Positions 1-64,000 of a DNA stretch of 64,000 nucleotides are shown here, piece by piece. A model generated the notes under the pieces. It had not been told where the DNA came from. It saw nothing but the letters and a program-made list of their open reading frames with translations, and did not search any database. Source of the DNA: Arenicellales bacterium (GTDB taxonomy: Bacteria > Pseudomonadota > Gammaproteobacteria > Arenicellales > JAHEKD01); the NCBI GenBank assembly GCA_028284225.1, contig JANQSD010000009.1:1-64000 (forward strand), given 5' to 3'. The translations under genes and the position numbers were made by a program. Position 1 is the first letter of the stretch. Every line of letters begins with the position of its first letter.

Positions 1-4
1 TAAA

Positions 5-110
5 GTCATCTTGACGAGCAAAGCGAGGAAGGATCTGCCACAGATGACATTATTGTTTAAGCGTGTAGCCGGTTTAAGTGAGATTCTTCGGCTATCACCT
101 CAGAATGACA
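5..110. repeat. Dispersed intergenic repeat, GTCAT...ATGAC type
   Basis: The stretch begins GTCATCTTGACGAG, contains GAAGGATCT, and ends with GAGATTCTTCGG followed by CAGAATGACA, so its ends are imperfect inverted repeats of each other. The same modules (GTCATCCCG, GATCT, GAGATTCTTCC, GGAATGACA) recur in the tandem array at 33.4-34.0 kb, which makes this a diverged copy of one family. The open frame running through it (11-310) is best explained as a by-product. Nothing else is recognisable up to the stop of the nudix gene at 332. Confidence 0.6.
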
Positions 111-331
111 GTCTGTCTAACCTGACATGTACCGATTTTTCTTCGAGTCCTGGTTACTTAAGGTCTGTCGATATTGACTATACACTTGTTGATCCTAAAA
201 AAGCGCTGCAAATGTCATTGCGAACACTCTTCGGCTATGAAGGAACGAACGAAGTGAGTGACTGCGGCAATCTATATAACTTCGATTGCTTCATCATCAC
301 CGCGAGTTAATTTTATAACGATGGCTACCCA

Positions 332-937
332 TCATTTCTGACTTTCCCAAAGCTGATGCAGCGTAGACTGGTTGAGTAAAAACCACTGCAAGGCTATGAG
401 TGTTTTGGCATTAACTATCTTATTGTTGGCCAATAATTCGCTTACCTGGTTGCAGGGAATAATCCTGACTTTAATATTTTCCCCTTCGCTGTCGAGTCCA
501 CAAATCGTCCCTGCGGTTTCACTGTCGACTAATCCACAATAAAGTTTAACGGTTTCACTGCAAGCACCCGGTGAACTTAAAAATTGATGAATTGGAACCA
601 GCAAGGAAATCTCGCAACCGGCTTCTTCCACCGATTCGCGGCGTACTAGCTGTTCCGGGCTTTCATCTTTTTCGATGACACCGGCCACACATTCAAGCAC
701 CCACGGTTCCCAGCCAGCGGCATAGGCACCTGGTCGAAATTGCTCGATCATTACCAGGCAATCTTTTTTAGCATCAAAAAGTAAAACGGCACCGATATGA
801 CCACGCTCAAAAATCTCACGCGACAGAATCGGACTCATGCCGCCTTGATACAAACTGTGTTGTAATAGATATTGATCTACCCGGAAATAACCTCGGTAGA
901 CGGATTGAACTTTTTCGACAACGACCTTTTTTGACAT
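332..937 (-). CDS. nudF: Nudix hydrolase, ADP-ribose pyrophosphatase-like
   Basis: The 201-residue protein has a complete Nudix box in its middle, starting GVIEKDE and ending RESVEEAGC, which fits G-x5-E-x7-REUxEExGU. Length and the preceding region (IEQFRPGAY, then an E-rich loop) match ADP-ribose pyrophosphatases of the NudF type, which hydrolyse ADP-ribose to AMP and ribose 5-phosphate in the cytoplasm. The ATG at 937 has no clear Shine-Dalgarno sequence. It stands alone, divergent from the molybdenum hydroxylase genes. Family membership is secure; the exact substrate is inferred from length and similarity. Confidence 0.85.
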   Translation of the reverse strand: MSKKVVVEKVQSVYRGYFRVDQYLLQHSLYQGGMSPILSREIFERGHIGAVLLFDAKKDCLVMIEQFRPGAYAAGWEPWVLECVAGVIEKDESPEQLVRRESVEEAGCEISLLVPIHQFLSSPGACSETVKLYCGLVDSETAGTICGLDSEGENIKVRIIPCNQVSELLANNKIVNAKTLIALQWFLLNQSTLHQLWESQK

Positions 938-1101
938 AGTGCTTGCAGATTGAAATGGTAATTAATCACACAGTATAAATTAGTAATATTGTTTTGTAAT
1001 TTTAATTGCCCCGTCATCAAACATTCCGCTGAAATACAACTATGCCTGATCTATACTCTAGCCTAACGAGTACAAGCAATTATTTAACAGGAGGTCGTTG
1101 A

Positions 1102-1962
1102 GTGGAATATACAGCACCCCAAACAACTAAGGACGCTGTAGCCATTCTGGCACAAGCGAAGGGCAGTGCACATGTGTTGGCTGGCGGATCTGATCTGCTG
1201 GTTCGAATGAAGGGTGGATTCATTGAGCCTGATTTAGTCGTCGATATTAAACGAATAAAAAATTTGCACCAGATTAAGCATAATGCTAACTCGATCATGA
1301 TTGGTGCCGCAGTATCTTGCGCACAAATGGGAGCAAATAAGCGGCTTAAGAAAGCTTGGCCCGGTGTCGTCGAAGCGGCTAACTTAATCGGCTCAGATCA
1401 AATTCAGGGCCGCTGTACGATTGCAGGTAATTTGTGTAATGCGTCACCGGCGGCTGACAGTGTTCCCGCATTGATTGCTGCAGGTGCCCGGGTAAAGATT
1501 GCCGGCCCCAAAGGTAGACGCACTTTGGCAGCTGAAAAAGTGGCTGTTGCACCGGGGAAAACTTGCCTGAGAAAGGGTGAGATTGTTGAATATATTGAGT
1601 TGCCCAAACGTGTGGCCAGGTCAGCTGATGCTTATCTGCGATTTATTCCCCGTACCGAAATGGACATTGCTGTTGTCAGTGCCGGGGTGAACCTGACCCT
1701 TGACCGCAAAGGTGTGATTACCAAGGCCAGAGTTGCGTTGGGTGCTGTGGCACCGACAGCGCTGTTAGTTAAGGCTGCAGCAAAAGCGATTATTGGCTCA
1801 TCGCTGGATGAGCAAGCCCTGGAAAAATTAGCTCTCGCTTGTTCAGCCGCCTGTCGACCGATAGACGATAAACGTGGCACAGTTGAGTACAGAACTGAAG
1901 TCGCTGCCGTTTTGGCTCAACGCGCAGCTAAAATTGCCTATTCACGTGCTGGAGGGAAATAA
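1102..1962 (+). CDS. Molybdenum hydroxylase FAD-binding subunit (CoxM/XdhB-like)
   Basis: 286 residues, the usual length for the medium FAD subunit of xanthine dehydrogenase/CO dehydrogenase-family enzymes. It passes electrons between the 2Fe-2S subunit and FAD. The first FAD-binding loop is seen as LAGGSDLLVRMK (about residues 27-38) and the second as TIAGNLCNASPAADS (about 106-120). The start is GTG, preceded by a strong AGGAGG about 10 bases upstream (AACAGGAGGTCG). Its stop overlaps the ATG of the next subunit (TAATG), so the three subunits form one translationally coupled operon. Not the CO dehydrogenase proper; the substrate cannot be told from this subunit. Confidence 0.9.
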   Translation: MEYTAPQTTKDAVAILAQAKGSAHVLAGGSDLLVRMKGGFIEPDLVVDIKRIKNLHQIKHNANSIMIGAAVSCAQMGANKRLKKAWPGVVEAANLIGSDQIQGRCTIAGNLCNASPAADSVPALIAAGARVKIAGPKGRRTLAAEKVAVAPGKTCLRKGEIVEYIELPKRVARSADAYLRFIPRTEMDIAVVSAGVNLTLDRKGVITKARVALGAVAPTALLVKAAAKAIIGSSLDEQALEKLALACSAACRPIDDKRGTVEYRTEVAAVLAQRAAKIAYSRAGGK

Positions 1963-2435
1963 TGTCACAACTGGTATCTACTATCATCAATAATGATTCT
2001 GTCGAATTTGCCTGTGAGGCTCATGAAACGTTGCTGGAAGTTTTGCGTGATCGTTTGGGTTTAACCGGAGCTAAAGAAGGTTGCGGCACGGGTGATTGCG
2101 GTGCTTGCAGTGTTATTTTGGATGGCGCTTTAGTCTGCTCTTGCCTGGTGCTCGGTGCCGAGGCTCAAGATCGGAATATCGAAACCGTAGAAGGTATGGC
2201 CGATGGTGCCAAGCTGCACCCATTGCAAACCAAGTTCCTTGAACATGCCGCCTTGCAGTGCGGCATCTGTACACCCGGATTTCTGATTGCAGCAAAAGCA
2301 CTGCTAACAAATAATCCTGATCCAACTGAGGAAGAGATTCGCTATGCGCTGGCCGGTAACCTTTGTCGTTGTACGGGTTACGATAAAATAGTCAGAGCAG
2401 TGCAGGATGCAGCAAAACAAATGAGGAGGGCTTAA
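1962..2435 (+). CDS. Molybdenum hydroxylase 2Fe-2S subunit (CoxS/XdhC-type small subunit)
   Basis: 157 residues with the two expected clusters. The N-terminal plant-ferredoxin-like cluster has Cys41, Cys46, Cys49 and a Cys near 59-61 (EGCGTGDCGAC). The C-terminal helical domain carries CGICTPG and NLCRCTGY. This subunit transfers electrons from the molybdenum centre to FAD. It starts inside the stop of the FAD subunit and ends four bases before the large subunit, with GAGGAGGG as ribosome site for the next gene. The order M-S-L is that of CoxMSL-type operons in bacteria. Confidence 0.93.
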   Translation: MSQLVSTIINNDSVEFACEAHETLLEVLRDRLGLTGAKEGCGTGDCGACSVILDGALVCSCLVLGAEAQDRNIETVEGMADGAKLHPLQTKFLEHAALQCGICTPGFLIAAKALLTNNPDPTEEEIRYALAGNLCRCTGYDKIVRAVQDAAKQMRRA

Positions 2436-2439
2436 CACC

Positions 2440-4704
2440 ATGACTTACGATACTCAATTCACCGGTCAAACGTTTAAGTCAGTGGGTACCCGGCCACTTA
2501 GGCCGGATGGCATTGACAAGGTGACGGGCCGTGCCCGCTACGGTGCGGATTACAACCTGCCGGGTCAGTTGACAGGCCTTATTCTTCGTAGTCCCCATGC
2601 CCATGCACGAATCAAGAAAATTGATACCCGCAAAGCTGAAAAACTTAAGGGTGTAAAAGCAGTAATTACCAGTACTGATCTGCCAGATCTGACCGATGGT
2701 GATTCAGAATTGTTTGATATTCTCGATAATTGCATGGCCCGTAAAAAAGTATTTTATGACGGCCATGCGGTCGCGGCCGTGGCAGCTATTGATGCAAAAA
2801 CTGCCAGGGCGGCGCTCAAACTGATTAAAGTCGATTATCAAGTTCTATCGCATGTCACTGATGTCGATGAGGCGACAAAACCCAAAGCACCTTTGTTGCA
2901 TCGGAATTGCTTTACCGAAGGAATTGAACCAAAACCGGCCAAGGCCTCTAATATCGCCAGTCGCAGTGAATTTGGTCACGGTGATGTCGAGGTCGGATTT
3001 GAGCAAGCGGATGTTGTTGTAGAACGCAATTTCAAAACTGAGCAAACTCATCAAGGTTATATCGAGCCGCATGCCTGTGTGGCCAGCTTCGGGCCGGATG
3101 GTAGCGCTGAAATGTGGGTGTGTACGCAAGGTCATTTTACCTTTCGTCAGCAGTGTGCTGCTCTACTGGGAATGCCATTGTCGAAATTACGCGTCACCTC
3201 AACCGAAATCGGTGGTGGCTTTGGCGGTAAAACACATATCTGGGCAGAACCCGTAGCACTGGCTTTATCACGCAAAGCAAACCGACCGGTTAAGCTGGTT
3301 ATGTCGCGGGAGGAGGTTTTCCGTGCCTCAGGGCCCACCAGTGCCACATCGATTGATATCAAGATCGGAGTCAAAAAAGATGGTACCATCACAGCGGCTG
3401 ATGCTGTATTGCGTTATTCCAATGGACCTTATCCTGGAGTATGGGCAATGCTTGGGGCAATGACATCATTTGCCTGTTATGATTTAAAAAATGTTAGAAC
3501 AGTCGGCCTTGAAGTATTAGTTAACCGTCCTAAAACAACCGCTTATCGTGCACCTTCGGCACCGATGGCGGCCTTCGCTGTTGAAAGCATGGTTGATGAA
3601 CTGGCAGATAAAATTGGTATGGACCCGGTAGCGTTTAGGATAAAGAACGCGGCAAAAGAAGGCACCAAATCGTCTTACGGCCCCGTCTACGGACCAATTG
3701 GTATTGGCCCGACATTGGAAGCTGCTCGCAAGCATCCACATATGAAAGCCAAACTGGGTAAAAACCAGGGGCGTGGTATGGCATGTGGGTTTTGGTTCAA
3801 TTTCGGTGGCCAAACTTGTGCTGATCTCAATATTGCTGTTGACGGAAGTGTAACCTTGACGGTGGGCACAATCGATGTCGGTGGCGCCCGAGCCTCATTG
3901 GCGCTGGTGGCTGCTGAGGAGCTGGGTATTGACTATGACGATGTTAAAGCAGTGGTTGGCGATACGGCCAGCCTCGGTCACAACGATATGACTGATGGCA
4001 GCCGCGGAACATTTTCAAGTTCCATGGCAGCCATTATGGCGGCGCGTAATGCCATTGAAGAATTAAAAAATCGTGCTGCGAAAATGTGGGAAATTCCGGT
4101 TAAAAATGTGATTTGGGAAGATGGTCACGCAAAAGCCAAGGGTCGTGGTAAAAAGTATGCCAAACTCGCGCCATTGTCGTTGGCCGATATAGCCGCTGAA
4201 ACACCTAATACCGGCGGGCCGATTGCAGGTTATAGTGAACTCGTTGCCGATGGCGCAGGCGTCTCGTTTGCGACTCATATTTGTGATGTGGAGGTCGACC
4301 CTGAAACAGGTCGCACTCAAGTGGTTAGATACACGGTCATTCAAGATGCGGGTAAAGCTGTTCATCCCACTTATGTTGAGGGACAGTATCAGGGCGGCGC
4401 TGCACAAGGTATTGGTTGGGCGCTAAACGAAGAATACATTTATGGTGCCGATGGTCGCTTACAAAACCCCGGTTTTCTCGACTACCGCATTCCAGTGTGC
4501 TCTGATTTGCCTATGATCGACACACAAATCCTGGAAATTCCCAATCCGAATCATCCATATGGTGTGCGCGGTGTGGGTGAAACATCCATAGTGCCGCCTT
4601 TGGCTGCGATTGCAAATGCTGTATCTGATGCGGTAGATGTGCGTATGACTCATGTACCTATGTCGGCACCGCGGATTCTGAAGGCTTTGAAAACCGAACA
4701 CTGA
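2440..4704 (+). CDS. Molybdenum hydroxylase large (Mo-cofactor) subunit
   Basis: 754 residues, xanthine dehydrogenase-family catalytic subunit that hydroxylates a carbon centre with water. Visible are the N-terminal a/b hammerhead (about residues 15-130), GGGFGGKTH in the Mo-cofactor region, the active-site loop AYRAPSAP, and the catalytic glutamate in GVGETS (about Glu714). The AYxCSFR loop of true CO dehydrogenase is absent, so this is not CO oxidation. The substrate is unknown: an N-heterocycle, purine or aldehyde are all possible. No transporter or other degradation enzyme lies beside it except a MoaD-like protein just downstream. Confidence 0.9.
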   Translation: MTYDTQFTGQTFKSVGTRPLRPDGIDKVTGRARYGADYNLPGQLTGLILRSPHAHARIKKIDTRKAEKLKGVKAVITSTDLPDLTDGDSELFDILDNCMARKKVFYDGHAVAAVAAIDAKTARAALKLIKVDYQVLSHVTDVDEATKPKAPLLHRNCFTEGIEPKPAKASNIASRSEFGHGDVEVGFEQADVVVERNFKTEQTHQGYIEPHACVASFGPDGSAEMWVCTQGHFTFRQQCAALLGMPLSKLRVTSTEIGGGFGGKTHIWAEPVALALSRKANRPVKLVMSREEVFRASGPTSATSIDIKIGVKKDGTITAADAVLRYSNGPYPGVWAMLGAMTSFACYDLKNVRTVGLEVLVNRPKTTAYRAPSAPMAAFAVESMVDELADKIGMDPVAFRIKNAAKEGTKSSYGPVYGPIGIGPTLEAARKHPHMKAKLGKNQGRGMACGFWFNFGGQTCADLNIAVDGSVTLTVGTIDVGGARASLALVAAEELGIDYDDVKAVVGDTASLGHNDMTDGSRGTFSSSMAAIMAARNAIEELKNRAAKMWEIPVKNVIWEDGHAKAKGRGKKYAKLAPLSLADIAAETPNTGGPIAGYSELVADGAGVSFATHICDVEVDPETGRTQVVRYTVIQDAGKAVHPTYVEGQYQGGAAQGIGWALNEEYIYGADGRLQNPGFLDYRIPVCSDLPMIDTQILEIPNPNHPYGVRGVGETSIVPPLAAIANAVSDAVDVRMTHVPMSAPRILKALKTEH

Positions 4705-4762
4705 CAATAAACGTCTAAGATGCAGAAATCAGAACAGTTGTTTGTGCCCAATGGAGAGGCGC

Positions 4763-5008
4763 ATGGTTGAGGTTAAACTCTGGGGGGCGCTGCATCCGGC
4801 CACCGGTGGAGTTTCGACAATTGAGATCGAAGCAACTACCATTCGCGAACTACTGCGTAAACTTCAAGAGCAATATCCTGATACGGCCCCGTTTGTTAAA
4901 AACGGTATCGCTGTTTCCATTGACGGTGTGCTCTATCGTGACAGTTGGGAGAAAAAATTACCGCCGTCTGCTGAAATTTATTTGTTGCCGCGTATTGTTG
5001 GTGGTTAA
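4763..5008 (+). CDS. MoaD/ThiS-family sulfur-carrier-like protein
   Basis: 81 residues beginning MVEVKLWG and ending LLPRIVGG. The beta-grasp pattern and the terminal Gly-Gly are those of MoaD/ThiS proteins, whose C-terminal glycine is adenylated and thiocarboxylated to donate sulfur. I chose the ATG at 4763, which has GGAGAG four to five bases upstream, over the in-frame TTG at 4742. It follows the Mo hydroxylase by 58 bases on the same strand, so a role in providing or sulfurating the molybdenum cofactor for that enzyme is likely. No MoaE or E1-like gene is nearby. Confidence 0.75.
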   Translation: MVEVKLWGALHPATGGVSTIEIEATTIRELLRKLQEQYPDTAPFVKNGIAVSIDGVLYRDSWEKKLPPSAEIYLLPRIVGG

Positions 5009-5060
5009 AACCTGAGTAATTATGCAACTTGATTTAGTTTTCTAGATGGTGACGATGTAG

Positions 5061-5588
5061 TTGAGTTCGGAGTTGACCATCATTGAAACTGAACGCATAG
5101 TTATTGATCGCATAACATTAGACGACGCAGCGTTTTTTGTCGAGTTGGTAAATTCGCCGGATTGGCTCCATTATATCGGCGACCGCAACGTTTCCAACGT
5201 CGATGATGCACGCCGATTTCTTCAAGATGGCTTCCTAAAGTCGTACTCCGATCATAAATTTGGATATTACATTGTAAGGACTGCCCTTGATAATGTACGA
5301 ATCGGAATTTGCGGCTTTCTTCAAAAACCAAACCTGAAAAATCCTGATTTCGGGTTTGCACTTCTGCCAGGCTATTACGGCCAGGGATTTGCCACAGAAT
5401 CGTGCCAGGCTGTTTTGGATTATGGGATTAATACATTCAAATTCGTCATGCTGGATGCTGTGATAACACCTGATAATTGGCGTTCAAGACGATTACTGCA
5501 GAAGCTTGGTTTCCAACCAAGTGGAATCATTGATACGCAAACAAGCGAAAATCAACGTGTGTTGTATCGATGGCAACTCGCGATATAA
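5061..5588 (+). CDS. GNAT-family N-acetyltransferase (RimJ/RimL-like)
   Basis: 175 residues of the RimJ/RimL GNAT type: N-terminal ETERIVIDRIT strand, central GFALLPGYYGQGFATES (the Q/RxxGxG/A acetyl-CoA loop, about residues 100-115), and DNWRSRRLLQKLGF near the C-terminus, all typical. Such enzymes acetylate amino groups of small molecules or proteins. The start is uncertain: the TTG at 5061 gives the full domain, but no ATG or good ribosome site precedes it. It stands alone, about 50 bases after the MoaD-like gene. Confidence 0.8.
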   Translation: MSSELTIIETERIVIDRITLDDAAFFVELVNSPDWLHYIGDRNVSNVDDARRFLQDGFLKSYSDHKFGYYIVRTALDNVRIGICGFLQKPNLKNPDFGFALLPGYYGQGFATESCQAVLDYGINTFKFVMLDAVITPDNWRSRRLLQKLGFQPSGIIDTQTSENQRVLYRWQLAI

Positions 5589-5840
5589 CTAATACAAGTA
5601 ACTGTGAATTTTAAACTTGATTTTGCAGTACGCCATGACATCAGCAACATTAAAAATTCGATTTGATAATACCCGCAACGTAATTTACCCTAAATACTCT
5701 AACAAACCATTAAATCAAGATATTTTGCAACTACGTATTTCAGCTTCAACCTTTGGGGATTTCAATGGCATGATAAGTTCAAGTATTTGGTAATGCCATC
5801 GCGAATCGGCATTGGCAATTGGCAACAGACCCTTAGACCC

Positions 5841-6731
5841 TTATTTAAAATGCTCATGCCAGGTGATGAGTAAGCCGCCGCCAATGATTAAAAATGCACC
5901 GGGAATTAATCGGTCAAACGGTGCTTCTGAAAAGAAAATCCAACCGAGTAGAAAAGAAAACGGAATTCCAAAATACTCAAACGGTGATAGACTACTGGGT
6001 TCTGCCAGCCTGTAAGCTGAGATTAAACAATAGGCTCCAAGCCCCCCTGCTATTCCCAGAGTGACCAGCCAAATCCAATCATTAAACGCCGAAATTTGCA
6101 CAAACCCGCCTATCGATAAAACCAGAATCAGCGCCCCTGCTAAAGAACCGGCATTATGGTATAGGTTAATTAAAGCCGTGGGTACCGTGTCGTCAAACAG
6201 TCGAGAGGTGACACTAATACTGGCATAACCAAAAGCAGCACAAAGAGGTAGGATGGCATACCAGGTGAAACTTTCCGAACCGGGCTGAATTACTAGCACG
6301 ACACCGATAAAGCCAATGAAAACCGCCAGCCAGCGCAAAGCACCAATGTGATGGTTCAATAATGGTATAGACAAAGCTGTCACAAAAAACGGGCCGGCAA
6401 ACAAGATTGTTGTTGCCGTTGCAAACTCCAAATGGGAAAGTGCAAGGTAAAAACTTATTTGGGCTAATGCCCCCAACCCTCCACGAGCTATTGCAAGTTT
6501 CCATTGTCGGATCACCATAGGTCTGCCTGCTTGAATCCACTTTTGTGAGATAAATAGAATGAACAAGGTCGGAATAAGCCCAAAAATATTACGAAAAAAA
6601 GAGAGTTGTTGAGAAGAATAATGTTGGCTTAGGTGTTTAATGATGGCACCCATTACATCATAAAACATCACACCTAATAGCATAATGGTTACTGCTGTAA
6701 TAAAGCCTATTGAGTTGGGCCGAGTGTTCAT
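5841..6731 (-). CDS. DMT-superfamily (EamA) exporter
   Basis: 296 residues, almost entirely hydrophobic, with about ten predicted membrane segments and the two-fold EamA repeat typical of drug/metabolite transporters (RhaT/S-adenosylmethionine-type exporters). The motif-like stretch SPFEYFGIPFSFLLGWIFF sits in the second repeat. It is an inner-membrane permease, probably exporting a small metabolite; substrate cannot be deduced. It is monocistronic, convergent with the GNAT gene. The 252 bases between them hold no recognised feature. Confidence 0.85.
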   Translation of the reverse strand: MNTRPNSIGFITAVTIMLLGVMFYDVMGAIIKHLSQHYSSQQLSFFRNIFGLIPTLFILFISQKWIQAGRPMVIRQWKLAIARGGLGALAQISFYLALSHLEFATATTILFAGPFFVTALSIPLLNHHIGALRWLAVFIGFIGVVLVIQPGSESFTWYAILPLCAAFGYASISVTSRLFDDTVPTALINLYHNAGSLAGALILVLSIGGFVQISAFNDWIWLVTLGIAGGLGAYCLISAYRLAEPSSLSPFEYFGIPFSFLLGWIFFSEAPFDRLIPGAFLIIGGGLLITWHEHFK

Positions 6732-7282
6732 TTAAATGCTGTTCATTAATCAAAAGATGCGACTAATTATCGACGGATTTAACGCCTTGACAAGTCTGCA
6801 ATTTTTCCTGAAAATCAAGCACGCCGTAAGGCTTAAAGAAGAAACTAACAGACTAAATCAAATCATACAGGCAATTTGTTTTCCATCTTTTACTTCCCTG
6901 CCTGGGCGGTAAAAAATTTCAATATATCTGTGCTTGTTGATAGGTCTTTGAAAAATATCGCACATGCCGACTGCAACTGAATATGTAGCTTTCGCCGGAA
7001 TTCAAACTGTTTTCGAAAGCCATAGTAGTAACACAAAAGATAAAGTCATAAAAATACAACTCCAATATGAATTTCAGTTGCACATGGGATATGATCCAGG
7101 CTTTTCCGGTGACTATTCTCCACCAGTAGGAACCAGACGCTATGACAGCAGTAATACGAATTAACCACTGCGCTAATGCCCTAAAGAGTTTAACACCATG
7201 TTACGTGTTTACTGCAGAATTTGAAGTACTGGAAACCTTACGTAAAATCTATGTGATTTACTCAGCATAAACAGGATTTCAA
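6732..7282. other. 550-bp intergenic region, no recognised gene
   Basis: The region lies between the divergent exporter and ureohydrolase genes. It has one 66-codon frame (6964-7164) and one 42-codon frame (7142-7270, ending 12 bases before the ureohydrolase start). Neither resembles a known family nor has a good ribosome site. No guanidine-riboswitch core was recognised. It presumably carries the promoters of both flanking genes. Confidence 0.4.
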
Positions 7283-8236
7283 ATGACGCAAGATCAAGTG
7301 TTTAACCAACCACTAGGCGGCAATGAGATGCCGCGTTTTTCCGGACCCTCGACCATGATGAGATTGCCATCTCAAGATAATGTTGAAGGACTGGATGCCT
7401 GTTTTGTTGGTATCGGCTTGGATGTGGGGACTTCACATCGTTCCGGTACACGTTTTGGTCCGCGTCAAATCAGGGCTGAGTCAGCGATGATCAGGCCTTA
7501 CAACATGAAAACCCGTATTTCACCTTTTGACTGGATTCAGGTTGCTGATATTGGTGATGTGCCGATCAATACTTTTGATCTTAAAAAAAGTGTAGCCATT
7601 ATCGAACAATTTTATGATGGTATTACAGAGCATGCAGTGGCACCTTTTACCTTGGGTGGCGATCATACTATTGTGTTGCCGATTATCCGTGCATTGGCAA
7701 AAAAACATGGCCCCCTGGGTATCATACATGTCGATGCTCACGCGGATGTAAACGATGCCATGTTCGGTGAAAAAATTGCTCACGGCACACCATTCAGGCG
7801 CATGGTGGAAGAAAAAATCATTGAGCCGAACAAAGTAATCCAAATCGGATTACGGGCGACAGGTTATGCTGATCATGATTTTGACTGGCCGCGTGAGCAG
7901 GGTTTTCGCGTCGTCCAGGCCGAAGATATTTGGTACCAGTCACTTGCACCGCTAATGGCCGAAGTGCGTGAACAAATGGGTGATCACCCGGTTTATATTT
8001 CGTTTGATATTGATTCGTTTGATCCGGCTTATGCACCGGGCACAGGTACAGCTGAACCGGGTGGATTAACATCCCATCAGGGACTGGAAATAGTAAGAGG
8101 CTGTTATGGTCTTAATTTAATCGGCGGTGACCTGGTAGAAGTATCACCACCTTATGATCAATCTGGCAACACGGCCATGTTAGGCGCCAATATTCTCTAT
8201 GAAATGTTGTGCGCCTTCGCAGATAAATACAGGTAA
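7283..8236 (+). CDS. gbuA: Guanidinobutyrase/agmatinase-family ureohydrolase
   Basis: 317 residues. All binuclear-manganese ligands are visible: His128 (GGDHT), Asp151, His153 and Asp155 (DAHADVND), Asp242 and Asp244 (SFDIDSFDP). The N-terminus (NQPLGGNEMPRF), RSGTRFGPRQIRAES and VEVSPPYD closely recall Pseudomonas GbuA/GpuA, from memory rather than a search. These enzymes release urea from 4-guanidinobutyrate or 3-guanidinopropionate, and agmatinase is the close alternative. A relict FAD oxidoreductase directly downstream suggests a former amine or arginine catabolic unit. AGGA about ten bases before the ATG serves as ribosome site. Confidence 0.82.
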   Translation: MTQDQVFNQPLGGNEMPRFSGPSTMMRLPSQDNVEGLDACFVGIGLDVGTSHRSGTRFGPRQIRAESAMIRPYNMKTRISPFDWIQVADIGDVPINTFDLKKSVAIIEQFYDGITEHAVAPFTLGGDHTIVLPIIRALAKKHGPLGIIHVDAHADVNDAMFGEKIAHGTPFRRMVEEKIIEPNKVIQIGLRATGYADHDFDWPREQGFRVVQAEDIWYQSLAPLMAEVREQMGDHPVYISFDIDSFDPAYAPGTGTAEPGGLTSHQGLEIVRGCYGLNLIGGDLVEVSPPYDQSGNTAMLGANILYEMLCAFADKYR

Positions 8237-8260
8237 GTTGCGAATCGGGAGCAAAAGGCA

Positions 8261-8407
8261 CTAGAAGGACATAACCTTATTTCATATTGGTTGGACAATG
8301 CAGATGCTCCAGCCATTGAGCCGCAATTAATTGGCTGAACCAAAGTAGATCTGACGATTATCCGTGGAGGTTTTACCGGCCTCTGGGCCGATATTTTTGA
8401 TAGATGA
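8261..8407 (+). pseudogene. Remnant of a DadA/PuuB-type FAD oxidoreductase N-terminus
   Basis: One frame reads ISYWLDNADAPAIEPQLIG, then a TGA stop, then VDLTIIRGGFTGLWADIF. Intact FAD-dependent amine oxidases of the gamma-glutamylputrescine oxidase type begin with S-Y-W-x-D, a short proline-rich linker and then the dinucleotide-binding motif xVxIIGGGFTGLW. Here the first glycine of the GxGxxG motif is arginine, an in-frame stop separates the two parts, and nothing of the remaining roughly 400 residues follows. It is therefore a relict of a gene once downstream of the ureohydrolase. Confidence 0.65.
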
Positions 8408-8413
8408 TCTTAC

Positions 8414-9688
8414 TCACTTTGTAAACATAGACTTTCTTTCCAATGCGCGCTTTTTTGCCCCTTTAAACTGGATTTTGTTATCAACCTCATCATTGGCATC
8501 ATAAAGCGCATCCAGCCTTAGACGTGCTGTTCGTGGTACAACACTGCCGGCAGCACGTTGACCATTGTATCGAGCCCTGGTTTTAAGTTTCTTTTTCATC
8601 TGGTGAGGCTGTACACTGTCCATATAACGAGGATCGACGTCGTCACCCAGGGTTATAAATCCAGCCTCAACAGCTTCGTTAAGCAAACTCAGGCCTTGAG
8701 CGGTACGCGCAATAATGGCATTAGTGCCTGGATCTAAATGTTCGGTGGCAGGGTCAGGAGAACCTCCGGGCCAAGTGTCGGAAGCAGCGATATCGGCGGA
8801 TTCGCCAATGCCGTCCGGACACATCTTGCAACGATGCGGCAGGCTCCAGCAGCTTTCATCTTCGCCCCAGAAGTCGGTGTAGGTTTTTTCGATAACCGTA
8901 CCATCTTTGAGTTCAATACGGGTAGGGCCGGGGCAGCCATAGCCCCGATACCTAAAGCCACTGACTTGATCGAAGTCAATATTCAATTTGGCTAAAAAAT
9001 CACGCATTGAAGGGGTGGGCATATATCCGCCACAGACAGGCGTTAACCAGTATTTCACAAGCTGATCAACCCTTGCATCCAGTCTGGCGTAATTCCTTAA
9101 AGCGGCAATATCACAGGGCAAACCGATATAAGCAAACGTTCGGCCCTTGTCCAGCATTTCGTTGATATTGATCAGCGCTGCAGTGGGGCCATAACGTGAG
9201 CCAGCGGCCTCAACAACCTTATCGACTTCCAATGTCAGGTGGGCTTCACCGAACGTCGGATCAGCTTTGGACGCTCGCGCGTGCAACAGAAAATCAACGT
9301 TGTTGCTGGCCAGCAGGTACTGCCCTAATCCGCTCAGGGCGCCACCGGTGGAGCCTTTAAATCGAGTTTGCTCATCGCTGGCCCAGCCCAGCACCATTTT
9401 TTGATAGGCACCCCAGATCAGGTCGTGTTGCGTGTTTGCATCGATTAAATGCTTAGGCAGGCCTTCCACTCGTGTGCCAGGACAGACATCGTAAATTCGG
9501 TCGATGGTCTCATGATCGATAGTTGCATCAGCAAAAGGCACTAACATGCCCGAGCTGGATTTTTTTACAGTGACTTTATCAGTACCGGCAACAGCTTGGC
9601 ACAGGCCGCAGCCTATACACATACCATCTTTAACAATTCTGTCTAAACGCTCAGCGGCGCTAGTTGGTGGTGAAGTAAATTCTGTCAT
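8414..9688 (-). CDS. Coenzyme F420 hydrogenase/dehydrogenase beta-subunit (FrhB) family protein
   Basis: 424 residues. The N-terminal CIGCGLCQA (about residues 24-32) is a cysteine cluster of ferredoxin type, and CPGTRVEG follows. The middle holds FKGSTGGALSGLGQYL, characteristic of the FrhB_FdhB domain, and ends with further cysteines including LPHRCKMCPDGIGESADIAASD. Family members are flavin/Fe-S reductases; many non-methanogen members do not use F420. No hydrogenase or formate dehydrogenase partner is present. The ATG overlaps the stop of a small upstream gene (ATGA) and lacks its own ribosome site, which suggests translational coupling. The substrate is unknown. Confidence 0.8.
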   Translation of the reverse strand: MTEFTSPPTSAAERLDRIVKDGMCIGCGLCQAVAGTDKVTVKKSSSGMLVPFADATIDHETIDRIYDVCPGTRVEGLPKHLIDANTQHDLIWGAYQKMVLGWASDEQTRFKGSTGGALSGLGQYLLASNNVDFLLHARASKADPTFGEAHLTLEVDKVVEAAGSRYGPTAALININEMLDKGRTFAYIGLPCDIAALRNYARLDARVDQLVKYWLTPVCGGYMPTPSMRDFLAKLNIDFDQVSGFRYRGYGCPGPTRIELKDGTVIEKTYTDFWGEDESCWSLPHRCKMCPDGIGESADIAASDTWPGGSPDPATEHLDPGTNAIIARTAQGLSLLNEAVEAGFITLGDDVDPRYMDSVQPHQMKKKLKTRARYNGQRAAGSVVPRTARLRLDALYDANDEVDNKIQFKGAKKRALERKSMFTK

Positions 9689-9912
9689 GTTGTTTGGGCC
9701 CAGATGGGTTGTATCGGTGATTTGCTGACAAGGGTCTGCACAATCTTTTCAGAGACATGGGGTGTTGCTGTTGTCAGTATCTCTTTTACCCGTTGCCAGG
9801 TTTTGTCACGTAATTTTGTGGTGCCTGTGGATTGTTTGCCATCGATTAACATGTGGTCCAGCGAGTTTATTCGCTCAGGATGCTCAGCCGGATTTTGTGT
9901 TGTCGAATCCAC
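9685..9912 (-). CDS. Hypothetical 75-residue protein coupled to FrhB-like gene
   Basis: The frame encodes a hydrophilic, charged 75-residue protein (MDSTTQNPAEHPERINS...) that I do not recognise. Its TGA overlaps the ATG of the FrhB-like gene in the four-base arrangement ATGA, the usual sign of a translationally coupled operon. The FrhB-like gene has no Shine-Dalgarno sequence of its own. A conserved WQRVKEIL segment lies in the middle. It could also be a chance frame; the overlap is the main argument for a real gene. Confidence 0.45.
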   Translation of the reverse strand: MDSTTQNPAEHPERINSLDHMLIDGKQSTGTTKLRDKTWQRVKEILTTATPHVSEKIVQTLVSKSPIQPIWAQTT

Positions 9913-10031
9913 TCTTTGCGCGTTCTTAATTACTCAACGATTGAATCAGATCGTCTCATTAGAATGTTACTATGACAAACGACAAGTTTTTGATTATAGA
10001 TGAATTAATTTCATCTATAAAATATCTTCTC

Positions 10032-10210
10032 ATGATCATAAATCATTTGCCGCTAAACGCATTGCGGGCCTTTGATATGGCTGCCAGTGATGATGATCTG
10101 GCAACAGGACGCTTATGTTGTCTGTTCAAAATCCAATCAGTATTACCTCAGGCGTATTACCTTATTCACAGCTGCGTCCGGAAGTGGCTTTGGTCAAAGA
10201 CTGGTTATAG
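10032..10210 (+). pseudogene. Remnant of a GcvA-type LysR regulator
   Basis: The first frame reads LPLNALRAFDMAASDDD, the almost invariant beginning of GcvA-subfamily LysR regulators. About 90 bases later a different frame reads ITSGVLPYSQLRPEVALVKDWLL and stops at 10208-10210, which resembles the C-terminal end of the same family. The central 250 or so residues are missing and the two ends are in different frames. This is the scar of an internal deletion. An intact GcvA-like gene is present at 55.3-56.2 kb. Confidence 0.55.
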
Positions 10211-10285
10211 AAACAGGCTAATTTCGGAGTAAGCAATTAGTTTTGTGTAAAAACCTTCGGCCTATATACCAGATAAAATATACGC

Positions 10286-10822
10286 CTATCTTTTCTCGAT
10301 GGGCAGATTTTGTCCGGTGATGAAATTGTAGGATTCAAGAACAAGCTGATACACAATGTTTAGTTCCTCCATTGATGTAGGAGTATAGATCATGACGAAT
10401 CCGTCCCATCCTGGTCGCTGATCAGACCAAGGGTGGGGCACAGCCCATCCATTTGCTACGGCTGCACGGGACAATTCGGGTTGCAATGAAGCATGCAAAC
10501 TACCATCGGGGTGAATGTGGGCGAATTCTCGCCCACCAACAATGGCGTCTGGCCGCGCCAGGGTCATTTCGTCATCCAGCCAAAACCCTTTTGCTCCAGG
10601 GAGCGAAATGACGGTTTCACGGATTTCTACGCCTGGTATTTTTTGCACCCGTCGTAATAATTCGGCAGTTAACTCTGGTATTGCCTCTACATCAATTTGC
10701 ACATGAGGCACGCTATTCGTTGTTACGGGCTTAGGGCTGGTGCGAATGGGAAATTGCCCAGTTTCAGCCCAAGTGGAAAAAACAGCGCTACAGATCATTG
10801 CTGTAATAATTCTTCGAATCAT
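10286..10822 (-). CDS. Secreted luciferase-domain/DUF5519-like protein
   Basis: 178 residues with a short N-terminal hydrophobic stretch (about residues 4-19, ending near TWAETG) that looks like a signal peptide. The mature part contains GREFAHIHPDGSLH and VANGWAVPHPWSDQRPGWDGFVMIYTP. This pattern is that of the small luciferase-domain/DUF5519 proteins; the biochemical role of the family is unknown to me. It is followed on the same strand by no other gene and preceded, about 50 bases away, by the SnoaL-like gene, so the two may be cotranscribed. Confidence 0.6.
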   Translation of the reverse strand: MIRRIITAMICSAVFSTWAETGQFPIRTSPKPVTTNSVPHVQIDVEAIPELTAELLRRVQKIPGVEIRETVISLPGAKGFWLDDEMTLARPDAIVGGREFAHIHPDGSLHASLQPELSRAAVANGWAVPHPWSDQRPGWDGFVMIYTPTSMEELNIVYQLVLESYNFITGQNLPIEKR

Positions 10823-10871
10823 TGGTTTTCTTAAGAATAAAATTCAGTAATGGTCGTTTATTTTATCGGAA

Positions 10872-11351
10872 CTAACTACCAGAGAGTTGTTTCAGCGCAC
10901 CTGCCCAGTCTTCTACATGGTAGGAGCGGATAATTTTGCCATTCTCAATAGTGTGAATATCGATTGTCATGATATCAAAGCTGCGGCCTTCACCATCGAC
11001 TCCAAACAATGGGCCAGCCGGTGTGCCCGTTGCTCTACTGCGTACCGTGATGTTGTTTCCGTCTTGATGCATATCTTGGACATCCCATTTCAGGTCTGGA
11101 ATAAGTTTGCCAAAGCCCCCGACTTGACCGACAAAGGCATCACGGGTTTTATTTTGTCCGGAATAATCACCAATGCTTTCCCAGTCTTCTGTAGAGACGG
11201 CCATAAAAGCTGCTGCATGGTCTTCTGAAGACGGGTTGCTTAAAAAGTCATAGAACGTTTGTACGGTCGCTTTGTCATCTGCCTGGGCAAGGTTTGTAAT
11301 GGACATCAGTACCAATAAGGCTGCCGTGAAAATTTTAGTAAGTTGAGTCAT
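10872..11351 (-). CDS. Exported SnoaL-like (NTF2-fold) ester cyclase-family protein
   Basis: 159 residues, with a signal peptide (MTQLTKIFTAALLVLMSITNLAQA, about 25 residues) and an NTF2-like cone domain: VQTFYDFLSNPSS, WESIGDYSGQNKTRDAFVGQVGGFGKLIPDLKWDVQDM, and a final HTIENGKIIRSYHVEDWAGALKQL. These match the SnoaL/ester-cyclase family, whose members bind or isomerise small hydrophobic molecules. A clear GGAGAA precedes the ATG. It is divergent from a LysR gene with a palindrome between them, so it is a likely target of that regulator. The ligand is unknown. Confidence 0.8.
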   Translation of the reverse strand: MTQLTKIFTAALLVLMSITNLAQADDKATVQTFYDFLSNPSSEDHAAAFMAVSTEDWESIGDYSGQNKTRDAFVGQVGGFGKLIPDLKWDVQDMHQDGNNITVRSRATGTPAGPLFGVDGEGRSFDIMTIDIHTIENGKIIRSYHVEDWAGALKQLSGS

Positions 11352-11433
11352 AGATGTTTCTCCGAATGTTAATCAGTTAGGCTGTCTCGTTCTCCGAGAT
11401 CAGTTAATCAAACTATAGGTAAATTTTTATTGA

Positions 11434-11449
11434 TATACTAGGTAGTATA
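11434..11449. promoter_or_regulatory. Putative LysR operator palindrome
   Basis: TATACTAGGTAGTATA is a dyad with perfect 7-base arms and a 2-base centre. It lies between the SnoaL-like gene and the divergent LysR gene, 31 bases before the LysR start. The core ATAC-N6-GTAT is of the size and type used by LysR regulators for autoregulation and control of the divergent gene. Confidence 0.5.
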
Positions 11450-11480
11450 AATAACATTCACTGTTTGGAATATTTGTATA

Positions 11481-12365
11481 ATGATTGATCAGCTTCGCCA
11501 AATGGCTATATTCGCTAAAACGATTGACCACGGTTCTTTCCGCGGAGCTGCCAGAGAGTTAAGACTCTCTCCTTCGGTGGTCAGCCATCATATTTCTCAA
11601 CTGGAGGAACATCTCGGCGTAGCGTTGATCTATCGATCTACACGTAAACTCAGATTGACGCGTGAGGGACAGAGGCTGCTGCATGCTGTACGAAAAATGC
11701 TGGAGGCTGTCGAAGGTGAACTGTTGGAACTGTCTGTTACAGCCGGAGAACCGAGTGGAGAACTTCGTTTAACCATGCCTTCTGTTCTTTCGCAGTCACA
11801 CCTCATTAATCAAATCGCATCGTTTTCAATGACTTATCCCCGTATCAGGTTATCGTTAGACTTTTCGGATATACGCAAAGATTTAATCGACGAAAGATTT
11901 GACATCGCGATCAGAATGGGACTGAAAAAGAAACGCTCAGCATCTTCTCGGAAACTTTTCCAAATTAATCGAAAAGTTGTTGCTTCAATTAATTATCTTG
12001 CTAAGCAGCCTAAGATTAACGAACCGAAACAGCTGGTCGATTGTGATTGGCTTGAATTGTCACAATTGCACAGCGTACCTCTGTCTCTTCGAAAATCAAA
12101 TTCACAAAAAGTAACAATAAAGAGAGCAGCGCATATGTACTCAAACGATGCGCTGGCGCTTTATCGTTTAGCGCGAGCTGATGCCGGATTGGCCGCTGTG
12201 CCTGAATTTCTGGCTACAGAAGATGTCGAAGCCGGACTCGTCGAAATAGTCTTGCCGGATTGGAAACTAGATCCGGTTGATGTTTATGCCGAGTGGCCCG
12301 CGAATGCTCCCAAAGCCGGTCTAATAAAATTACTCATTGCTGAGCTTAGCGGCAAGCGATCATGA
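11481..12365 (+). CDS. LysR-family transcriptional regulator (CrgA/AaeR-like)
   Basis: 294 residues. Helix-turn-helix at about residues 18-46 (GSFRGAARELRLSPSVVSHHISQLEEHLGV), then a periplasmic-binding-like effector domain beginning near GELRLTMPSVLS. The pattern places it in the group of LysR regulators of small oxidoreductase and exporter genes, such as CrgA. It is divergent from the SnoaL-like gene. The inducer is not evident. Confidence 0.88.
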   Translation: MIDQLRQMAIFAKTIDHGSFRGAARELRLSPSVVSHHISQLEEHLGVALIYRSTRKLRLTREGQRLLHAVRKMLEAVEGELLELSVTAGEPSGELRLTMPSVLSQSHLINQIASFSMTYPRIRLSLDFSDIRKDLIDERFDIAIRMGLKKKRSASSRKLFQINRKVVASINYLAKQPKINEPKQLVDCDWLELSQLHSVPLSLRKSNSQKVTIKRAAHMYSNDALALYRLARADAGLAAVPEFLATEDVEAGLVEIVLPDWKLDPVDVYAEWPANAPKAGLIKLLIAELSGKRS

Positions 12366-12432
12366 GATAGTTTCCAATGTGCTCATAAACGAAAGGCTAA
12401 GGCAGAGATTCAAAACTGAAATTCTTTACTTA

Positions 12433-13077
12433 TTACGCAGCCTGATTGAGTAACGCGGTAATTTGCATGTTAAACGTTGTAACTTCTTGTGCGCCTGAAA
12501 TCAGGTACTGTTGGTTTAACACAAAAGCCGGAACGCCATGTATGCCACGCTGTAGCCATTGTGTTTCACTTGCTCTGACCTTATCGGCGTATGTCTGCTC
12601 GTTTAGAATCATTCTGGCTTGATTTTGGTCAAGTCCCACATCTTTGGCACAATTTACGAGTACTTCAACTTCATCAACGGCCTTACGTTCACTAAAGAAA
12701 GCTGAAAACAAGCGCAGTTTGAGCTCAGTTTGCTTGTTGTGATAGTTTGACCAATGCAATAGTTGATGGGCATTAAAGGTATTAAATATTCGCATTTCAT
12801 CAAAGTAGTCAAAATTAAAATCCAATGAAGCGCCTATTTCAGTCAAACGTTTGCGTGCAGCAATGCTGCCTTCAAGTGTAGTGCCGTATTTTGCGGCTAA
12901 ATGTTCGCGTAAATTCTCACCACCCGGTGGCATATCAGGATTAAGTTCAAACGGGTGCCAGTGGACATCAGTTGTTAAATCATGAAAATTTAATAATGCT
13001 TGTTGCAGTCGTTTATAACCGATGATGCACCAGGGACAGACCACATCGGAAACGATATCGATACGCAAATTCTCCAT
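12433..13077 (-). CDS. DsbA-family FrnE-type thiol oxidoreductase
   Basis: 214 residues with no signal peptide, so cytoplasmic. The active site is CPWC (Cys14-Cys17) at the start of a thioredoxin fold, followed by the helical insertion and the cis-proline region HGVPAFVLNQQYLISGAQ. This is the FrnE/2-hydroxychromene-2-carboxylate-isomerase-like branch of DsbA, associated with oxidative-stress protection. It follows a GST gene by 10 bases and is the second gene of the operon that diverges from hxlR. Confidence 0.88.
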   Translation of the reverse strand: MENLRIDIVSDVVCPWCIIGYKRLQQALLNFHDLTTDVHWHPFELNPDMPPGGENLREHLAAKYGTTLEGSIAARKRLTEIGASLDFNFDYFDEMRIFNTFNAHQLLHWSNYHNKQTELKLRLFSAFFSERKAVDEVEVLVNCAKDVGLDQNQARMILNEQTYADKVRASETQWLQRGIHGVPAFVLNQQYLISGAQEVTTFNMQITALLNQAA

Positions 13078-13087
13078 GATTTTTTAC

Positions 13088-13807
13088 CTATGCTTTGACA
13101 TCAGATTTAAAACGCGCTGCATTCGCAGCTTCAGCTTGGGCAACATCGCCTTTGCCGAAGAAAGCTGGGAAGGCTTTGGGAATCGTTAATGCCTTTTGTG
13201 TTTTTGCACGCTCATCAATGCGTTTAAACCAGGCGTTGAGGTGATCAAGGCCATCAAGAGAGACCTTGGCCCAGTAATACGAGCGTGCCCAGGGGTAGGT
13301 CGCCATATCAACAATAGTATATTGATCGCCCAAAATATAATCCTTGCCATTTAACTGCTTGTCCAGGACTTCCAGCAAACGTCTTGATTCGTCAACATAG
13401 CGTTTGATTGAAAATTGTTCTTCGTGACCCTGTGGAGCTGCAATGCGCTGGAAATACATGGCTTGGCCCATCATCGGGCCTATACCGCTCATCTGAAACA
13501 TCAACCATTGTAGAGCCTGTGAGTGTTGCTTATCTCCCACAGGTAAGAACTTTTGATATTTCTTTGCAAGATACCAGAGTATGGCTCCGGATTCAAAAAC
13601 AACAAAGTCATCATTGCCACGATCAACTATTGTAGGAATCCGTGCATTTGGATTTAACTGCATATACCAGTTTGATTTTTGGTCTTTTTTAGAAAAATCG
13701 ATATGGACCAAGTCGTAGTCAACGTCTGCTTCTTCCAGGAAAATAACCGGTTTCCAGCCATTCATTGTCGCCGCTGTATACAATTTGATATCAGGTTTAT
13801 TACTCAT
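13088..13807 (-). CDS. Glutathione S-transferase family protein
   Basis: 239 residues from the ATG at 13807 (MSNKPDIKLYTAATMNGWKPVIFLEE). A longer start at 13864 would run through the operator palindrome and into the hxlR leader, so I reject it. N-terminal thioredoxin-like domain with NPNARIPTIVDR (cis-Pro) and FESGAILWYLAKKY (glutathione gamma-glutamyl contact E-S), then the helical domain with YTIVDMATYPW. YfcG/YghU-like nu-class GSTs are the closest type; many act as disulfide-bond reductases. Same operon as the FrnE-like gene. Confidence 0.85.
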   Translation of the reverse strand: MSNKPDIKLYTAATMNGWKPVIFLEEADVDYDLVHIDFSKKDQKSNWYMQLNPNARIPTIVDRGNDDFVVFESGAILWYLAKKYQKFLPVGDKQHSQALQWLMFQMSGIGPMMGQAMYFQRIAAPQGHEEQFSIKRYVDESRRLLEVLDKQLNGKDYILGDQYTIVDMATYPWARSYYWAKVSLDGLDHLNAWFKRIDERAKTQKALTIPKAFPAFFGKGDVAQAEAANAARFKSDVKA

Positions 13808-13850
13808 TTTTCGTGCTTTATTTGATGTAATGCAAATTGTCAGATAATAT

Positions 13851-13883
13851 GTTACTAAAATCAACCAGTATACTTTTAGTAAC
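13851..13883. promoter_or_regulatory. HxlR operator: perfect 10-base inverted repeat
   Basis: GTTACTAAAA, 13 bases, then TTTTAGTAAC. The arms are exact inverted copies and the right arm ends four bases before the hxlR ATG. The element sits between hxlR and the divergent GST-FrnE operon, so it can control both. HxlR-family proteins are known to bind TACT/AGTA-type dyads. No separate ribosome site is visible for hxlR, so its message may be leaderless or short-leadered. Confidence 0.7.
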
Positions 13884-13887
13884 TACT

Positions 13888-14235
13888 ATGCAAAAACAAC
13901 GACACTCGCAATCCAGTCCGTTACTCGAAACTTGCCTGGAACCTTGTCCAATAGAGCGGGGAATGCGCTTAATTGGCGGTAAATGGAAAGGCTCAATCCT
14001 TTGGCACTTGAAAGATGGTCCCTTAAGATTTAATCAACTTGCCAGACAATTGGGTGGAGCCAGCCGTAAAATGATTAATCAACGTTTAAAAGAAATGGAG
14101 GACTATGGCATGATTACCCGCAACGTAATCAGCACCAGGCCAATAGCGGTTTCTTATGAGGTTACCGAGTTTGGCCGTTCTGCAGTCGGGTTTCTTGAAC
14201 AGCTTAAAGATTGGTCACTGCAGCACAATATTTAA
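13888..14235 (+). CDS. HxlR-family redox-type regulator
   Basis: 115 residues from the ATG at 13888; the in-frame TTG at 13837 would put the palindrome inside the gene. Winged-helix HxlR domain throughout: IERGMRLIGGKWKGSILWHLKDGPLRFNQLARQLGGASRKMINQRLKEMEDYGMI. Two cysteines, Cys16 and Cys20 (TCLEPC), sit at the N-terminus where YodB/HypR-type quinone and thiol sensors carry their reactive cysteine. This agrees with the divergent GST-FrnE operon as target. The redox-sensing role is inferred. Confidence 0.87.
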   Translation: MQKQRHSQSSPLLETCLEPCPIERGMRLIGGKWKGSILWHLKDGPLRFNQLARQLGGASRKMINQRLKEMEDYGMITRNVISTRPIAVSYEVTEFGRSAVGFLEQLKDWSLQHNI

Positions 14236-14302
14236 ATCAAGATTATCTCATTAACTCAGAACCGGTTCCAAATTGACTTCATACAATGTATCGCTGAAAT
14301 AC

Positions 14303-14968
14303 TTATTTTACAGTTTCAACCTTGGCATCCTGTTCGGGTTTGTTGTAAGAGGTTGTCATCGGAACAGCTGCTCCGCGGATTAATGCGGGACGTGATTCCA
14401 ATTGGTTTAACCAGCGTTGCAAGTGTTCAAATTCATCGATCTGTACACCGGCCCAGTTATGGATACGTGTCCAGCTCCAATTCGCAATATCAGCGATCGA
14501 GAACTCACCGGCCAGGTATTCGTTATCAGCCAGGCGACCATTTAGAACGCCATAAAGACGACGTGTCTCATTCTGATATCGATCAATTGCTGTTGGAATA
14601 TGCTCGTCCATATAACGGAAGAACACGTTGGCTTGGCCTTGCATTGGTCCTAATCCGCCCATTTGAAACATCAACCATTGGATCACCTCAGTTCGTCCTT
14701 TGATGTCACTGGGTAGAAGTTTTCCGGCCTTTTCTGCCAGGTAGATCATGATTGCACCAGACTCAAATACGGCCAAGCCGTTTTGTTCATGATCAACAAT
14801 CGCGGGAATCCGACCATTAGGATTAATTGCTGTATATTCATCACTTTTTTGTATGCCTGTTGTGATGTCGATCGGTTTAAGGTTGTAAGCAATGCCTAAT
14901 TCTTCAAGGGTGGCCGAGGCTTTCCAGCCGTTGGGTGTCGCCCAGGTATATAAATCAATAGTTGCCAT
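14303..14968 (-). CDS. Glutathione S-transferase (YghU/nu-class-like)
   Basis: 221 residues from the ATG at 14968 ([25 protein letters not shown]); a longer frame to 15040 lies inside the preceding gene. [13 protein letters not shown] gives the cis-proline region and [15 protein letters not shown] the glutathione contact; the C-terminal domain has [11 protein letters not shown]. The T-P-N near the N-terminus is typical of YfcG/YghU-type disulfide-bond oxidoreductases. Its first 14 bases overlap the end of the thioredoxin-like gene, so the two are coupled. Third gene of an operon preceded by TetR-type palindromes. Confidence 0.87.
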
Positions 14969-15518
14969 AGTCTTGGTTCCATTTAATTGAACACCCCATG
15001 CTTGCAGTTTGCTTGCGCGGGCCTTGACCGGTTTGTGCAACTTGTTTCATTGCATTCACCAGTTCCTTATTGCGATCCACAGGATTACCCATCCTGGTAT
15101 CATCCAGACGGCCTCTATATTGCAATTCACCGTCTTTGTTAAAGCCAAAAAAATCCGGTGTGCATACAGCACCATAAGAACGCGCTATTTCCTGTGTTTC
15201 GTCAACCAGATACGGAAATGTAAAACCATGCTGAGCGGCGAACTTCTTCATATAAGCCGGATTATCGATCTGTATATACTGATAGTCATTCGACATAACC
15301 GCTAATACATTGATGCCATGTTCCTGTAGTTCCTTTGCGTCCTGGGTGAAACGCTCAGCAATGGCTTGCACGTAGGGGCAGTGATTACAAATAAATGCAA
15401 TCAGCAGGCCTTTATCACCCAGTTGTTCTGACATAGTAAACGCATTTCCATCAGGGTCTTTAAGAGTGAAATCCGGTGGTTTCCAGCCAAAATCACAAAT
15501 TGGGGTATCCAGTAACAT
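14955..15518 (-). CDS. Thioredoxin-family/AhpC-TSA-like protein
   Basis: 187 residues with a thioredoxin fold of the redoxin type: [17 protein letters not shown], then [12 protein letters not shown] (Cys47, in CPYV rather than CxxC), and [18 protein letters not shown], which contains a second cysteine near the cis-Pro loop. Such one-CPxx redoxins accompany AhpD-like proteins and are thought to reduce peroxides or disulfides. No signal peptide. It lies 46 bases after the AhpD-like gene and overlaps the GST gene downstream, giving an AhpD-redoxin-GST operon. Confidence 0.85.
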
Positions 15519-15564
15519 TATTTAAATCTCGTTAATCATTGGTTGTATCAAAAACACCGACAAT

Positions 15565-16131
15565 TCAGGCGGCAGAAACTATTTCGGGTGACCAGGCATC
15601 TTTTGCGAATACGGCGTCCGGCTGTGTTCCGGCAACGTGATTGGTGTAATTCGAAAGAATTTTCAGGCTGGTGCCCAGAATGACTTCAAGCACGGTTTGC
15701 TGAGTATAACCGGCATCGATTAACGCGGCTGTTTGTTCGTTTGTCGGCCATCCGCGAGATTCATTGACGGCTTGTGTAAATACCCGCAATGCTTCGAGTT
15801 TGGGATCAGCAATTGATGTGCCTGTGCGCAATGCTTCGATAACGTCTTCTGCAACTCCACCATTACGAGCAAGCCAGGTGTGTGCGGCCATGCAATAGGT
15901 ACATCCGTTAAGCCGGTTATTGGTCATCAAGATGATTTGACGTTCTGTCTCTGATAGGGTGGTTTTGTCAAAAATCGAGGAGAGCGTGATATAGCCTTCG
16001 AGCATGGCAGGTGATTCAGCCATATTACCCAACAAGTTTGGAATAAATCCGTAGCTGGATTTAACCTTAGTAAGTATTGGCTTAGAATTTTCCGGGGCAG
16101 TTTCTATTGTATGTGTTGTGTATTCAGACAT
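15565..16131 (-). CDS. Carboxymuconolactone decarboxylase/AhpD-family protein
   Basis: 188 residues with the AhpD signature GCTYCMAAHT: Cys77, Cys80 and His84. Members are alkylhydroperoxidase-like or carboxymuconolactone decarboxylase enzymes; the CxxC-H pair here favours a peroxidase/disulfide reductase role. It is the first gene of the operon with the redoxin and GST, and two TetR-like palindromes lie 39-88 bases upstream of its start. Confidence 0.9.
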   Translation of the reverse strand: MSEYTTHTIETAPENSKPILTKVKSSYGFIPNLLGNMAESPAMLEGYITLSSIFDKTTLSETERQIILMTNNRLNGCTYCMAAHTWLARNGGVAEDVIEALRTGTSIADPKLEALRVFTQAVNESRGWPTNEQTAALIDAGYTQQTVLEVILGTSLKILSNYTNHVAGTQPDAVFAKDAWSPEIVSAA

Positions 16132-16169
16132 TGTGATTACCTGTAAATTTTGAATGTTAAAAATTAGTC

Positions 16170-16219
16170 TGTACCAATCAGTACAAACTAATCATATCTA
16201 ATTTGTACCGATTGGTCAA
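16170..16219. promoter_or_regulatory. Tandem TetR-type operators before the AhpD-like gene
   Basis: Two related dyads: TGTAC-CAATCA-GTACA (16170-16185) and TTGTACCGATTGGTCAA (16203-16219). Both fit a loose consensus TGTACCnATnGGTACA. They lie just upstream of the AhpD-redoxin-GST operon, behind the tetR gene. A third, shorter version stands before tetR itself. The spacing of 33 bases centre to centre, about three helical turns, would allow binding on one face. Confidence 0.6.
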
Positions 16220-16248
16220 TACTATTTCAAAAATTTTTCTTGATGGTA

Positions 16249-16830
16249 TTATTTAATTAAATTGAGAGCTTGAGATTTTATGGCCTTCAAATCACTATGA
16301 CTATATGCCCCTCTTGATAACACCCGAAGACCAGCAACAAGTGCCATCAGGCCTTTAGCAGTAACCGTTGGGTCTTTACTTTTAGGAATTGAACCTGTTT
16401 GATGACCGAGTTTGATTTGGTCTTTGAAAAAAGTTTCTATTACTGAAAGACTTTTCTTTACGGCTTTTACGATATCTGCATCTTGGTTCGGTAAATCAAG
16501 TGCTGTGTTAATTAATAAGCATCCCTTATGGTCTTTATCAGCTATGCTTTGAGTAATCATTTTGTCAAACAAGGTACTGATAGCAACTACGGGATCCTCA
16601 ATTTTTTTAAGCTCACCCAAAGTGGCCCGGTGCTGTTCGCGGTCGTACTTGAGTAGACACTGACAAAACAGCTTTTTTTTGCTCCCAAATGCATTATAGA
16701 AACTGCCTTTTTGTATACCGATCGCACTCATCAGGTCATTCAAAGAGGTTGCTTCGTAACCTTTAACCATGAAGACGTTCATAGCACGATCTATCGAAAC
16801 ATCAATGTCGAATGATTTTTCCCAGGGCAT
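16249..16830 (-). CDS. TetR-family transcriptional regulator
   Basis: 193 residues. N-terminal helix-turn-helix (about residues 13-45) with ATSLNDLMSAIGIQKGSFYNAFGSKKKLFCQCL, the TetR signature of the NemR/AcuR-like electrophile-responsive subgroup. The C-terminal domain is helical with a cysteine in DHKGCLLINTAL, also frequent in that subgroup. It lies upstream of and on the same strand as the AhpD-redoxin-GST operon, with related palindromes before both, so autoregulation and local repression are likely. Confidence 0.88.
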   Translation of the reverse strand: MPWEKSFDIDVSIDRAMNVFMVKGYEATSLNDLMSAIGIQKGSFYNAFGSKKKLFCQCLLKYDREQHRATLGELKKIEDPVVAISTLFDKMITQSIADKDHKGCLLINTALDLPNQDADIVKAVKKSLSVIETFFKDQIKLGHQTGSIPKSKDPTVTAKGLMALVAGLRVLSRGAYSHSDLKAIKSQALNLIK

Positions 16831-16866
16831 CGTCTATTTTACTCAAATGATTAATTTAATTATTTG

Positions 16867-16878
16867 TACCATATGGTA
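16867..16878. promoter_or_regulatory. TetR autoregulatory palindrome
   Basis: TACCATATGGTA is a perfect 12-base palindrome inside TTTGTACC...GGTAAAA, 37 bases upstream of the tetR start. A half-site GTATGGTA follows at 16901-16908. It shares TGTACC and GGTA with the two dyads in front of the AhpD-like gene. Confidence 0.6.
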
Positions 16879-16980
16879 AAAACTATTTCAATATAGTTTC
16901 GTATGGTAGCTATTTGACGACACTTGCTTCAGTGATAAACCTGCATTTGGCGATGTATTGCATTAACTAAACTTATAATT

Positions 16981-17946
16981 CTAGCGTTTGCTCCAGTCCT
17001 GAGCATGTCCCAAAGGGACGATAGCGTAAGGATTAATCGATCGGTGGCTGGCATAATAATGGCGCTTGATATGGGCCATGTTTACCGTTACAGCAATACC
17101 GGGCTGATGATAGAGGTCAAGCATGTAGCGATAAATATGCTCGTATTCCTTAAGTAATCTAATGTTACATTTAAAATGAGTGTGATAAACGGCATCGAAA
17201 CGAACAATAGTCGTAAACAACCGCCAGTCCGCTTCTGTGATTTGATTGCCGACAAGATACGATTGTGCAGCCAGGCGGTTATCAATTTGATCCAGTGCGT
17301 CAAATAATTTAAGGCAGTTGCTCTCATAAACCTGTTGTGTAGTGGCAAAGCCGGTTTTGTAAACACCGTTGTTGATGTTGTGGTAGACCAATTCATTAAT
17401 GCTGTCAATTTCATCGCGTAAATTTTCGGGGTAATAGTCAGTATTATTGCCTGTTAGATTATTAAACCCAGAATTAAACATACGAATGATTTCTGCAGAT
17501 TCATTGTTAACGATGCGTTTTTGTTGCTTATCCCATAAAACAGGCACAGTTATATTGCCATGATATTGTGGATCACTTTCGAAATAGCGCTCACGCAAAT
17601 ATTCACTGTCATAAAGTGTATCGCCGGTTGTAGCGTAATCAGTTTGTGATTGTTTATCGTGCTTAAAACTCCAGCCTTTATCCAGCATATCCGGATGGAC
17701 GACACTGACAGAAACTAAATCTTTCAGATTTTTAAGTTGGCGAAAAATCAGTGTGCGATGCGCCCAGGGACAGGCCAACGACACATAAAGATGATAGCGA
17801 TCCGCTTCAGCCTTGAAACCAGCTTCACCTGAGATGCCTGCGCTACCGTCAACGGTTATCCAGTTTCTGAATTGTGAATCTTTGCGCTTGTATTCACCAT
17901 CTTTAATGCTGGTTTTCCAGCTTGAAGTAATGTTTTTAGTGTTCAT
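16981..17946 (-). CDS. yqjG: Glutathionyl-hydroquinone reductase (YqjG/ECM4 family)
   Basis: 321 residues with the xi-class GST active site ACPWAH (Cys59), then VPVLWDKQQKRIVNNESAEIIRMFN and the C-terminal TEADWRLFTTIVRFDAVYHTHFKCN. These enzymes reduce glutathionyl-hydroquinones to free hydroquinones with GSH. Length and motif order match E. coli YqjG. It is the last gene of a three-gene set with DoxX and pirin, 44 bases downstream of pirin, an association commonly seen in quinone-stress operons. Confidence 0.93.
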   Translation of the reverse strand: MNTKNITSSWKTSIKDGEYKRKDSQFRNWITVDGSAGISGEAGFKAEADRYHLYVSLACPWAHRTLIFRQLKNLKDLVSVSVVHPDMLDKGWSFKHDKQSQTDYATTGDTLYDSEYLRERYFESDPQYHGNITVPVLWDKQQKRIVNNESAEIIRMFNSGFNNLTGNNTDYYPENLRDEIDSINELVYHNINNGVYKTGFATTQQVYESNCLKLFDALDQIDNRLAAQSYLVGNQITEADWRLFTTIVRFDAVYHTHFKCNIRLLKEYEHIYRYMLDLYHQPGIAVTVNMAHIKRHYYASHRSINPYAIVPLGHAQDWSKR

Positions 17947-17990
17947 TAGTTTGCTTTCCTAAATGTTGTTACAGGACTGTATCTGTGTTG

Positions 17991-18683
17991 TTAATTAAGC
18001 GGTACGTCAAGTAGCAAGACTTCAGCTTCCGAAGTTGCCTTAATGCTTACAGAGGATTGACCGGTTATTTGAGCACCATCACCCTTGCTTGCCTTGAGGT
18101 CATCTATTTTTATTTCGCCTGCAGAAACTAACAGATAAGCCTGGTGCTTGAGCGGATGATTGATGAGTGATCCAGCGGTTAATTTTCCGGCATAGATATC
18201 GGCATCCTGATAAATAAACAAAGGTGCATCCTGTTTTCCTGAAACCAACAAAGTCAGTTCATCCTTAGTTGTTGATTGTGGAAAAGAATGCGCATCCCAC
18301 CTGGGTTTGACGCCAAGCTGATTCGGCTCAATCCAGATTTGATAAAGACTGGTATCTTCATTTTCCAGATTATATTCAGAGTGAAAAATGCCGCTACCGG
18401 CACTCATTACCTGTACATCACCGGCTTCAGTACGACCCTGATTGCCTTGATTGTCTTTATGAGAGATCGCGCCTTTGCGTACGTAAGTAATAATTTCCAT
18501 ATTACGATGCGGATGAGTGCCAAATCCTGTGCCGGCCTGGATGATGTCATCATTTATCACTCGTAAGGTACCGAAACCCATGCGGTCAGGGTTGTAATAA
18601 TCAGCAAAACTGAAATGATGACGTGCTTTAAGCCAGCCATGATCAGCCTGACCCAGTTGGTTATATTTTTGAATTTCTATCAT
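17991..18683 (-). CDS. Pirin family protein (YhhW-like quercetinase fold)
   Basis: 230 residues from the ATG at 18683, which has AAGGAGAAC upstream; the longer frame to 18710 is rejected for that reason. The bicupin shows the pirin metal site FGTHPHRNMEII, then GDVQVMSAGSGIFHSEYN. YhhW-type pirins can have quercetin dioxygenase activity or act as redox-sensitive proteins. The gene is between doxX and the hydroquinone reductase gene. Confidence 0.9.
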   Translation of the reverse strand: MIEIQKYNQLGQADHGWLKARHHFSFADYYNPDRMGFGTLRVINDDIIQAGTGFGTHPHRNMEIITYVRKGAISHKDNQGNQGRTEAGDVQVMSAGSGIFHSEYNLENEDTSLYQIWIEPNQLGVKPRWDAHSFPQSTTKDELTLLVSGKQDAPLFIYQDADIYAGKLTAGSLINHPLKHQAYLLVSAGEIKIDDLKASKGDGAQITGQSSVSIKATSEAEVLLLDVPLN

Positions 18684-18706
18684 TTTGTTCTCCTTAAAGG
18701 ATATTC

Positions 18707-19114
18707 TCACTTATCTTTAGCTAACGGGCTGCCTAATGCATATGCACCGGCACCTTGAATCGCGACGATAACAGCCAGCACAACTAAAAGAGCAGGGAAT
18801 TCCCAGCCGCCTCCCTGATTACTGAACACCCAGCCGTTGCCGAGATGGGTCCAGGTTGCACCCAGCAAAATCGGTACACTAAGTGCAGCAGCAAGCCGCG
18901 CCAGAACACCCAGTATCAGCCCAATTCCAGCGGCTATTTCGCCAAGTATGGTCAAGTAAGCAACGATGGCCGGCAAACCAATACTTTCGAAAAAACCGAC
19001 CGTGCCTGGAATAGTAAAGACAAAAACTTTCAGCAGCCCATGTGCCAATAAAATTACACCCAGGGCAACCCTGAGTAATGCCTTGCCGAGGTTGGGGTTT
19101 TCTTGAGCATTCAT
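18707..19114 (-). CDS. DoxX family membrane protein
   Basis: 135 residues with four membrane helices: LGKALLRVALGVILLAHGLLKVF, then PAIVAYLTILGEIAAGIGLILGV, a third beginning LAAALSVPILLGA, and a C-terminal ALLVVLAVIVAIQGAGAYAL. This is the DoxX/YphA pattern of small inner-membrane proteins linked to quinone/thiosulfate redox. It is the promoter-proximal gene of the doxX-pirin-yqjG operon, divergent from lysR with an AT-rich operator region between. Confidence 0.88.
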   Translation of the reverse strand: MNAQENPNLGKALLRVALGVILLAHGLLKVFVFTIPGTVGFFESIGLPAIVAYLTILGEIAAGIGLILGVLARLAAALSVPILLGATWTHLGNGWVFSNQGGGWEFPALLVVLAVIVAIQGAGAYALGSPLAKDK

Positions 19115-19139
19115 TTAAATTCTCCTGTTTATTAATTAC

Positions 19140-19163
19140 AAAGTTAATTATATTAATAACTTT
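19140..19163. promoter_or_regulatory. Putative LysR operator between doxX and lysR
   Basis: AAAGTTA, a 10-base spacer, then TAACTTT: exact 7-base inverted arms 26 bases upstream of the doxX start and 52 before lysR. The surrounding sequence is almost pure A+T with several ATTAAT repeats. Size and place fit a LysR recognition site for the divergent pair. Confidence 0.5.
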
Positions 19164-19214
19164 ATTAATGATAATATGCATATTAATTAATTTATTATTT
19201 CTATTTAGTTAATA

Positions 19215-20120
19215 ATGGAAAACCTTTCTAGAGTAGATATTTTTCTTCAAGTTGTTAAACAAAACAGTTTTTCAGCTGCCGCCAGATATTTAAACATGAG
19301 CGCGCCTGCCGTCAGCAAACAAGTTCAAGCTCTTGAACATCAACTCGGGGTAAAACTGCTCAACCGGACCACTCGCCAATTGACCCTGACCGAGGAAGGC
19401 GCGCTATATGCGGACCGGGCCAAACGGGCCATGGATGATCTGCGTGAGGCGGAACGACAAATCCTGGATTTAAAAAGTTGTCCAACTGGACTGCTTAGAG
19501 TGAATGCGCCTTTATCATTCGGTATTCAATATTTGACTGAACCCATCGCTGCATTTGCCAAGCAATACCCGGATGTAGTGGTGGAGGTTAATTTTGATGA
19601 TCGTTTTGTGGACGTAATTGCCGAGGGTTACGACGTTGTGGTCAGGATCGGTACGCTAAAAGATTCTTCACTGGTGGCACGCAAGCTGGCAGATTGCCCG
19701 ATATTGCTTTGCGCCAGTGAGCAATACTTAAGTAAACACCCCTCCATAAAATCACCACAAGATTTAACAGATCATAACAATATTGTTTACAGTAAACACG
19801 GTAATCGTGCCGAATGGCAATACATCGATAAAAATAACAAGATTAACAAAGTCAACCTGAACCGCAGTTTTGCAGCTAATAATGCCGAAGCTATGCTGGC
19901 GGCCTGTTTACAAGGCCTGGGAGTTGCCCAGTTGCCGATATTTGCAGCCAAGCCTTATTTGACCTGCGGTGAGCTAGTGACTATTTTTAGTGATTATAAA
20001 ACTCATCCGGAGCCCGGAATTTATGTTTTGTACCCGCAAAATCGTTATCTCTCTGCCCGAGTACGACTATTTATAGATTGGCTATTTACATGTATTGATG
20101 AATTTAAACTAGATATCTAA
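19215..20120 (+). CDS. LysR-family regulator (QhpR/DhcR-like)
   Basis: 301 residues. Helix-turn-helix at about residues 18-46 (NSFSAAARYLNMSAPAVSKQVQALEHQLGV), then the effector domain starting LLRVNAPLSFGIQYL. The form is that of the large group of LysR proteins which sit opposite small redox operons in Gammaproteobacteria. It is divergent from doxX-pirin-yqjG and most likely activates or represses it in response to a quinone or similar electrophile. Confidence 0.88.
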   Translation: MENLSRVDIFLQVVKQNSFSAAARYLNMSAPAVSKQVQALEHQLGVKLLNRTTRQLTLTEEGALYADRAKRAMDDLREAERQILDLKSCPTGLLRVNAPLSFGIQYLTEPIAAFAKQYPDVVVEVNFDDRFVDVIAEGYDVVVRIGTLKDSSLVARKLADCPILLCASEQYLSKHPSIKSPQDLTDHNNIVYSKHGNRAEWQYIDKNNKINKVNLNRSFAANNAEAMLAACLQGLGVAQLPIFAAKPYLTCGELVTIFSDYKTHPEPGIYVLYPQNRYLSARVRLFIDWLFTCIDEFKLDI

Positions 20121-20197
20121 TTCCTAATCAAACTACAAAAAGCTAAAAAATATAAGTATTATTGAATTGCTAATATTATTTTGAAGGAGGAAATAAT

Positions 20198-21073
20198 ATG
20201 CAAAAAGACGATTCGTTTCTGAATGAAGAAATAAACAGTTTAAAAAAGGAAGTCGAGCAGGTCAGAGATAAGTCAATTAAATTTGACAAACCCTGGTATC
20301 AAATGCCTTCAGTGCTGGTGTCGGTTTTTTCATTGTTTTTTGCAGTTGTCACGGCTTCTTTATCTTACCTTCAAACCGAACGAGTAGACCGCCGCGAACA
20401 ACGTGCTGAATTACGTGAGTTGTTGCGTGAATTTAATACACTTACAGCACAATTGGCTCAGATTGAAAAAGATCGATCACAAGCTTTATCCGTCAACAGT
20501 CAAAATTTGACTGAAGAACAAAAAAATGCCTATCGCGTTCAAGAGGTTTATTACAACAATTTATCTAATACAGTCCATGATGAACGTAATTCAATTGCCA
20601 GACAGACACATAGCTTAGGCGAGCAGAGTAAAGCTTTCTTGTCTGGGGAGGAACTTTATTCCATCGCGATTGCTTTAGAAAAGGCCTATGATACACAAGG
20701 CAGCCTCAAATTCTCGCAATGGGCTGCTGAGGCGAGCGATCAGCCCTGGCGCCAAATCATGGCGATGTTGCAATCTGCGAGAATGCAGTTTTATTTAGAT
20801 CCAATCAAAGGAAGAACAAGTTTTCAGCAAGCAAAGCAATTTATTGAGTCCGATACAACAATGAATGAAATAAATGTCAAAGATCAGTTAATCAGATTAT
20901 TTGGGCAATGGGCGGATGTGGAAATGTATTTTCGTTTCTGTAATGAATCAAATGAGTTAATAAATCAAGGCGACCGCGTTATCAATTCTTTAGCAATTGT
21001 CGACCAGCAGATGGAGCGTTTAATAAGTTGGTTTTCGGGAGTGAAGGATAATCTGGCCTATTGCAGCTCATAG
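20198..21073 (+). CDS. Unknown membrane-anchored coiled-coil protein
   Basis: 291 residues, not recognised. The first 30 residues are charged and coiled-coil-like (EEINSLKKEVEQVRDK), then one membrane helix (about residues 40-62, VLVSVFSLFFAVVTASLSYL), then a long, mostly helical region rich in Gln, Glu and Arg (RREQRAELRELLREFNTLTAQLAQIEKDRSQ). The C-terminal half resembles a helical repeat but no family motif is clear. Strong ribosome site AAGGAGGAA. It abuts a serine hydrolase gene on the same strand, so the two may work as a pair at the inner membrane. Confidence 0.6.
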   Translation: MQKDDSFLNEEINSLKKEVEQVRDKSIKFDKPWYQMPSVLVSVFSLFFAVVTASLSYLQTERVDRREQRAELRELLREFNTLTAQLAQIEKDRSQALSVNSQNLTEEQKNAYRVQEVYYNNLSNTVHDERNSIARQTHSLGEQSKAFLSGEELYSIAIALEKAYDTQGSLKFSQWAAEASDQPWRQIMAMLQSARMQFYLDPIKGRTSFQQAKQFIESDTTMNEINVKDQLIRLFGQWADVEMYFRFCNESNELINQGDRVINSLAIVDQQMERLISWFSGVKDNLAYCSS

Positions 21074-21081
21074 TTGTTCCA

Positions 21082-21897
21082 GTGACTACGCTCATCATTC
21101 ATGGCACCATGACCACGCTTTCTGCGAAGTCGTATAGTTGGTGGCAAACGTCATGGCAAGACAAAGGGGCGCTTTGCGGGCTTATGCGTGGAATGAATGC
21201 CAATGGTGCCGCAGATGACATTTGGAAAGTCGATAATCGTGATGTATCGGAAATTCCAGTCTTGCGGCATGATCGTCGTAAAATGTTTGTAACCAATGGT
21301 CGTTTCTATTGGAGTGGTTTTAATCAAAAACAATTTCGTCTGGATGCAGGGGATCAGTTAGCTAGGTATTTGAATCTGATCGTTGAGTATGCTGCTGGTG
21401 AAGAGTTGAGAATCATCGCACATAGCCATGGGTGTAACGTGGTCAAAGCCTGTACTTCAAGTGCAGTGCTTGATCCTTCAATAGTGATTTCGAAAGTTTG
21501 CTTTTTGGCCTGCCCGCATTTTGAGTCTCCGGGTTCAAAAGCGCGTTTCCCATACCGTCTTAACCCTGATCGAGTAGGTGAGATTATAAACTTATTTACC
21601 GACGATGATTCGGTCCAAGACGGTGTGGCAGATTTGATTCCCAACATGTTTGGTGATGGGTTCGGCGGTTGGGTCAGAGATGCATCGAGAGTTGAGACCG
21701 ATCCACAAGTTGAGTATTTATATCAAAATCACCACATTGAAACCGTTGACCGTGGCACAAAAGCACATACGGCTATGCATGGGTTTAATGTATTTTACAT
21801 GCTGGGCCAATGGTTGACGCAAGACGTTCACTTTTCAACAGTACTTGCTGCTCATCAACATTTGTTGCCGATTCCTAAAGGTGACTTTGGCGCCTGA
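21082..21897 (+). CDS. Alpha/beta-hydrolase (lipase-like serine hydrolase)
   Basis: About 271 residues from the GTG at 21082; a TTG at 21061 would overlap the previous gene by 13 bases, and the ATG at 21109 would remove the essential first strand. TTLIIHGT is the oxyanion-hole strand, and IIAHSHGCNVVK holds the nucleophile in a G/S-H-S-x-G-like elbow. A C-terminal HTAMHG or HHIE stretch may supply the catalytic His. No signal peptide. Substrate unknown; lipid ester or peptidoglycan-linked ester is possible. It is probably cotranscribed with the preceding membrane protein. Confidence 0.65.
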   Translation: MTTLIIHGTMTTLSAKSYSWWQTSWQDKGALCGLMRGMNANGAADDIWKVDNRDVSEIPVLRHDRRKMFVTNGRFYWSGFNQKQFRLDAGDQLARYLNLIVEYAAGEELRIIAHSHGCNVVKACTSSAVLDPSIVISKVCFLACPHFESPGSKARFPYRLNPDRVGEIINLFTDDDSVQDGVADLIPNMFGDGFGGWVRDASRVETDPQVEYLYQNHHIETVDRGTKAHTAMHGFNVFYMLGQWLTQDVHFSTVLAAHQHLLPIPKGDFGA

Positions 21898-21984
21898 ACA
21901 TTGAATCCTAATGCATATTCCGGGTTGAACAAAAAAACTACATGATATTAATACGAACATGACATTTTAGTGTAAATTTAATCC

Positions 21985-23313
21985 ATGTTGGATCAATTAA
22001 TAAACAATACTCTACCCGCGCTGCAAAACCTGCTGTCGGCGTGGGGCATTAGTTTTAGTCGCACCGGTATTGTCTGGATTTTAATTCACTTATTTATTGT
22101 GCTGATCTCGATTTCCATTGCGCGTTATCTGGGTGCGATTCTGCAGGAGAAAATAGACCCCCCATTGCGCAAGATCCATGGCAGACCTCGGTTATTACGC
22201 TTGCTTGCCGCTTTCAAGCGACGGCTTCCGGTTTTCGTGTTTTGTGTGTTGTTATGGGCAGTTGTCCTTGTGCTTAAGCAGGTCACCTGGCCCAGCCATG
22301 GGTTTACTCTGACAATCATTGCCTCGTTGACCACCGCCTGGTTAATCATAAATTTGCTCACCAAGCTTATACGTAACCAGCTTTTTGCCAAGACGCTTGG
22401 TTTCTTAATCTGGTGTATAGCGGCCTTAAATATTCTGCAAGTGATGCCGGATGCCCTTGAGGTATTGCAAAAAACATCGGTTGAGATCGGCAGTTTTCAT
22501 AGCACTGTGCTGGAAATATTAAAGGGCGGTTTAATATTCTGTCTAGTGATCTGGTTGGCCTTGTATTTGGGCAGATTCGGTGAGCGACAACTCAGTAAAG
22601 CCGAAGATTTATCACCATCGCTCAGAGTGCTTAGCGCTAAATTTCTGAAGGCCATTTTGATCGTTATTGCGCTGTTAGCGGGGATGGCAGCTCTAGGCAT
22701 CAACTTTACTGCATTAACAGTTTTTTCAGGAGCAGTAGGACTGGGCATCGGTTTTGGGCTGCAGAAAATTTTCTCGAATTTAATCAGCGGTGTCATTCTA
22801 TTAATGGACAAATCCATAAAGCCCGGTGACGTGATAACCGTAGGCAGTAACATCGGTGAGACCTTTGGTAAGATTAATTATCTGGCCGCACGCTATGTAT
22901 CAGTAGTTGCTCGGGATGGCCGCGAATATTTAATTCCTAATGAAGATTTAATTATTAACCAGGTGATCAACTGGTCATTTTCCAGTGATTTGGTTAGGCA
23001 AGATATTTATTTTGGTACCAGCTATGATTCTGATCCATATCTGGTGCGTGAATTAGCTTGCAAGGCGGCGGCCGGTCATGACCGGGTTGTGACCTCCAAA
23101 CCGCCTGTATGCCATATTACTGAGTTTGGGGATTCATCAATTAATTTTATTCTGCGTTTTTGGATCAAAGATCCGGAGGCTGGTGTTACCAACATCAAAG
23201 GCGATATATTCCTTTCGCTTTGGGACAAATTCAAAGAAAACGATATCAAGATTCCTTATCCGCATCGGCAGTTATTATTGGAGCAGGGTAAGACAATTGA
23301 TGTGAAAGAATGA
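21985..23313 (+). CDS. MscS-family mechanosensitive channel (long form)
   Basis: 442 residues: an N-terminal membrane region with about five helices, then the MscS pore helix ALTVFSGAVGLGIGFGLQKIFSNLISGVILLMDKSIKPGD (about residues 245-285) and the cytoplasmic beta domain with VGETFGKINYLAARYVSVVARDGREYLIPNEDLI. Opens under hypo-osmotic shock, which fits an organism storing betaines as osmolytes. It follows the hydrolase gene by about 90 bases. A second, different MscS gene is at 35.4 kb. Confidence 0.9.
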   Translation: MLDQLINNTLPALQNLLSAWGISFSRTGIVWILIHLFIVLISISIARYLGAILQEKIDPPLRKIHGRPRLLRLLAAFKRRLPVFVFCVLLWAVVLVLKQVTWPSHGFTLTIIASLTTAWLIINLLTKLIRNQLFAKTLGFLIWCIAALNILQVMPDALEVLQKTSVEIGSFHSTVLEILKGGLIFCLVIWLALYLGRFGERQLSKAEDLSPSLRVLSAKFLKAILIVIALLAGMAALGINFTALTVFSGAVGLGIGFGLQKIFSNLISGVILLMDKSIKPGDVITVGSNIGETFGKINYLAARYVSVVARDGREYLIPNEDLIINQVINWSFSSDLVRQDIYFGTSYDSDPYLVRELACKAAAGHDRVVTSKPPVCHITEFGDSSINFILRFWIKDPEAGVTNIKGDIFLSLWDKFKENDIKIPYPHRQLLLEQGKTIDVKE

Positions 23314-23338
23314 TTTAAAAGGATTGTCTGTAGTTAAA

Positions 23339-23389
23339 TTTTAAGACCGGAATATACTAATGGTTGTATCACATATTCCGGGCTTAAAA
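23339..23389. terminator. Long inverted repeat after mscS, possible terminator
   Basis: TTTTAAGACCGGAATAT is followed by a 17-base loop and ATATTCCGGGCTTAAAA, matching in 16 of 17 positions. It begins 26 bases after the channel stop codon. There is no clear T-run after either arm, although each arm ends in A/T; it may terminate transcription in both directions, between mscS and the small minus-strand gene. Confidence 0.5.
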
Positions 23390-23416
23390 GTTCATATTCT
23401 TCGTTCCAGGCCAGCA

Positions 23417-23497
23417 TTAGAAACTGGCAATCGACATCAGTGTTGTGGTGATTATAAATATCAACACTATGCTGTAGCAGGTAATAAATAATTTCAT
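23417..23497 (-). CDS. Putative 26-residue single-span membrane protein
   Basis: A minus-strand frame of 26 codons reads MKLFITCYSIVLIF and continues with IITTTLMSIASF. Almost all of it is one hydrophobic helix. The ATG is preceded by TTGGAGAAACGAAA, a good Shine-Dalgarno at proper spacing. The inverted repeat at 23339-23389 lies just after its stop and could be its terminator. I do not recognise a family; small hydrophobic proteins of this kind often act as membrane-complex subunits or regulators. Its length makes chance occurrence hard to exclude. Confidence 0.4.
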   Translation of the reverse strand: MKLFITCYSIVLIFIITTTLMSIASF

Positions 23498-23860
23498 TTT
23501 CGTTTCTCCAATCCGACTTTGTAGATCAAATCTTATGTTGGGCCTAATCTGAATTCTGTGATTAATTTCACTTGTTACAATTATTTAAGAAACAAACGGT
23601 GTTTACTGAATACTCGGCATCAAGATCCTCTTGGTCTAAATTCTCCAAAGTTTTGAGTTGAAATTAGTGAAACAGAAACTTTTTACTTGGCTCAATCAAC
23701 CGATGAGTTGTTAGTAGGGTAATCTCTGATTATTGATAAATCGGTCTTGAGTATCACTAATAGTGCTTAAAATCTATGTAATAGCTCACAGAAATTTTCG
23801 CAGTACTTAGCTATCGTAAAAAAGCATAACTAAAATAATGATAATAGCCAGGAGGAAAAA
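23498..23860. other. 363-bp gap without a recognised feature
   Basis: AT-rich sequence with no convincing frame. The last 15 bases hold the ribosome site CAGGAGGAAAAA for the lipoprotein gene. Promoters for that gene and, in the opposite direction, for the small membrane protein are expected here but none is clear by eye. Confidence 0.3.
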
Positions 23861-24298
23861 ATGCGAAAAACTATACTAATAACTTTGTTATCAAGTCTCG
23901 TTATCGGGTGCTTGCCAGGCGCGGCAACTTTTGATGTTGGTCCAGATCTTATTCCGGAACGTGAGCCCGGCTTTGAGGGAGCCCAAGGGTTTTGTATAAG
24001 AGATAATCAGAATAATCTTAATGTGCGCGTCAGAAACCAGGGTAATCAGCCGGTTCTGGTCCAAACAACAACCAGTGTGGTATTCAACCAAAACCAGGTG
24101 CGCACAGTTACAACGCCAGCGCTAGTTGAAGGCAGCATGGTCATTGTTAGTGTGCCTATTCCATCAGGTTGTTTTAATCCGGACTGTGGTTTTACCATCA
24201 ATGTGGATACTAATGATGAAGTGGAAGAATTAAAGCATGATGCCAATGATACTTCTCATGAAGATAACAACACAGCCCAAGGTTCATGTATTGGATAG
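23861..24298 (+). CDS. Exported lipoprotein with CARDB-like domain
   Basis: 145 residues with a lipoprotein signal: charged start MRKT, hydrophobic core ILITLLSSLV, lipobox LVIGC with the modified Cys at residue 17. The mature part has LIPEREPG...CIRDNQNNLNVRVRNQGNQPVLVQTTTSVVF, the beta-strand pattern of CARDB/APHP domains that mediate adhesion or protein contact outside the cell. Two later cysteine pairs may form disulfides. The tail is acidic (DEVEELKHDANDTSHEDNN). Strong ribosome site. Function unknown. Confidence 0.7.
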   Translation: MRKTILITLLSSLVIGCLPGAATFDVGPDLIPEREPGFEGAQGFCIRDNQNNLNVRVRNQGNQPVLVQTTTSVVFNQNQVRTVTTPALVEGSMVIVSVPIPSGCFNPDCGFTINVDTNDEVEELKHDANDTSHEDNNTAQGSCIG

Positions 24299-24365
24299 AT
24301 TACAGCTGTCCTGCTTGATCTCGGATAGCAGCTTTACGCACTAAACCATTCCAATGTATCGGGCA

Positions 24366-25004
24366 TCAGTAGTTTGGGTTTGCGATCCATGGTTCATAGA
24401 CAAGCTGTACGCTTGGTCGCTGCATAACTACATCAGCAATGCGCTTAACATTAGCAAATTCATCAACGGTTGGCTGACCTCGGGCCGGTCGTAGCCAGGT
24501 GGTCAGCATAAACAAATAAATATCAGCAGCGCTGAATCGATCACCCAGCACCCATTCGTTATTGCCAATCTGATCGTCGATAATCTGCCAGGTTTCCCTG
24601 AGTCGGCGGTTGCCACGCCGCTGTGCACCCGGCTCATCAGCGGCTGTGTCAGCGAAACGATCCGGGTAATAATTGAGCTGGAAGGCGTTTTGAACAGAGT
24701 TGGAAAAATAGACAAGTGTCTGCAGATAAAGCGCTCGCTTGGGATCATTGATAGCCGGTGCTAAATTTGCTTGCTGATGCCGATCGCACAAGAACACTGT
24801 GATTGCAGCGCATTCGTACATGGCTCCTTCGTCCCAAACCAGCACCGGCACCCAGCCGTTGGGATTAATTGCCAGCTGCTCGGGTGGGCGTGGTTTATTC
24901 ATGTCGACCGTCGTTTGTATCAGTTCATAAGGCACACCGATCTCCTCCAATAGCACCCGTATGCCCATGGATGCGCTTTTCTGTGCATAGAAAAGTTTGT
25001 ACAT
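24366..25004 (-). CDS. Glutathione S-transferase family protein
   Basis: 212 residues. N-terminal thioredoxin fold with YELIQTTVDMNKPRPPEQLAINPNGWVPVLVWDEGAMYECAAITVFLCDRH (cis-Pro and E-C-A where E-S is usual), then a helical domain with ADIYLFMLTTWL. The serine-for-tyrosine start (AQKSASMGIRVLLEEIG) suggests a beta or theta-like class. It stands alone, so its substrate is not indicated by context. Confidence 0.85.
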   Translation of the reverse strand: MYKLFYAQKSASMGIRVLLEEIGVPYELIQTTVDMNKPRPPEQLAINPNGWVPVLVWDEGAMYECAAITVFLCDRHQQANLAPAINDPKRALYLQTLVYFSNSVQNAFQLNYYPDRFADTAADEPGAQRRGNRRLRETWQIIDDQIGNNEWVLGDRFSAADIYLFMLTTWLRPARGQPTVDEFANVKRIADVVMQRPSVQLVYEPWIANPNY

Positions 25005-25202
25005 TTTTATGTTCTCCTGTTTGACCTGGATCTGTGTACCATTAACTCAATCATATCTTCGACCGGGTACGGTTCCCAAGTAAGTTCCTTAATAATGCAT
25101 ATGTGCATCAAAAATCAGAAGCTCCTCGACCGCATTCCGTTTAAACTCAATCGACGTCAACACATAGCAAGAAAGGACTTAGTGGTGGGTTGGATGAGCT
25201 TG

Positions 25203-25499
25203 TCAGCTGCTGTGCGCTTCAAAATGATCAACCCAGCACTTAACCACATATTTTCTCATCCCATCCGGGATAACGGCCTCATTGTAATCAGCACCTGCAA
25301 ATTTTCTTAATAATTCCTCTGATTCCCAATTTGTAATCAGTAAATAATCATCTGGGGAATCTGGTACTGGATAGCCGATTGTATAAGAGACTAGTCCATC
25401 CTGATTTTTTACATGCGGTAAAGAGACAGTATTAAAGTCATTCTCGAACTCGGATCGCAGCTCCGGTTTAATTCGTACTTTAAAGATTCTGATAATCAT
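25203..25499 (-). CDS. Antibiotic-biosynthesis-monooxygenase (ABM)-like protein
   Basis: 98 residues with the dimeric alpha/beta-barrel ABM pattern: MIIRIFKVRIKPELRSEFE, then VKNQDGLVSYTIGYPV, then DYLLITNWESEELLRKFAG. Such small proteins act as heme- or cofactor-free monooxygenases, or in quinone/heme handling. It lies 62 bases before a DUF1330-like gene on the same strand; both share the ferredoxin-like fold and could be cotranscribed. Confidence 0.7.
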   Translation of the reverse strand: MIIRIFKVRIKPELRSEFENDFNTVSLPHVKNQDGLVSYTIGYPVPDSPDDYLLITNWESEELLRKFAGADYNEAVIPDGMRKYVVKCWVDHFEAHSS

Positions 25500-25561
25500 A
25501 ATTACCCGATGTTAAACAACTGAACGCAGTTAGTGTAAATCCAATGTGGAGTTAATAATTT

Positions 25562-25849
25562 TTATAACCCTTGCACGAGTACAGCTTGACCTGCTGAAAT
25601 TTTCAAACGAAATTCTTTTGCCTCCTCGTATTCATCTGAAAAATACCAGGACCGAGCCTGTTCAACCGACGGAAATTGAATAACTACAACACGTTCAAAA
25701 TCGAATTTCCCTTCCAAGACTTCAATTTCTCCGCCACGAACGACAAATTCTCCACCATATCGTGCTATTGAATCAGGCGACATTAATTTGTATTTCTCAA
25801 AACCTTCCTTATCAAAGACATTTTCTTGAAAAATTATATATCCTTTCAT
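25562..25849 (-). CDS. DUF1330 family protein
   Basis: 95 residues beginning MKGYIIFQENVFDKEGFEKYK and with RYGGEFVVRGGEIEVLEGKFDFERVVVIQFPSVEQARSWYFSDEYEEAKEFR, the full DUF1330 pattern (dimeric alpha/beta barrel). Its biochemical role is not established. It is upstream of the ABM-like gene and the likely promoter-proximal member of the pair. Confidence 0.85.
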   Translation of the reverse strand: MKGYIIFQENVFDKEGFEKYKLMSPDSIARYGGEFVVRGGEIEVLEGKFDFERVVVIQFPSVEQARSWYFSDEYEEAKEFRLKISAGQAVLVQGL

Positions 25850-26139
25850 GTTTATCTATCCGGAAACTCTGAGGTGATAATACCCCTGTTTATGGCAAAA
25901 CATTAGTGAAAAATGAAAAACAGCTGATTGTATTTTTTTATTGATTTAACCGTTTGCCAGCAATTGATTAAAATATGTTTTCGTTACCATAAAAAACGAA
26001 GTCAAACTTAACGGCTTGTATTCTAAATTCAATCTTTTCAGTTAACTCAGAATCGGATAGTAGTTACCCATTTTTCTTTCTGAACAATTAGAGTTTGATT
26101 CTATTATTTTCGCGGTTGTACGAATTATTGGTTGTATGC

Positions 26140-27774
26140 TCACGATTTCTTGTGTTTTCGTGGCGGCACATTTTTTGTTTTTGCATAAGAATCATCTACG
26201 GGAATCTTCAATTTTTCAACTTTATATCCAAATCCACTCAATGTTTTATAAGTATTATTTAGGTTTACTCTTGAGAAAAATGGTAGATACAATTCTTCAG
26301 CTTCAGAATCACTTATTACAGCATAGATAATAGTAAATTCACCTTCATCCGGCCTTTTATGAACGTTTATTAAGTCAGAGAATGGTGATCCCAATTTTGC
26401 TCTCATCTTATCCCTAAACTCAGAATCTAGTTGAATTAACTGCCCCGAAACAAAGCCTTGAGCAAATAGATGGCTTAATACACTCGACTTTCCGTAAATT
26501 TTCACATGAATAAGTTGCTTATCAATAGAAAAGAGATCACATGCTTCAATTTGCCCATGTCCACCGCCATGGAAAATTTTATTCTCATCATCAAGTAAAG
26601 CAAATTGCTCTGGAAATGCATTAGAGACATCTCGGTTATATTTTCCCTCTCCTCCACCCATATAACTAGGCAGTTTTAATGAAGAGTTTGCTATATGACT
26701 AAATTCATCATTGGTTTTAGTCACAAAGTCTTGACTTACTTTAAACCACTTTCCGTCGTTAAGTATGTATTTATTACTATCGTAATCAATTTCGGCATAC
26801 AGACATTTGTGAACAGGCCATGATGCATAAACCTGATTGTGATCTTCATCTGCACAAAAAACACGCCGTAGTTTTAACAGATCGACAGTTATAGATTGAC
26901 CACCTCTAACAGTCGAAAGAAATCCCTCAAGATTAATATCTGGATGAACTAACTTTCTTCCGTTTGTATACATAAAGCCTTTAACGGAATCCCAATTAAT
27001 TATTTGGGGGATCGACAACCACAAATTTGAATAGTCTTTGTTCTGAAATTTTGCTTCGAGCTGCTCATTGAGTACATCCACGACCATCGATGTGCTCTTG
27101 ACTACTGATATGTTATTAACCCATTGGTAATCAGTGGCAGTAAGATCTTCTTCAAATTTATCTTTGTACGCAGATAAAAGAGATGGCAAATTTGATAATC
27201 TCATTTCAACTACCACAGAAAGAGAATCAGTCCCTGTCATTCTCTTTCCGAGGGCATGATTTTTTGGGGCTCCTACGATTGCTTTGAGCATATCCTGTTC
27301 AACATCAAGACCAAACTGATCAGCAGTTGTCTCATACCCTGACTGGATTCTTGTGTGGCTTTCGATGGAGTCAAGTGATTGCTTGTCAATACACCTGAAG
27401 CTTTCTTTATCAACTGAGTTTAATGCTACTAAGAGGCCAAACCGCTCCTCACAAACATCGTCTTGGATTAAAAACCGTCCTCCTTGGCCAAATACCAGAA
27501 TAAAATAGCGTCTATTTACTTCTAATAAAAATGCAGCTGAAACGTTTGTAGTTTTACCTATTAAATTTATATCAACAACTTCACGAAACATGGATGCCCA
27601 TTTCGGATATTTCTCTGGGGAATGCTTTATATATAAGAGTCCATTACCGTATCCGGATATCGGAATATTTATAGGGTTTCTACACGAATTCGCTTTAATT
27701 ATTTCGTCAGGTTTAGAATATTTATCCTTAACAAGAAATATATTGAGTTGAGTATTATGTTTCTTTTCAGCCAT
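26140..27774 (-). CDS. TIGR04141/DUF6119 sporadic protein, candidate defence gene
   Basis: 544 residues, the usual length of this family. It begins NTQLNIFLVKDKYSKPDEIIK and contains FLLEVNRRYFILVFGQGGRFLIQDDVCEERFGLLVALNSVD and later RMTGTDSLSVVVEMRLSNLPSLL, which I recognise as TIGR04141 (DUF6119). The family is scattered across bacteria and often found beside restriction or other defence genes; no enzymatic function is established. Here it is alone, AT-rich relative to neighbours, and bounded by 250-300 and 130 bases of AT-rich non-coding DNA, which suggests acquisition. No integrase or partner gene is visible. Confidence 0.75.
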   Translation of the reverse strand: MAEKKHNTQLNIFLVKDKYSKPDEIIKANSCRNPINIPISGYGNGLLYIKHSPEKYPKWASMFREVVDINLIGKTTNVSAAFLLEVNRRYFILVFGQGGRFLIQDDVCEERFGLLVALNSVDKESFRCIDKQSLDSIESHTRIQSGYETTADQFGLDVEQDMLKAIVGAPKNHALGKRMTGTDSLSVVVEMRLSNLPSLLSAYKDKFEEDLTATDYQWVNNISVVKSTSMVVDVLNEQLEAKFQNKDYSNLWLSIPQIINWDSVKGFMYTNGRKLVHPDINLEGFLSTVRGGQSITVDLLKLRRVFCADEDHNQVYASWPVHKCLYAEIDYDSNKYILNDGKWFKVSQDFVTKTNDEFSHIANSSLKLPSYMGGGEGKYNRDVSNAFPEQFALLDDENKIFHGGGHGQIEACDLFSIDKQLIHVKIYGKSSVLSHLFAQGFVSGQLIQLDSEFRDKMRAKLGSPFSDLINVHKRPDEGEFTIIYAVISDSEAEELYLPFFSRVNLNNTYKTLSGFGYKVEKLKIPVDDSYAKTKNVPPRKHKKS

Positions 27775-27907
27775 TATCCCTTTCTATGCGATTTATTTTT
27801 TTATGATTAGAAAAGATATAATACCTTAATTTATTTTCATTTTTTGTTAAATTTTCACTGCTGTTATCGTTCTTGGGCCTTCTTCTTGCAATGACAATCA
27901 ATGAGAT

Positions 27908-28846
27908 TCAAATCACCCAGGCTCTGTCTTTTGACGGATTTATCCCATAGTGTTTTTTATAAACCCGTGAAAATGTTTCGGGGTTATCGAAGCCGCAGGA
28001 CAGGGCGATGTCGCTGACTTTATCGTGTGAGTTGATCAGCAGATTTTTTGCATGCTCCAGCCTGAGTGATAGGTAGTATTTGGCCGGGCTGGTTTGTAAG
28101 TAACGTTTGAACAGGCGGTTGATTTGCCAGATTTTAAGATCAGTTGACCGGCAAACTTGTTCCAGCGTTAATGGGTCTTCAATGTGACTGAGCATCAGTT
28201 CTACGCAGCGGGCCAGGTCACGATTAATTTTAGGAATTAATCTGGCTTGAGGAAATATACCCTGAGATTCGTTAATTTCATGAGGCGTGTAATTCAGAAT
28301 TTGGGCAGTTCGTTCGGCGAGTTGGGGGCTACAAAAATGACTGATCAAGGCCAGGGTTAAGTCCACGGTGGCAACACCGCCGGCACTGGAACCTTGTTTA
28401 GGCGAAAAGTAAAACATCTTATCGGTGAATTTGCTTTTCGGGAATTCACTCATATAGCCGCTGATAGCTTCGTAATGAACGGCGGCAGGATGGTGATAGA
28501 GCAAACCTGCCTTAGCGAAAATATAGGCACCGGTATCGACACAAGCCATAGTGCTGCCGTGGTTGGCTTTGCGGCGCAGCCAGTTAATCAGGGCAGGTTC
28601 AATGGTACTTTCGACATTGTAAGAAGCAAGCAGAATTACTACATCCGAGCGGCGCTGATCCAGCTCGGCGTCAGGCTTAACCATAAAACCGCTGGACGAA
28701 GTCACTGCCTCACCACTTTGGCTTAAGATCCGCCAACTGAACTGTTGCTTGGTACTTTCCCGGTTGGCAATACGTAAAGGCTCAGTTACCAGGCTCAACG
28801 AAAGCACCGGGAAACGTTCAACTACCACAATATCGACAGTAATCAT
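27908..28846 (-). CDS. GlxA/CdhR-like AraC-family regulator (DJ-1 domain)
   Basis: 312 residues from the ATG at 28846 (MITVDIVVVERFPVLSLSL); the frame extends to 28873 but the extra residues are not typical. N-terminal DJ-1/PfpI domain (about 1-170) with VACVDTGAYIFAKAGLL in the nucleophile-elbow position, then a C-terminal AraC HTH pair (about 215-312; LEHAKNLLINSHDKVSDIALSCGFDNPETFSRVYKKHYG). CdhR, GbdR and ArgR-type GlxA regulators control carnitine, betaine and arginine catabolism in Pseudomonas. It is divergent from the butyrobetaine-hydroxylase-like gene, so it probably controls that cluster. Confidence 0.88.
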   Translation of the reverse strand: MITVDIVVVERFPVLSLSLVTEPLRIANRESTKQQFSWRILSQSGEAVTSSSGFMVKPDAELDQRRSDVVILLASYNVESTIEPALINWLRRKANHGSTMACVDTGAYIFAKAGLLYHHPAAVHYEAISGYMSEFPKSKFTDKMFYFSPKQGSSAGGVATVDLTLALISHFCSPQLAERTAQILNYTPHEINESQGIFPQARLIPKINRDLARCVELMLSHIEDPLTLEQVCRSTDLKIWQINRLFKRYLQTSPAKYYLSLRLEHAKNLLINSHDKVSDIALSCGFDNPETFSRVYKKHYGINPSKDRAWVI

Positions 28847-28948
28847 GAAGCTAATTATGCTTAAAAAAATCAATTAAGTGCAAATTATAGTCAAGATAAC
28901 TATTCAGCTGGTTGGTAGCATTTAAGTCTCACAGAACGAGGTTAAATC

Positions 28949-30133
28949 ATGATGACAAGTGAATTGCCCTGGACTCCCGACTTTGAAGTCTATGATCTTA
29001 ACCACAAGATTGACGAAGTCGGCATTGTAGCAACCGGAATTGAAGTAACTTGGGATGATGGGCAGCGCAGCATTCATAATAATTTCTTGTTACGCGAGAA
29101 CAGCCCGGATGAACAAACAGTGCATCCGCTATCGCGGGAAATGTTGATCTCACCACTGGATTTGCCGGACGATTTGCAGGCTGTTGACGCTACGACCGAT
29201 GATAGCGGGGCGCTGGTGGTCACCTGGTCAGATCATCATCAAAGTCGTTTTCACCCCGGATGGTTGCGCGATCATGCCTGGATTGATGAATCAAAAAAAA
29301 TCGATTCAAGGATTCTTTGGAAAGCTTTGGACATGCCTGATCCACCCACCTTTGATGGCAAGGCGGCTATTGAAGACGATAGTGTTTTGTTAGCCTGGCT
29401 GGAGGCTTTATGTGATGTGGGCGTTTCACGTCTGCAAGGCCTGCAAGATTCGGATGCCATGTTGTTTGATGTGGTCCATCGCATTGGATCAATCCGGGAA
29501 ACCAATTTCGGCCGCATGTATGTACTGGAAATTAAAGACGATCCGGATAGTAATGCCTTTACCTCCAGCGCTTTAATTCAACACATGGATATGCCGACTC
29601 GGGAGAACCCGCCCGGGTTGCAGTTTTTATATTGCCGGCGCAATACCACTACAGGCGGTGAAGGTGTTTATGTTGACGCATTCAAAGTGGCTGAGGATAT
29701 GCGCAACGAGGAGCCGGAAGTATTTGAAGCATTGACGACAATCAACTGGGAATTTCGCAATAAATCCAAAACCTCGGACTATCGTGCCAGCGGTCCAATT
29801 ATTGGCCTCGACGAACAAGGCCATCCTAATGATGTACGCATAACTGCCTGGTTACGTGCACCTTTGAAAGCAGCACCACAAGTGGTTGAACAAGCATATC
29901 GATCTGTCAGGCAGTTTATGCGCCGCACCGAAAGCCCCGAGTATCAAATGATTATCAAATATCGTCCCGGTGATTTATTGGCTTTTGACAACCGCCGTGC
30001 CTTGCATGGCCGACGCGGTTATGATGCTAAAGGCGGGGAGCGTTACATTGAAGGTTGCTATGCGGATCGCGATGACCTGTATTCAAAGATTCGAACGCTT
30101 AGACGCGATTTTAAAGCTAAGAATATGAGTTAG
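28949..30133 (+). CDS. Gamma-butyrobetaine hydroxylase-like 2OG/Fe(II) dioxygenase
   Basis: 394 residues. The TauD-type catalytic domain has the iron ligands His212 and Asp214 (QHMDMP) and His353 (ALHGRRGY), with an Arg following as 2-oxoglutarate anchor. The N-terminus holds two consecutive GBBH-like_N stretches (VTWDDGQRSIHNNFLLREN and VTWSDHHQSRFHPGWLRDHAW) rather than one, and neither has the zinc cysteines of human BBOX1. Family enzymes hydroxylate gamma-butyrobetaine to carnitine; a related trimethylated or acylated amine is possible. First gene of the operon, two bases before the CoA ligase. Confidence 0.85.
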   Translation: MMTSELPWTPDFEVYDLNHKIDEVGIVATGIEVTWDDGQRSIHNNFLLRENSPDEQTVHPLSREMLISPLDLPDDLQAVDATTDDSGALVVTWSDHHQSRFHPGWLRDHAWIDESKKIDSRILWKALDMPDPPTFDGKAAIEDDSVLLAWLEALCDVGVSRLQGLQDSDAMLFDVVHRIGSIRETNFGRMYVLEIKDDPDSNAFTSSALIQHMDMPTRENPPGLQFLYCRRNTTTGGEGVYVDAFKVAEDMRNEEPEVFEALTTINWEFRNKSKTSDYRASGPIIGLDEQGHPNDVRITAWLRAPLKAAPQVVEQAYRSVRQFMRRTESPEYQMIIKYRPGDLLAFDNRRALHGRRGYDAKGGERYIEGCYADRDDLYSKIRTLRRDFKAKNMS

Positions 30134-30134
30134 T

Positions 30135-32255
30135 ATGAATTCCTTAGCTAACGGTCGCTCTGAACGGATTAAGCAAATGCTAAATCCGAATAGTGTGGTC
30201 ATGATTGGCGGTTCAAATTTGAAGTCGGCAATTGCTTTTACCCGAACCAAGCGCTATCGCGGACGCATTTATGTCATTAATCCATTCCATGATGAAATCG
30301 CAGGTATCCGTTGTTTGAAGTCGGTCAGTGAGTTGTCTGAAGTGCCTGAGCTGGCGTTTGTTTCTGTTCCCAAAGAATTCGTCATCGATACTGTACAAGC
30401 GTTGTCCGGCCTGGGTGTGACAGGTGCGATTTGTAATAGCGCCGGGTTTTCTGAATTACAAGAAGACGGCATTGACCGTGAAGCTCAATTGGTTGAAGCT
30501 GCAGGCGATATGCCGATGCTTGGTCCCAACTGTCCGGGCTTTGCCAATTTCGTTGATAATGCGGTATTCATGCAAGATCACTTTGGTGATCATGAACATG
30601 TAGAACAAGGCGTTGCAGTGATTTCCAATGGAGGCGCCTATCTTTCCGATATTGCCTGCGCACGTCGATCACTATCTGTGGCTTATTCGATCGGAGTAGG
30701 TAATCAGGCCATGCTCAGCATAGGTGACATGCTGGGTATCGTGCTGGATGATCCGCGAATCAAAGCGGTTAATTTGTATATAGAAAGTTTCCATAACGTA
30801 CCTGCGTTAAGCAGGGCAGCATTAAAAGCCGTTAGAAAAAATATTCCCGTGGTGGTGGTTAAAGGCGGACAAACAGCAGCCGGTGAGCGTGCAGCCCAAA
30901 CACATACCGCTTCTATTGCTGGTGATCACGTTGTCGCTTCAGCATTATTTGAGCGCTTCGGATTTATTCAGGCAATCAACCCGGTCCAGGCTATTGAAAC
31001 GCTAAAAATGCTGACCTGCACTAAACGACCGCAAGGGCCACGAGTTGCGTTTGCCACCAGTTCTGGTTCCTATGCCGTATTAGGTGGGGATGCAGCGCAG
31101 CGGGCCGGGCTAGATGTGCCGCCAATGTCTGAACAGATTATTGAAGCAATTAAGCCTCAGATCCCTCACTTTGTTTTGCCCAGTAACCCGTTGGATATTT
31201 CTGAATCCCAATTCGAGACTGACGATGTTCACCAAAAAGTATTTAACACGTTTCTGACAGGTGATGACTATGACATCGCGATACTGGTAATGAGCTTTCC
31301 GCCCCCCGGGGGTTGGGAGTCTGAAAGCTGGTATCGAACTGCGGAAAATTTTGCCAAAGTCTGCCAACAACTGCAGTTGCCCTGTGCGTTTGTCAACACC
31401 ATACCGGAAGATTTACCTGAAGATGCTCGTGCGCAAATGGTAAAGCAGGGGTTAGCACCACTCATGGGTATCGATCACGGCATGCAGGCCATTGGTGATG
31501 CAGTGAGAGCAAAACGGGTGCAAGATTGTTTAGCCAAACTCACAGATGATGAAATTTTATTGCCCGAGTTCAGACGTAGTGTTGCCGCTGTCCATTCATT
31601 TGATGAAGCTACCGCTAAAAAGAAGTTGTCGCCATATGGTGTTACAGTTCCTATCAGTTGCGTTATTAATTTTTCGGATGAAATCCTGCAGCCGCTTAAC
31701 TATCCTATTGTGGTGAAAGCACTATCTAGTGATCTGCTGCATAAGACTGAGCTAGGCGCGGTTGAGTTAAACATAAATGACCATGCGCAATTGCAACAGG
31801 CGATAACATCAATCAAACAGCGTGTTGATCTAAATATGCCGGGTGCCCGAATCGATAAGTTTTTGGTCGAGCAAATGATTTCTGGTGCAGTGGCAGAGTT
31901 GATGGTGAGTATACGTTATGTTGATCGGATCGGTCTGGCGTTAATCTTGGCGGTTGGTGGCGTGGCAGTTGAACTGTTGCGCGATTCTGTAACGGTAATG
32001 ATACCGGCATCAAGACAGACAATTGCCGATGCCTTAAAACAACTTAAGTTATATCCTCTATTAAGTGGCTGGCGCGGTGAACCGTCAGCGGATATAGATG
32101 CAGTTTTGGACGTGATTGAGGCAATGGTGAGGTTTGCTCAAGATCACACAGAACAGCTTGAAACCCTGGAAGTGAATCCATTGATAGTTTGTGAAAAGGG
32201 TAAAGGTGCATATGCTGTTGATGCAGTGTTAACCATGAGACAAGATCATGACTGA
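30135..32255 (+). CDS. ADP-forming acyl-CoA ligase (acetate-CoA-ligase family)
   Basis: 706 residues, single-chain form with CoA-binding domain (LNPNSVVMIGGSN, about 15-30), succinyl-CoA-ligase-like domain and C-terminal ATP-grasp (about 480-706; YPIVVKALSSDLLHKTELGAVELN). The phosphorylatable histidine is His257 (AAQTHTASIAGD). Such NDP-forming ligases couple ATP to CoA thioester formation on small carboxylates. The gene starts one base after the hydroxylase stop and overlaps the CoA transferase by eight bases, so all three are coupled and it most likely activates a betaine or acyl intermediate of this pathway. Confidence 0.9.
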   Translation: MNSLANGRSERIKQMLNPNSVVMIGGSNLKSAIAFTRTKRYRGRIYVINPFHDEIAGIRCLKSVSELSEVPELAFVSVPKEFVIDTVQALSGLGVTGAICNSAGFSELQEDGIDREAQLVEAAGDMPMLGPNCPGFANFVDNAVFMQDHFGDHEHVEQGVAVISNGGAYLSDIACARRSLSVAYSIGVGNQAMLSIGDMLGIVLDDPRIKAVNLYIESFHNVPALSRAALKAVRKNIPVVVVKGGQTAAGERAAQTHTASIAGDHVVASALFERFGFIQAINPVQAIETLKMLTCTKRPQGPRVAFATSSGSYAVLGGDAAQRAGLDVPPMSEQIIEAIKPQIPHFVLPSNPLDISESQFETDDVHQKVFNTFLTGDDYDIAILVMSFPPPGGWESESWYRTAENFAKVCQQLQLPCAFVNTIPEDLPEDARAQMVKQGLAPLMGIDHGMQAIGDAVRAKRVQDCLAKLTDDEILLPEFRRSVAAVHSFDEATAKKKLSPYGVTVPISCVINFSDEILQPLNYPIVVKALSSDLLHKTELGAVELNINDHAQLQQAITSIKQRVDLNMPGARIDKFLVEQMISGAVAELMVSIRYVDRIGLALILAVGGVAVELLRDSVTVMIPASRQTIADALKQLKLYPLLSGWRGEPSADIDAVLDVIEAMVRFAQDHTEQLETLEVNPLIVCEKGKGAYAVDAVLTMRQDHD

Positions 32256-33429
32256 GCCGTTAACAGGCATCAAAGTTCTGGATTTATCCATGAATGCGCC
32301 CGGCCCGTTGGCGTCGATGTTGCTGGCCGACTTTGGTGCCGAGGTGATCCATGTGATACGTCCGGGGATGAAAAACTTTGGGCAAACCTATGGTGGTGAT
32401 ATTGGTAACGACCCTTATGTTAATTCACGGTTTCAGCCTTACGATGCCGTGATGCGTAATAAGCGTTCGCTGGCACTGAATCTCAAGCACGATAAAGGCA
32501 AAACCATTTTCCTGGACATGGTTAAACAGGCGGATGTGCTGATTGAAGAATTTCGTCCGGGAAAACTGGACAAGCTTGGCCTGGGATACGAGCAACTTAA
32601 AGCCCTGAATCCAGGTTTGATTTACTGTTCTGTGACCGGCTATGGCCAAAGCGGCCCTATGCGTGAAGCAGCCGGGCATGACATTAATTACCTGGCCATG
32701 ACCGGTGCTTTGGACATGATTCGTGCTGGTGATGGCAAGCCCATTAACCCACAAAATATACTTTCCGACAACGGTGGCGCGTCCATGAGTGCAGTCGTGG
32801 GTATTTTGCTGGCGCTGATTCAGCGCCAAAAAACCGGCCAGGGTCAATACGTGGATGCCAACTGCACCGACTCGGTTATCTACCTAATGGCTGATCTATT
32901 TTCGACTGCATTGGGCGGCAACCACTCATCGTCAAGCTTTCGCGATTCGTTTACCGGCACCTTGCCTAATTACCGCGCTTATCGTTGTGCGGATAACAAG
33001 TGGTTGTCCATAGGTGCGTTGGAAGCTCACTTTTGCCAGGCCTTATTCGATGGTTTGGAGCAACCTGAGCTCATGCAGTTGTTGGAAGATCAAACTCGCT
33101 GGCCCGAATTGATTGATCGTTTGGAGCAATTGTTTGCCTTACAAACTAGGGATTACTGGATTGAAAAATTAGCCGGCGCTGATACTTGTGTAACCCCCGT
33201 CTTATCCATAGAAGAAGTTGCCGAGCATCCACAAACCCAAGCGCGTGAATCAATCGTTGAAAAGTTCGGACTAAAACAAGTAGGAATCACGCCTAAGTTA
33301 TCGGACAGTCCGGGATCGATTAAATCTGCACCAACGACTCCAGGAAATGACTCCGCACAAATTTTACAAGAGCTTGGGATTTCGACTACTGAATATGAAT
33401 ACCTAAAAGCCCAGGGCATCACGGAATGA
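32248..33429 (+). CDS. CaiB/BaiF family CoA-transferase (class III)
   Basis: 393 residues of class III CoA-transferase. Visible are the start GIKVLDLSMNAPGPLASMLLADFGAEVIHVIRPG, and the active-site aspartate in AAGHDINYLAMTGAL (Asp145). Class III enzymes move CoA between carboxylates through a glutamyl/aspartyl anhydride. In the carnitine pathway CaiB makes crotonobetainyl-CoA or carnitinyl-CoA; the neighbouring hydroxylase and crotonase fit that or a similar betaine. Ends at the repeat array. The presence of both an ATP ligase and a transferase suggests one primes and the other recycles CoA. Confidence 0.9.
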   Translation: MTEPLTGIKVLDLSMNAPGPLASMLLADFGAEVIHVIRPGMKNFGQTYGGDIGNDPYVNSRFQPYDAVMRNKRSLALNLKHDKGKTIFLDMVKQADVLIEEFRPGKLDKLGLGYEQLKALNPGLIYCSVTGYGQSGPMREAAGHDINYLAMTGALDMIRAGDGKPINPQNILSDNGGASMSAVVGILLALIQRQKTGQGQYVDANCTDSVIYLMADLFSTALGGNHSSSSFRDSFTGTLPNYRAYRCADNKWLSIGALEAHFCQALFDGLEQPELMQLLEDQTRWPELIDRLEQLFALQTRDYWIEKLAGADTCVTPVLSIEEVAEHPQTQARESIVEKFGLKQVGITPKLSDSPGSIKSAPTTPGNDSAQILQELGISTTEYEYLKAQGITE

Positions 33430-33439
33430 AAAAGCATAG

Positions 33440-34040
33440 TCTGTCATCCCGAGAAGGCCCTTTGGCCATAAACAACGCAACGAAGGATCTCTTAATGACT
33501 CCCAAGTCATGTCATCCCGTTGGAGCGCCAGCGATCGAGGGATCTGCTAATAACAGCTCGGACCTAAATTCAAACAAGTGCTTATTCACAGAGATTCTTC
33601 CACTCGCTCATGCTTCGCTCGGTCGGAATGACATACACCCCGTCATCTTAAGCTATCCCTACCCTCCTTGGGACAGACGAAGTAGCATGAGGACCTCTTA
33701 ATGACTCTTAAGGCATGTCATCCCGTTGGAGCGCCAGCGATCGAGGGATCTGCTAATAACAACTCGGACCTAAATTCAAACAAGTGCTTATTCACAGAGA
33801 TTCCTCCACTCGCTCATGCTTCGTTCGATCGGAATGACATATGCCTCGTCATCCTGATTTGTCCATGCCTATGTAAGGACGGGCTAAGTAGCATGAGGAC
33901 CTCTTAATGACTCCTAAGGCATGTCATCCCGTTGGAGCGCCAGCGATCGAGGGATCTCCAAATAACTGCTCGAACCTAAATCGAAACGAATGCTTATTCA
34001 CGGAGATTCTTCCATTCGCTATTACTCATTCCGAATGACA
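33440..34040 (+). repeat. Tandem array of 206-bp repeats
   Basis: The marker CTCTTAATGACT occurs at 33489, 33695 and 33901, giving an exact period of 206 bases twice; the last unit is cut short at about 34040. Each unit holds GTCATCCCGTTGGAGCGCC, AGCGATCGAGGGATCT, GAGATTC(T/C)TCCACTCGCT and CGGAATGACAT, so each is itself bounded by inverted GTCAT/ATGAC ends. A partial extra left end lies at 33440-33488. The two in-frame ORFs of 91 and 68 codons arise from the repeat and are not genes. The array separates the CoA transferase from the crotonase. Confidence 0.85.
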
Positions 34041-34073
34041 AGGATTGAATTAATTATTTAAGGGAACACAACC

Positions 34074-34895
34074 ATGAACTACCAACATTTGCTCTACGAC
34101 GTCGCAGATAAAATCTGCACCATTACACTTAACCGGCCGGAAGTGCTAAACGCCGTTAATTCAAAACTCTGTACCGAGATTTCGCAGGCCTTATATGCAG
34201 CGGATCAAGACTCCTCAGTAAATGTGATCGTGATTAAAGGTAGTGGCCGGGCGTTTTGTTCAGGGCACGATCTCAAGCAAGACGCAGACGAACCACGCGA
34301 AATCTATGCTTATTACGAACACTACAAAGCCGAATTTGAAGAATTTACTACGGTCTGGAAAATCACCACGCCGGTGATCGCTTCCGTACATGGCTATTGT
34401 ATCGGCAAAGGTTTTGAAATTGCGATGATGGCAGATGTTGCCATTGTCTCCGAAGAAGTCAAAATGGGATTGGGTGAAATGCGTTATGGCATTCCCGCTA
34501 TTACCTTAACCATTCCCTGGAAAATGGGCATGAACGATGCCAAAGAAATGGTGTTAACCGGATTGGATATCAGTGCCCGCGAAGCTAAGGCACGCGGCAT
34601 GATCACCACGGTTTGTACAGCTGATGAATTAGCATCGATTACCGACAAAACCGCCAGACGCATGGCACTCATGTCCAGAGACATGCAAAAAATGCACAAA
34701 GCTTACCTAAACCGGGTCTATGACCGGATGGGATTCTGGCAGGCTAACAAAGATTACCTGGAAGTTCTCGCCATCCTCGGCACACAGCCGGTACCGGAAT
34801 ACGAACGCTTTTCTAATACCACTCAGCAAAAAGGCCTCAAAGCCGCACTCAATGAAGCCAATACGCCGTTTGATGCGTTAGAGGCTGAGGATTAA
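34074..34895 (+). CDS. Enoyl-CoA hydratase/isomerase (crotonase) family protein
   Basis: 273 residues. N-terminal ITLNRPEVLNAVNSKL, the oxyanion loop GSGRAFCSGHDL and HGYCIGKGFEIAMMADVAI are typical, and both acidic catalytic positions are retained, Glu135 (LGEMRYG) and Glu158 (AKEMVLTG). The protein is therefore probably a hydratase rather than an isomerase only. A CaiD-like role, hydrating crotonobetainyl-CoA or a related enoyl-CoA, fits the upstream operon, although the 640-base repeat array separates them and may have its own promoter. Confidence 0.9.
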   Translation: MNYQHLLYDVADKICTITLNRPEVLNAVNSKLCTEISQALYAADQDSSVNVIVIKGSGRAFCSGHDLKQDADEPREIYAYYEHYKAEFEEFTTVWKITTPVIASVHGYCIGKGFEIAMMADVAIVSEEVKMGLGEMRYGIPAITLTIPWKMGMNDAKEMVLTGLDISAREAKARGMITTVCTADELASITDKTARRMALMSRDMQKMHKAYLNRVYDRMGFWQANKDYLEVLAILGTQPVPEYERFSNTTQQKGLKAALNEANTPFDALEAED

Positions 34896-34933
34896 ATTAA
34901 ACATTGTGCTAAATCAGTTAGATGCCGCAGTTG

Positions 34934-35189
34934 CTACCCCTCCTGACCTCCCCTGAAAGGGGAGGAATTGGTTCTCTGCCTTCCAGGGGGAGTTAGAGGG
35001 AACGGGTTTAATTAAAACCTCTGGAATGACTCTGGTAAACTATAAATCAAAACCCAGGAATCGTATGTTCTCCCCCTTTCAGGGGGACGGGCAATGATTC
35101 AGAGTTCGATAGTCCGGATTAGTTTTGATCTTGTTAACCGGGAAATGAAACGGGCACTTATTAAGAACTTCACCCAGTCTCTCCCCTGT
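34934..35189. repeat. Dispersed repeat, copy A (CCTCCCC / CCGGGAAATG type)
   Basis: Starts CTACCCCTCCTGACCTCCCCTGA and ends CCGGGAAATGAAACGGGC followed by a TTATTAAGAAC segment and CTCTCCCCTG. The left and right ends match, in inverse orientation, a shorter copy at 41915-42051; the terminal CCGGGAAATGAAACGGGCA tract is identical in both. About 100 bases of extra sequence lie in the middle of this copy. The rest of the gap to 35378 has nothing recognisable. Confidence 0.7.
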
Positions 35190-35378
35190 CTATATATTCC
35201 GAAAACCAATCAGCCGTAGTCTTTAATGTATTCGCACCAAGTTGACAGTGTTGGCACTGGTTTTGGCAATGAGTGAAGTTATCAAATCAACGTTTACCTA
35301 TAGATTCTAAACTACGGTTGGCGTTTACTCTGAATTCTATTATCATGCGCGGCTTTTTAACGGGCAGATATTTTAATA

Positions 35379-36596
35379 ATGGCAACGAGTGAACCCACAA
35401 ATAACGGTTTAAGTAATACAAATGAAGCGGTAGAAAAAACAGCACAAGCTTCTTCAGAAGCAATTGAAGCCACTGCAAGTGCTTCACTGGAAATGGTTGA
35501 GAGAATGATAGGTTTTGCGCCTTGGCTGGAACCCTGGTATGCCAAGGTCAGCATTGTTCTGGGCCTGGGTTTAATTCTCTATTTGCTTAAGAATCTGTTA
35601 TTTGCCGGTCTGGCCAAGCTGAGCCAGGGTACGGGTAACTCGTTTGACGATAACGTCATTCGGGCGGCCAGAAAGCCTTTTAGTATTATCATTCTTATTC
35701 TCTGTTTGGAAGTAACCAGACTGATTTTGCAACAGCAGTTTGGCTTCGAATGGTTGAGCAAAATTTCCTTGCTCTCAGGTGCGTTGTTGATTTTCACAGT
35801 GGCTTTGTTTATCGCTGAAATCATCACCAACGTAGAAACAGAGATGGTTGCGCGAAAAGAGCGCAAGGGTATACACGGAATCTCCGGTGTTAAGGCCGTT
35901 TGCAAATTATTGCGCTTGACTGTTTATATTCTTGCCGTACTTATAATCTTGCAGTTATTCGGCGTCAGCCTGACGGGCCTGCTTGCCTTTGGTGGCGTGG
36001 GCGGCATGGTGGTTGGTTTGGCCGCCAAGGATTTGCTGGCTAACTTTTTTGGTGCCATGATGGTTTATATGGATCGTCCCTTTAGAATGGGCGACTGGAT
36101 TCGTTCACCTGATCGTGATATTGAAGGTACGGTTGAAGATATCGGCTGGCGTGTAACCCGGATTCGTACCTTTGATAAGCGCCCGCTTTATGTGCCTAAT
36201 TCAGCCTTCACGACTATTTCAATAGAAAATCCCTCACGAATGAACAATCGCCGAATTCGGGAATCGGTCGGCATCCGTTATGATGACATGGCTTGTGTGA
36301 GTACCATTGTTGAGCAAATCAATACCATGATAAAAAATCACCCAGAAGTAGACACCAACAACACAATGATTGTTAATCTCAATGCCTTTTCCGCATCGAG
36401 TGTGGATATCTTGATTTATGCTTTCACCAAAACAACAGACTGGGTGAAATACCATGGGATCAAACAAGATATATTATTGAAAGTAGAGAAAATAATCAGC
36501 CAAAACGGCGCTGAAATCGCCTTCCCAACCACAACCATGCACATCAAAGGCGATGCTATCCCAAGTCCAGATAGTCCGCTAGGCAAGGCGGCGTAG
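35379..36596 (+). CDS. MscS-family mechanosensitive channel
   Basis: 405 residues: acidic, Ser/Thr-rich N-terminal segment (about 1-45), one or two helices near 60-80 (VSIVLGLGLILYLLKNLLFAGL), then the MscS pore region LTGLLAFGGVGGMVVGLAAKDLLANFFGAMMVYMDRPFRMGDW (about 185-235) and cytoplasmic beta/alpha-beta domains. Inner-membrane osmotic release valve. It differs strongly from the first MscS gene. A hairpin follows the stop codon. Confidence 0.92.
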   Translation: MATSEPTNNGLSNTNEAVEKTAQASSEAIEATASASLEMVERMIGFAPWLEPWYAKVSIVLGLGLILYLLKNLLFAGLAKLSQGTGNSFDDNVIRAARKPFSIIILILCLEVTRLILQQQFGFEWLSKISLLSGALLIFTVALFIAEIITNVETEMVARKERKGIHGISGVKAVCKLLRLTVYILAVLIILQLFGVSLTGLLAFGGVGGMVVGLAAKDLLANFFGAMMVYMDRPFRMGDWIRSPDRDIEGTVEDIGWRVTRIRTFDKRPLYVPNSAFTTISIENPSRMNNRRIRESVGIRYDDMACVSTIVEQINTMIKNHPEVDTNNTMIVNLNAFSASSVDILIYAFTKTTDWVKYHGIKQDILLKVEKIISQNGAEIAFPTTTMHIKGDAIPSPDSPLGKAA

Positions 36597-36614
36597 TCTC
36601 AGTCATGGGAACTT

Positions 36615-36650
36615 CCCAGTGAATGCCTGTACAACGCAGTTTTCACTGGG
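36615..36650. terminator. Hairpin between convergent mscS and patatin genes
   Basis: CCCAGTGAA, an 18-base loop, then TTCACTGGG followed by TTTAACT. The 9-base arms are exact. Its place, 18 bases after the mscS stop and between convergent genes, fits a transcription terminator, although the T-run is weak. Confidence 0.5.
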
Positions 36651-36703
36651 TTTAACTATAGTGAGAGTCTCTTGAACTTTTTCTCGATATAATTGGTAAC
36701 TGG

Positions 36704-37537
36704 CTAGGTAACTTGATTTAGTTTAAAAGAGCTGCGAACACGGTTAAATAATTTATTTTTACTGTTGTACGCTTGTTGGATTTCATCAATCTTGGATTTG
36801 GTCAGTTGATACATCAGCTCGATCAGTTTTTCTGAGTTATCAAAATCAAAAGCGCTGAACCCGGTTAAATCGGGCTCAAGCAGAACATCTGCATATTGGA
36901 CGGATTGGCGCATATTTTGTTTGGCTACCAGGTTGTTCACCTGCATGAATAATTGCAAAATATGCTTAGGTTTTTGGTAATCACCGGCCTGGCTGCCAAG
37001 GTTTGCACCGATGACAAATTGTGCGCCCATTTCCCGCACAGTTTGCACCGGCAGGTATTCGCTTAGCCCACCATCGATCAACATTTTATCTTCATGTTCT
37101 ATGGGTAGAAAAAAGTGTGGCAGGCTGCAACTGATTTGTACGGCTTTGGCGACTGAGCCCGAATCAAAAACATATTTAAGGCCGGTATGTAAATCAGTGC
37201 CCAGCACAGTACAGGGAATATTTAGTTGTTTGAAATCAATATCGTCGCCGAATTGTTCAATCATGTAATCATAAATATTTTTACTGGAAACAAACCCTAG
37301 GCGACTGAATTTTATGCTGGCCAGTTTGCCCCAGGATAATTCATTGGCCGCTCTTTCCATCGCTTCCAGCGACATACCGGACGCATACGCCGTGGCTGCG
37401 ATTGCACCGCCGCTTGTTCCGGAAATGTAGTCGATATTTATGCCGCTTTCTTGAATGGCTTTAATGACGCCGACATGGGCAACGGATTTTGCAGTGCCGC
37501 CGCTGAGTGCAAGGCCAATTGTTAAGGGCTTGATCAT
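36704..37537 (-). CDS. Patatin-like phospholipase, RssA-type
   Basis: 277 residues. All patatin features are present: oxyanion loop GLALSGGTAKSVAHVG, nucleophile elbow SGTSGGAIA (Ser42), and the catalytic aspartate in LIDGGLSEYLPV (Asp155). Length and sequence type match E. coli RssA, a cytoplasmic serine esterase/phospholipase of uncertain physiological role. Stands alone, convergent with mscS. Confidence 0.9.
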   Translation of the reverse strand: MIKPLTIGLALSGGTAKSVAHVGVIKAIQESGINIDYISGTSGGAIAATAYASGMSLEAMERAANELSWGKLASIKFSRLGFVSSKNIYDYMIEQFGDDIDFKQLNIPCTVLGTDLHTGLKYVFDSGSVAKAVQISCSLPHFFLPIEHEDKMLIDGGLSEYLPVQTVREMGAQFVIGANLGSQAGDYQKPKHILQLFMQVNNLVAKQNMRQSVQYADVLLEPDLTGFSAFDFDNSEKLIELMYQLTKSKIDEIQQAYNSKNKLFNRVRSSFKLNQVT

Positions 37538-37682
37538 GCTTAATCCTTTTTTGCGTGATTGTACCTTATTCTCTAATCAGCGTTCTGCGGATTTATTCCG
37601 GAGTCAGTGTGAGAAAGGTAGTCGTCAGTTTAGGAAAGTCCCGTGACGGGCACGGGATGAGCCGTTAACAGAAAATGCTGGA

Positions 37683-39230
37683 TTACTCATCCGAATACAA
37701 CTTGTAATTTTCGGTGAATTTATCAGCCAACATAGCGGCTTGTTTATCATAAGCGTCTTTATCATCCCAAAGATTTTTGGGGCTCAAAATATCCGTAGGT
37801 ACGCCCGGGCATTTTTTCGGCATTTGTAACTTAAACACTGGATGTTCTTCAGTCTCTTGCCGGGCCAGACTGCCATCATGAATAGCGTTGATGATGTTTC
37901 GAGTGTTCTTGATGGATATACGATTGCCTACGCCATAAGGGCCACCGATCCAGCCGGTATTAACCAGCCAAACAGAGGAACCGTGTTGCTCTATTTTTTC
38001 ACCCAACATTTCGGCATAGCGCTGAGGGTGTAATGGCAGGAAAGGGCCACCATAACAAGGACTGAAATTCGGAGTAGGTTCAGTTACGCCGCGTTCTGTG
38101 CCGGCGACTTTGGCGGTATAGCCGCTGATAAAATGATACATAGCTTGTTCTGAGTCCAGCTTTGATACCGGTGGTAATACTCCAAACGCATCGCAAGTCA
38201 AAAAGATGACATTTTTGGGAATTCCGCCAGTACCGTTGGGCGAGGCATTAGGGATCAGATGAATCGGGTACGAAGCGCGAGTATTCTCTGTAAGGGTATT
38301 ATCGTCCAGATCGATGATGCGGCTTTCTTCGTCAAATACCACGTTCTCCAATAAGGTCTTGAACGTGCGTGTGGTTGAAAAAATCTCCGGCTCGGCCTCT
38401 GGTGAGAGGTTTATGACTTTGGCGTAACAGCCGCCTTCAAAATTAAATACACCGCGATTATTCCAGCCATGCTCATCATCACCGATCAATATGCGCGAAG
38501 CGTCGGCCGAAAGGGTGGTTTTGCCGGTGCCGCTTAAACCAAAAAAGATTGCAGTATTACCGCTTTGCGACATGTTTGCTGAGCAATGCATGGGTAAAAC
38601 ACCGCGTTGAGGCAACAGATAATTCATGACTGAGAAAATCGATTTTTTAATTTCCCCGGCATATTCAGTGCCACCGATTAAAACTAATCGTTTGGCAAAA
38701 TTAACCACAATAAAGGTACGGCTGTTGGTGCCGTCAGTTTCAGGATCGGCCTTTAAACCGGGAGCGTCAATAACAGTAAATTCCGGCACATGGCTGGTCG
38801 GGTTTTTCTCCTTTATGAACATGTTACGGGCAAACAAACTGTGCCAGGCATATTCAGTAATGATACGCACCGGCAATTGTGTTTTAGCATCGGCACCGCA
38901 GTTGAAATCCTGGATAAAAACGTCTTTGCCTTTTAAGTATTCACACATTTTCCGGTGTAAACGGTCAAAATTTTGTTCTGAGAATGGCTTGTTGACTTTG
39001 CCCCACCAGATCTGGTCTTTGGTTGACGCTTCTTCAACAATGAATTTATCGTTGGCGCTACGCCCGGTATGTGCGCCTGTATGAGCGATTAAAGCGCCGT
39101 GCTCGGTAATCGCGGCTTCTCCGCGTTTGACGGCTTCTTCATAAAGTGTGCCTGCCGAGCAGGTCCAGAAGATGCGGCCTAAATCTGTTAATCCGTGATT
39201 CTCTAATCCAAATTTACTTTGTCGTACCAT
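37683..39230 (-). CDS. pckA: Phosphoenolpyruvate carboxykinase (ATP)
   Basis: 515 residues. The P-loop FFGLSGTGKTTLSAD and the kinase-2/PEPCK signature FNFEGGCYAKVINLSPEAEPEIF are both clear. The enzyme makes PEP from oxaloacetate with ATP, the first step of gluconeogenesis, which suits growth on amino acids and betaines rather than sugars. Length and form are those of bacterial ATP-dependent PEPCK. Followed at 24 bases by a methyltransferase gene in the same direction. Confidence 0.97.
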   Translation of the reverse strand: MVRQSKFGLENHGLTDLGRIFWTCSAGTLYEEAVKRGEAAITEHGALIAHTGAHTGRSANDKFIVEEASTKDQIWWGKVNKPFSEQNFDRLHRKMCEYLKGKDVFIQDFNCGADAKTQLPVRIITEYAWHSLFARNMFIKEKNPTSHVPEFTVIDAPGLKADPETDGTNSRTFIVVNFAKRLVLIGGTEYAGEIKKSIFSVMNYLLPQRGVLPMHCSANMSQSGNTAIFFGLSGTGKTTLSADASRILIGDDEHGWNNRGVFNFEGGCYAKVINLSPEAEPEIFSTTRTFKTLLENVVFDEESRIIDLDDNTLTENTRASYPIHLIPNASPNGTGGIPKNVIFLTCDAFGVLPPVSKLDSEQAMYHFISGYTAKVAGTERGVTEPTPNFSPCYGGPFLPLHPQRYAEMLGEKIEQHGSSVWLVNTGWIGGPYGVGNRISIKNTRNIINAIHDGSLARQETEEHPVFKLQMPKKCPGVPTDILSPKNLWDDKDAYDKQAAMLADKFTENYKLYSDE

Positions 39231-39253
39231 TTATGTGTCACTTAAGTTAGTTA

Positions 39254-40102
39254 TTACTTTAACGCAACAAGATACGCCACCCAGGACAAATCATTTGTGC
39301 CTTTCTGGGTGACTTTAAATATCCCATTGCCACTTTCTCCATCCGCTGCTGTGCCTTCCCAATAACAGTCGATTTGCTTAAAGCCGGCTTCATCCAGCAA
39401 TTCTTTAAGCTCCGGGATGGTCCAGACTCGCCAATTATAAGTGAAAGCATTCTTCATCTCAGTCCCATCCTTGAAGCGAAAATGGATTTTCATAGTCGCT
39501 TCACTGGTCACGGGCCAAAATTCATCCTGATCCCAGACATAGCTGAATCCGTGTTCCAGCTCTGATTCTTCTTCCATATAAGTAATGGATTCTGGGCCGC
39601 CGTGAATATCCATGACAAACACGCCGTCTTTGGCCAAATCCTTATGGCATTGTTTGAAATAATCCAGCATCTCACAGCGCAGTTTAAAAATCCAATAAGA
39701 GAAATTTTGTGCACAGCGCACATCTGGTTTTTTTAAACTCGCTACACGTACATCTTGCTGACGTTGAATAGCGCGATCAGCTACTTTGCCTAAGGGTTCC
39801 AGATTATATTTTTTGCCCCAAGCTAGTGGCTCCGGGTCTATGTCATAACTTTCAGCAGTAAAGTCTTTACCTTGATTTACCCATGTTGCGGTCAACAGGC
39901 ATGTTCCGCAAAAATCTTCACGGAAATGCTTGGCTTTCTTACCGCGGGCTTTACGATAAACTCGATTAATGAATTTAATATCAGGTTCCGGTGATTGTAC
40001 TGAAAGCTGATATAAATGATATTTATCGGCTTTTTTCGCAGTCAAATTGCCATTCAAATAGCGTTTGCTGAGTTCTTGACCGAATATTTTTGCCATAGAC
40101 AA
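39254..40102 (-). CDS. Class I SAM-dependent methyltransferase
   Basis: 282 residues. The Rossmann motif I region is EDFCGTCLLTATWVNQGKDFTAESYDIDPEPLAWGKK (about 60-95), with the acidic SAM-binding residue in YDIDPE; then FVMDIHGG as motif II/III. The acceptor is not evident from sequence. It is upstream of pckA on the same strand with a 23-base gap, so cotranscription is possible. Confidence 0.8.
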   Translation of the reverse strand: MSMAKIFGQELSKRYLNGNLTAKKADKYHLYQLSVQSPEPDIKFINRVYRKARGKKAKHFREDFCGTCLLTATWVNQGKDFTAESYDIDPEPLAWGKKYNLEPLGKVADRAIQRQQDVRVASLKKPDVRCAQNFSYWIFKLRCEMLDYFKQCHKDLAKDGVFVMDIHGGPESITYMEEESELEHGFSYVWDQDEFWPVTSEATMKIHFRFKDGTEMKNAFTYNWRVWTIPELKELLDEAGFKQIDCYWEGTAADGESGNGIFKVTQKGTNDLSWVAYLVALK

Positions 40103-40219
40103 GTCTTACTGTACACTCACAGGGGTTAAAAAGCGTGAAAGGATACTCGTATCCTTTTAAAACGGCAAGTTTCTGGGGAAATTGCATCCAATAGAAGTTA
40201 TAAACATTGAGAATGTAAG

Positions 40220-40753
40220 ATGAAATTTTGTAGCGAATGTGGTGAAAAAGTAGGCCTGAAAGTACCCGAAGGCGATCATTTGCCACGATTTGTGTGTGGT
40301 GATTGCGATACTATTCATTACCAGAACCCTAAAGTTGTTGCCGGTGCCGTATTGGAGTATGAAGGCAAAATCCTAATGTGTAAGCGTGCCATTGAACCGC
40401 GTTATGGCTTTTGGACTGTGCCGGCGGGCTTTATGGAAAACAAAGAGACTGTCATGCAGGCTGCCGCGCGCGAGACTTATGAGGAAGCGTTGGCTGTGCC
40501 GGAGAAGATAGAGTTATATGGTGTTTATAACCTGGCCCACGTTAATCAGGTTTATATTATGTTTCAAGGCAAATTGGCCAAGCCGGAGTTTGGCCCTGGC
40601 CCGGAGAGCCTGGATGTTAAATTAGTCGAGGAGCAAGATATGCCTTGGGAAGATATGGCATTCAAAGTCGTTACTATGACTTTACAGCGTTATTTTACGG
40701 ACAGGAAACACGGTGATTTTCGGGCTTTTACCGATGATGTTGTGGTGAAATGA
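40220..40753 (+). CDS. Zinc-ribbon Nudix hydrolase (NudC-related)
   Basis: 177 residues. Zinc ribbon at the N-terminus: CSEC at residues 4-7 and CGDC near 31-34. Nudix box: GFMENKETVMQAAARETYEEALA, with the final Gly replaced by Leu. The layout is that of short NUDIX proteins related to NudC/ADP-ribose hydrolases, which cleave NAD- or nucleotide-linked substrates. Overlaps the next gene by four bases (ATGA). Confidence 0.9.
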   Translation: MKFCSECGEKVGLKVPEGDHLPRFVCGDCDTIHYQNPKVVAGAVLEYEGKILMCKRAIEPRYGFWTVPAGFMENKETVMQAAARETYEEALAVPEKIELYGVYNLAHVNQVYIMFQGKLAKPEFGPGPESLDVKLVEEQDMPWEDMAFKVVTMTLQRYFTDRKHGDFRAFTDDVVVK

Positions 40754-41226
40754 GGGTTGAGGATAAAAGCGCTGCATATCGTCAGGTTTTGCCTCGAATC
40801 AATGCACTTATTGAAGGTGAGGCCGATGTAATTGCGGTGATGTCAACGGTTATTTGCGAATTGCACCAGGCTATGCCGTATTTCGACTGGACCGGGTTTT
40901 ATCGTGTCACCGCACCCGAAATGTTAACCGTCGGACCCTATCAGGGCGGTCACGGTTGTCTGCACATTCCTTTTGCGCAAGGTATCTGTGGTCGTTCGGC
41001 CCGTTTGAAATCGACTGTAATTACTGATGATGTAAATTCACAGTCCGATCACATTGCCTGTGCTACATCTACTTTATCCGAGATTGTTGTGCCATTATTG
41101 GATCAACATGATAATCTGGTTGCGGTACTGGACGTGGACTCAGACTCGCCAGCGGCCTTTGATGATATTGATAAACACTATCTTGAGAAAATTTGCCAGA
41201 CAATTAGCCAAACGTTGTACAGCTGA
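40750..41226 (+). CDS. msrC: Free methionine-(R)-sulfoxide reductase (GAF-type)
   Basis: 158 residues, one GAF domain. The three family cysteines are visible in GHGCLHIP, GICGRSA and HIACATSTLSEIVVPL. These fRMsr enzymes reduce free L-methionine-R-sulfoxide with thioredoxin. The start overlaps the Nudix gene by four bases and the stop abuts the response-regulator ATG directly, so the three form a compact operon, suggesting oxidative-stress linkage. Confidence 0.88.
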   Translation: MRVEDKSAAYRQVLPRINALIEGEADVIAVMSTVICELHQAMPYFDWTGFYRVTAPEMLTVGPYQGGHGCLHIPFAQGICGRSARLKSTVITDDVNSQSDHIACATSTLSEIVVPLLDQHDNLVAVLDVDSDSPAAFDDIDKHYLEKICQTISQTLYS

Positions 41227-41901
41227 ATGATTGTATTACTTGTTGAAGATCATCGCCCATTAGCGCAAACGACCACCAGTTTTCTGGAATCAGAAGGCTT
41301 TGAGGTGGACTATGCAGCGGATGGATTAAGTGCGCTCAATATTGCCTCAAACAGTTCTCACGATGCCATTATTCTGGATTTGATGTTGCCAAAAATGGAT
41401 GGTTATACGCTATGCCATGAATTACGTAATCAGTGCAATATTGATACCCCGATATTAATGCTGACAGCCCGGGATACACTGGAAGATAAGTTGCAAGGTT
41501 TTGAGCAAGGGGCTGATGATTATCTGGTTAAACCGTTTGAACAGCGTGAGTTGTTGGCGCGTTTGAATGCATTGATCAAGCGCAGCAGAGGAGAGGTTTC
41601 TGCCAAGCGTATGCAAATTTCTGATTTGGTGCTGGATACAGGCACCATGCAGGTTTGGCGAGGGGAGCAGGAATTGCAACTTTCTCCAACCGGATACCGT
41701 ATTTTACGAATACTAATGCGTGAATCACCCAATGTCGTAAGCCGCGATGCAATTGAGCAGGAACTTTGGGGAGACGCAATCCCCGACAGCGATGTGCTGC
41801 GCAGCCATTTATATAATTTGCGCAAATCGGTAGATATGCCTTTTAATACGTCATTAATTCAAACTATTAAGGGAGTCGGGTTCAAGTTAGTTGATGAGTG
41901 A
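41227..41901 (+). CDS. OmpR-family response regulator, no kinase adjacent
   Basis: 224 residues. Receiver domain with acidic pocket, phosphoacceptor Asp51 (IILDLMLP), Thr80 and Lys102 (LVKPF); then a C-terminal winged-helix DNA-binding domain ending LIQTIKGVGFKLV. This is the OmpR/PhoB architecture that normally partners a histidine kinase encoded next door. No kinase follows: a repeat begins 14 bases after the stop codon. The kinase may be elsewhere, or may have been lost. Confidence 0.92.
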   Translation: MIVLLVEDHRPLAQTTTSFLESEGFEVDYAADGLSALNIASNSSHDAIILDLMLPKMDGYTLCHELRNQCNIDTPILMLTARDTLEDKLQGFEQGADDYLVKPFEQRELLARLNALIKRSRGEVSAKRMQISDLVLDTGTMQVWRGEQELQLSPTGYRILRILMRESPNVVSRDAIEQELWGDAIPDSDVLRSHLYNLRKSVDMPFNTSLIQTIKGVGFKLVDE

Positions 41902-41914
41902 GTTTCTTATTATT

Positions 41915-42051
41915 CCTCCTCTCTCAGGAGAGGCCAGGTGGGGTTCTTGATAAATGCCCGTTTCATTTCCCGGTGAATGAGACCAAATTAGCCCGAGTTG
42001 CTTTACTTTTGAATAATTGCTGGTCCCTCTCAGGGGAGGTTAGGAGAGGTA
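41915..42051. repeat. Dispersed repeat, copy B (inverted relative to copy A)
   Basis: Reads CCTCCTCTCTCAGGAGAGGCC, then GTTCTTGATAAATGCCCG, TTTCATTTCCCGG, and later CCCTCTCAGGGGAGGTTAGG. Its reverse complement matches both ends of copy A at 34934-35189. The two outer CTCTCAGG(A/G)GAGG modules are short palindromes in direct orientation, as in REP/BIME doublets. The remaining bases to 42206 carry no recognised feature; the GTG-started frame 41898-42095 runs through the repeat. Confidence 0.7.
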
Positions 42052-42206
42052 GAATGATGAAAGTACAACGAGTAACAATGCATCAAGCCAATTAAGTAAC
42101 GTATACAATTGCGAGTGCCCATTGAGTAAAAATTTCACGAAGCAATTTTTATAGCCATGAAGATGGGAAGCTTGCTTCTTTACAATAACTATGAGGTTAA
42201 TAATCT

Positions 42207-42929
42207 ATGCCTAAGGCTTTAGTGATTGGTGTTGGTGCCGAGTTAGGGCTCGGCGGTGAGTTATGTAAACATTTTGCCCGGCAAGGTCATCAGGTTTATG
42301 TTGCAGGCCGCACCCAGGCAAGCATAGACAAAGTAGCCGCTGTCATTAATCAGGCAGGCGGTTCGGCGTTTTCAATAGTCTGTGACGCCACTGATGAAAA
42401 CCAGGTTATCTCGATGTTCGATCAAGTTGCTTGTCAAGGTGAAGGTGAGCTTGATCTTGTTGTTTATAACGTCGGTAACAGCACACCAGGAAAAATTCGG
42501 GAAATGGAAGCGACTTATTTCAAAAAAGCTTGGGAATTACTTTGCTTCGGCGGATTTCTCGTAGGCCGTGAATTCACTCGGCGCTTGCCTGCATCAGGTG
42601 CCACTTTGATTTACACTGGTGCTAGCGCATCATTACGTGGTAAAGCCGGATTTGCTGCTTTTAATTCCGGAAAATCAGCATTACGCACATTTGCCCAGGC
42701 CTTAGCCAAAGAATACGGCCCTGAGGGTTTACATGTTGCCCATGTGGTGATTGATGGAGGTATTGCCGGGCAAAAGCAGTTTGACAGGCTTGGGCCACCA
42801 AATGATGAGCATCTGCAACGGCTTATTTCATTAGAAGGGCTGGCTGATGCCTATTGGCAGCTTTATCGTCAGCAGCCGCAAGCCTGGACATTTGAACTGG
42901 ATTTAAGGACGTCAACAGAGTCTTGGTGA
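42207..42929 (+). CDS. SDR-family oxidoreductase, 240 residues
   Basis: Short-chain dehydrogenase with a Rossmann start VIGVGAELGLGGELCKHFARQG, where the usual TGxxxGIG is replaced by VGAELGLG, then AGRTQASIDKV. The catalytic positions are unusual: instead of YxxxK the segment is FAAFNSGKSALRTFAQALA, in which Tyr becomes Phe or Asn while the Lys is kept. Members of this atypical group may be NAD-binding proteins of reduced activity. Substrate unknown. It is not linked to neighbours by overlap. Confidence 0.8.
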   Translation: MPKALVIGVGAELGLGGELCKHFARQGHQVYVAGRTQASIDKVAAVINQAGGSAFSIVCDATDENQVISMFDQVACQGEGELDLVVYNVGNSTPGKIREMEATYFKKAWELLCFGGFLVGREFTRRLPASGATLIYTGASASLRGKAGFAAFNSGKSALRTFAQALAKEYGPEGLHVAHVVIDGGIAGQKQFDRLGPPNDEHLQRLISLEGLADAYWQLYRQQPQAWTFELDLRTSTESW

Positions 42930-43014
42930 TCAAACTTCATCTGTTCTGGTCTAAAACAGGGCAGTCCTTTATAAATTATCTTTAAGTATCTCTATAGTGG
43001 AATTGGTTACCAAT

Positions 43015-43042
43015 TTGACAAATGACTGTGATGTTATAAAGT
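43015..43042 (+). promoter_or_regulatory. Candidate sigma-70 promoter for the solute-binding gene
   Basis: A perfect TTGACA at 43015-43020, followed 14-16 bases later by TATAAA/TAAAGT (43035-43042), about 50 bases before the start of the solute-binding protein. The spacing is slightly shorter than ideal, so confidence is moderate. Confidence 0.4.
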
Positions 43043-43090
43043 ATTTCCCCCACACAGTGTATTGAGTATTAATAAATCAGGAGATTCCTC

Positions 43091-44755
43091 ATGAGAAAAG
43101 ATCAACCAGAATCTGATGCAGTTGATTTAGTAAACAGTATTACTAATAAAGAAACTGCCAGTAAAGTCACCGATCTCAAGAATTGTTTTGAACAAGGCAA
43201 AATCACTCGACGAACGTTTATGTCAACAGCCCTGGCATTGGGTGTGTCGCTGACGACGGCTGCCGGGTTTGTTGACCGGGCAATGGCGGCCGCTCCAAAA
43301 AAAGGCGGTCGTTTTCGTATCGGTTTAACCGGCGGTGCCACCAGTGACACTCTCGATCCCGGCCAGATTCTGGATACTTATATGAATCATTTGCAGTTTG
43401 GGCAATTGCGAAATTGTTTAACTGAGGTTGATCCTAATGGAAACCTGATACCTGAACTGGCTGAGAGTTGGGAGTCCAGCCCTGATGCTAAAGTCTGGAC
43501 ATTTAAAATCCGTAAAGGTGTTGAGTTCCATAATGGCAAGACGATGGATTCTCAAGATGTAGTTGATTCATTGAATCATCATCTGGGCGAGGATTCTTCT
43601 TCTGCTGCAAAGGGTATTCTCACCGGGGTCAGTTCTGTTAAAGCCGATGGCGATAATGTCGTTGTCGAATTAAGCGGCGGTGATGCGGACTTCCCATTTG
43701 TAATGAGTGATTACCATATGCTCATTTGCCCTTCCAACGGTGACGGTACCATAGAGTGGCAGTCAGGTAATGGCACTGGGGGTTACATACTATCGGATCA
43801 TGAGTCTGGAGTACGCTCTTTTGCCAAACGTAATCCGAATTACTGGAAAGAAGGTTTCGCACATTTTGACGAAGTTGAAATTTTGCAAATTGCTGATGCC
43901 AGTGCGCGCACTAACGCTTTACGTACCGATACGATCGATTGTATGGATAATGTCGATTTAAAAACAGCAGGTTTGATGCAACGGGCTCCAGGTGTAAAAA
44001 TGGTGGTGGCAACCGGTAATAAACAAGTGACCTTACCTATGCGTACCGATACAGCTCCATTTGATAATAATGATGTTCGCCTAGCAATAAAGCATATTAT
44101 TAATCGTGAAGAATGGTTAGAGAAAATAGCTTTCGGCTATGGTGAAATCGGCAATGATAATCCAGTTGGGCCAGCTAATACTATGCGTGCGACGGCTGAT
44201 GAGTTACCGCAACGCGAGTACGACGTAGATAAAGCGAAGTATCATCTCAAACAAGCGGGAATGGAAAATTTGAAAGTCCAGTTTCATGCAGCTGAAACAG
44301 GTTTCGGCGGTGCATTGGATGCGGCTCAGCTAATGCGTGAGTCAGCTGCCCCGGCTGGTATTGACATTGAAATTGTGCGCGAGCCAGACGATGGTTATTG
44401 GTCCGATGTTTGGATGGTGAAACCTTGGGTGGCTTGTTATTGGAGCGGGCGCCCGACTGAGAACTGGATTTTTTCACAAATTTATGCAGCTGATGCGAGC
44501 TGGAATGATACGTTCTGGAAGCATGAACGTTTCAATGAATTATTACTTGCTGCCCGTGCTGAATTAGATCAGGCCAAACGCCGTGATATGTACATTGAAA
44601 TGCAACAGATCGTTAATAATGAAGGCGGTGTAGTATTGCCTCTGTTTTTAAGTGATGTTGCTGCAGTGACAGATAAAGTCGGTGTTCCAGATGTCATTGG
44701 TAACAACTGGAATCTTGATGGCCTGAAGAACGCTGAACGTTGGTGGTTTGTTTGA
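43091..44755 (+). CDS. Tat-exported ABC solute-binding protein (family 5, DppA-like)
   Basis: 554 residues. The signal contains TRRTFMSTALALGVSLTTAA, a twin-arginine (Tat) signal rather than a Sec one, preceded by about 40 polar residues. Mature part is of family 5: LTEVDPNGNLIPELAESWESS, VWTFKIRKGVEFHNGKTM. Family members bind peptides, nickel, glutathione or opines for ABC import. The Tat route implies folding before export, perhaps with a cofactor. No permease or ATPase gene is nearby, so the importer must be elsewhere. A hairpin follows. Confidence 0.9.
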   Translation: MRKDQPESDAVDLVNSITNKETASKVTDLKNCFEQGKITRRTFMSTALALGVSLTTAAGFVDRAMAAAPKKGGRFRIGLTGGATSDTLDPGQILDTYMNHLQFGQLRNCLTEVDPNGNLIPELAESWESSPDAKVWTFKIRKGVEFHNGKTMDSQDVVDSLNHHLGEDSSSAAKGILTGVSSVKADGDNVVVELSGGDADFPFVMSDYHMLICPSNGDGTIEWQSGNGTGGYILSDHESGVRSFAKRNPNYWKEGFAHFDEVEILQIADASARTNALRTDTIDCMDNVDLKTAGLMQRAPGVKMVVATGNKQVTLPMRTDTAPFDNNDVRLAIKHIINREEWLEKIAFGYGEIGNDNPVGPANTMRATADELPQREYDVDKAKYHLKQAGMENLKVQFHAAETGFGGALDAAQLMRESAAPAGIDIEIVREPDDGYWSDVWMVKPWVACYWSGRPTENWIFSQIYAADASWNDTFWKHERFNELLLAARAELDQAKRRDMYIEMQQIVNNEGGVVLPLFLSDVAAVTDKVGVPDVIGNNWNLDGLKNAERWWFV

Positions 44756-44778
44756 GTCTAAATTAGTTTATAACCATA

Positions 44779-44808
44779 TATCAGGAGGCAGTATTTTGTC
44801 TCCTGATA
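44779..44808. terminator. Hairpin between convergent genes
   Basis: TATCAGGAG, 12 bases, then CTCCTGATA. Exact 9-base arms, 24 bases after the solute-binding gene stop and 6 before the stop of the convergent peptidase gene. It lacks a strong T-run but fits a bidirectional terminator by position. Confidence 0.45.
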
Positions 44809-44813
44809 AGTGT

Positions 44814-45431
44814 TTATAAAATCAACACTTCTCCATCACTAAAGCATCTGTAAGAAATATTGTTACTTCGGCAATATTCGATTTCTTTTGAAATGTTTGA
44901 AGATTCCAGGTGATCGGAATTAAAGTGAGGCATAAAAGCGAAATCTAAAATACCAAGGCCATCCCAGATGGTCTGGGCTTGTTCTGAGTAGGGTAAATCA
45001 GTTGCATCATCCACAATTTGATAAGGTTTTAAACTAGGAGAAAGCACACAACAGCCAGCACTATAGCCATCATAAACGAAATTTTCGTCAAAATTATTTT
45101 TAATCAATATTTCATCCAAACCGCTTAGCTTCATTGCCTGGCGTAGCACAAACACATTGCCTCCGCTCACCCAAACGCCTGCCAACTTTTTAAGTTGGTT
45201 ATACAGATTATCGCTATAACCAAAAAAATTTTTTAAATCGATGATCTTAACATCTAAACTGATATTGTTTAATGATTTAATATCAGTCTTCATATGCTGT
45301 GAAACTCTTTCGGGATCTGCTGTAGAAAAATCAGTCGCATTAGGTATATAACCAATTGTCCCTGCTCTTACCATTTCCGTTAATCGATGAGCTTGATTGC
45401 CGAGTTTGAATGAGGAAAGATAAAATTTCAT
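44814..45431 (-). CDS. Peptidase S51 (dipeptidase E)-like protein
   Basis: 205 residues with the S51 nucleophile elbow DGYSAGCCVLSPSL and the preceding VWVSGGNVFVLRQAM, as in PepE-like serine hydrolases of the class I glutamine-amidotransferase-like fold. Dipeptidase E cleaves Asp-X dipeptides; cyanophycinase-type substrates are an alternative. Its ATG overlaps the decarboxylase stop (ATGA), so the two are coupled. Confidence 0.8.
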   Translation of the reverse strand: MKFYLSSFKLGNQAHRLTEMVRAGTIGYIPNATDFSTADPERVSQHMKTDIKSLNNISLDVKIIDLKNFFGYSDNLYNQLKKLAGVWVSGGNVFVLRQAMKLSGLDEILIKNNFDENFVYDGYSAGCCVLSPSLKPYQIVDDATDLPYSEQAQTIWDGLGILDFAFMPHFNSDHLESSNISKEIEYCRSNNISYRCFSDGEVLIL

Positions 45432-46828
45432 GGATTAGTTTGGGTGGAATTTCTTGCATTTACAAAGGCTTGAATAGTTCTGGAAATATCCTTTTGTGTG
45501 GTGGCCCAGGAACAAACACTGATTCTTATAACAGGTTCATCGAACCATTTAGAGCCACCGACCCAGCATTCACCAGATTGCTGAATATGTGTAATAATTT
45601 TATCTGTTAACTCTTGATCGCCACAGCTGACTAATATCTGATTAAAGACAACGTCATTGAGGATTTCAAACCCTTCAGCATTAAGTTCTTGACTGAGTTG
45701 AACGGCTCGTTGATGCAAGCCATAAACCAGATCATCGATGCCTTGTTTGCCCAAGTATTTTAGTGTCGCCCAAAGTTCAACTGCACGAGCACGGCGTGAC
45801 ATTTCCGGCGTATAGTGCATGCCATCTCGATTATCAGTGTAAACAATATAAGAACCACTGGCTTGCAGAGCGTTAACCAGAGCCTCTTTATCATTGCACA
45901 GAACAATACCGCTATCGTAAGGTGTGTTCAGGGTTTTATGGCCATCAACCGACCAGGAGTGAGCCTTGTTTATACCTTGGGTCAGGTGTCTTAATTGTTC
46001 TGCCGCTTCAGCCCATAAACCAAAGGCACCATCGATATGTACCCAACTACCTTGCTGATTAGCTCGATCGCAAATTTCATCAAACTCGTCAAACGATCCC
46101 GAATTAACATTTCCAGCTTGCAAAATAACAATGCAGTTTTGATTCAGCTCAGGTAATTGTGAGGTGATAATTCGGCCTTGATCATCAACATCAACCCATT
46201 CCACATTATCTATACCAAAACCCAGCAAAGCGATAGCCTTGACCACAGTGCCGTGGGTATGCCTCGAAGTTATGATTCTGATTTTCGGAGCACCTGAAAA
46301 TCCTTTGCGATTAATGTCCCAGTTATTGTTCTGAAAAATTCGGTATCGGGCGGCGGCCAGACCACACAGAATAGCCATTGAAGAACCGCTGACAAATCCG
46401 GCAACTGTACTTTGCGGCAGGTTGAATAATTCTTTGAGCCATTGCTCGCATACTTGTTCCAGTTTAGATACAACGGGTGAAGTGACATAAAGCGGGGTAT
46501 TCTGATCCCAGACATCATTTAACCATTTGGCAGCCAATGAGACCGGAATAATCCCGCCGTTCACCAGTCCGAAATATCGCCCACCAATTTGAGTTACCGT
46601 AGCCGGGGAGCCGTATTGATGAAGTTGTTGCAAAACATCTGTTGGATTACAAATTGCTTTAGGTAAGGCTTCATCGAAGCTCGAGAGGTTCTCGATGGCT
46701 TGCTCGGTTGGAAAAACGTTTCGCTCAAGCGCGTTATCGAGATAGTCAAAAGCTTTGTTTTGGGCCTGGCTTAAAAGTTCTTTTTGTTCCATTTGCTGGA
46801 ACATTTGATCGCGTAAAGTTTGATTCAT
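45428..46828 (-). CDS. PLP-dependent decarboxylase (group II, AADC-like)
   Basis: 466 residues. N-terminal GGRYFGLVNGGIIPVSLAAKWLNDVWDQN, then the Schiff-base lysine in SWSVDGHKTLNTPYDSGIV, and His/Asp PLP contacts in WVHIDGAFGLWAEA. The group II family decarboxylates aromatic amino acids, glutamate or aspartate; the TPYDSG tail is more like fold-related aminotransferase-like decarboxylases than like GadB. Substrate unknown. It is translationally coupled to the peptidase E-like gene. Confidence 0.82.
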   Translation of the reverse strand: MNQTLRDQMFQQMEQKELLSQAQNKAFDYLDNALERNVFPTEQAIENLSSFDEALPKAICNPTDVLQQLHQYGSPATVTQIGGRYFGLVNGGIIPVSLAAKWLNDVWDQNTPLYVTSPVVSKLEQVCEQWLKELFNLPQSTVAGFVSGSSMAILCGLAAARYRIFQNNNWDINRKGFSGAPKIRIITSRHTHGTVVKAIALLGFGIDNVEWVDVDDQGRIITSQLPELNQNCIVILQAGNVNSGSFDEFDEICDRANQQGSWVHIDGAFGLWAEAAEQLRHLTQGINKAHSWSVDGHKTLNTPYDSGIVLCNDKEALVNALQASGSYIVYTDNRDGMHYTPEMSRRARAVELWATLKYLGKQGIDDLVYGLHQRAVQLSQELNAEGFEILNDVVFNQILVSCGDQELTDKIITHIQQSGECWVGGSKWFDEPVIRISVCSWATTQKDISRTIQAFVNARNSTQTNP

Positions 46829-46953
46829 AGATACGAGGTTTTGTTGTGCAGGTCATAGTGTGTTTAATGTGCCACACATTTAAAACCACAACATTAGAAA
46901 CTTTGGGGGCAGCTTGGGTTGACGATAATAATTGCGGAGCGGATCTTGTAAGA

Positions 46954-47796
46954 TTATCTGGCGCCTGAATTGACAGTTTGATCGTCAGGTTTTTTTCGCC
47001 CCCAGAACAACTCCCGCACGGACTCGCTGTTTTTGGCATCAGGTTGCTCGCTATAACACAGTACAGGTACAAGACGTGGAGTTTTGCCACTCACGCGTGT
47101 GACTCGATGAATAGTTTGGTTGCCGCCGAAAATAAGCAGGGTACCGGGTGTGAAAGGCAGTTCGGTTACGCCCTCTCGATTGCCGTTTAACACGCCTTCA
47201 ACCAGCTGCTGTTCGTTCTCCAGGCCGCGGATTTTGGGCAGGTATTCAAAACTGCCTCCGCTATCCGGTGATTGCAGCATTAGTGTTACCGTGAATTCCG
47301 ATTCGTCAAAATGCCAGCCATGCTCCCCGCCGTCAACAAACACATTTATTGAGCAGGCGCCAAAGGGATCAGCGAATCGATGAAAAGATTGTTTGCCCAG
47401 TACTGCACCAATAAAGTTTTTTAACGGGTCCCATAAATACAACAGCTTTAAACTGGAATTCTCAGCAATCAGATCGTAGGCTACCGAACCAACATAAGTT
47501 TCTTCTTGATGTTGATGTGCTTTATCTTCGGGTAGATTTTCATCGTCATTCGTAAGATAAGCATTATGAGTGCTTTTGCAAAAATAGGCTTGGGAGGAAT
47601 AAGCATTTGCCTCTGCAGCTAATGTCTGCAAAGCATTTGGTAATATAAATTCAGGTAATTCACAAAGTCCTGTTTCAATAAAGTTTTTTTGGCATCGGTT
47701 AACGAGCTGTTTGTATTCAGCTGAATCTGTATCTGAAATAGGGTAGTAATTGAGATTAACGATTTGTTCAACTGGTAATGATTGATGCTGTGCCAT
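46954..47796 (-). CDS. Non-haem Fe(II)/2OG-type dioxygenase, ArpA-like
   Basis: 280 residues. Iron ligands are visible as His162 and Asp164 (HGWHFDESE) and His230 (NQTIHRVTRV), with Arg241 placed to hold 2-oxoglutarate. The segment GACSINVFVDGGEHGW recalls ArpA/HalD-type hydroxylases or halogenases of amino acids, but the Asp is kept, so hydroxylation rather than chlorination is expected. It is 11 bases from a second oxygenase gene, on the same strand. Confidence 0.78.
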   Translation of the reverse strand: MAQHQSLPVEQIVNLNYYPISDTDSAEYKQLVNRCQKNFIETGLCELPEFILPNALQTLAAEANAYSSQAYFCKSTHNAYLTNDDENLPEDKAHQHQEETYVGSVAYDLIAENSSLKLLYLWDPLKNFIGAVLGKQSFHRFADPFGACSINVFVDGGEHGWHFDESEFTVTLMLQSPDSGGSFEYLPKIRGLENEQQLVEGVLNGNREGVTELPFTPGTLLIFGGNQTIHRVTRVSGKTPRLVPVLCYSEQPDAKNSESVRELFWGRKKPDDQTVNSGAR

Positions 47797-47807
47797 ATTT
47801 AACTCCT

Positions 47808-48590
47808 CTAGATAAGTGGAAACCAGTCCTCTCTCAATTTTTGCCCTTCTTTCATATCGTGGCCAGGAAAAGGAGGCGATGTTCTACCTGGACGCTCAGT
47901 ATATCGAGCATCATCACCGACTAAACGCAAAGAAAACGCACGTCGCCTTGTTGATGAAAGATTGCCGCGGGCACCATGAACAGTTTTGTAATGAAAAGCG
48001 ACCGCATCGCCCGGTTCCATCTGCCATTCAAGGATTTGATATTTTCCGGGTTCACTATCCGGGTCAGGAATAGGTAGGTAGTCGTCCTCATTATGGTAGA
48101 AATTTTCTTCCGATAACCAGCGTATCGGTAATACTGGTTTTTCCCATAGATGTGATCCGGCAATTAAGCGTAGTGAAGCCTCCTTAACCGGATCAACAGG
48201 AATCCAGAAACTTACGGTTTGCTCGCCTTCTACAAAATAATAGGGCGCATCCTGGTGCCATGGTGTTGGTTTTGACGTACCGGGTTCTTTAACCAGTACA
48301 TGATCGTGAAATACCTGCACGGTATTAGAGCGCATCAATTTTGCTGCCGCTTCACGTGCCGGAGAGTTGTGGATGAAATCACTAAAATATTCGATTCGCT
48401 GCCAGTTACAGTAATCATCAAAAAACCGTCCCTGTTCACCTTCTTTTAAATTCTCGGCAGCGTATTCACCGGGATCGTTCATATTCTGGTCAATGCCTTT
48501 AGCAAGGATATCCGTCCACTGCTTAAATAGTCCGGGAAGAAAAACAGCGCCGTGTTGGTCGTAATAGCTTATTTGCTCTGTCGTTACCAT
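47808..48590 (-). CDS. Phytanoyl-CoA dioxygenase (PhyH) family oxygenase
   Basis: 260 residues with the PhyH facial triad His112, Asp114 (WHQDAPYY) and His205 (KTVHGARGN), plus RRRAFSLR as 2OG-binding region. PhyH enzymes hydroxylate acyl chains, ectoine, or small amines; members in betaine clusters often demethylate or hydroxylate. Shorter than EctD, so ectoine hydroxylase is unlikely. Paired with the ArpA-like gene in one operon. Divergent direction to the BetI-like gene across the FAD oxidase. Confidence 0.85.
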   Translation of the reverse strand: MVTTEQISYYDQHGAVFLPGLFKQWTDILAKGIDQNMNDPGEYAAENLKEGEQGRFFDDYCNWQRIEYFSDFIHNSPAREAAAKLMRSNTVQVFHDHVLVKEPGTSKPTPWHQDAPYYFVEGEQTVSFWIPVDPVKEASLRLIAGSHLWEKPVLPIRWLSEENFYHNEDDYLPIPDPDSEPGKYQILEWQMEPGDAVAFHYKTVHGARGNLSSTRRRAFSLRLVGDDARYTERPGRTSPPFPGHDMKEGQKLREDWFPLI

Positions 48591-48710
48591 TTCTTTTTAC
48601 CTGTTTTACAAAGTTATAACAAACAAATAAATGGTGTACACAAAAAACTGGTCCAACACAACGAGTTTTGCTGTGAGTTAACAATGTGTGCGATTAATAC
48701 TTTCATTGAG

Positions 48711-50030
48711 TTATACACCCGGCCCGAGCTGGATTTTAGATCCGTCAAAGAAACGGCTGAGTCTGAACGGTGTCAAATCCTCGATTGGGGTCTGGCCGGT
48801 AGCAAGGTCAGCAATGGCATAACCAGCAGCCGGCCCTAAACCGAAGCCGTGGCCGCTTAGTCCGGTGGCAATGTAAAATCCGGATAATGCAGAGGTTTCT
48901 GAAAGAATTGGAACCGCATCGGGAGAGGCCTCAATCATGCCCGCCCAGCTTTCCAGTAGTGGAACATCAGCAAGTTCAGGGTGGTATTTCGCTATATTGG
49001 CTTGTAATTCAGCAAGAATTTTAGTTGAAGGTTCGGGGTCCAGAACACGAATTTTTTCAAACGGTGATGTTTCATCCAGGTCCCAATTATTGGGCGTAAA
49101 CATGTTATCCAAAAATGAACCGTTGACTCGCAATCGAATATCACGATGATTCTCAATAAAACTGGGTAAAAATTTTCGGAAATAACGAAGCGTATTCGGC
49201 ATTAGGAAATGTTCCAATGCACTGCCATGAGCAATGGTATAGCCGTCATCTAGCCTGCGGCGTATGGCAACAGGTGCTGCCCAGGCTTCACCATCGAGTA
49301 TGTTGGGTGCAGGTGCAGTTCGTGCCACTGTACCTTTGACTTGAAGCTGAGGTACATCTATTCCGAGATTCCGGCAAAACATCGATGTCCAGGCGCCTGC
49401 GGCACAGATTATGGTGCCGGTTTGTATAGAACCTTTTTCAGTGACGACATTATTAACCCGTCCGGCTTTGGTTTCTATACCTCTAAGTGCGCACCGTGTT
49501 GAAATTGTCGCACCTTCCCGCTGCGCTGCGGCTGCGATGGCCGGGACGGCTCTGGCAGGTTCTGCTCTACCGTCACTGGCGGTAAATAAAGCACCGTGCC
49601 ATTTATGTGACAATCCAGGTAAGGTTTGCTTTAGGTCTGAGGTGTCAAGTATTTGTGTGTCAAGATTGAATTGGTGGGCAGTGTCCAGCCAGCCGGCCAA
49701 AAAATCTAATTCCTTTTGATCTCTGGCCAAGTATGAGGACCCTGTTTGCCTAAATCCTACATCTTCCCCAAGTTCATTTTGGAAAGATTGCCAGATTTGA
49801 AGGCTTTGCATCATGAGAGGGAGTTCACGGGGGTCGCGGCCCTGCTGACGAACCCAGCCCCAGTTTCTACTTGATTGTTCGCCGGCAATTCGGCCTTTTT
49901 CGCACAGGGTTACTGAGACCCCTCGTTTTGCAAGCCTATAAGCTGCTGCGCAACCAACAATACCGCCGCCGATGATAACAACATCAGCACTCGCTGGGAC
50001 TGGTGTGTTATCTGTTTGTGTAGTAACCAC
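48711..50030 (-). CDS. FAD-dependent amine oxidoreductase (DadA/DAO family)
   Basis: 439 residues. N-terminal dinucleotide motif VVIIGGGIVGCAAAYRLAKRG (about 17-37), central region RDPRELPLMM, and the C-terminal ATGLSGHGFGLGPAAG FAD contact. The DAO fold oxidises secondary or tertiary amines such as glycine, sarcosine or other N-methyl amino acids, or D-amino acids. It is divergent from the BetI-like gene with a perfect palindrome between them, so it is a likely member of that regulon. Confidence 0.87.
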   Translation of the reverse strand: MVTTQTDNTPVPASADVVIIGGGIVGCAAAYRLAKRGVSVTLCEKGRIAGEQSSRNWGWVRQQGRDPRELPLMMQSLQIWQSFQNELGEDVGFRQTGSSYLARDQKELDFLAGWLDTAHQFNLDTQILDTSDLKQTLPGLSHKWHGALFTASDGRAEPARAVPAIAAAAQREGATISTRCALRGIETKAGRVNNVVTEKGSIQTGTIICAAGAWTSMFCRNLGIDVPQLQVKGTVARTAPAPNILDGEAWAAPVAIRRRLDDGYTIAHGSALEHFLMPNTLRYFRKFLPSFIENHRDIRLRVNGSFLDNMFTPNNWDLDETSPFEKIRVLDPEPSTKILAELQANIAKYHPELADVPLLESWAGMIEASPDAVPILSETSALSGFYIATGLSGHGFGLGPAAGYAIADLATGQTPIEDLTPFRLSRFFDGSKIQLGPGV

Positions 50031-50066
50031 TTTCGAATTTATAAATCAGGTATAAGGTTGATCGAT

Positions 50067-50090
50067 TATAATGAACAATTGTTCATTATA
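50067..50090. promoter_or_regulatory. Perfect 24-base palindromic operator (BetI-like)
   Basis: The half-site TATAATGAACAA is followed directly by its exact inverted copy TTGTTCATTATA, giving a perfect 24-base palindrome. It lies 36 bases upstream of the FAD amine oxidase start and 61 bases before the TetR start, between divergent genes. An AATGAAC/GTTCATT relative stands before the DMGDH gene. The length and the GAACAATTGTTC-like core fit a TetR/BetI operator. Confidence 0.8.
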
Positions 50091-50151
50091 AAATACTCAA
50101 CTATAATGATTTTTCGAGTATTGGGTTACTAGAAAATTAAAGTTTTAGAGC

Positions 50152-50799
50152 ATGAGTAAAGTAAAGCGCAAACCTAAAAGGCTTGTTAATAAGCCACTGA
50201 ACAGGCAAAAGCTTATACAGGCGACACTGGATTCTATTGTCGATGTAGGCATTGAGAATACATCGGTGACGGAAATACTGGACAAAGCAAAATTATCCAG
50301 GGGGATGATTAATCTTCATTTTGATAACAAAGAATCTCTATTGCTTGAAGCATTGAAGTTTTATACCGACATCTATAACCAGACATTTTATAAACAACTG
50401 GAATCAGTTAAAACGGCTTCTCCTGCATTTAAAATGCAAACGATGGTTGCGCATGACCTTGATATTTGTGTGTTAAATCGTGATTATGTGGTGATTTGGT
50501 ATGAGTTTAGAGGTAAAGCCAGGACTAATGAACTTTACCGGCAATACACGGATACAAGATATAAGCGTTTTCGTGATACTTACTATTCGATTTGTACAGA
50601 GTTAGTTAAAGCAGAACCATTGCAGGGCGTTTCCAGTAAGTCAATCGCGCATGGTTTAATTACGATGATTGAAGGCATGTGGATAGATTTTTACTTACAC
50701 AGTGATTCTTTCAAAAGGTCTGCAGCTAAAAAAACATTCTTTATTTATTTGACTGCATTATTTCCTAGCCAGTTTACTCATAAGGGCGCACTCAAGTAG
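50152..50799 (+). CDS. TetR-family regulator, BetI-like
   Basis: 215 residues. HTH at about 20-65: LNRQKLIQATLDSIVDVGIENTSVTEILDKAKLSRGMINLHFDNKESLLLEAL. The C-terminal domain resembles BetI in length and in AHGLITMIEGMWIDFYL. BetI represses choline/glycine-betaine genes and releases on choline; whether this one senses choline or another quaternary amine is unknown. It sits between the FAD amine oxidase and the DMGDH-MttB operon, each with a similar palindrome in front. Confidence 0.85.
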   Translation: MSKVKRKPKRLVNKPLNRQKLIQATLDSIVDVGIENTSVTEILDKAKLSRGMINLHFDNKESLLLEALKFYTDIYNQTFYKQLESVKTASPAFKMQTMVAHDLDICVLNRDYVVIWYEFRGKARTNELYRQYTDTRYKRFRDTYYSICTELVKAEPLQGVSSKSIAHGLITMIEGMWIDFYLHSDSFKRSAAKKTFFIYLTALFPSQFTHKGALK

Positions 50800-50842
50800 T
50801 AGTCATACACTATAGGAGTCTCTGAATAAGTATTTTATCGTC

Positions 50843-50862
50843 ACTCCCGCGCAGGCGGGAGT
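50843..50862. repeat. Palindromic REP-like element
   Basis: ACTCCCGC, GCAG, GCGGGAGT: 8-base arms with a 4-base loop, inside TCACTCCCGCGCAGG...GGGAGTCCAG. This is a widespread intergenic palindrome type in proteobacterial chromosomes. It sits 43 bases after the BetI-like gene and may also act as a terminator. Confidence 0.7.
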
Positions 50863-50959
50863 CCAGGAAAATCAAAGGGTTATAGATTTTGATTTTTGCA
50901 AGAATGATATTGATGAGAGGTTCCTATAAATAATTTTGTAAGAATAAAAACAAATTGAT

Positions 50960-50977
50960 AATGAACAATCGTTCATT
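50960..50977. promoter_or_regulatory. Second BetI-like operator, before the DMGDH gene
   Basis: AATGAAC, AATC, GTTCATT: perfect 7-base arms. It repeats the core of the 24-base palindrome at 50067-50090, 50 bases upstream of the DMGDH-like start. The pair of sites strongly suggests one regulator for both operons. Confidence 0.75.
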
Positions 50978-51027
50978 TAAAATATCAACGTCTGTTGATA
51001 GCTAAATGCTGACGGAGAAAAGATAAA

Positions 51028-53454
51028 GTGACACTGGATAAAAACACAGCTCGAGTAGTTATTATTGGTGGCGGTGTCGTCGGTTGTAGTATTTTATACC
51101 ACTTGACTAAGGCCGGTTGGCAGGACGTGGTGTTGCTGGAGCGCCAGGAATTGACCAGCGGTTCTTCCTGGCATGCAGCGGGTAGCTTATTCGCGTTGAC
51201 TGCTCCTTCAAATGTCAGTGCATTACAAAAATACACATTGGATTTATATCCGCAACTGGAGATAGAAAGCGGTCAAAGTTGTGGCTTTCATCTAACCGGT
51301 GAGCTGTGGCTGGCAGAGTCACAGGAAGATTACCAATCTATGCAGGTTATTCGCGCACAAGGTTTACGCAATGACATACATGCTGAATTTATTTCCATGC
51401 AAGAAGCGACAGACAGGGCGCCTATATTAAATACCGAAGGCTTAAAGGCGGTGATGTATGAGCCGGATGCGGGTTTTTGCGATCCGGCCAGTGTGACCAA
51501 CGCTTTTGCCATCGCAGCCAGAAATTTGGGAGCAACGATTTATCGACACACGCCTGTAATTGAAACTAATCAGCTGGGCAATGGTGAATGGCAGGTTGTG
51601 ACTGAAAGCGGGATAATTAACTGTGAATACCTGGTTAATGCCACGGGTTTATGGGGTCGTGAGGTAGCAGGGTTAGCAGGTATTACCCTGCCATTAATAC
51701 CGGTGGAGCATCATTATCTGGTAACCGAAGAAATCCCCGAAATCGCCCAAATGAAAAACAAAATTCCGTCAATGGCGATTAATAGTGTCAATGTTTATTC
51801 CCGCCAGGAAGCTAACGGATTGCTATTGGGAGCGTATGAAGCAAACTGTCATTTTTGGTCTGAACAGGGCACACCTGAAGATTTTGGCCATGAACTACTG
51901 CCCAATGATTTAGAACGCATGGAGACTAATTTTGCTAAAGCGGTTGAACGCATGCCTTGTCTGGCGACGGCGGGAATTAAAAATATTATTAATGGCCCGA
52001 TGATTTTTTCGCCTGATCTCGGCCCTCTAATCGGTCCTTATCCCGGCCTTAAAAATTACTATTGTGCCAATGGAGTAATGACAGGATTTAACCAGGCTCC
52101 CGGTATTGGCAAAGTCTTAGCAAACTGGATTACAGAAGGTGATCCGGGAATGGATGTGAATGTCTGGCATGTGGGCCGGTTCGGTGATTATGCTGCCAAG
52201 CAGTACACTAAACCAAGAGCCAAGTATTTTTACGAGAATCGATCACAGTTTGTCTATCCCCATCAGGACTTTGATGTGGGCCGTCCGGTTCGCAAACGTC
52301 CTATCTATGATTTGCAACAACAATCCGGTGCTGTCTTCGCCGAGTATTGTGGTTGGGAAGATCCGGTTTATTTTGCCCGTAATCCAGCTGAAAAAACTCC
52401 GACTTATTCTTTTACCAGGGGCAGCTGGTTTGATCCGGTTCAGGAAGAAGTACTAACTACACATAATGGTGTGGGGTTATTTGATTTCTCCACTTTTGCC
52501 AAATACCTGATTGAAGGCGAGCAGGCATTTAATTGGTTGGATCACCTGTGTGCGGGCCGAATGCCTGACCAAACTGGGGCAATCAAGCTTTGTCCGATGT
52601 TGAATCATAGCGGCAAGCTGATTGGCGATTTGACAGTAACAAAACTCGCTGATAATACGTTTTTACTCATTAGTTCAGGGAGTATGCAGCACATTCATCT
52701 AGGCTGGTTTAAACAAAACTTAAATGACAAAGATGTTTCAATTAAGGATTTAACGGATGAATTTTGCGGCTTACACATAGCGGGTCCTAGCTCTGCTGAT
52801 TTACTGGTAGAAGCGATGGGTGATAGTGGCTTGCTTGATAATTTTCCATTCTTGACTTCGAAAAAACTGCACATAAAAGATTGTGACGCGGTCATCGCTT
52901 TGCGAGTTTCATTTACCGGTGAGACGGGGTTTGAACTTTATATGCCTGAGCACTTTCAGCTATCTGTGTATCAGGCATTATTGGGTGCAGGTAAAACGTT
53001 TGGACTAAAGCAGGTCGGCTCTCATGCTTTGATGTGCATGCGTCTTGAAAAAAGTTTTCCTAGTTGGGGATTGGAGCTATCACCTGATTATTTTCCTCAG
53101 CAGTGCGGTTTGCAGCGATTTATAGACGCTAATAAAGCAGGTTTTATTGGTCACGGTGCAATTGCTTCGAATTCCAATTTATCTGGTTTAGAGCAGCTTG
53201 TTACCTTTGAAATTAATTCACCAGATCGTGATGCATTTGGAGGTGAACCTGTTTTTTTGAATGATCAACTGGCCGGATACATTAGCTCCGGTGGCTACGG
53301 TTACCGGGTGAATAAGAACCTAGCCTTAGGTTATCTCGGTGCTGAGTATCTGAATCAACAGGGCTTTGAAATTGAACTGGTGGGTGAGCGCTTTCCAGCT
53401 AAGGTATTAGCACGTTCACCGTTTGATCCTTCCAATCTAAGAATGAAGGTTTGA
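51028..53454 (+). CDS. Dimethylglycine dehydrogenase/sarcosine dehydrogenase-like (FAD + GcvT)
   Basis: 808 residues, starting GTG with GGAGAA eight bases upstream. N-terminal FAD-binding motif VVIIGGGVVGCSILYHL (about 9-25), the covalent-FAD histidine in SSWHAAGSL, then a DAO domain to about 380 and a GcvT/aminomethyltransferase half (about 430-808) that binds folate. These enzymes oxidatively demethylate dimethylglycine or sarcosine and pass the methyl as methylene-THF. It is five bases from the MttB gene, so they are coupled. Which N-methyl amine it uses is not decided by sequence. Confidence 0.87.
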   Translation: MTLDKNTARVVIIGGGVVGCSILYHLTKAGWQDVVLLERQELTSGSSWHAAGSLFALTAPSNVSALQKYTLDLYPQLEIESGQSCGFHLTGELWLAESQEDYQSMQVIRAQGLRNDIHAEFISMQEATDRAPILNTEGLKAVMYEPDAGFCDPASVTNAFAIAARNLGATIYRHTPVIETNQLGNGEWQVVTESGIINCEYLVNATGLWGREVAGLAGITLPLIPVEHHYLVTEEIPEIAQMKNKIPSMAINSVNVYSRQEANGLLLGAYEANCHFWSEQGTPEDFGHELLPNDLERMETNFAKAVERMPCLATAGIKNIINGPMIFSPDLGPLIGPYPGLKNYYCANGVMTGFNQAPGIGKVLANWITEGDPGMDVNVWHVGRFGDYAAKQYTKPRAKYFYENRSQFVYPHQDFDVGRPVRKRPIYDLQQQSGAVFAEYCGWEDPVYFARNPAEKTPTYSFTRGSWFDPVQEEVLTTHNGVGLFDFSTFAKYLIEGEQAFNWLDHLCAGRMPDQTGAIKLCPMLNHSGKLIGDLTVTKLADNTFLLISSGSMQHIHLGWFKQNLNDKDVSIKDLTDEFCGLHIAGPSSADLLVEAMGDSGLLDNFPFLTSKKLHIKDCDAVIALRVSFTGETGFELYMPEHFQLSVYQALLGAGKTFGLKQVGSHALMCMRLEKSFPSWGLELSPDYFPQQCGLQRFIDANKAGFIGHGAIASNSNLSGLEQLVTFEINSPDRDAFGGEPVFLNDQLAGYISSGGYGYRVNKNLALGYLGAEYLNQQGFEIELVGERFPAKVLARSPFDPSNLRMKV

Positions 53455-53458
53455 ATCA

Positions 53459-54976
53459 ATGGTTAGCCGTCGCCGTCAAGCACAACGTCGAGAAAAGGAT
53501 GTACTGAAACAGCTTCCTTTTCAAGAGTTGTCAATCAACTTTGACCCGGTACGTTTGCTGGACGCAGAGCAAATTGAAAAGATCCATGATGCTTCACTCA
53601 GTATTTTGGAAACCACAGGCATGCGTATTGATGATGCTAAAACCCGGGAAATTTTTAAACAGGCTGGCGCTGAAATCGATCAGACTGAAAATATAGTGAA
53701 ATTTGATCGTGGTTTGATCATGGAAAGTATTTCTACTGTGCCGTCGACATTCACTTTGCATGGTCGAGATAAAGGCAAGCAACTCACAATTGGTGGTAAT
53801 CATATCGTTTTTAGCGCTGTCGGCGGGCCGCCGTTTGCCAGCGATCTTGACCAGGGCCGGCGTGCCGGAAACCATGCTGACATGTGTAACTTCCTTAAAT
53901 TAGTTCAGGCGCTGAACATTATTCACATGGAGGGTGGTTGTCCGATTGAGCCTACTGATTTACCCGTGCAAACACGGCATCTGGATATTTATTTGGCCAG
54001 TTGTCTTTACTTAGACAAACCGTGGCAATCACAAATGATTGGTGCTGAGCGCGTACATGATGCAATCGAGATGGCTTGTATCGCTTCGCAAATTAGCCGC
54101 GAAGAACTAGCTGCTAAACCACAATTTTTATCTGTCACCAATACCAATACACCGTTAGTGTTGGATGAGCCGTTAGCACAGGGGATCATTGAAATGGCGA
54201 AAGCCGGTCAAGCAGTTTGTGTCACGCCATTTACCTTAAGCGGCGCGATGACACCAGTCACACTCGCATCGTCATTGGCGATGCAAAATGCAGAAAGCCT
54301 GGTTGGCCTGGCTTTAACCCAATTGGTTAATTCGGGTGTGCCGGCTTGTTATGGTTCATTTACTTCCAACGTCGACATGAAATCAGGATCACCGGCGTTT
54401 GGCACCCCCGAATACGCACAAGCAGCGAATATCAGCGGTCAACTTGCGCGCCGATATAACGTCCCCTGGCGTTCGAGTAATGCCACGGCATCCTGTGCGG
54501 TCGATGCCCAATCAGCTTACGAGTCACAAATGTCAATCTGGGGAGCGGTATTGGGACATGCGAATTTATTGAACCATGCGGCAGGTTGGCTTGAAGGCGG
54601 ATTAGTGGCGTCGTTTGAGAAATTAATAGTTGATGCGGAAATGTTGCAAATGATCGCTTCATATTTACAACCGTTCGATGTTTCCAACGATGCCTTAGGC
54701 CTGGATACGGTTGATGAAGTTGGGCCAGGCGGTCATTTTTTCGGCACAGAACATACACTGGAACGATTCGAAACAGCGTTTTATTCGCCACTAGTCTCCG
54801 ACTGGCAAAACTACGAAAACTGGCGTGACTTAGGCAGTGTTGACACCGCAGGACGAGCTAATCACTTATGGAAAAAGCTGTTAGCAGATTATCAACGCCC
54901 GGCTATGGACCAAGCTGTTGAGGAAGAGTTGAATGCTTATGTGACTAAACGCAAGGAGCAAATAAATAATCTATAG
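53459..54976 (+). CDS. Trimethylamine methyltransferase (MttB)-family protein, non-pyrrolysine
   Basis: 505 residues. The TIM-barrel MttB pattern is clear: HDASLSILETTGMRIDDAKTREIFKQAGAEI at the N-terminus, and QMSIWGAVLGHANLLNHAAGWLEGGLVASFEKLIVDAEMLQMI. The frame has no internal TAG, so it is a non-pyrrolysine member such as glycine-betaine (MtgB)-like or related quaternary-amine methyltransferases. These transfer a methyl to a corrinoid protein; no MtbC-like corrinoid or MtbA-type partner is in the window. Coupled to the DMGDH-like gene. Confidence 0.85.
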   Translation: MVSRRRQAQRREKDVLKQLPFQELSINFDPVRLLDAEQIEKIHDASLSILETTGMRIDDAKTREIFKQAGAEIDQTENIVKFDRGLIMESISTVPSTFTLHGRDKGKQLTIGGNHIVFSAVGGPPFASDLDQGRRAGNHADMCNFLKLVQALNIIHMEGGCPIEPTDLPVQTRHLDIYLASCLYLDKPWQSQMIGAERVHDAIEMACIASQISREELAAKPQFLSVTNTNTPLVLDEPLAQGIIEMAKAGQAVCVTPFTLSGAMTPVTLASSLAMQNAESLVGLALTQLVNSGVPACYGSFTSNVDMKSGSPAFGTPEYAQAANISGQLARRYNVPWRSSNATASCAVDAQSAYESQMSIWGAVLGHANLLNHAAGWLEGGLVASFEKLIVDAEMLQMIASYLQPFDVSNDALGLDTVDEVGPGGHFFGTEHTLERFETAFYSPLVSDWQNYENWRDLGSVDTAGRANHLWKKLLADYQRPAMDQAVEEELNAYVTKRKEQINNL

Positions 54977-55066
54977 AAATATAGACCTCGGTCAGCCTAA
55001 GATTAGTCCAAAGTGGCGCCTAAGTAATCAGTGGCAGATTCTCAGAATGCCCCTCTAGGGCATTGC

Positions 55067-55240
55067 TTAGCGGGTGTCGTTTGGAAGTCGACGTGACATG
55101 GTTTGCGGGCGCAAGCGTGCTGCTAAAAATACGACTAATCCTGTAGCGCAGATTACGGCTAGATAGACGAACGATGTTTGATACCCCAAAGCGTGGGTAT
55201 CGCCCAATAACTGAGCAACAAACCAATATGCATGATGCAT
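55067..55240 (-). pseudogene. Possible remnant of a transporter C-terminus
   Basis: A 57-codon minus-strand frame reads MHHAYWFVAQLLGDTHALGYQTSFVYLAV and then a hydrophobic helix ending FLAARLRPQTMSRR. It resembles the last membrane helix and tail of a drug-resistance MFS transporter (DHA2-like). Nothing of the other helices is found nearby, so it is a relict or a small membrane protein. Third-party comparison would decide. Confidence 0.4.
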
Positions 55241-55267
55241 TTCACGATTTTACTCGGGAGATTAAAT

Positions 55268-56152
55268 TCACACTTGTGCTGTTTTCTCTAACCAATTACT
55301 GAAAGCGATAACTTTTTTCAATTTGGAATTTTGATTTGGGGTAACTATCCAGTAATTAGTTCCCAGGTTTACATCCAAAGAGAGCACTTGAATTAAATGA
55401 CCACGCTCAATATCATCTTTGACTAAAGCTTCATTTGCAAGCGCAATTCCTTGGCCACTTAAGGCGGCTTGCAACACTATATTTGAACTTGAGTATCTTG
55501 GACCACGATTAAGATCAATGCCTTTTATATTATTAGCCTTTAACCATACAGCCCACTGTGCTTTTGGATCCTGATCATGAAGCAAAGGATAGTGAAGAAG
55601 GTCTTCTGGGGTGGTTATTTCAGGTCCAGTTTCAATCAGGTTGGGACTGCAAACAGGGATCAGGCGGTCTTGCATCAATGGCCTGCTATGATATTGTGGC
55701 CAAGGACCTGTCCCCATGCGAATAGCTACATCAATACCTGGTTGAGCAAATTGAGTCAATTGTTGTTCTAATACGATCCAAACTTCTATGTTTGGATGTT
55801 CTGCCCTAAATGATGGCAACCTTGCCATCAACCATCTCTCTGCAAATGAATGAGTTGTTGCAACACCTATCACGTTAGATGATCGTTGCTGTTGCAAGTT
55901 AACAGTGCCCTCTTCAATAAGATCAAGGGCTGCTGAACAGGTTTTTAGATATGCTGCTCCTGCTGACGTTAACTGTAAGGATCGTCCATCTCGTTCGAAT
56001 AATTTGACTCCTAACCAATGCTCGAGTAATTTGACCTGTCGACTCACCGCACCGTGCGATACGCACAACTCCTGACCTGCATTGCTGATACTCGTTAATC
56101 GGGCTGCGGCTTCAAATGTCCGAAGTGCATTTAACGACGGTAAATGACGCAT
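55268..56152 (-). CDS. GcvA-type LysR regulator
   Basis: 294 residues beginning MRHLPSLNALRTFEAAARLTSISNAGQELCVSHGAVSRQVKLLEHWLGV, the GcvA-subfamily LysR start with HTH at about 20-50, then effector domain. Members regulate glycine cleavage, beta-lactamase and many small catabolic genes. Divergent from the GST-like/LysE pair at 56.3 kb. A degenerate relative lies at 10.0-10.2 kb. Confidence 0.88.
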   Translation of the reverse strand: MRHLPSLNALRTFEAAARLTSISNAGQELCVSHGAVSRQVKLLEHWLGVKLFERDGRSLQLTSAGAAYLKTCSAALDLIEEGTVNLQQQRSSNVIGVATTHSFAERWLMARLPSFRAEHPNIEVWIVLEQQLTQFAQPGIDVAIRMGTGPWPQYHSRPLMQDRLIPVCSPNLIETGPEITTPEDLLHYPLLHDQDPKAQWAVWLKANNIKGIDLNRGPRYSSSNIVLQAALSGQGIALANEALVKDDIERGHLIQVLSLDVNLGTNYWIVTPNQNSKLKKVIAFSNWLEKTAQV

Positions 56153-56284
56153 ATGTCAAAAAAACTCACATATAAGTGATTATTCTTGCATTTATTATAG
56201 TTCAATAAAGAAATATTATGTGACTTAGTTGGACATTAAAAATGTAATTATGAACAGTTTTAGAAATAATATTGGTTTGACATT

Positions 56285-57313
56285 ATGGGTATGCTCTTAG
56301 ACGGACAGTGGATAGAACAAGACCAAATTATCAAACAAGGTGAGTTCGTTCGATCTCAAAGTTTTTTTTCAGAGCCATTATCTGAAATGGTGATTAAAGC
56401 AATTCAAACAACACCGGAAAATTATCTACTGATTGGCTCAGTAAGCTGTCCTTGGTCACATCGCACAATCATACTCCGTCAACTTAAAGAACATATTAAA
56501 CATATCCCTATTCATCTTGCGGGTGGGCGCAGGGTCCAAGGGTATTCGTTAAACAATGGGAGGCCATGGGTAGTACCTGGTTCAGATCAATGCATTATTC
56601 ACCTACACCAACTTTATAGTTTGAGTTCTCCTGCCTACACGGGTCGAGTAACAGTGCCTGTGTTATGGGATTCTCGGCAACAGTGCATCATTAGCAATGA
56701 TTCAGCTAATATCATGAGGGGTTTAGATTTGATCAGAGCATCGCATCATCAGCTTGATTTTACACTCCGACCGCAAGCGTTGAGAGCTGAAATTGATGAA
56801 TTAAACAACTCTATCTATTCCGAATTAAACAATGCGGTATATCAAGCGGGTTTTGCTCAAACCCAGAGCGCTTATGACGAAGCAGTGGTTGCTGTTTTCA
56901 GGACACTGGATGAACTAGAAAAACGCCTGAAACATCAGCGTTATCTATTTGATTTGTGTTTAACCGAATCTGACTGGTATCTATTTCCAACATTAGTTCG
57001 TTTTGATTCTGTCTATTATTGCTTGCATCGGTGTTCACAACGGCGGTTAGTTGATTATCCTAACTTATGGGCCTACGCTCGTGACCTTTACGCTTGGCGT
57101 GGCATCAAAAATACCGTTGATTTTGATGTGATTCGCCAAGCAAGTTATCAAAATGATACACACAACAACCCGTTTTCTATTGTTGCCGTAGCACCTGATT
57201 GTGACTGGTCCCAAAAACATGGTCGTGAATCGATTGATGTTGCAAAAATTGCACTTAGGTCAGGGGAAATTATTGAAGTTGATCCAACAACCTTGAAGGC
57301 GACACAAACATGA
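56285..57313 (+). CDS. Glutathionyl-hydroquinone reductase-like protein (ECM4 family)
   Basis: 342 residues with the CPWSH active site (Cys55) instead of CPWA of the first copy, and VPVLWDSRQQCIISNDSANIMRGLD and ESDWYLFPTLVRFDSVYYCLHRC typical of xi-class GSTs. It uses GSH to reduce glutathionyl-hydroquinones or related conjugates. Its TGA overlaps the LysE gene's ATG by four bases. A second, distinct copy is at 17.0-17.9 kb. Confidence 0.87.
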   Translation: MGMLLDGQWIEQDQIIKQGEFVRSQSFFSEPLSEMVIKAIQTTPENYLLIGSVSCPWSHRTIILRQLKEHIKHIPIHLAGGRRVQGYSLNNGRPWVVPGSDQCIIHLHQLYSLSSPAYTGRVTVPVLWDSRQQCIISNDSANIMRGLDLIRASHHQLDFTLRPQALRAEIDELNNSIYSELNNAVYQAGFAQTQSAYDEAVVAVFRTLDELEKRLKHQRYLFDLCLTESDWYLFPTLVRFDSVYYCLHRCSQRRLVDYPNLWAYARDLYAWRGIKNTVDFDVIRQASYQNDTHNNPFSIVAVAPDCDWSQKHGRESIDVAKIALRSGEIIEVDPTTLKATQT

Positions 57314-57915
57314 GCGTTATTACAGCAGTCATCATAATAGTGATCGTGGCAGTCATCACGCCAGGTCCAAACAATTTTATTATCATGAGTGCTGCAGCAC
57401 ATGGAGGTAGCAAAACTGCAATTCCAGTCGGTATTGGTGTCATAGCAGGGAGTCTGTTGCTAGTATCTCTTATATGGATTGGCGCTGGAGTTCTATTCAC
57501 TGTAGAGCCACGCATCTTGAGTATATTAAAAACAACAGGCGCATTATATTTAACATATATTGGGATGACCATCATCATGCGTGCCAATTCTACTGTTGAT
57601 CAAAACGCAAAAGGCTGTGAAATGGTATGGCCAAACACATTTTATAGTGTAGCTGTTTTCCAAGTAATAAATCCGAAGTCTTGGGTACTGTGCATTACCG
57701 CCTTTACTGCACTTTCAGAGGAGTTCAGCGCTGGTTTGTCTTCGCTTTTACTCGCCATTATTATTTCGATGCTTTCTGTCTTTGGCTTGAGTTTATGGGC
57801 CTTGATCGGGTCACTTATGGTGAATTCTTTGGACGACCCCATTAAACGGAAATGGATTCTGCGAATACTTGGCTTGCTTTTGCTTATGTCAGCTGCATCT
57901 TTATTAAAACTTTAG
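57310..57915 (+). CDS. LysE-family exporter
   Basis: 201 residues with about six membrane helices: ITAVIIIVIVAVITPGPNNFIIMSAAAHGG at the N-terminus is the LysE/RhtB signature (the ...PGPxN... motif). Such proteins export amino acids or small amines. Overlap with the GST-like gene suggests it removes the product, or works in the same stress response. A truncated SDR follows. Confidence 0.9.
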   Translation: MSVITAVIIIVIVAVITPGPNNFIIMSAAAHGGSKTAIPVGIGVIAGSLLLVSLIWIGAGVLFTVEPRILSILKTTGALYLTYIGMTIIMRANSTVDQNAKGCEMVWPNTFYSVAVFQVINPKSWVLCITAFTALSEEFSAGLSSLLLAIIISMLSVFGLSLWALIGSLMVNSLDDPIKRKWILRILGLLLLMSAASLLKL

Positions 57916-57942
57916 AAATTTTAAATTTAAGCAGTATTGATT

Positions 57943-58168
57943 ATGAGCACTAAACTAAAAAATAAAACAGCAATTGTGACAAGCGCTGGTGATGGCATTG
58001 GCAAAGGCATTGTGGAATCTTTTGCTACAGGATGCTTTTAAGGTCAACTTTTGGGGTGCCTTCCGTATGTGTCAGGCTTGTTTGCCTGAAATGAAGAAAA
58101 ATAGCAGCGGTTCAATTATTAATATTGCATCTGGCAAAGTCGGTAACGGGCAAATAACACTTATTTAA
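57943..58168 (+). pseudogene. Short-chain dehydrogenase remnant with internal deletion
   Basis: The start reads MSTKLKNKTAIVTSAGDGIGKGIVESFATG and then stops. In the next frame VNFWGAFRMCQACLPEMKKNSSGSIINIASGKVG follows. These are the beginning and the NIASG region of an SDR, with the middle (about 80 residues) and the catalytic end missing. It is a decayed third gene of the GST-LysE set. Confidence 0.7.
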
Positions 58169-58227
58169 TTTATATGCTGTCCGGTCTGATCAACATGTAA
58201 TAATCCTCCATTCAGGACAGCATCTCT

Positions 58228-59595
58228 CTAACTTGTATATCGATCCGCAATCTCCAGGGCCCGATCCATGATTTCGAAGCCGTGCTTTAGATCTTCATGG
58301 GAGATATTCAGCGGTGGCGTGACTCGGATCACGTTGGAGAATGTCGATAAATACAAACCTTCCTGCATGGCGAATTTGGTGACTTCGGTCATGGCTTTGG
58401 CGGCTTCACCTTTGGCATTGAAGGGTACTAACGGCTCACGTGTTTCACGGTTTTTTACCAGCTCAACACCGATAAAAAGTCCGCGACCACGAACTTCCCC
58501 AATGCTGGGATGTTTATCTGCAAGCTGATTCAACAAACTCATAGCAAGTTCGCCAGTTTTGGCTGCCCGCTCAACGATATTTTCATTTTTATATGCATTT
58601 ATTGAGGCTACCCCTGATGCACAAGCCAGTGGGTGTCCGGCATACGTCAGGCCGCCCGGGAACAGATTGGTTTTGAGCCAGTCACTAATGGGCTGCGAAA
58701 CTGTCATTGCACCTAGCGGCACATAGCCGGAATTAATGCCTTTGGCTGAGGTTAAAATATCGGGTACTACCTCCCAGTGTTCACAGGCAAACATCTTGCC
58801 GGTACGGCCGAAGCCAGCCATGACTTCATCACATATAAGCAAAATGCCGTATTTATTACAGACTTCACGGATGGATTGCAGGTAACCGTCAGGTGGAACA
58901 ATAATGCCGTTAGTGCCGACTACGGTTTCCAAAATAACAGCTGCCACAGTGTTCGGATTTTCGTACATCAGAATTTCTTCCAAATGTGGCGCGCCTTGAC
59001 AAACCGGGCAGTCCTGCGGATTTTTATGACCGGTTGGCGTGCGATAGGTGTATGGGTCGAGCATGCGCACCACACCTTGATTGACCGTGCCGTTAAGCCA
59101 GGTGCGTGGATCGCCGGTTAATCCTAAGGCAGCAGCAGTAGCACCGTGGTAGGAGCGGTAGCGGGCAATGATTTTATGTCGGCCTGTATAGTGCCTGGCT
59201 AAACGTATGGCATTTTCATTCGCGGCTGCTCCGCCAGTTGTAAAAAATGTCCGGGTTAGATCGCCGGGTGTGATCTCCTTCATTAAAGCAGCAAGTTCGC
59301 TACGCGCTTCATTGGCCATGGCAGGGCCGATATAACAAAGTTTATCAGCCTGCTGTTTGATCGCTTCCACAATAGCAGAGTGTTGATAGCCCAGATTAAG
59401 GTTGACCAATTGCGATTGAAAATCCAGATAACGCTTGCCGGCGTTGTCCCAAAACCAGCTGCCTTCTCCACCGGTAATAACAGGGGGGGTCGAGTTTTGT
59501 ACCGACCAGCTTTGGACGTAATGTTCCATATGGTGATAACGGATAGCTTCATCGTCTAAATGACTGGTCATGTCGTGTTCGGTAGCGAGTTCCAT
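58228..59595 (-). CDS. Class III (omega) aminotransferase
   Basis: 455 residues. PLP-binding lysine in TSAKGINSGYVPLGAM, the glycine-rich FFTTGGAAANENAIRLARHYTGRHKII and ICDEVMAGFGRTGKMFA are typical of class III aminotransferases (ornithine, GABA, beta-alanine, taurine or putrescine). In this cluster it may process the amino acid left after demethylation of a betaine. Followed by the enolase-superfamily gene upstream, five bases apart, on the same strand. Confidence 0.93.
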   Translation of the reverse strand: MELATEHDMTSHLDDEAIRYHHMEHYVQSWSVQNSTPPVITGGEGSWFWDNAGKRYLDFQSQLVNLNLGYQHSAIVEAIKQQADKLCYIGPAMANEARSELAALMKEITPGDLTRTFFTTGGAAANENAIRLARHYTGRHKIIARYRSYHGATAAALGLTGDPRTWLNGTVNQGVVRMLDPYTYRTPTGHKNPQDCPVCQGAPHLEEILMYENPNTVAAVILETVVGTNGIIVPPDGYLQSIREVCNKYGILLICDEVMAGFGRTGKMFACEHWEVVPDILTSAKGINSGYVPLGAMTVSQPISDWLKTNLFPGGLTYAGHPLACASGVASINAYKNENIVERAAKTGELAMSLLNQLADKHPSIGEVRGRGLFIGVELVKNRETREPLVPFNAKGEAAKAMTEVTKFAMQEGLYLSTFSNVIRVTPPLNISHEDLKHGFEIMDRALEIADRYTS

Positions 59596-59600
59596 AGTGA

Positions 59601-60713
59601 TTATCTCTCGTAAATAGCAGTTGGATCATCAAGTAACGTTTCATCCGGGATAACACCGAGCCCGGTGCAACCGTCCGGAATTTGTGAGCTGCCTTCGATG
59701 TTTCTGGAGCCTTGGCCGGGTGCGACATCATTAGTGATCATTTCCTGGCATAACCAGGTGCCGATGCGCATCTCTGAAGGTATGGACTGAGCAAAATGCT
59801 GGGTAGCAGTATCGGCAGTCACACCACCACCGGTATCCATGACCAAAAACTTAAGCCCGGCATTGATGGCAATGTCGCGAATGCGTTTAGCCTTAGTCAA
59901 TCCACCTACACGGCTGATTTTGATGTTTAGTATTTCACCGATGCGATCATTAATGATGCGTTGTGCGTCGTCTAAAGTGATCAAGTTTTCATCAATCGAA
60001 ATCGGATGCGAGGTAAGTTGGCGAACGGCCAGACACTGGTCCAGCGTTTCACAAGGTTGCTCGAAAATGATGGGTAAGTCACTTATCTTATTCATGACCA
60101 CAATGGCTTCAGCCGGTAACCAGGCCCGGTTAAGATCGTAGAAAATCAGCTCACCCTGCTCACGGTTTGCTTCCAGATGGCGAATGCGCTCGATATCCAT
60201 GGCGGAATCGGCACCGATTTTGACAGAATGAACAAAATAATCCCTGACTCGGAATTCTTTGATCAAATCCAGCATTTCTTCGGGCGTGCCGGTTGAAACG
60301 CTGGAGGCAATGGGTGTGGGCTCAGGATAGTGGCCACCCAAAAGGTCAGCAATAGGCAATTCAGCTGACTGACCTAAAATATCCCAGCAAGCGATATCGA
60401 ACCCGGCTTTGGCGTATAAATGCCCGGGCAAGGTTAAATCCATGGTCCGGTTGATTTGGTCGATTTTGCGCGGATCGCTGCCTAACAATGCCGGTGCTAG
60501 TAACTCCGCAGCAGCGCGAACACCGCCACCATGAGCAGGTAGATAAGTATGTCCCCACGGGCAGCTCTCTGCCCAGCCGGTGATGCCTGCATCGGTTTCA
60601 ATTTTTACAAAAGTCGAATCCAGCTGTTCAAACTTTAACCTGCCACCTGACAGCCAATAAGGCTTGTTTAGCGGCTGAGTTTGTTGAAAAACTGAAATCT
60701 TAGTGATTTTCAT
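59601..60713 (-). CDS. Enolase-superfamily (mandelate racemase/MLE) enzyme
   Basis: About 370 residues from the ATG at 60713 (MKITKISVFQQ); the frame's extension to 60794 lies inside the Rieske gene. Metal ligands lie in FYDLNRAW, FEQPC and SIDENLI, and the second base Lys in LNIKISRVGGLT. At the first base position the sequence is FVHSVKIG, so the typical K-x-K is S-x-K. Its overall form and neighbours recall 4-hydroxyproline-betaine/proline-betaine epimerases and cis-3-hydroxyproline dehydratases. Overlaps the Rieske gene by 14 bases. Confidence 0.82.
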   Translation of the reverse strand: MKITKISVFQQTQPLNKPYWLSGGRLKFEQLDSTFVKIETDAGITGWAESCPWGHTYLPAHGGGVRAAAELLAPALLGSDPRKIDQINRTMDLTLPGHLYAKAGFDIACWDILGQSAELPIADLLGGHYPEPTPIASSVSTGTPEEMLDLIKEFRVRDYFVHSVKIGADSAMDIERIRHLEANREQGELIFYDLNRAWLPAEAIVVMNKISDLPIIFEQPCETLDQCLAVRQLTSHPISIDENLITLDDAQRIINDRIGEILNIKISRVGGLTKAKRIRDIAINAGLKFLVMDTGGGVTADTATQHFAQSIPSEMRIGTWLCQEMITNDVAPGQGSRNIEGSSQIPDGCTGLGVIPDETLLDDPTAIYER

Positions 60714-61806
60714 GCAGCTCTCCAACGCCTTCACGCATCCATGTATGCAAGGCTGCAATGGACAATTCACTATCGATACTGCCATCGGGGTCAATAATCA
60801 GCGGGCCGGGCGTATAGCCGATTGAATTAATGCCACGCTGAACGTTTTTAATCAGTTCCAGATCTTCAGCAAAAGTTGTATCGCGGTCCAGGTCAATGAC
60901 TTTTTGCAAGCTCTCATCCACCTCACCGTCGTCGGAATACCAGCCCCGATAAACCCGTGTGTCGTCGACGGCTAACGGCCGCCAATGATAAGTATTAACA
61001 ATACCACCAGGATAAATCTGAATTGAAGCGGAAGGCCATAAAAAGAAACTGCCGTAGCTGGTATCTCCGACGTTCATCCAGGCTTTGTCATTGTTCTTGG
61101 GAGCTTTGGAAGTATGTCGTAGCACTTTGCCTTCACCAAATGGCGCAATTCGATAAGACTCAGGATCGATGACACCTTTGGCAAATTCACGATGAACCAT
61201 TTTGCAGTGATAACACTCATTATAGTTTTCAACCGCAATTAACCAGTTACACCCTTCTGCGATATTATGCATGTGAGCAAACTGCTTGGACTCAATGTCC
61301 GGGCATAATTCAAGCGCCGCTTGTTTTACGCCGGGATAACATTTGTCCATCGTTGCGGCATCCTTATCCATGTTAACAAATACAAAACCCAGGAATTCCT
61401 CCAGGCGGATTTGTGGCACACAAATACTGGAAATATCAAACCCCTTGACCTTGTCTGAATTAGGTGCGCGCTTGAGTTGACCTTCTAAATCATAGGTCCA
61501 GGCATGATACGGGCAGACGATGGATCGCTTGGAGCCCTGGCCATCAACCAGCTTGTGGCCGCGATGCTGGCAGACATTATAAAATGCACGCAGTTTATTA
61601 TCAGCGCCGCGCAGCACAAAAATATCCTGATCGAAAATCGAAAAGCTAAAGAAATCCCCTGGATTTTTTACCTGACTGCTATGGCAGGCCATTTGCCAGG
61701 TTTTGAAATAAATATTGGTTTTAACCCGGTTGTAAATCTCAGTGTCCTTGAAGTATTTAACATCCAGGCCAATGGTTAACCCGTTCGTATCTAAAGATTT
61801 GTTCAA
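60700..61806 (-). CDS. Rieske oxygenase alpha subunit (quaternary-amine monooxygenase type)
   Basis: 368 residues. Rieske cluster ligands Cys79-x-His81 and Cys98-x2-His101; mononuclear iron ligands His200, His205 and Asp315, with the bridging position Glu197 (ENYNECYHC). Glu here is a feature shared with carnitine and betaine oxygenases (CntA, GbcA and Stc2-like) as opposed to aromatic dioxygenases, which use Asp. The reaction is probably oxidative demethylation of a betaine. No ferredoxin-reductase gene is visible next to it. First-transcribed structural gene after rpiR, with 10 bases between. Confidence 0.9.
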   Translation of the reverse strand: MNKSLDTNGLTIGLDVKYFKDTEIYNRVKTNIYFKTWQMACHSSQVKNPGDFFSFSIFDQDIFVLRGADNKLRAFYNVCQHRGHKLVDGQGSKRSIVCPYHAWTYDLEGQLKRAPNSDKVKGFDISSICVPQIRLEEFLGFVFVNMDKDAATMDKCYPGVKQAALELCPDIESKQFAHMHNIAEGCNWLIAVENYNECYHCKMVHREFAKGVIDPESYRIAPFGEGKVLRHTSKAPKNNDKAWMNVGDTSYGSFFLWPSASIQIYPGGIVNTYHWRPLAVDDTRVYRGWYSDDGEVDESLQKVIDLDRDTTFAEDLELIKNVQRGINSIGYTPGPLIIDPDGSIDSELSIAALHTWMREGVGELHENH

Positions 61807-61816
61807 CTAAACTCTC

Positions 61817-62731
61817 CTAGATTTCTTCATAAACATTAGCATCCCAGCGGGATGTATTAAATCTTTCAATGGCCTGCGTAGCCTGTTCACCGCCTTTAAC
61901 CACCAATAATGCGGTCAAGGTATCAATGAGTGCACTTACCGCCGCGTTGGACTGAAAAAACTGTGGCGTATGTGTGGGTGAAACCAGGCCAACACTCGCT
62001 TCTCGATAAGCGGTTGATGCTTTACTGTCGGTAATGGCGATGGTCTTTGCACCTCTGTCATTAGCAATTTTAATCGCATTCAGTGTTTCATTTCTATAAG
62101 GCTGAAATGTCATCGCTACCACACAGTCTTTTTTGTTTAAGTGCTGTAAATCATCGCTTAATAAAGTGCCTTGATGTGGGGTCAGCACAAAATGATCGAA
62201 AACTATGCGTGCTAAATACCAGAAATTATAGGCCAGTGAATAAGCCAGCCCGACGCCGACAACATGAACTTTTTTAGCCTTGACCATAATATCGACAGCT
62301 TTATCTAAATCTTTGACAGATTGACCGCGAAACATTTGCTCAGTGTTATCCAGACAAGATTGAGCCATTGTGCCCAGGATCTCAGTGTTGCCGCCTTTTT
62401 TAGCCATGGCTTGCAGCCATTTGGCCCGATCAATTGAACTGCCACTACCGGCGCGAACAAAATCTCGGAAACGTTCACGCATATCCTCATACCCATCAAA
62501 GCCTAAACTGCGTGCCAGGCGGGTGAATGTATTGGGATGAACATTAACCTCGGTGGCCAGACTGCGCATGGTTTGCACACCGACTTCATGCGGGTTGTCG
62601 ATGATAAAGCGCGCGGCAACCTGTAATTGTGTCGGTAATTGATCAAACATCTCCAGTAGGCGAGCCAATGTATCCTCCTGGCTTTGTGGAGATCGTTTCG
62701 CGCTGGCTAATTTAATGATATTTTGAGACAT
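61817..62731 (-). CDS. RpiR/MurR-family transcriptional regulator
   Basis: 304 residues: N-terminal HTH_6 domain (FIIDNPHEVGVQTMRSLATEVNVHPNTFTRLARSLGFDGYEDMRERFRDFVR) and a C-terminal SIS domain binding a small ligand. The gene is ten bases before the Rieske gene and divergent from the partial DMGDH-like gene, with palindromes between. It is the natural regulator of both directions. Confidence 0.92.
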   Translation of the reverse strand: MSQNIIKLASAKRSPQSQEDTLARLLEMFDQLPTQLQVAARFIIDNPHEVGVQTMRSLATEVNVHPNTFTRLARSLGFDGYEDMRERFRDFVRAGSGSSIDRAKWLQAMAKKGGNTEILGTMAQSCLDNTEQMFRGQSVKDLDKAVDIMVKAKKVHVVGVGLAYSLAYNFWYLARIVFDHFVLTPHQGTLLSDDLQHLNKKDCVVAMTFQPYRNETLNAIKIANDRGAKTIAITDSKASTAYREASVGLVSPTHTPQFFQSNAAVSALIDTLTALLVVKGGEQATQAIERFNTSRWDANVYEEI

Positions 62732-62748
62732 TTGTCCTATTGATTTAT

Positions 62749-62790
62749 AGATTGATACAAGTGTATCATATCGCTATATTTTATCAATCT
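62749..62790. promoter_or_regulatory. Nested inverted repeats, RpiR operator
   Basis: TGATACA-AG-TGTATCA (62753-62768) is a tight dyad with perfect 7-base arms. It sits within a larger pair AGATTGATA (62749-62757) and TATCAATCT (62782-62790), also exact. The region lies between rpiR and the divergent FAD gene. RpiR-type HTH proteins bind such inverted repeats. Confidence 0.6.
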
Positions 62791-62811
62791 CATAAGGGTA
62801 AATTTTCACAC

Positions 62812-64000
62812 ATGCAAGAACAGTACAAAATCGTCATTATTGGTGGCGGCGTTATGGGTTGCTCGCTGGCTTATCATCTGTGTAAAGAAGGCGAGACAGA
62901 TGTGTTGTTATTGGAAAAAGGTGAGTTGACCGGAGGTTCTACCTGGCATGCAGCCGGGCAGATTACGCATTCTGTCAGTCATTATTCATTAGCCAAGATG
63001 GCCGCTTATGGAACTGAGCTTTACCCAAGCCTGGAAGATGAAACCGGTCAATCGGTAACCTGGCATGGTTGTGGTAGCTTGCGAGTGGCTTATACCGATG
63101 ATGAGGTTGACTGGATTAAGTACACCTTATCTGTGGGTAAAGGATTGGGACATGAAATGGAAGTCATCGGACCGGATCGAATTCGAGAACTACATCCTTT
63201 TTACAATTTGGACGGCATTAAAGCGGCCCTGCACACCCCGCATGATGGCCATGTTGACCCGGCTGGCGTGTCCTTTGCTATGGCCAAGGGTGCACGTTTG
63301 ATGGGTGGAACCGTTAAACGCCACAACCGTGTTACAGGCATTACTCGCAAAGACAATGGTGAATTTATTGTGCATACCGAGCAGGGCGATATTATTGCTG
63401 AGCATGTCGTCAACGCCGGCGGCACTTATGCGCGTCAAATCGGTGAATGGGTGGGCCTGGATTTGCCCATTGCCAATATGCTGCATCATTATTTAATTAC
63501 TGACAATGTGCCTGAATTTCAGGACTTGGATTATGAGCTGCCGGTTATTCGTGATGATCGCATGGTTTCCGGTTACGTACGTATGGAACAAAAGGCCGGT
63601 TTGATTGGTATCTATGAGAAAGCTAATGCAGCCTCGGTTTGGGATGACGGCACGCCTTGGGAAGCTGAAAACGAATTGTTCGAGCCGGACTATGACCGTA
63701 TTATGCCGTGGCTGGAGAATTCCATGGAGCGTATGCCGATTCTGGCCGAACTGGGCATCAAGCGGGTTGTTCATGGCGCAATTACGCATCCGCCTGATGG
63801 CAACATGATGTTAGGTCCATCAGGGTTGCGTAATTTCTGGTGCTGTTGTGGTTCCCAAGTGGGTATTGCCTGGGGGCCGGGGGCCGGTAAATACCTGGCG
63901 CAGTGGATGGTGCACGGCGCGGCTGATGTGTCGATGCGCAGTTTCGATCCGCGCCGCTTTGGAGCACGCATTGATGATGATTATCGTATTGGCAAAGCTA
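62812..64000 (+). CDS. FAD-dependent DMGDH/sarcosine oxidase-like protein, partial
   Basis: Open from ATG 62812 to the window edge: at least 396 residues, cut by the window. N-terminal VIIGGGVMGCSLAYHLCKEG (about 8-28) and the covalent-FAD site GGSTWHAAGQIT (about 43-54) are as in DMGDH/sarcosine dehydrogenases; QVGIAWGPGAGKYLAQWM is the C-terminal FAD region of the DAO half. Given the gap to the full-length homologue at 51.0 kb (808 residues), a GcvT half probably follows outside the window. It is divergent from rpiR. Confidence 0.88.
   Translation, partial: MQEQYKIVIIGGGVMGCSLAYHLCKEGETDVLLLEKGELTGGSTWHAAGQITHSVSHYSLAKMAAYGTELYPSLEDETGQSVTWHGCGSLRVAYTDDEVDWIKYTLSVGKGLGHEMEVIGPDRIRELHPFYNLDGIKAALHTPHDGHVDPAGVSFAMAKGARLMGGTVKRHNRVTGITRKDNGEFIVHTEQGDIIAEHVVNAGGTYARQIGEWVGLDLPIANMLHHYLITDNVPEFQDLDYELPVIRDDRMVSGYVRMEQKAGLIGIYEKANAASVWDDGTPWEAENELFEPDYDRIMPWLENSMERMPILAELGIKRVVHGAITHPPDGNMMLGPSGLRNFWCCCGSQVGIAWGPGAGKYLAQWMVHGAADVSMRSFDPRRFGARIDDDYRIGKA

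Follow-up and report, generated by a model that had tools for sequence, protein, structure and literature searches.

A candidate TetR-controlled module for serial demethylation of a quaternary amine in an Arenicellales bacterium

The window analysed here (a 64,000-nucleotide stretch of DNA from an Arenicellales bacterium) carries genes for an FAD amine oxidase, a TetR regulator, a dimethylglycine dehydrogenase (DMGDH)-like enzyme and an MttB methyltransferase side by side, which raises the question of whether one regulator governs them as a pathway and of which amine that pathway would consume. The locus is likely to encode repressor-controlled serial demethylation of an unassigned quaternary amine, which is probably a bulkier betaine than glycine betaine.

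Genes of the locus and its paired operators

Analysis of the ORFs with Pfam placed the four genes in the families named by the initial annotation. These are a DAO-type FAD amine oxidase (48711-50030, minus strand; Pfam, NCBIfam and solved-structure matches), a BetI-type TetR regulator with TetR_N and TetR_C_6 domains (50152-50799, plus strand; Pfam, NCBIfam and recognition helix), a DMGDH-like enzyme with an FAD half and a folate-binding GcvT half (51028-53454, plus strand; Pfam and a match to 5l46) and a non-pyrrolysine methyltransferase of the MttB superfamily (53459-54976, plus strand; PF06253, 623 bits). The last two had been described as overlapping genes; the DMGDH stop codon was found to end at 53454 and the MttB ATG to stand at 53459, leaving a gap of 4 nt, and the pair very probably forms a single transcription unit. 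Two Fe/2-oxoglutarate oxygenases identified with Pfam, one of the PhyH family (47808-48590, minus strand) and one HalD-like (46954-47796, minus strand), are possible downstream members of the leftward unit, with gaps of 120 bp between the PhyH and amine oxidase genes and 11 bp between the HalD-like and PhyH genes, their co-transcription being putative. The region leftward past the FAD oxidase that holds them (44814-48590) also encodes a group II PLP decarboxylase and an S51 peptidase, and a PLP decarboxylase likewise follows an MttB gene in a relative (L203).

The DMGDH-like protein possesses the DAO, FAO_M, GCV_T and GCV_T_C domains (Pfam) of a dimethylglycine dehydrogenase and aligns with human DMGDH (5l46) over residues 5-795 (529 bits). 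It shares with the mitochondrial and bacterial dimethylglycine dehydrogenases/oxidases (5l46, 1pj5) a two-part FAD and folate-binding build over nearly its full length, but differs from them in being paired with MttB, and its activity on dimethylglycine is putative. For the FAD oxidase, the best solved match was the membrane L-amino acid deaminase 5fjm (237 bits), followed by sarcosine oxidase; of the NCBIfam models listed, none gave a score reaching its curated cut-off (best 147.6 of 257 bits), with neither the sarcosine oxidase nor the L-amino acid deaminase equivalog being reached. Placing this oxidase by synteny failed, as none of its orthologues found in relatives lies beside an MttB gene, and it is thus the operator described below that ties it to the pathway.

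Two palindromes were identified at the locus, neither being assigned to a strand. Operator 1, TTATAATGAACAATTGTTCATTATAA, lies between the amine oxidase gene and tetR (50066-50091), where a perfect palindrome of 24 bases had been reported; the palindrome is present and perfect, with a length of 26 bp (13-bp arms) and a core of AATGAACAATTGTTCATT at 50070-50087. Operator 2, AATGAACAATCGTTCATT, is situated upstream of DMGDH-MttB (50960-50977) and reads AATGAAC-AATC-GTTCATT, as had also been claimed, its 7-base arms being the same as those of operator 1. The two make up a direct repeat of 25 nt (88% identical), with the copies 890 bp apart. The exact pattern AATGAACNNNNGTTCATT (AATGAAC-N4-GTTCATT) occurs at two sites in the 4.09 Mb genome, both at this locus and none elsewhere, with approximately 0.03 sites expected by chance genome-wide from base composition. 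Any exact site was found in only 5 of 369 genomes searched at class level, and the source genome is the only one with two.

Within positions 44700-55400, twenty sigma-70-like sites were detected, a number not above the shuffled expectation. Only two reached a 10/12 consensus match, and each of them has an operator lying between its -35 and -10 hexamers. The leftward candidate promoter, TTTATA-16-TATAAT (50065-50092, minus strand, towards the amine oxidase), has operator 1 across its spacer, while the spacer of the rightward candidate, TTGATA-17-TAAAAT (50955-50983, plus strand, towards DMGDH-MttB), is filled by operator 2; a rightward promoter for tetR is weak by consensus. A repressor that obstructs RNA polymerase would be positioned in this way, and the regulator is predicted to act by repression. 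A palindrome between the regulator and its divergent gene is repeated at the other target, each copy overlapping a promoter-like site, with binding predicted for both. The proposal that three transcription units are joined in a single TetR regulon is supported by these findings, given that the operator pair is unique in the genome and that tetR diverges from the first palindrome.

TetR proteins often control efflux, and the link of the window TetR to both sites is a predicted one, so the palindromes could serve a different regulator, or the window TetR could be an efflux or stress regulator with DMGDH-MttB incidentally near. With one site upstream of tetR, another in the DMGDH-MttB promoter region and none in the rest of the genome, and with the same gene-operator association recurring in Rhizobiales, we regard this as very improbable in comparison to a TetR dedicated to the demethylation genes. 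Between tetR and operator 2, a GC-rich hairpin resembling a REP element, ACTCCCGCGCAGGCGGGAGT, was also observed (50843-50862), the surrounding gap being AT-rich.

The regulator and its counterparts in Rhizobiales

The window TetR scored above the TetR_C_6 cut-off of Pfam, and BetI models were its best NCBIfam matches, but it stayed below both BetI equivalog cut-offs, with 86.9 bits where 118 are required and 79.3 bits where 201.3 are required. The earlier description of the protein as BetI-like consequently stands at the domain level and goes no further, the missed cut-offs speaking against BetI itself. In comparison to BetI, a repressor of choline uptake and oxidation, it has the same TetR_N and TetR_C_6 layout and is a probable autoregulated repressor, while it differs in its scores, in the lack of bet genes nearby and in its operator, GAAC-N4-GTTC, which we take to be unlike BetI boxes. 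A true, choline-responsive BetI governing a module for choline or betaine turnover would account for the TetR_C_6 domain and for BetI models heading the NCBIfam matches; yet both models fell under their cut-offs and no choline or betaine-aldehyde dehydrogenase gene was found among the Pfam-scanned neighbours, and we give this explanation very little credence beside that of a BetI-type repressor of demethylation genes.

A second TetR of the source genome, assigned to the BetI type from its 28% identity to the window TetR, has the helix region SRTLVVFHF, and the half-site of its palindrome is another one, ACTGACT. Its gene (L137, 7461-10230, G000:C21) is divergent from that of a TMADH-like enzyme, with the palindrome around TTGACTGAC-TTGT-TAGTCAGTAA in an 88-bp gap. 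Since this regulator with a different helix has a different palindrome, the core GAAC-RATY-GTTC is not generic to BetI-type TetRs.

Eighty genomes were searched, comprising the source genome, one other of its genus and the remainder from its order, and no intact close orthologue of the window TetR was found among them, so that operator footprinting within the order is impossible. The sole close TetR relative (L134, 2047-2554), from the one further genome of the genus, is frameshifted, apparently a decaying gene, and its site has 3 mismatches.

Counterparts were identified in Mesorhizobium and related Rhizobiales, which carry a TMADH-like-MttB operon, a TetR_C_6 regulator and an operon of an S15-type hydrolase and a dipeptide-type ABC transporter. 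The palindrome TTGTTGWAC-RATY-GTTCAACAA is situated directly before the TMADH-like-MttB operon in six loci, the copy in one of the loci (L051) having two mismatches in the outer arm, and a second copy precedes the hydrolase-transporter operon in several. Allowing up to 2 mismatches, a search of eight whole genomes (5.5-7.5 Mb each) found the motif at 14 sites, 13 of which lie within 30 kb of the MttB gene; the reversed control pattern gave one match in the same eight genomes. The core GAAC-RATY-GTTC is common to these palindromes and the window operators, and the Mesorhizobium recognition helix reads SRGLINHHF against SRGMINLHF in the window TetR, although similarity between the window TetR and the regulators beside operator-bearing Rhizobiales loci is modest (42-53 bits). 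The Mesorhizobium clusters (L043, L047, L049, L050, L062) therefore resemble the window locus in having a sister-clade MttB, a BetI-type TetR, the operator core and an oxidative tertiary-amine enzyme as partner. They differ from it in that this partner is of the FMN/OYE type and not DMGDH, in their operator flanks, and in the presence of the S15-type hydrolase and dipeptide ABC transporter. That a third Rhizobiales operator (L208, 17175) precedes a porin gene was not confirmed, the gene product having no Pfam match. The occurrence of sister MttBs beside a BetI-type TetR and a same-core operator nearly confined to the cluster is a new observation; the open-access literature, to which the search was restricted with subscription journals outside its scope, yielded no description of an MttB-linked TetR.

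Oxidative partners of MttB and a single corrinoid hub

The pairing of DMGDH with a non-pyrrolysine MttB had been considered a non-standard unit, a view which did not hold, as the pairing recurs in many Proteobacteria. At least one oxidative tertiary-amine demethylase was found within 3 kb at 47 of 87 related MttB loci, by which uniqueness is ruled out; this is not an unbiased rate, as the loci were picked by similarity to the window MttB. The partners were DMGDH (33 loci), a TMADH-like flavoenzyme (11) and a Rieske oxygenase (4), with genes in relatives being called using a simple script. The source genome itself encodes 14 MttBs and 14 FAO_M-bearing DMGDH-like proteins, and four of the MttB genes have an FAO_M gene no more than 4 kb away (0.38 expected, P = 0.0005). 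One of its other clusters (L028, 6651-12778, G000:C1) comprises a DAO gene, an MttB gene and a different TetR divergent from DMGDH, with no shared operator.

In a tree of 106 MttBs, obtained by a quick search that leaves many branches open, the window protein falls into a group (SH-aLRT 95) with Roseovarius and EL53 proteins whose genes are preceded by DMGDH, and with alphaproteobacterial proteins encoded near a TMADH-like enzyme. The homologues closest to the window DMGDH adjoin near relatives of the window MttB (L201, 920 bits; L071, 884; Roseovarius L055, 855; EL53 L059, 827), the MttB at L201 being 55% identical to that of the window and its best match in the 80 genomes. Gene order is tandem as in the window at L055 and L059, convergent at L071 and divergent at L201; the order has been rearranged but the company kept, which points to a functional link between DMGDH and MttB. 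Sister MttBs of Mesorhizobium and others have a TMADH/histamine-dehydrogenase-like flavoenzyme in place of DMGDH, and this swap between unrelated oxidative families supports oxidative demethylation of a tertiary amine as the partner's role.

MttB would require a corrinoid partner, and the source genome was found to encode one corrinoid protein with a B12-binding_2 domain (PF02607) and one RACo activase in the same cluster. This cluster is on contig C22 (L021, G000:C22:79000-98500), separate from the locus, and consists of genes for the corrinoid protein (L021, 7839-8543), DUF1638, PF13769, an MTHFR-family (MetF-like) protein, a pterin-binding MtgD-like methyltransferase and RACo, near folD; apparently it serves 14 MttBs in one genome. 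No MetH was seen in the source genome (96% completeness), the sole B12-binding_2 match being the hub protein, and MetH is probably absent because genomes that carry MetH are picked up by the PF02607 search as well, E. coli having given a match in the control.

A study of Ruegeria (pomeroyi) describes aerobic glycine-betaine demethylation by an MtgBCD route, with a split methionine synthase, followed by demethylation of dimethylglycine (DMG), in which one corrinoid protein, MtgC, serves two reactions, including methionine synthesis (Mausz et al. 2025, PMC12478193). The mtgC, mtgD, metF2, ramA and DUF1638 genes of such an aerobic set are all present in the source genome, where no MetH was seen. 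The two systems are alike in their MttB-type first step, single corrinoid protein, MtgD-like pterin enzyme, MetF2-like reductase, and RamA and DUF1638 genes, in having later oxidative demethylation genes often nearby, and in that no MetH-type B12-binding_2 protein was seen (PMC12478193). The order of DMGDH and MttB action proposed here fits that route, so the pairing is not as unusual as had been suggested; its logic matches the published pathway. The source genome differs in having 14 MttBs on one hub, a window MttB that lacks the predicted betaine aromatics (described below) and a module with its own TetR and operator pair, which was not found described in the sections of PMC12478193 that the search covered.

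The location of the hub on another contig, and the need for one corrinoid protein to serve 14 MttBs, could be taken to indicate that the window MttB bypasses the hub, using another methyl acceptor or working independently of corrinoid. To our knowledge, all MttB members of known activity are corrinoid-dependent. Moreover, of the 49 genomes among the 80 that encode at least 5 MttBs, 28 have exactly one PF02607 gene, and one MtgC serves two reactions in Ruegeria (PMC12478193); a bypass is accordingly held to be a very unlikely alternative to methyl transfer through the shared hub.

Candidate substrate and proposed pathway

The window MttB gave a full-length match to PF06253 (PF06253/COG5598 superfamily; 623 bits, residues 4-502). 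Its reading frame is uninterrupted and free of in-frame amber codons, and the column that holds pyrrolysine in archaeal MttB (7xcl) is Thr, confirming it as a non-pyrrolysine member. It is about equally close to S. meliloti 4yyc (343 bits) and to MtgB (323 bits). In MtgB, residues Y94, N199, R309, H345 and F353 were predicted by docking to form the glycine-betaine pocket (PMC6855144). The window protein retains the polar residues as N228, R338 and H373, with Gly at the positions of both aromatics, Y94 and F353. It thus resembles MtgB of Desulfitobacterium (2qne/9yce) in family, near full-length alignment and the predicted-pocket N, R and H, but differs in the two Gly residues, in an aerobic-type gene setting and in the coupled DMGDH. 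Four paralogues of the source genome (C12, C13, C14a and C21a) keep the pocket Tyr, one of them grouping with 4yyc, and these appear to be better candidates for glycine betaine.

The main competing explanation is a plain glycine-betaine pathway, in which MttB would be MtgB, dimethylglycine would be the substrate of DMGDH, and sarcosine that of the FAD oxidase. The chemistry fits stepwise, a pathway with a similar hub has been shown in Ruegeria (PMC12478193), and N228, R338 and H373 match the predicted MtgB pocket. In addition, Comamonadaceae MttB-DMGDH operons continue into genes with weaker matches to DAO and DMGDH references, whose sizes fit sarcosine oxidase subunits. The loss of both aromatics, set against the Tyr kept by the four paralogues, argues the other way, as does the placement of the window MttB in another clade, one neighboured by dipeptide-type ABC transporters (SBP_bac_5, oligo_HPY); the FAD oxidase, furthermore, is closer to L-amino acid deaminase than to sarcosine oxidase. 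The plain pathway is therefore judged rather unlikely, glycine betaine being a possible but not favoured substrate of the window MttB. The transporters near its clade suggest a larger molecule, and the earlier proposal of a quaternary amine for which no pathway is assigned is supported.

Under the favoured reading of a bulkier betaine, TetR would sit on both operators when substrate is absent, shutting off the amine oxidase to the left and DMGDH-MttB to the right, and would probably control its own gene too. Binding of the substrate or an early product would release it. MttB would then move one methyl group from the quaternary nitrogen to the single hub corrinoid protein, from which the MtgD-like and MetF-like partners would carry it to tetrahydrofolate and onward. 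DMGDH would oxidatively demethylate the leftover tertiary amine, with its folate half taking up the second carbon to give methylene-tetrahydrofolate. The secondary amine would be left to the FAD oxidase as the last step, so that both C1 streams would end on tetrahydrofolate. As a more tentative generalization, which may well prove too broad, BetI-type TetRs with GAAC-N4-GTTC-core operators could mark MttB modules by which Alpha- and Gammaproteobacteria degrade a bulky quaternary amine, as yet unassigned; the oxidative second step (DMGDH, TMADH-like or Rieske) would be interchangeable, and one corrinoid hub per cell would be shared by all.

Such a scheme would turn the annotation "trimethylamine methyltransferase", carried by up to about 16 proteins per genome in the order (counts being capped at 16, so that the highest may be larger), into a testable model. 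In it, one corrinoid hub is fed by many MttBs, each admitting its own substrate and often accompanied by an oxidative enzyme that removes the following methyl group. The regulator and its operator would provide a direct handle on the inducing substrate, and with that substrate a new step in the turnover of nitrogen osmolytes or alkaloids could be named.

Naming the substrate from gene neighbours led to no agreement on one compound, with a lyase and deacetylase in Roseovarius and the S15-type hydrolase in Mesorhizobium. At the Roseovarius locus (L055, 9001-14243), the genes after that of MttB encode an aromatic amino acid lyase, which scores below the HutH cut-off, together with a DoeB-like deacetylase and a Rieske protein resembling GbcA, a possible substrate clue. 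Elsewhere in the source genome (L024, 4158-9523, G000:C21), a ureohydrolase gene of the agmatinase family lies between two clustered MttB genes.
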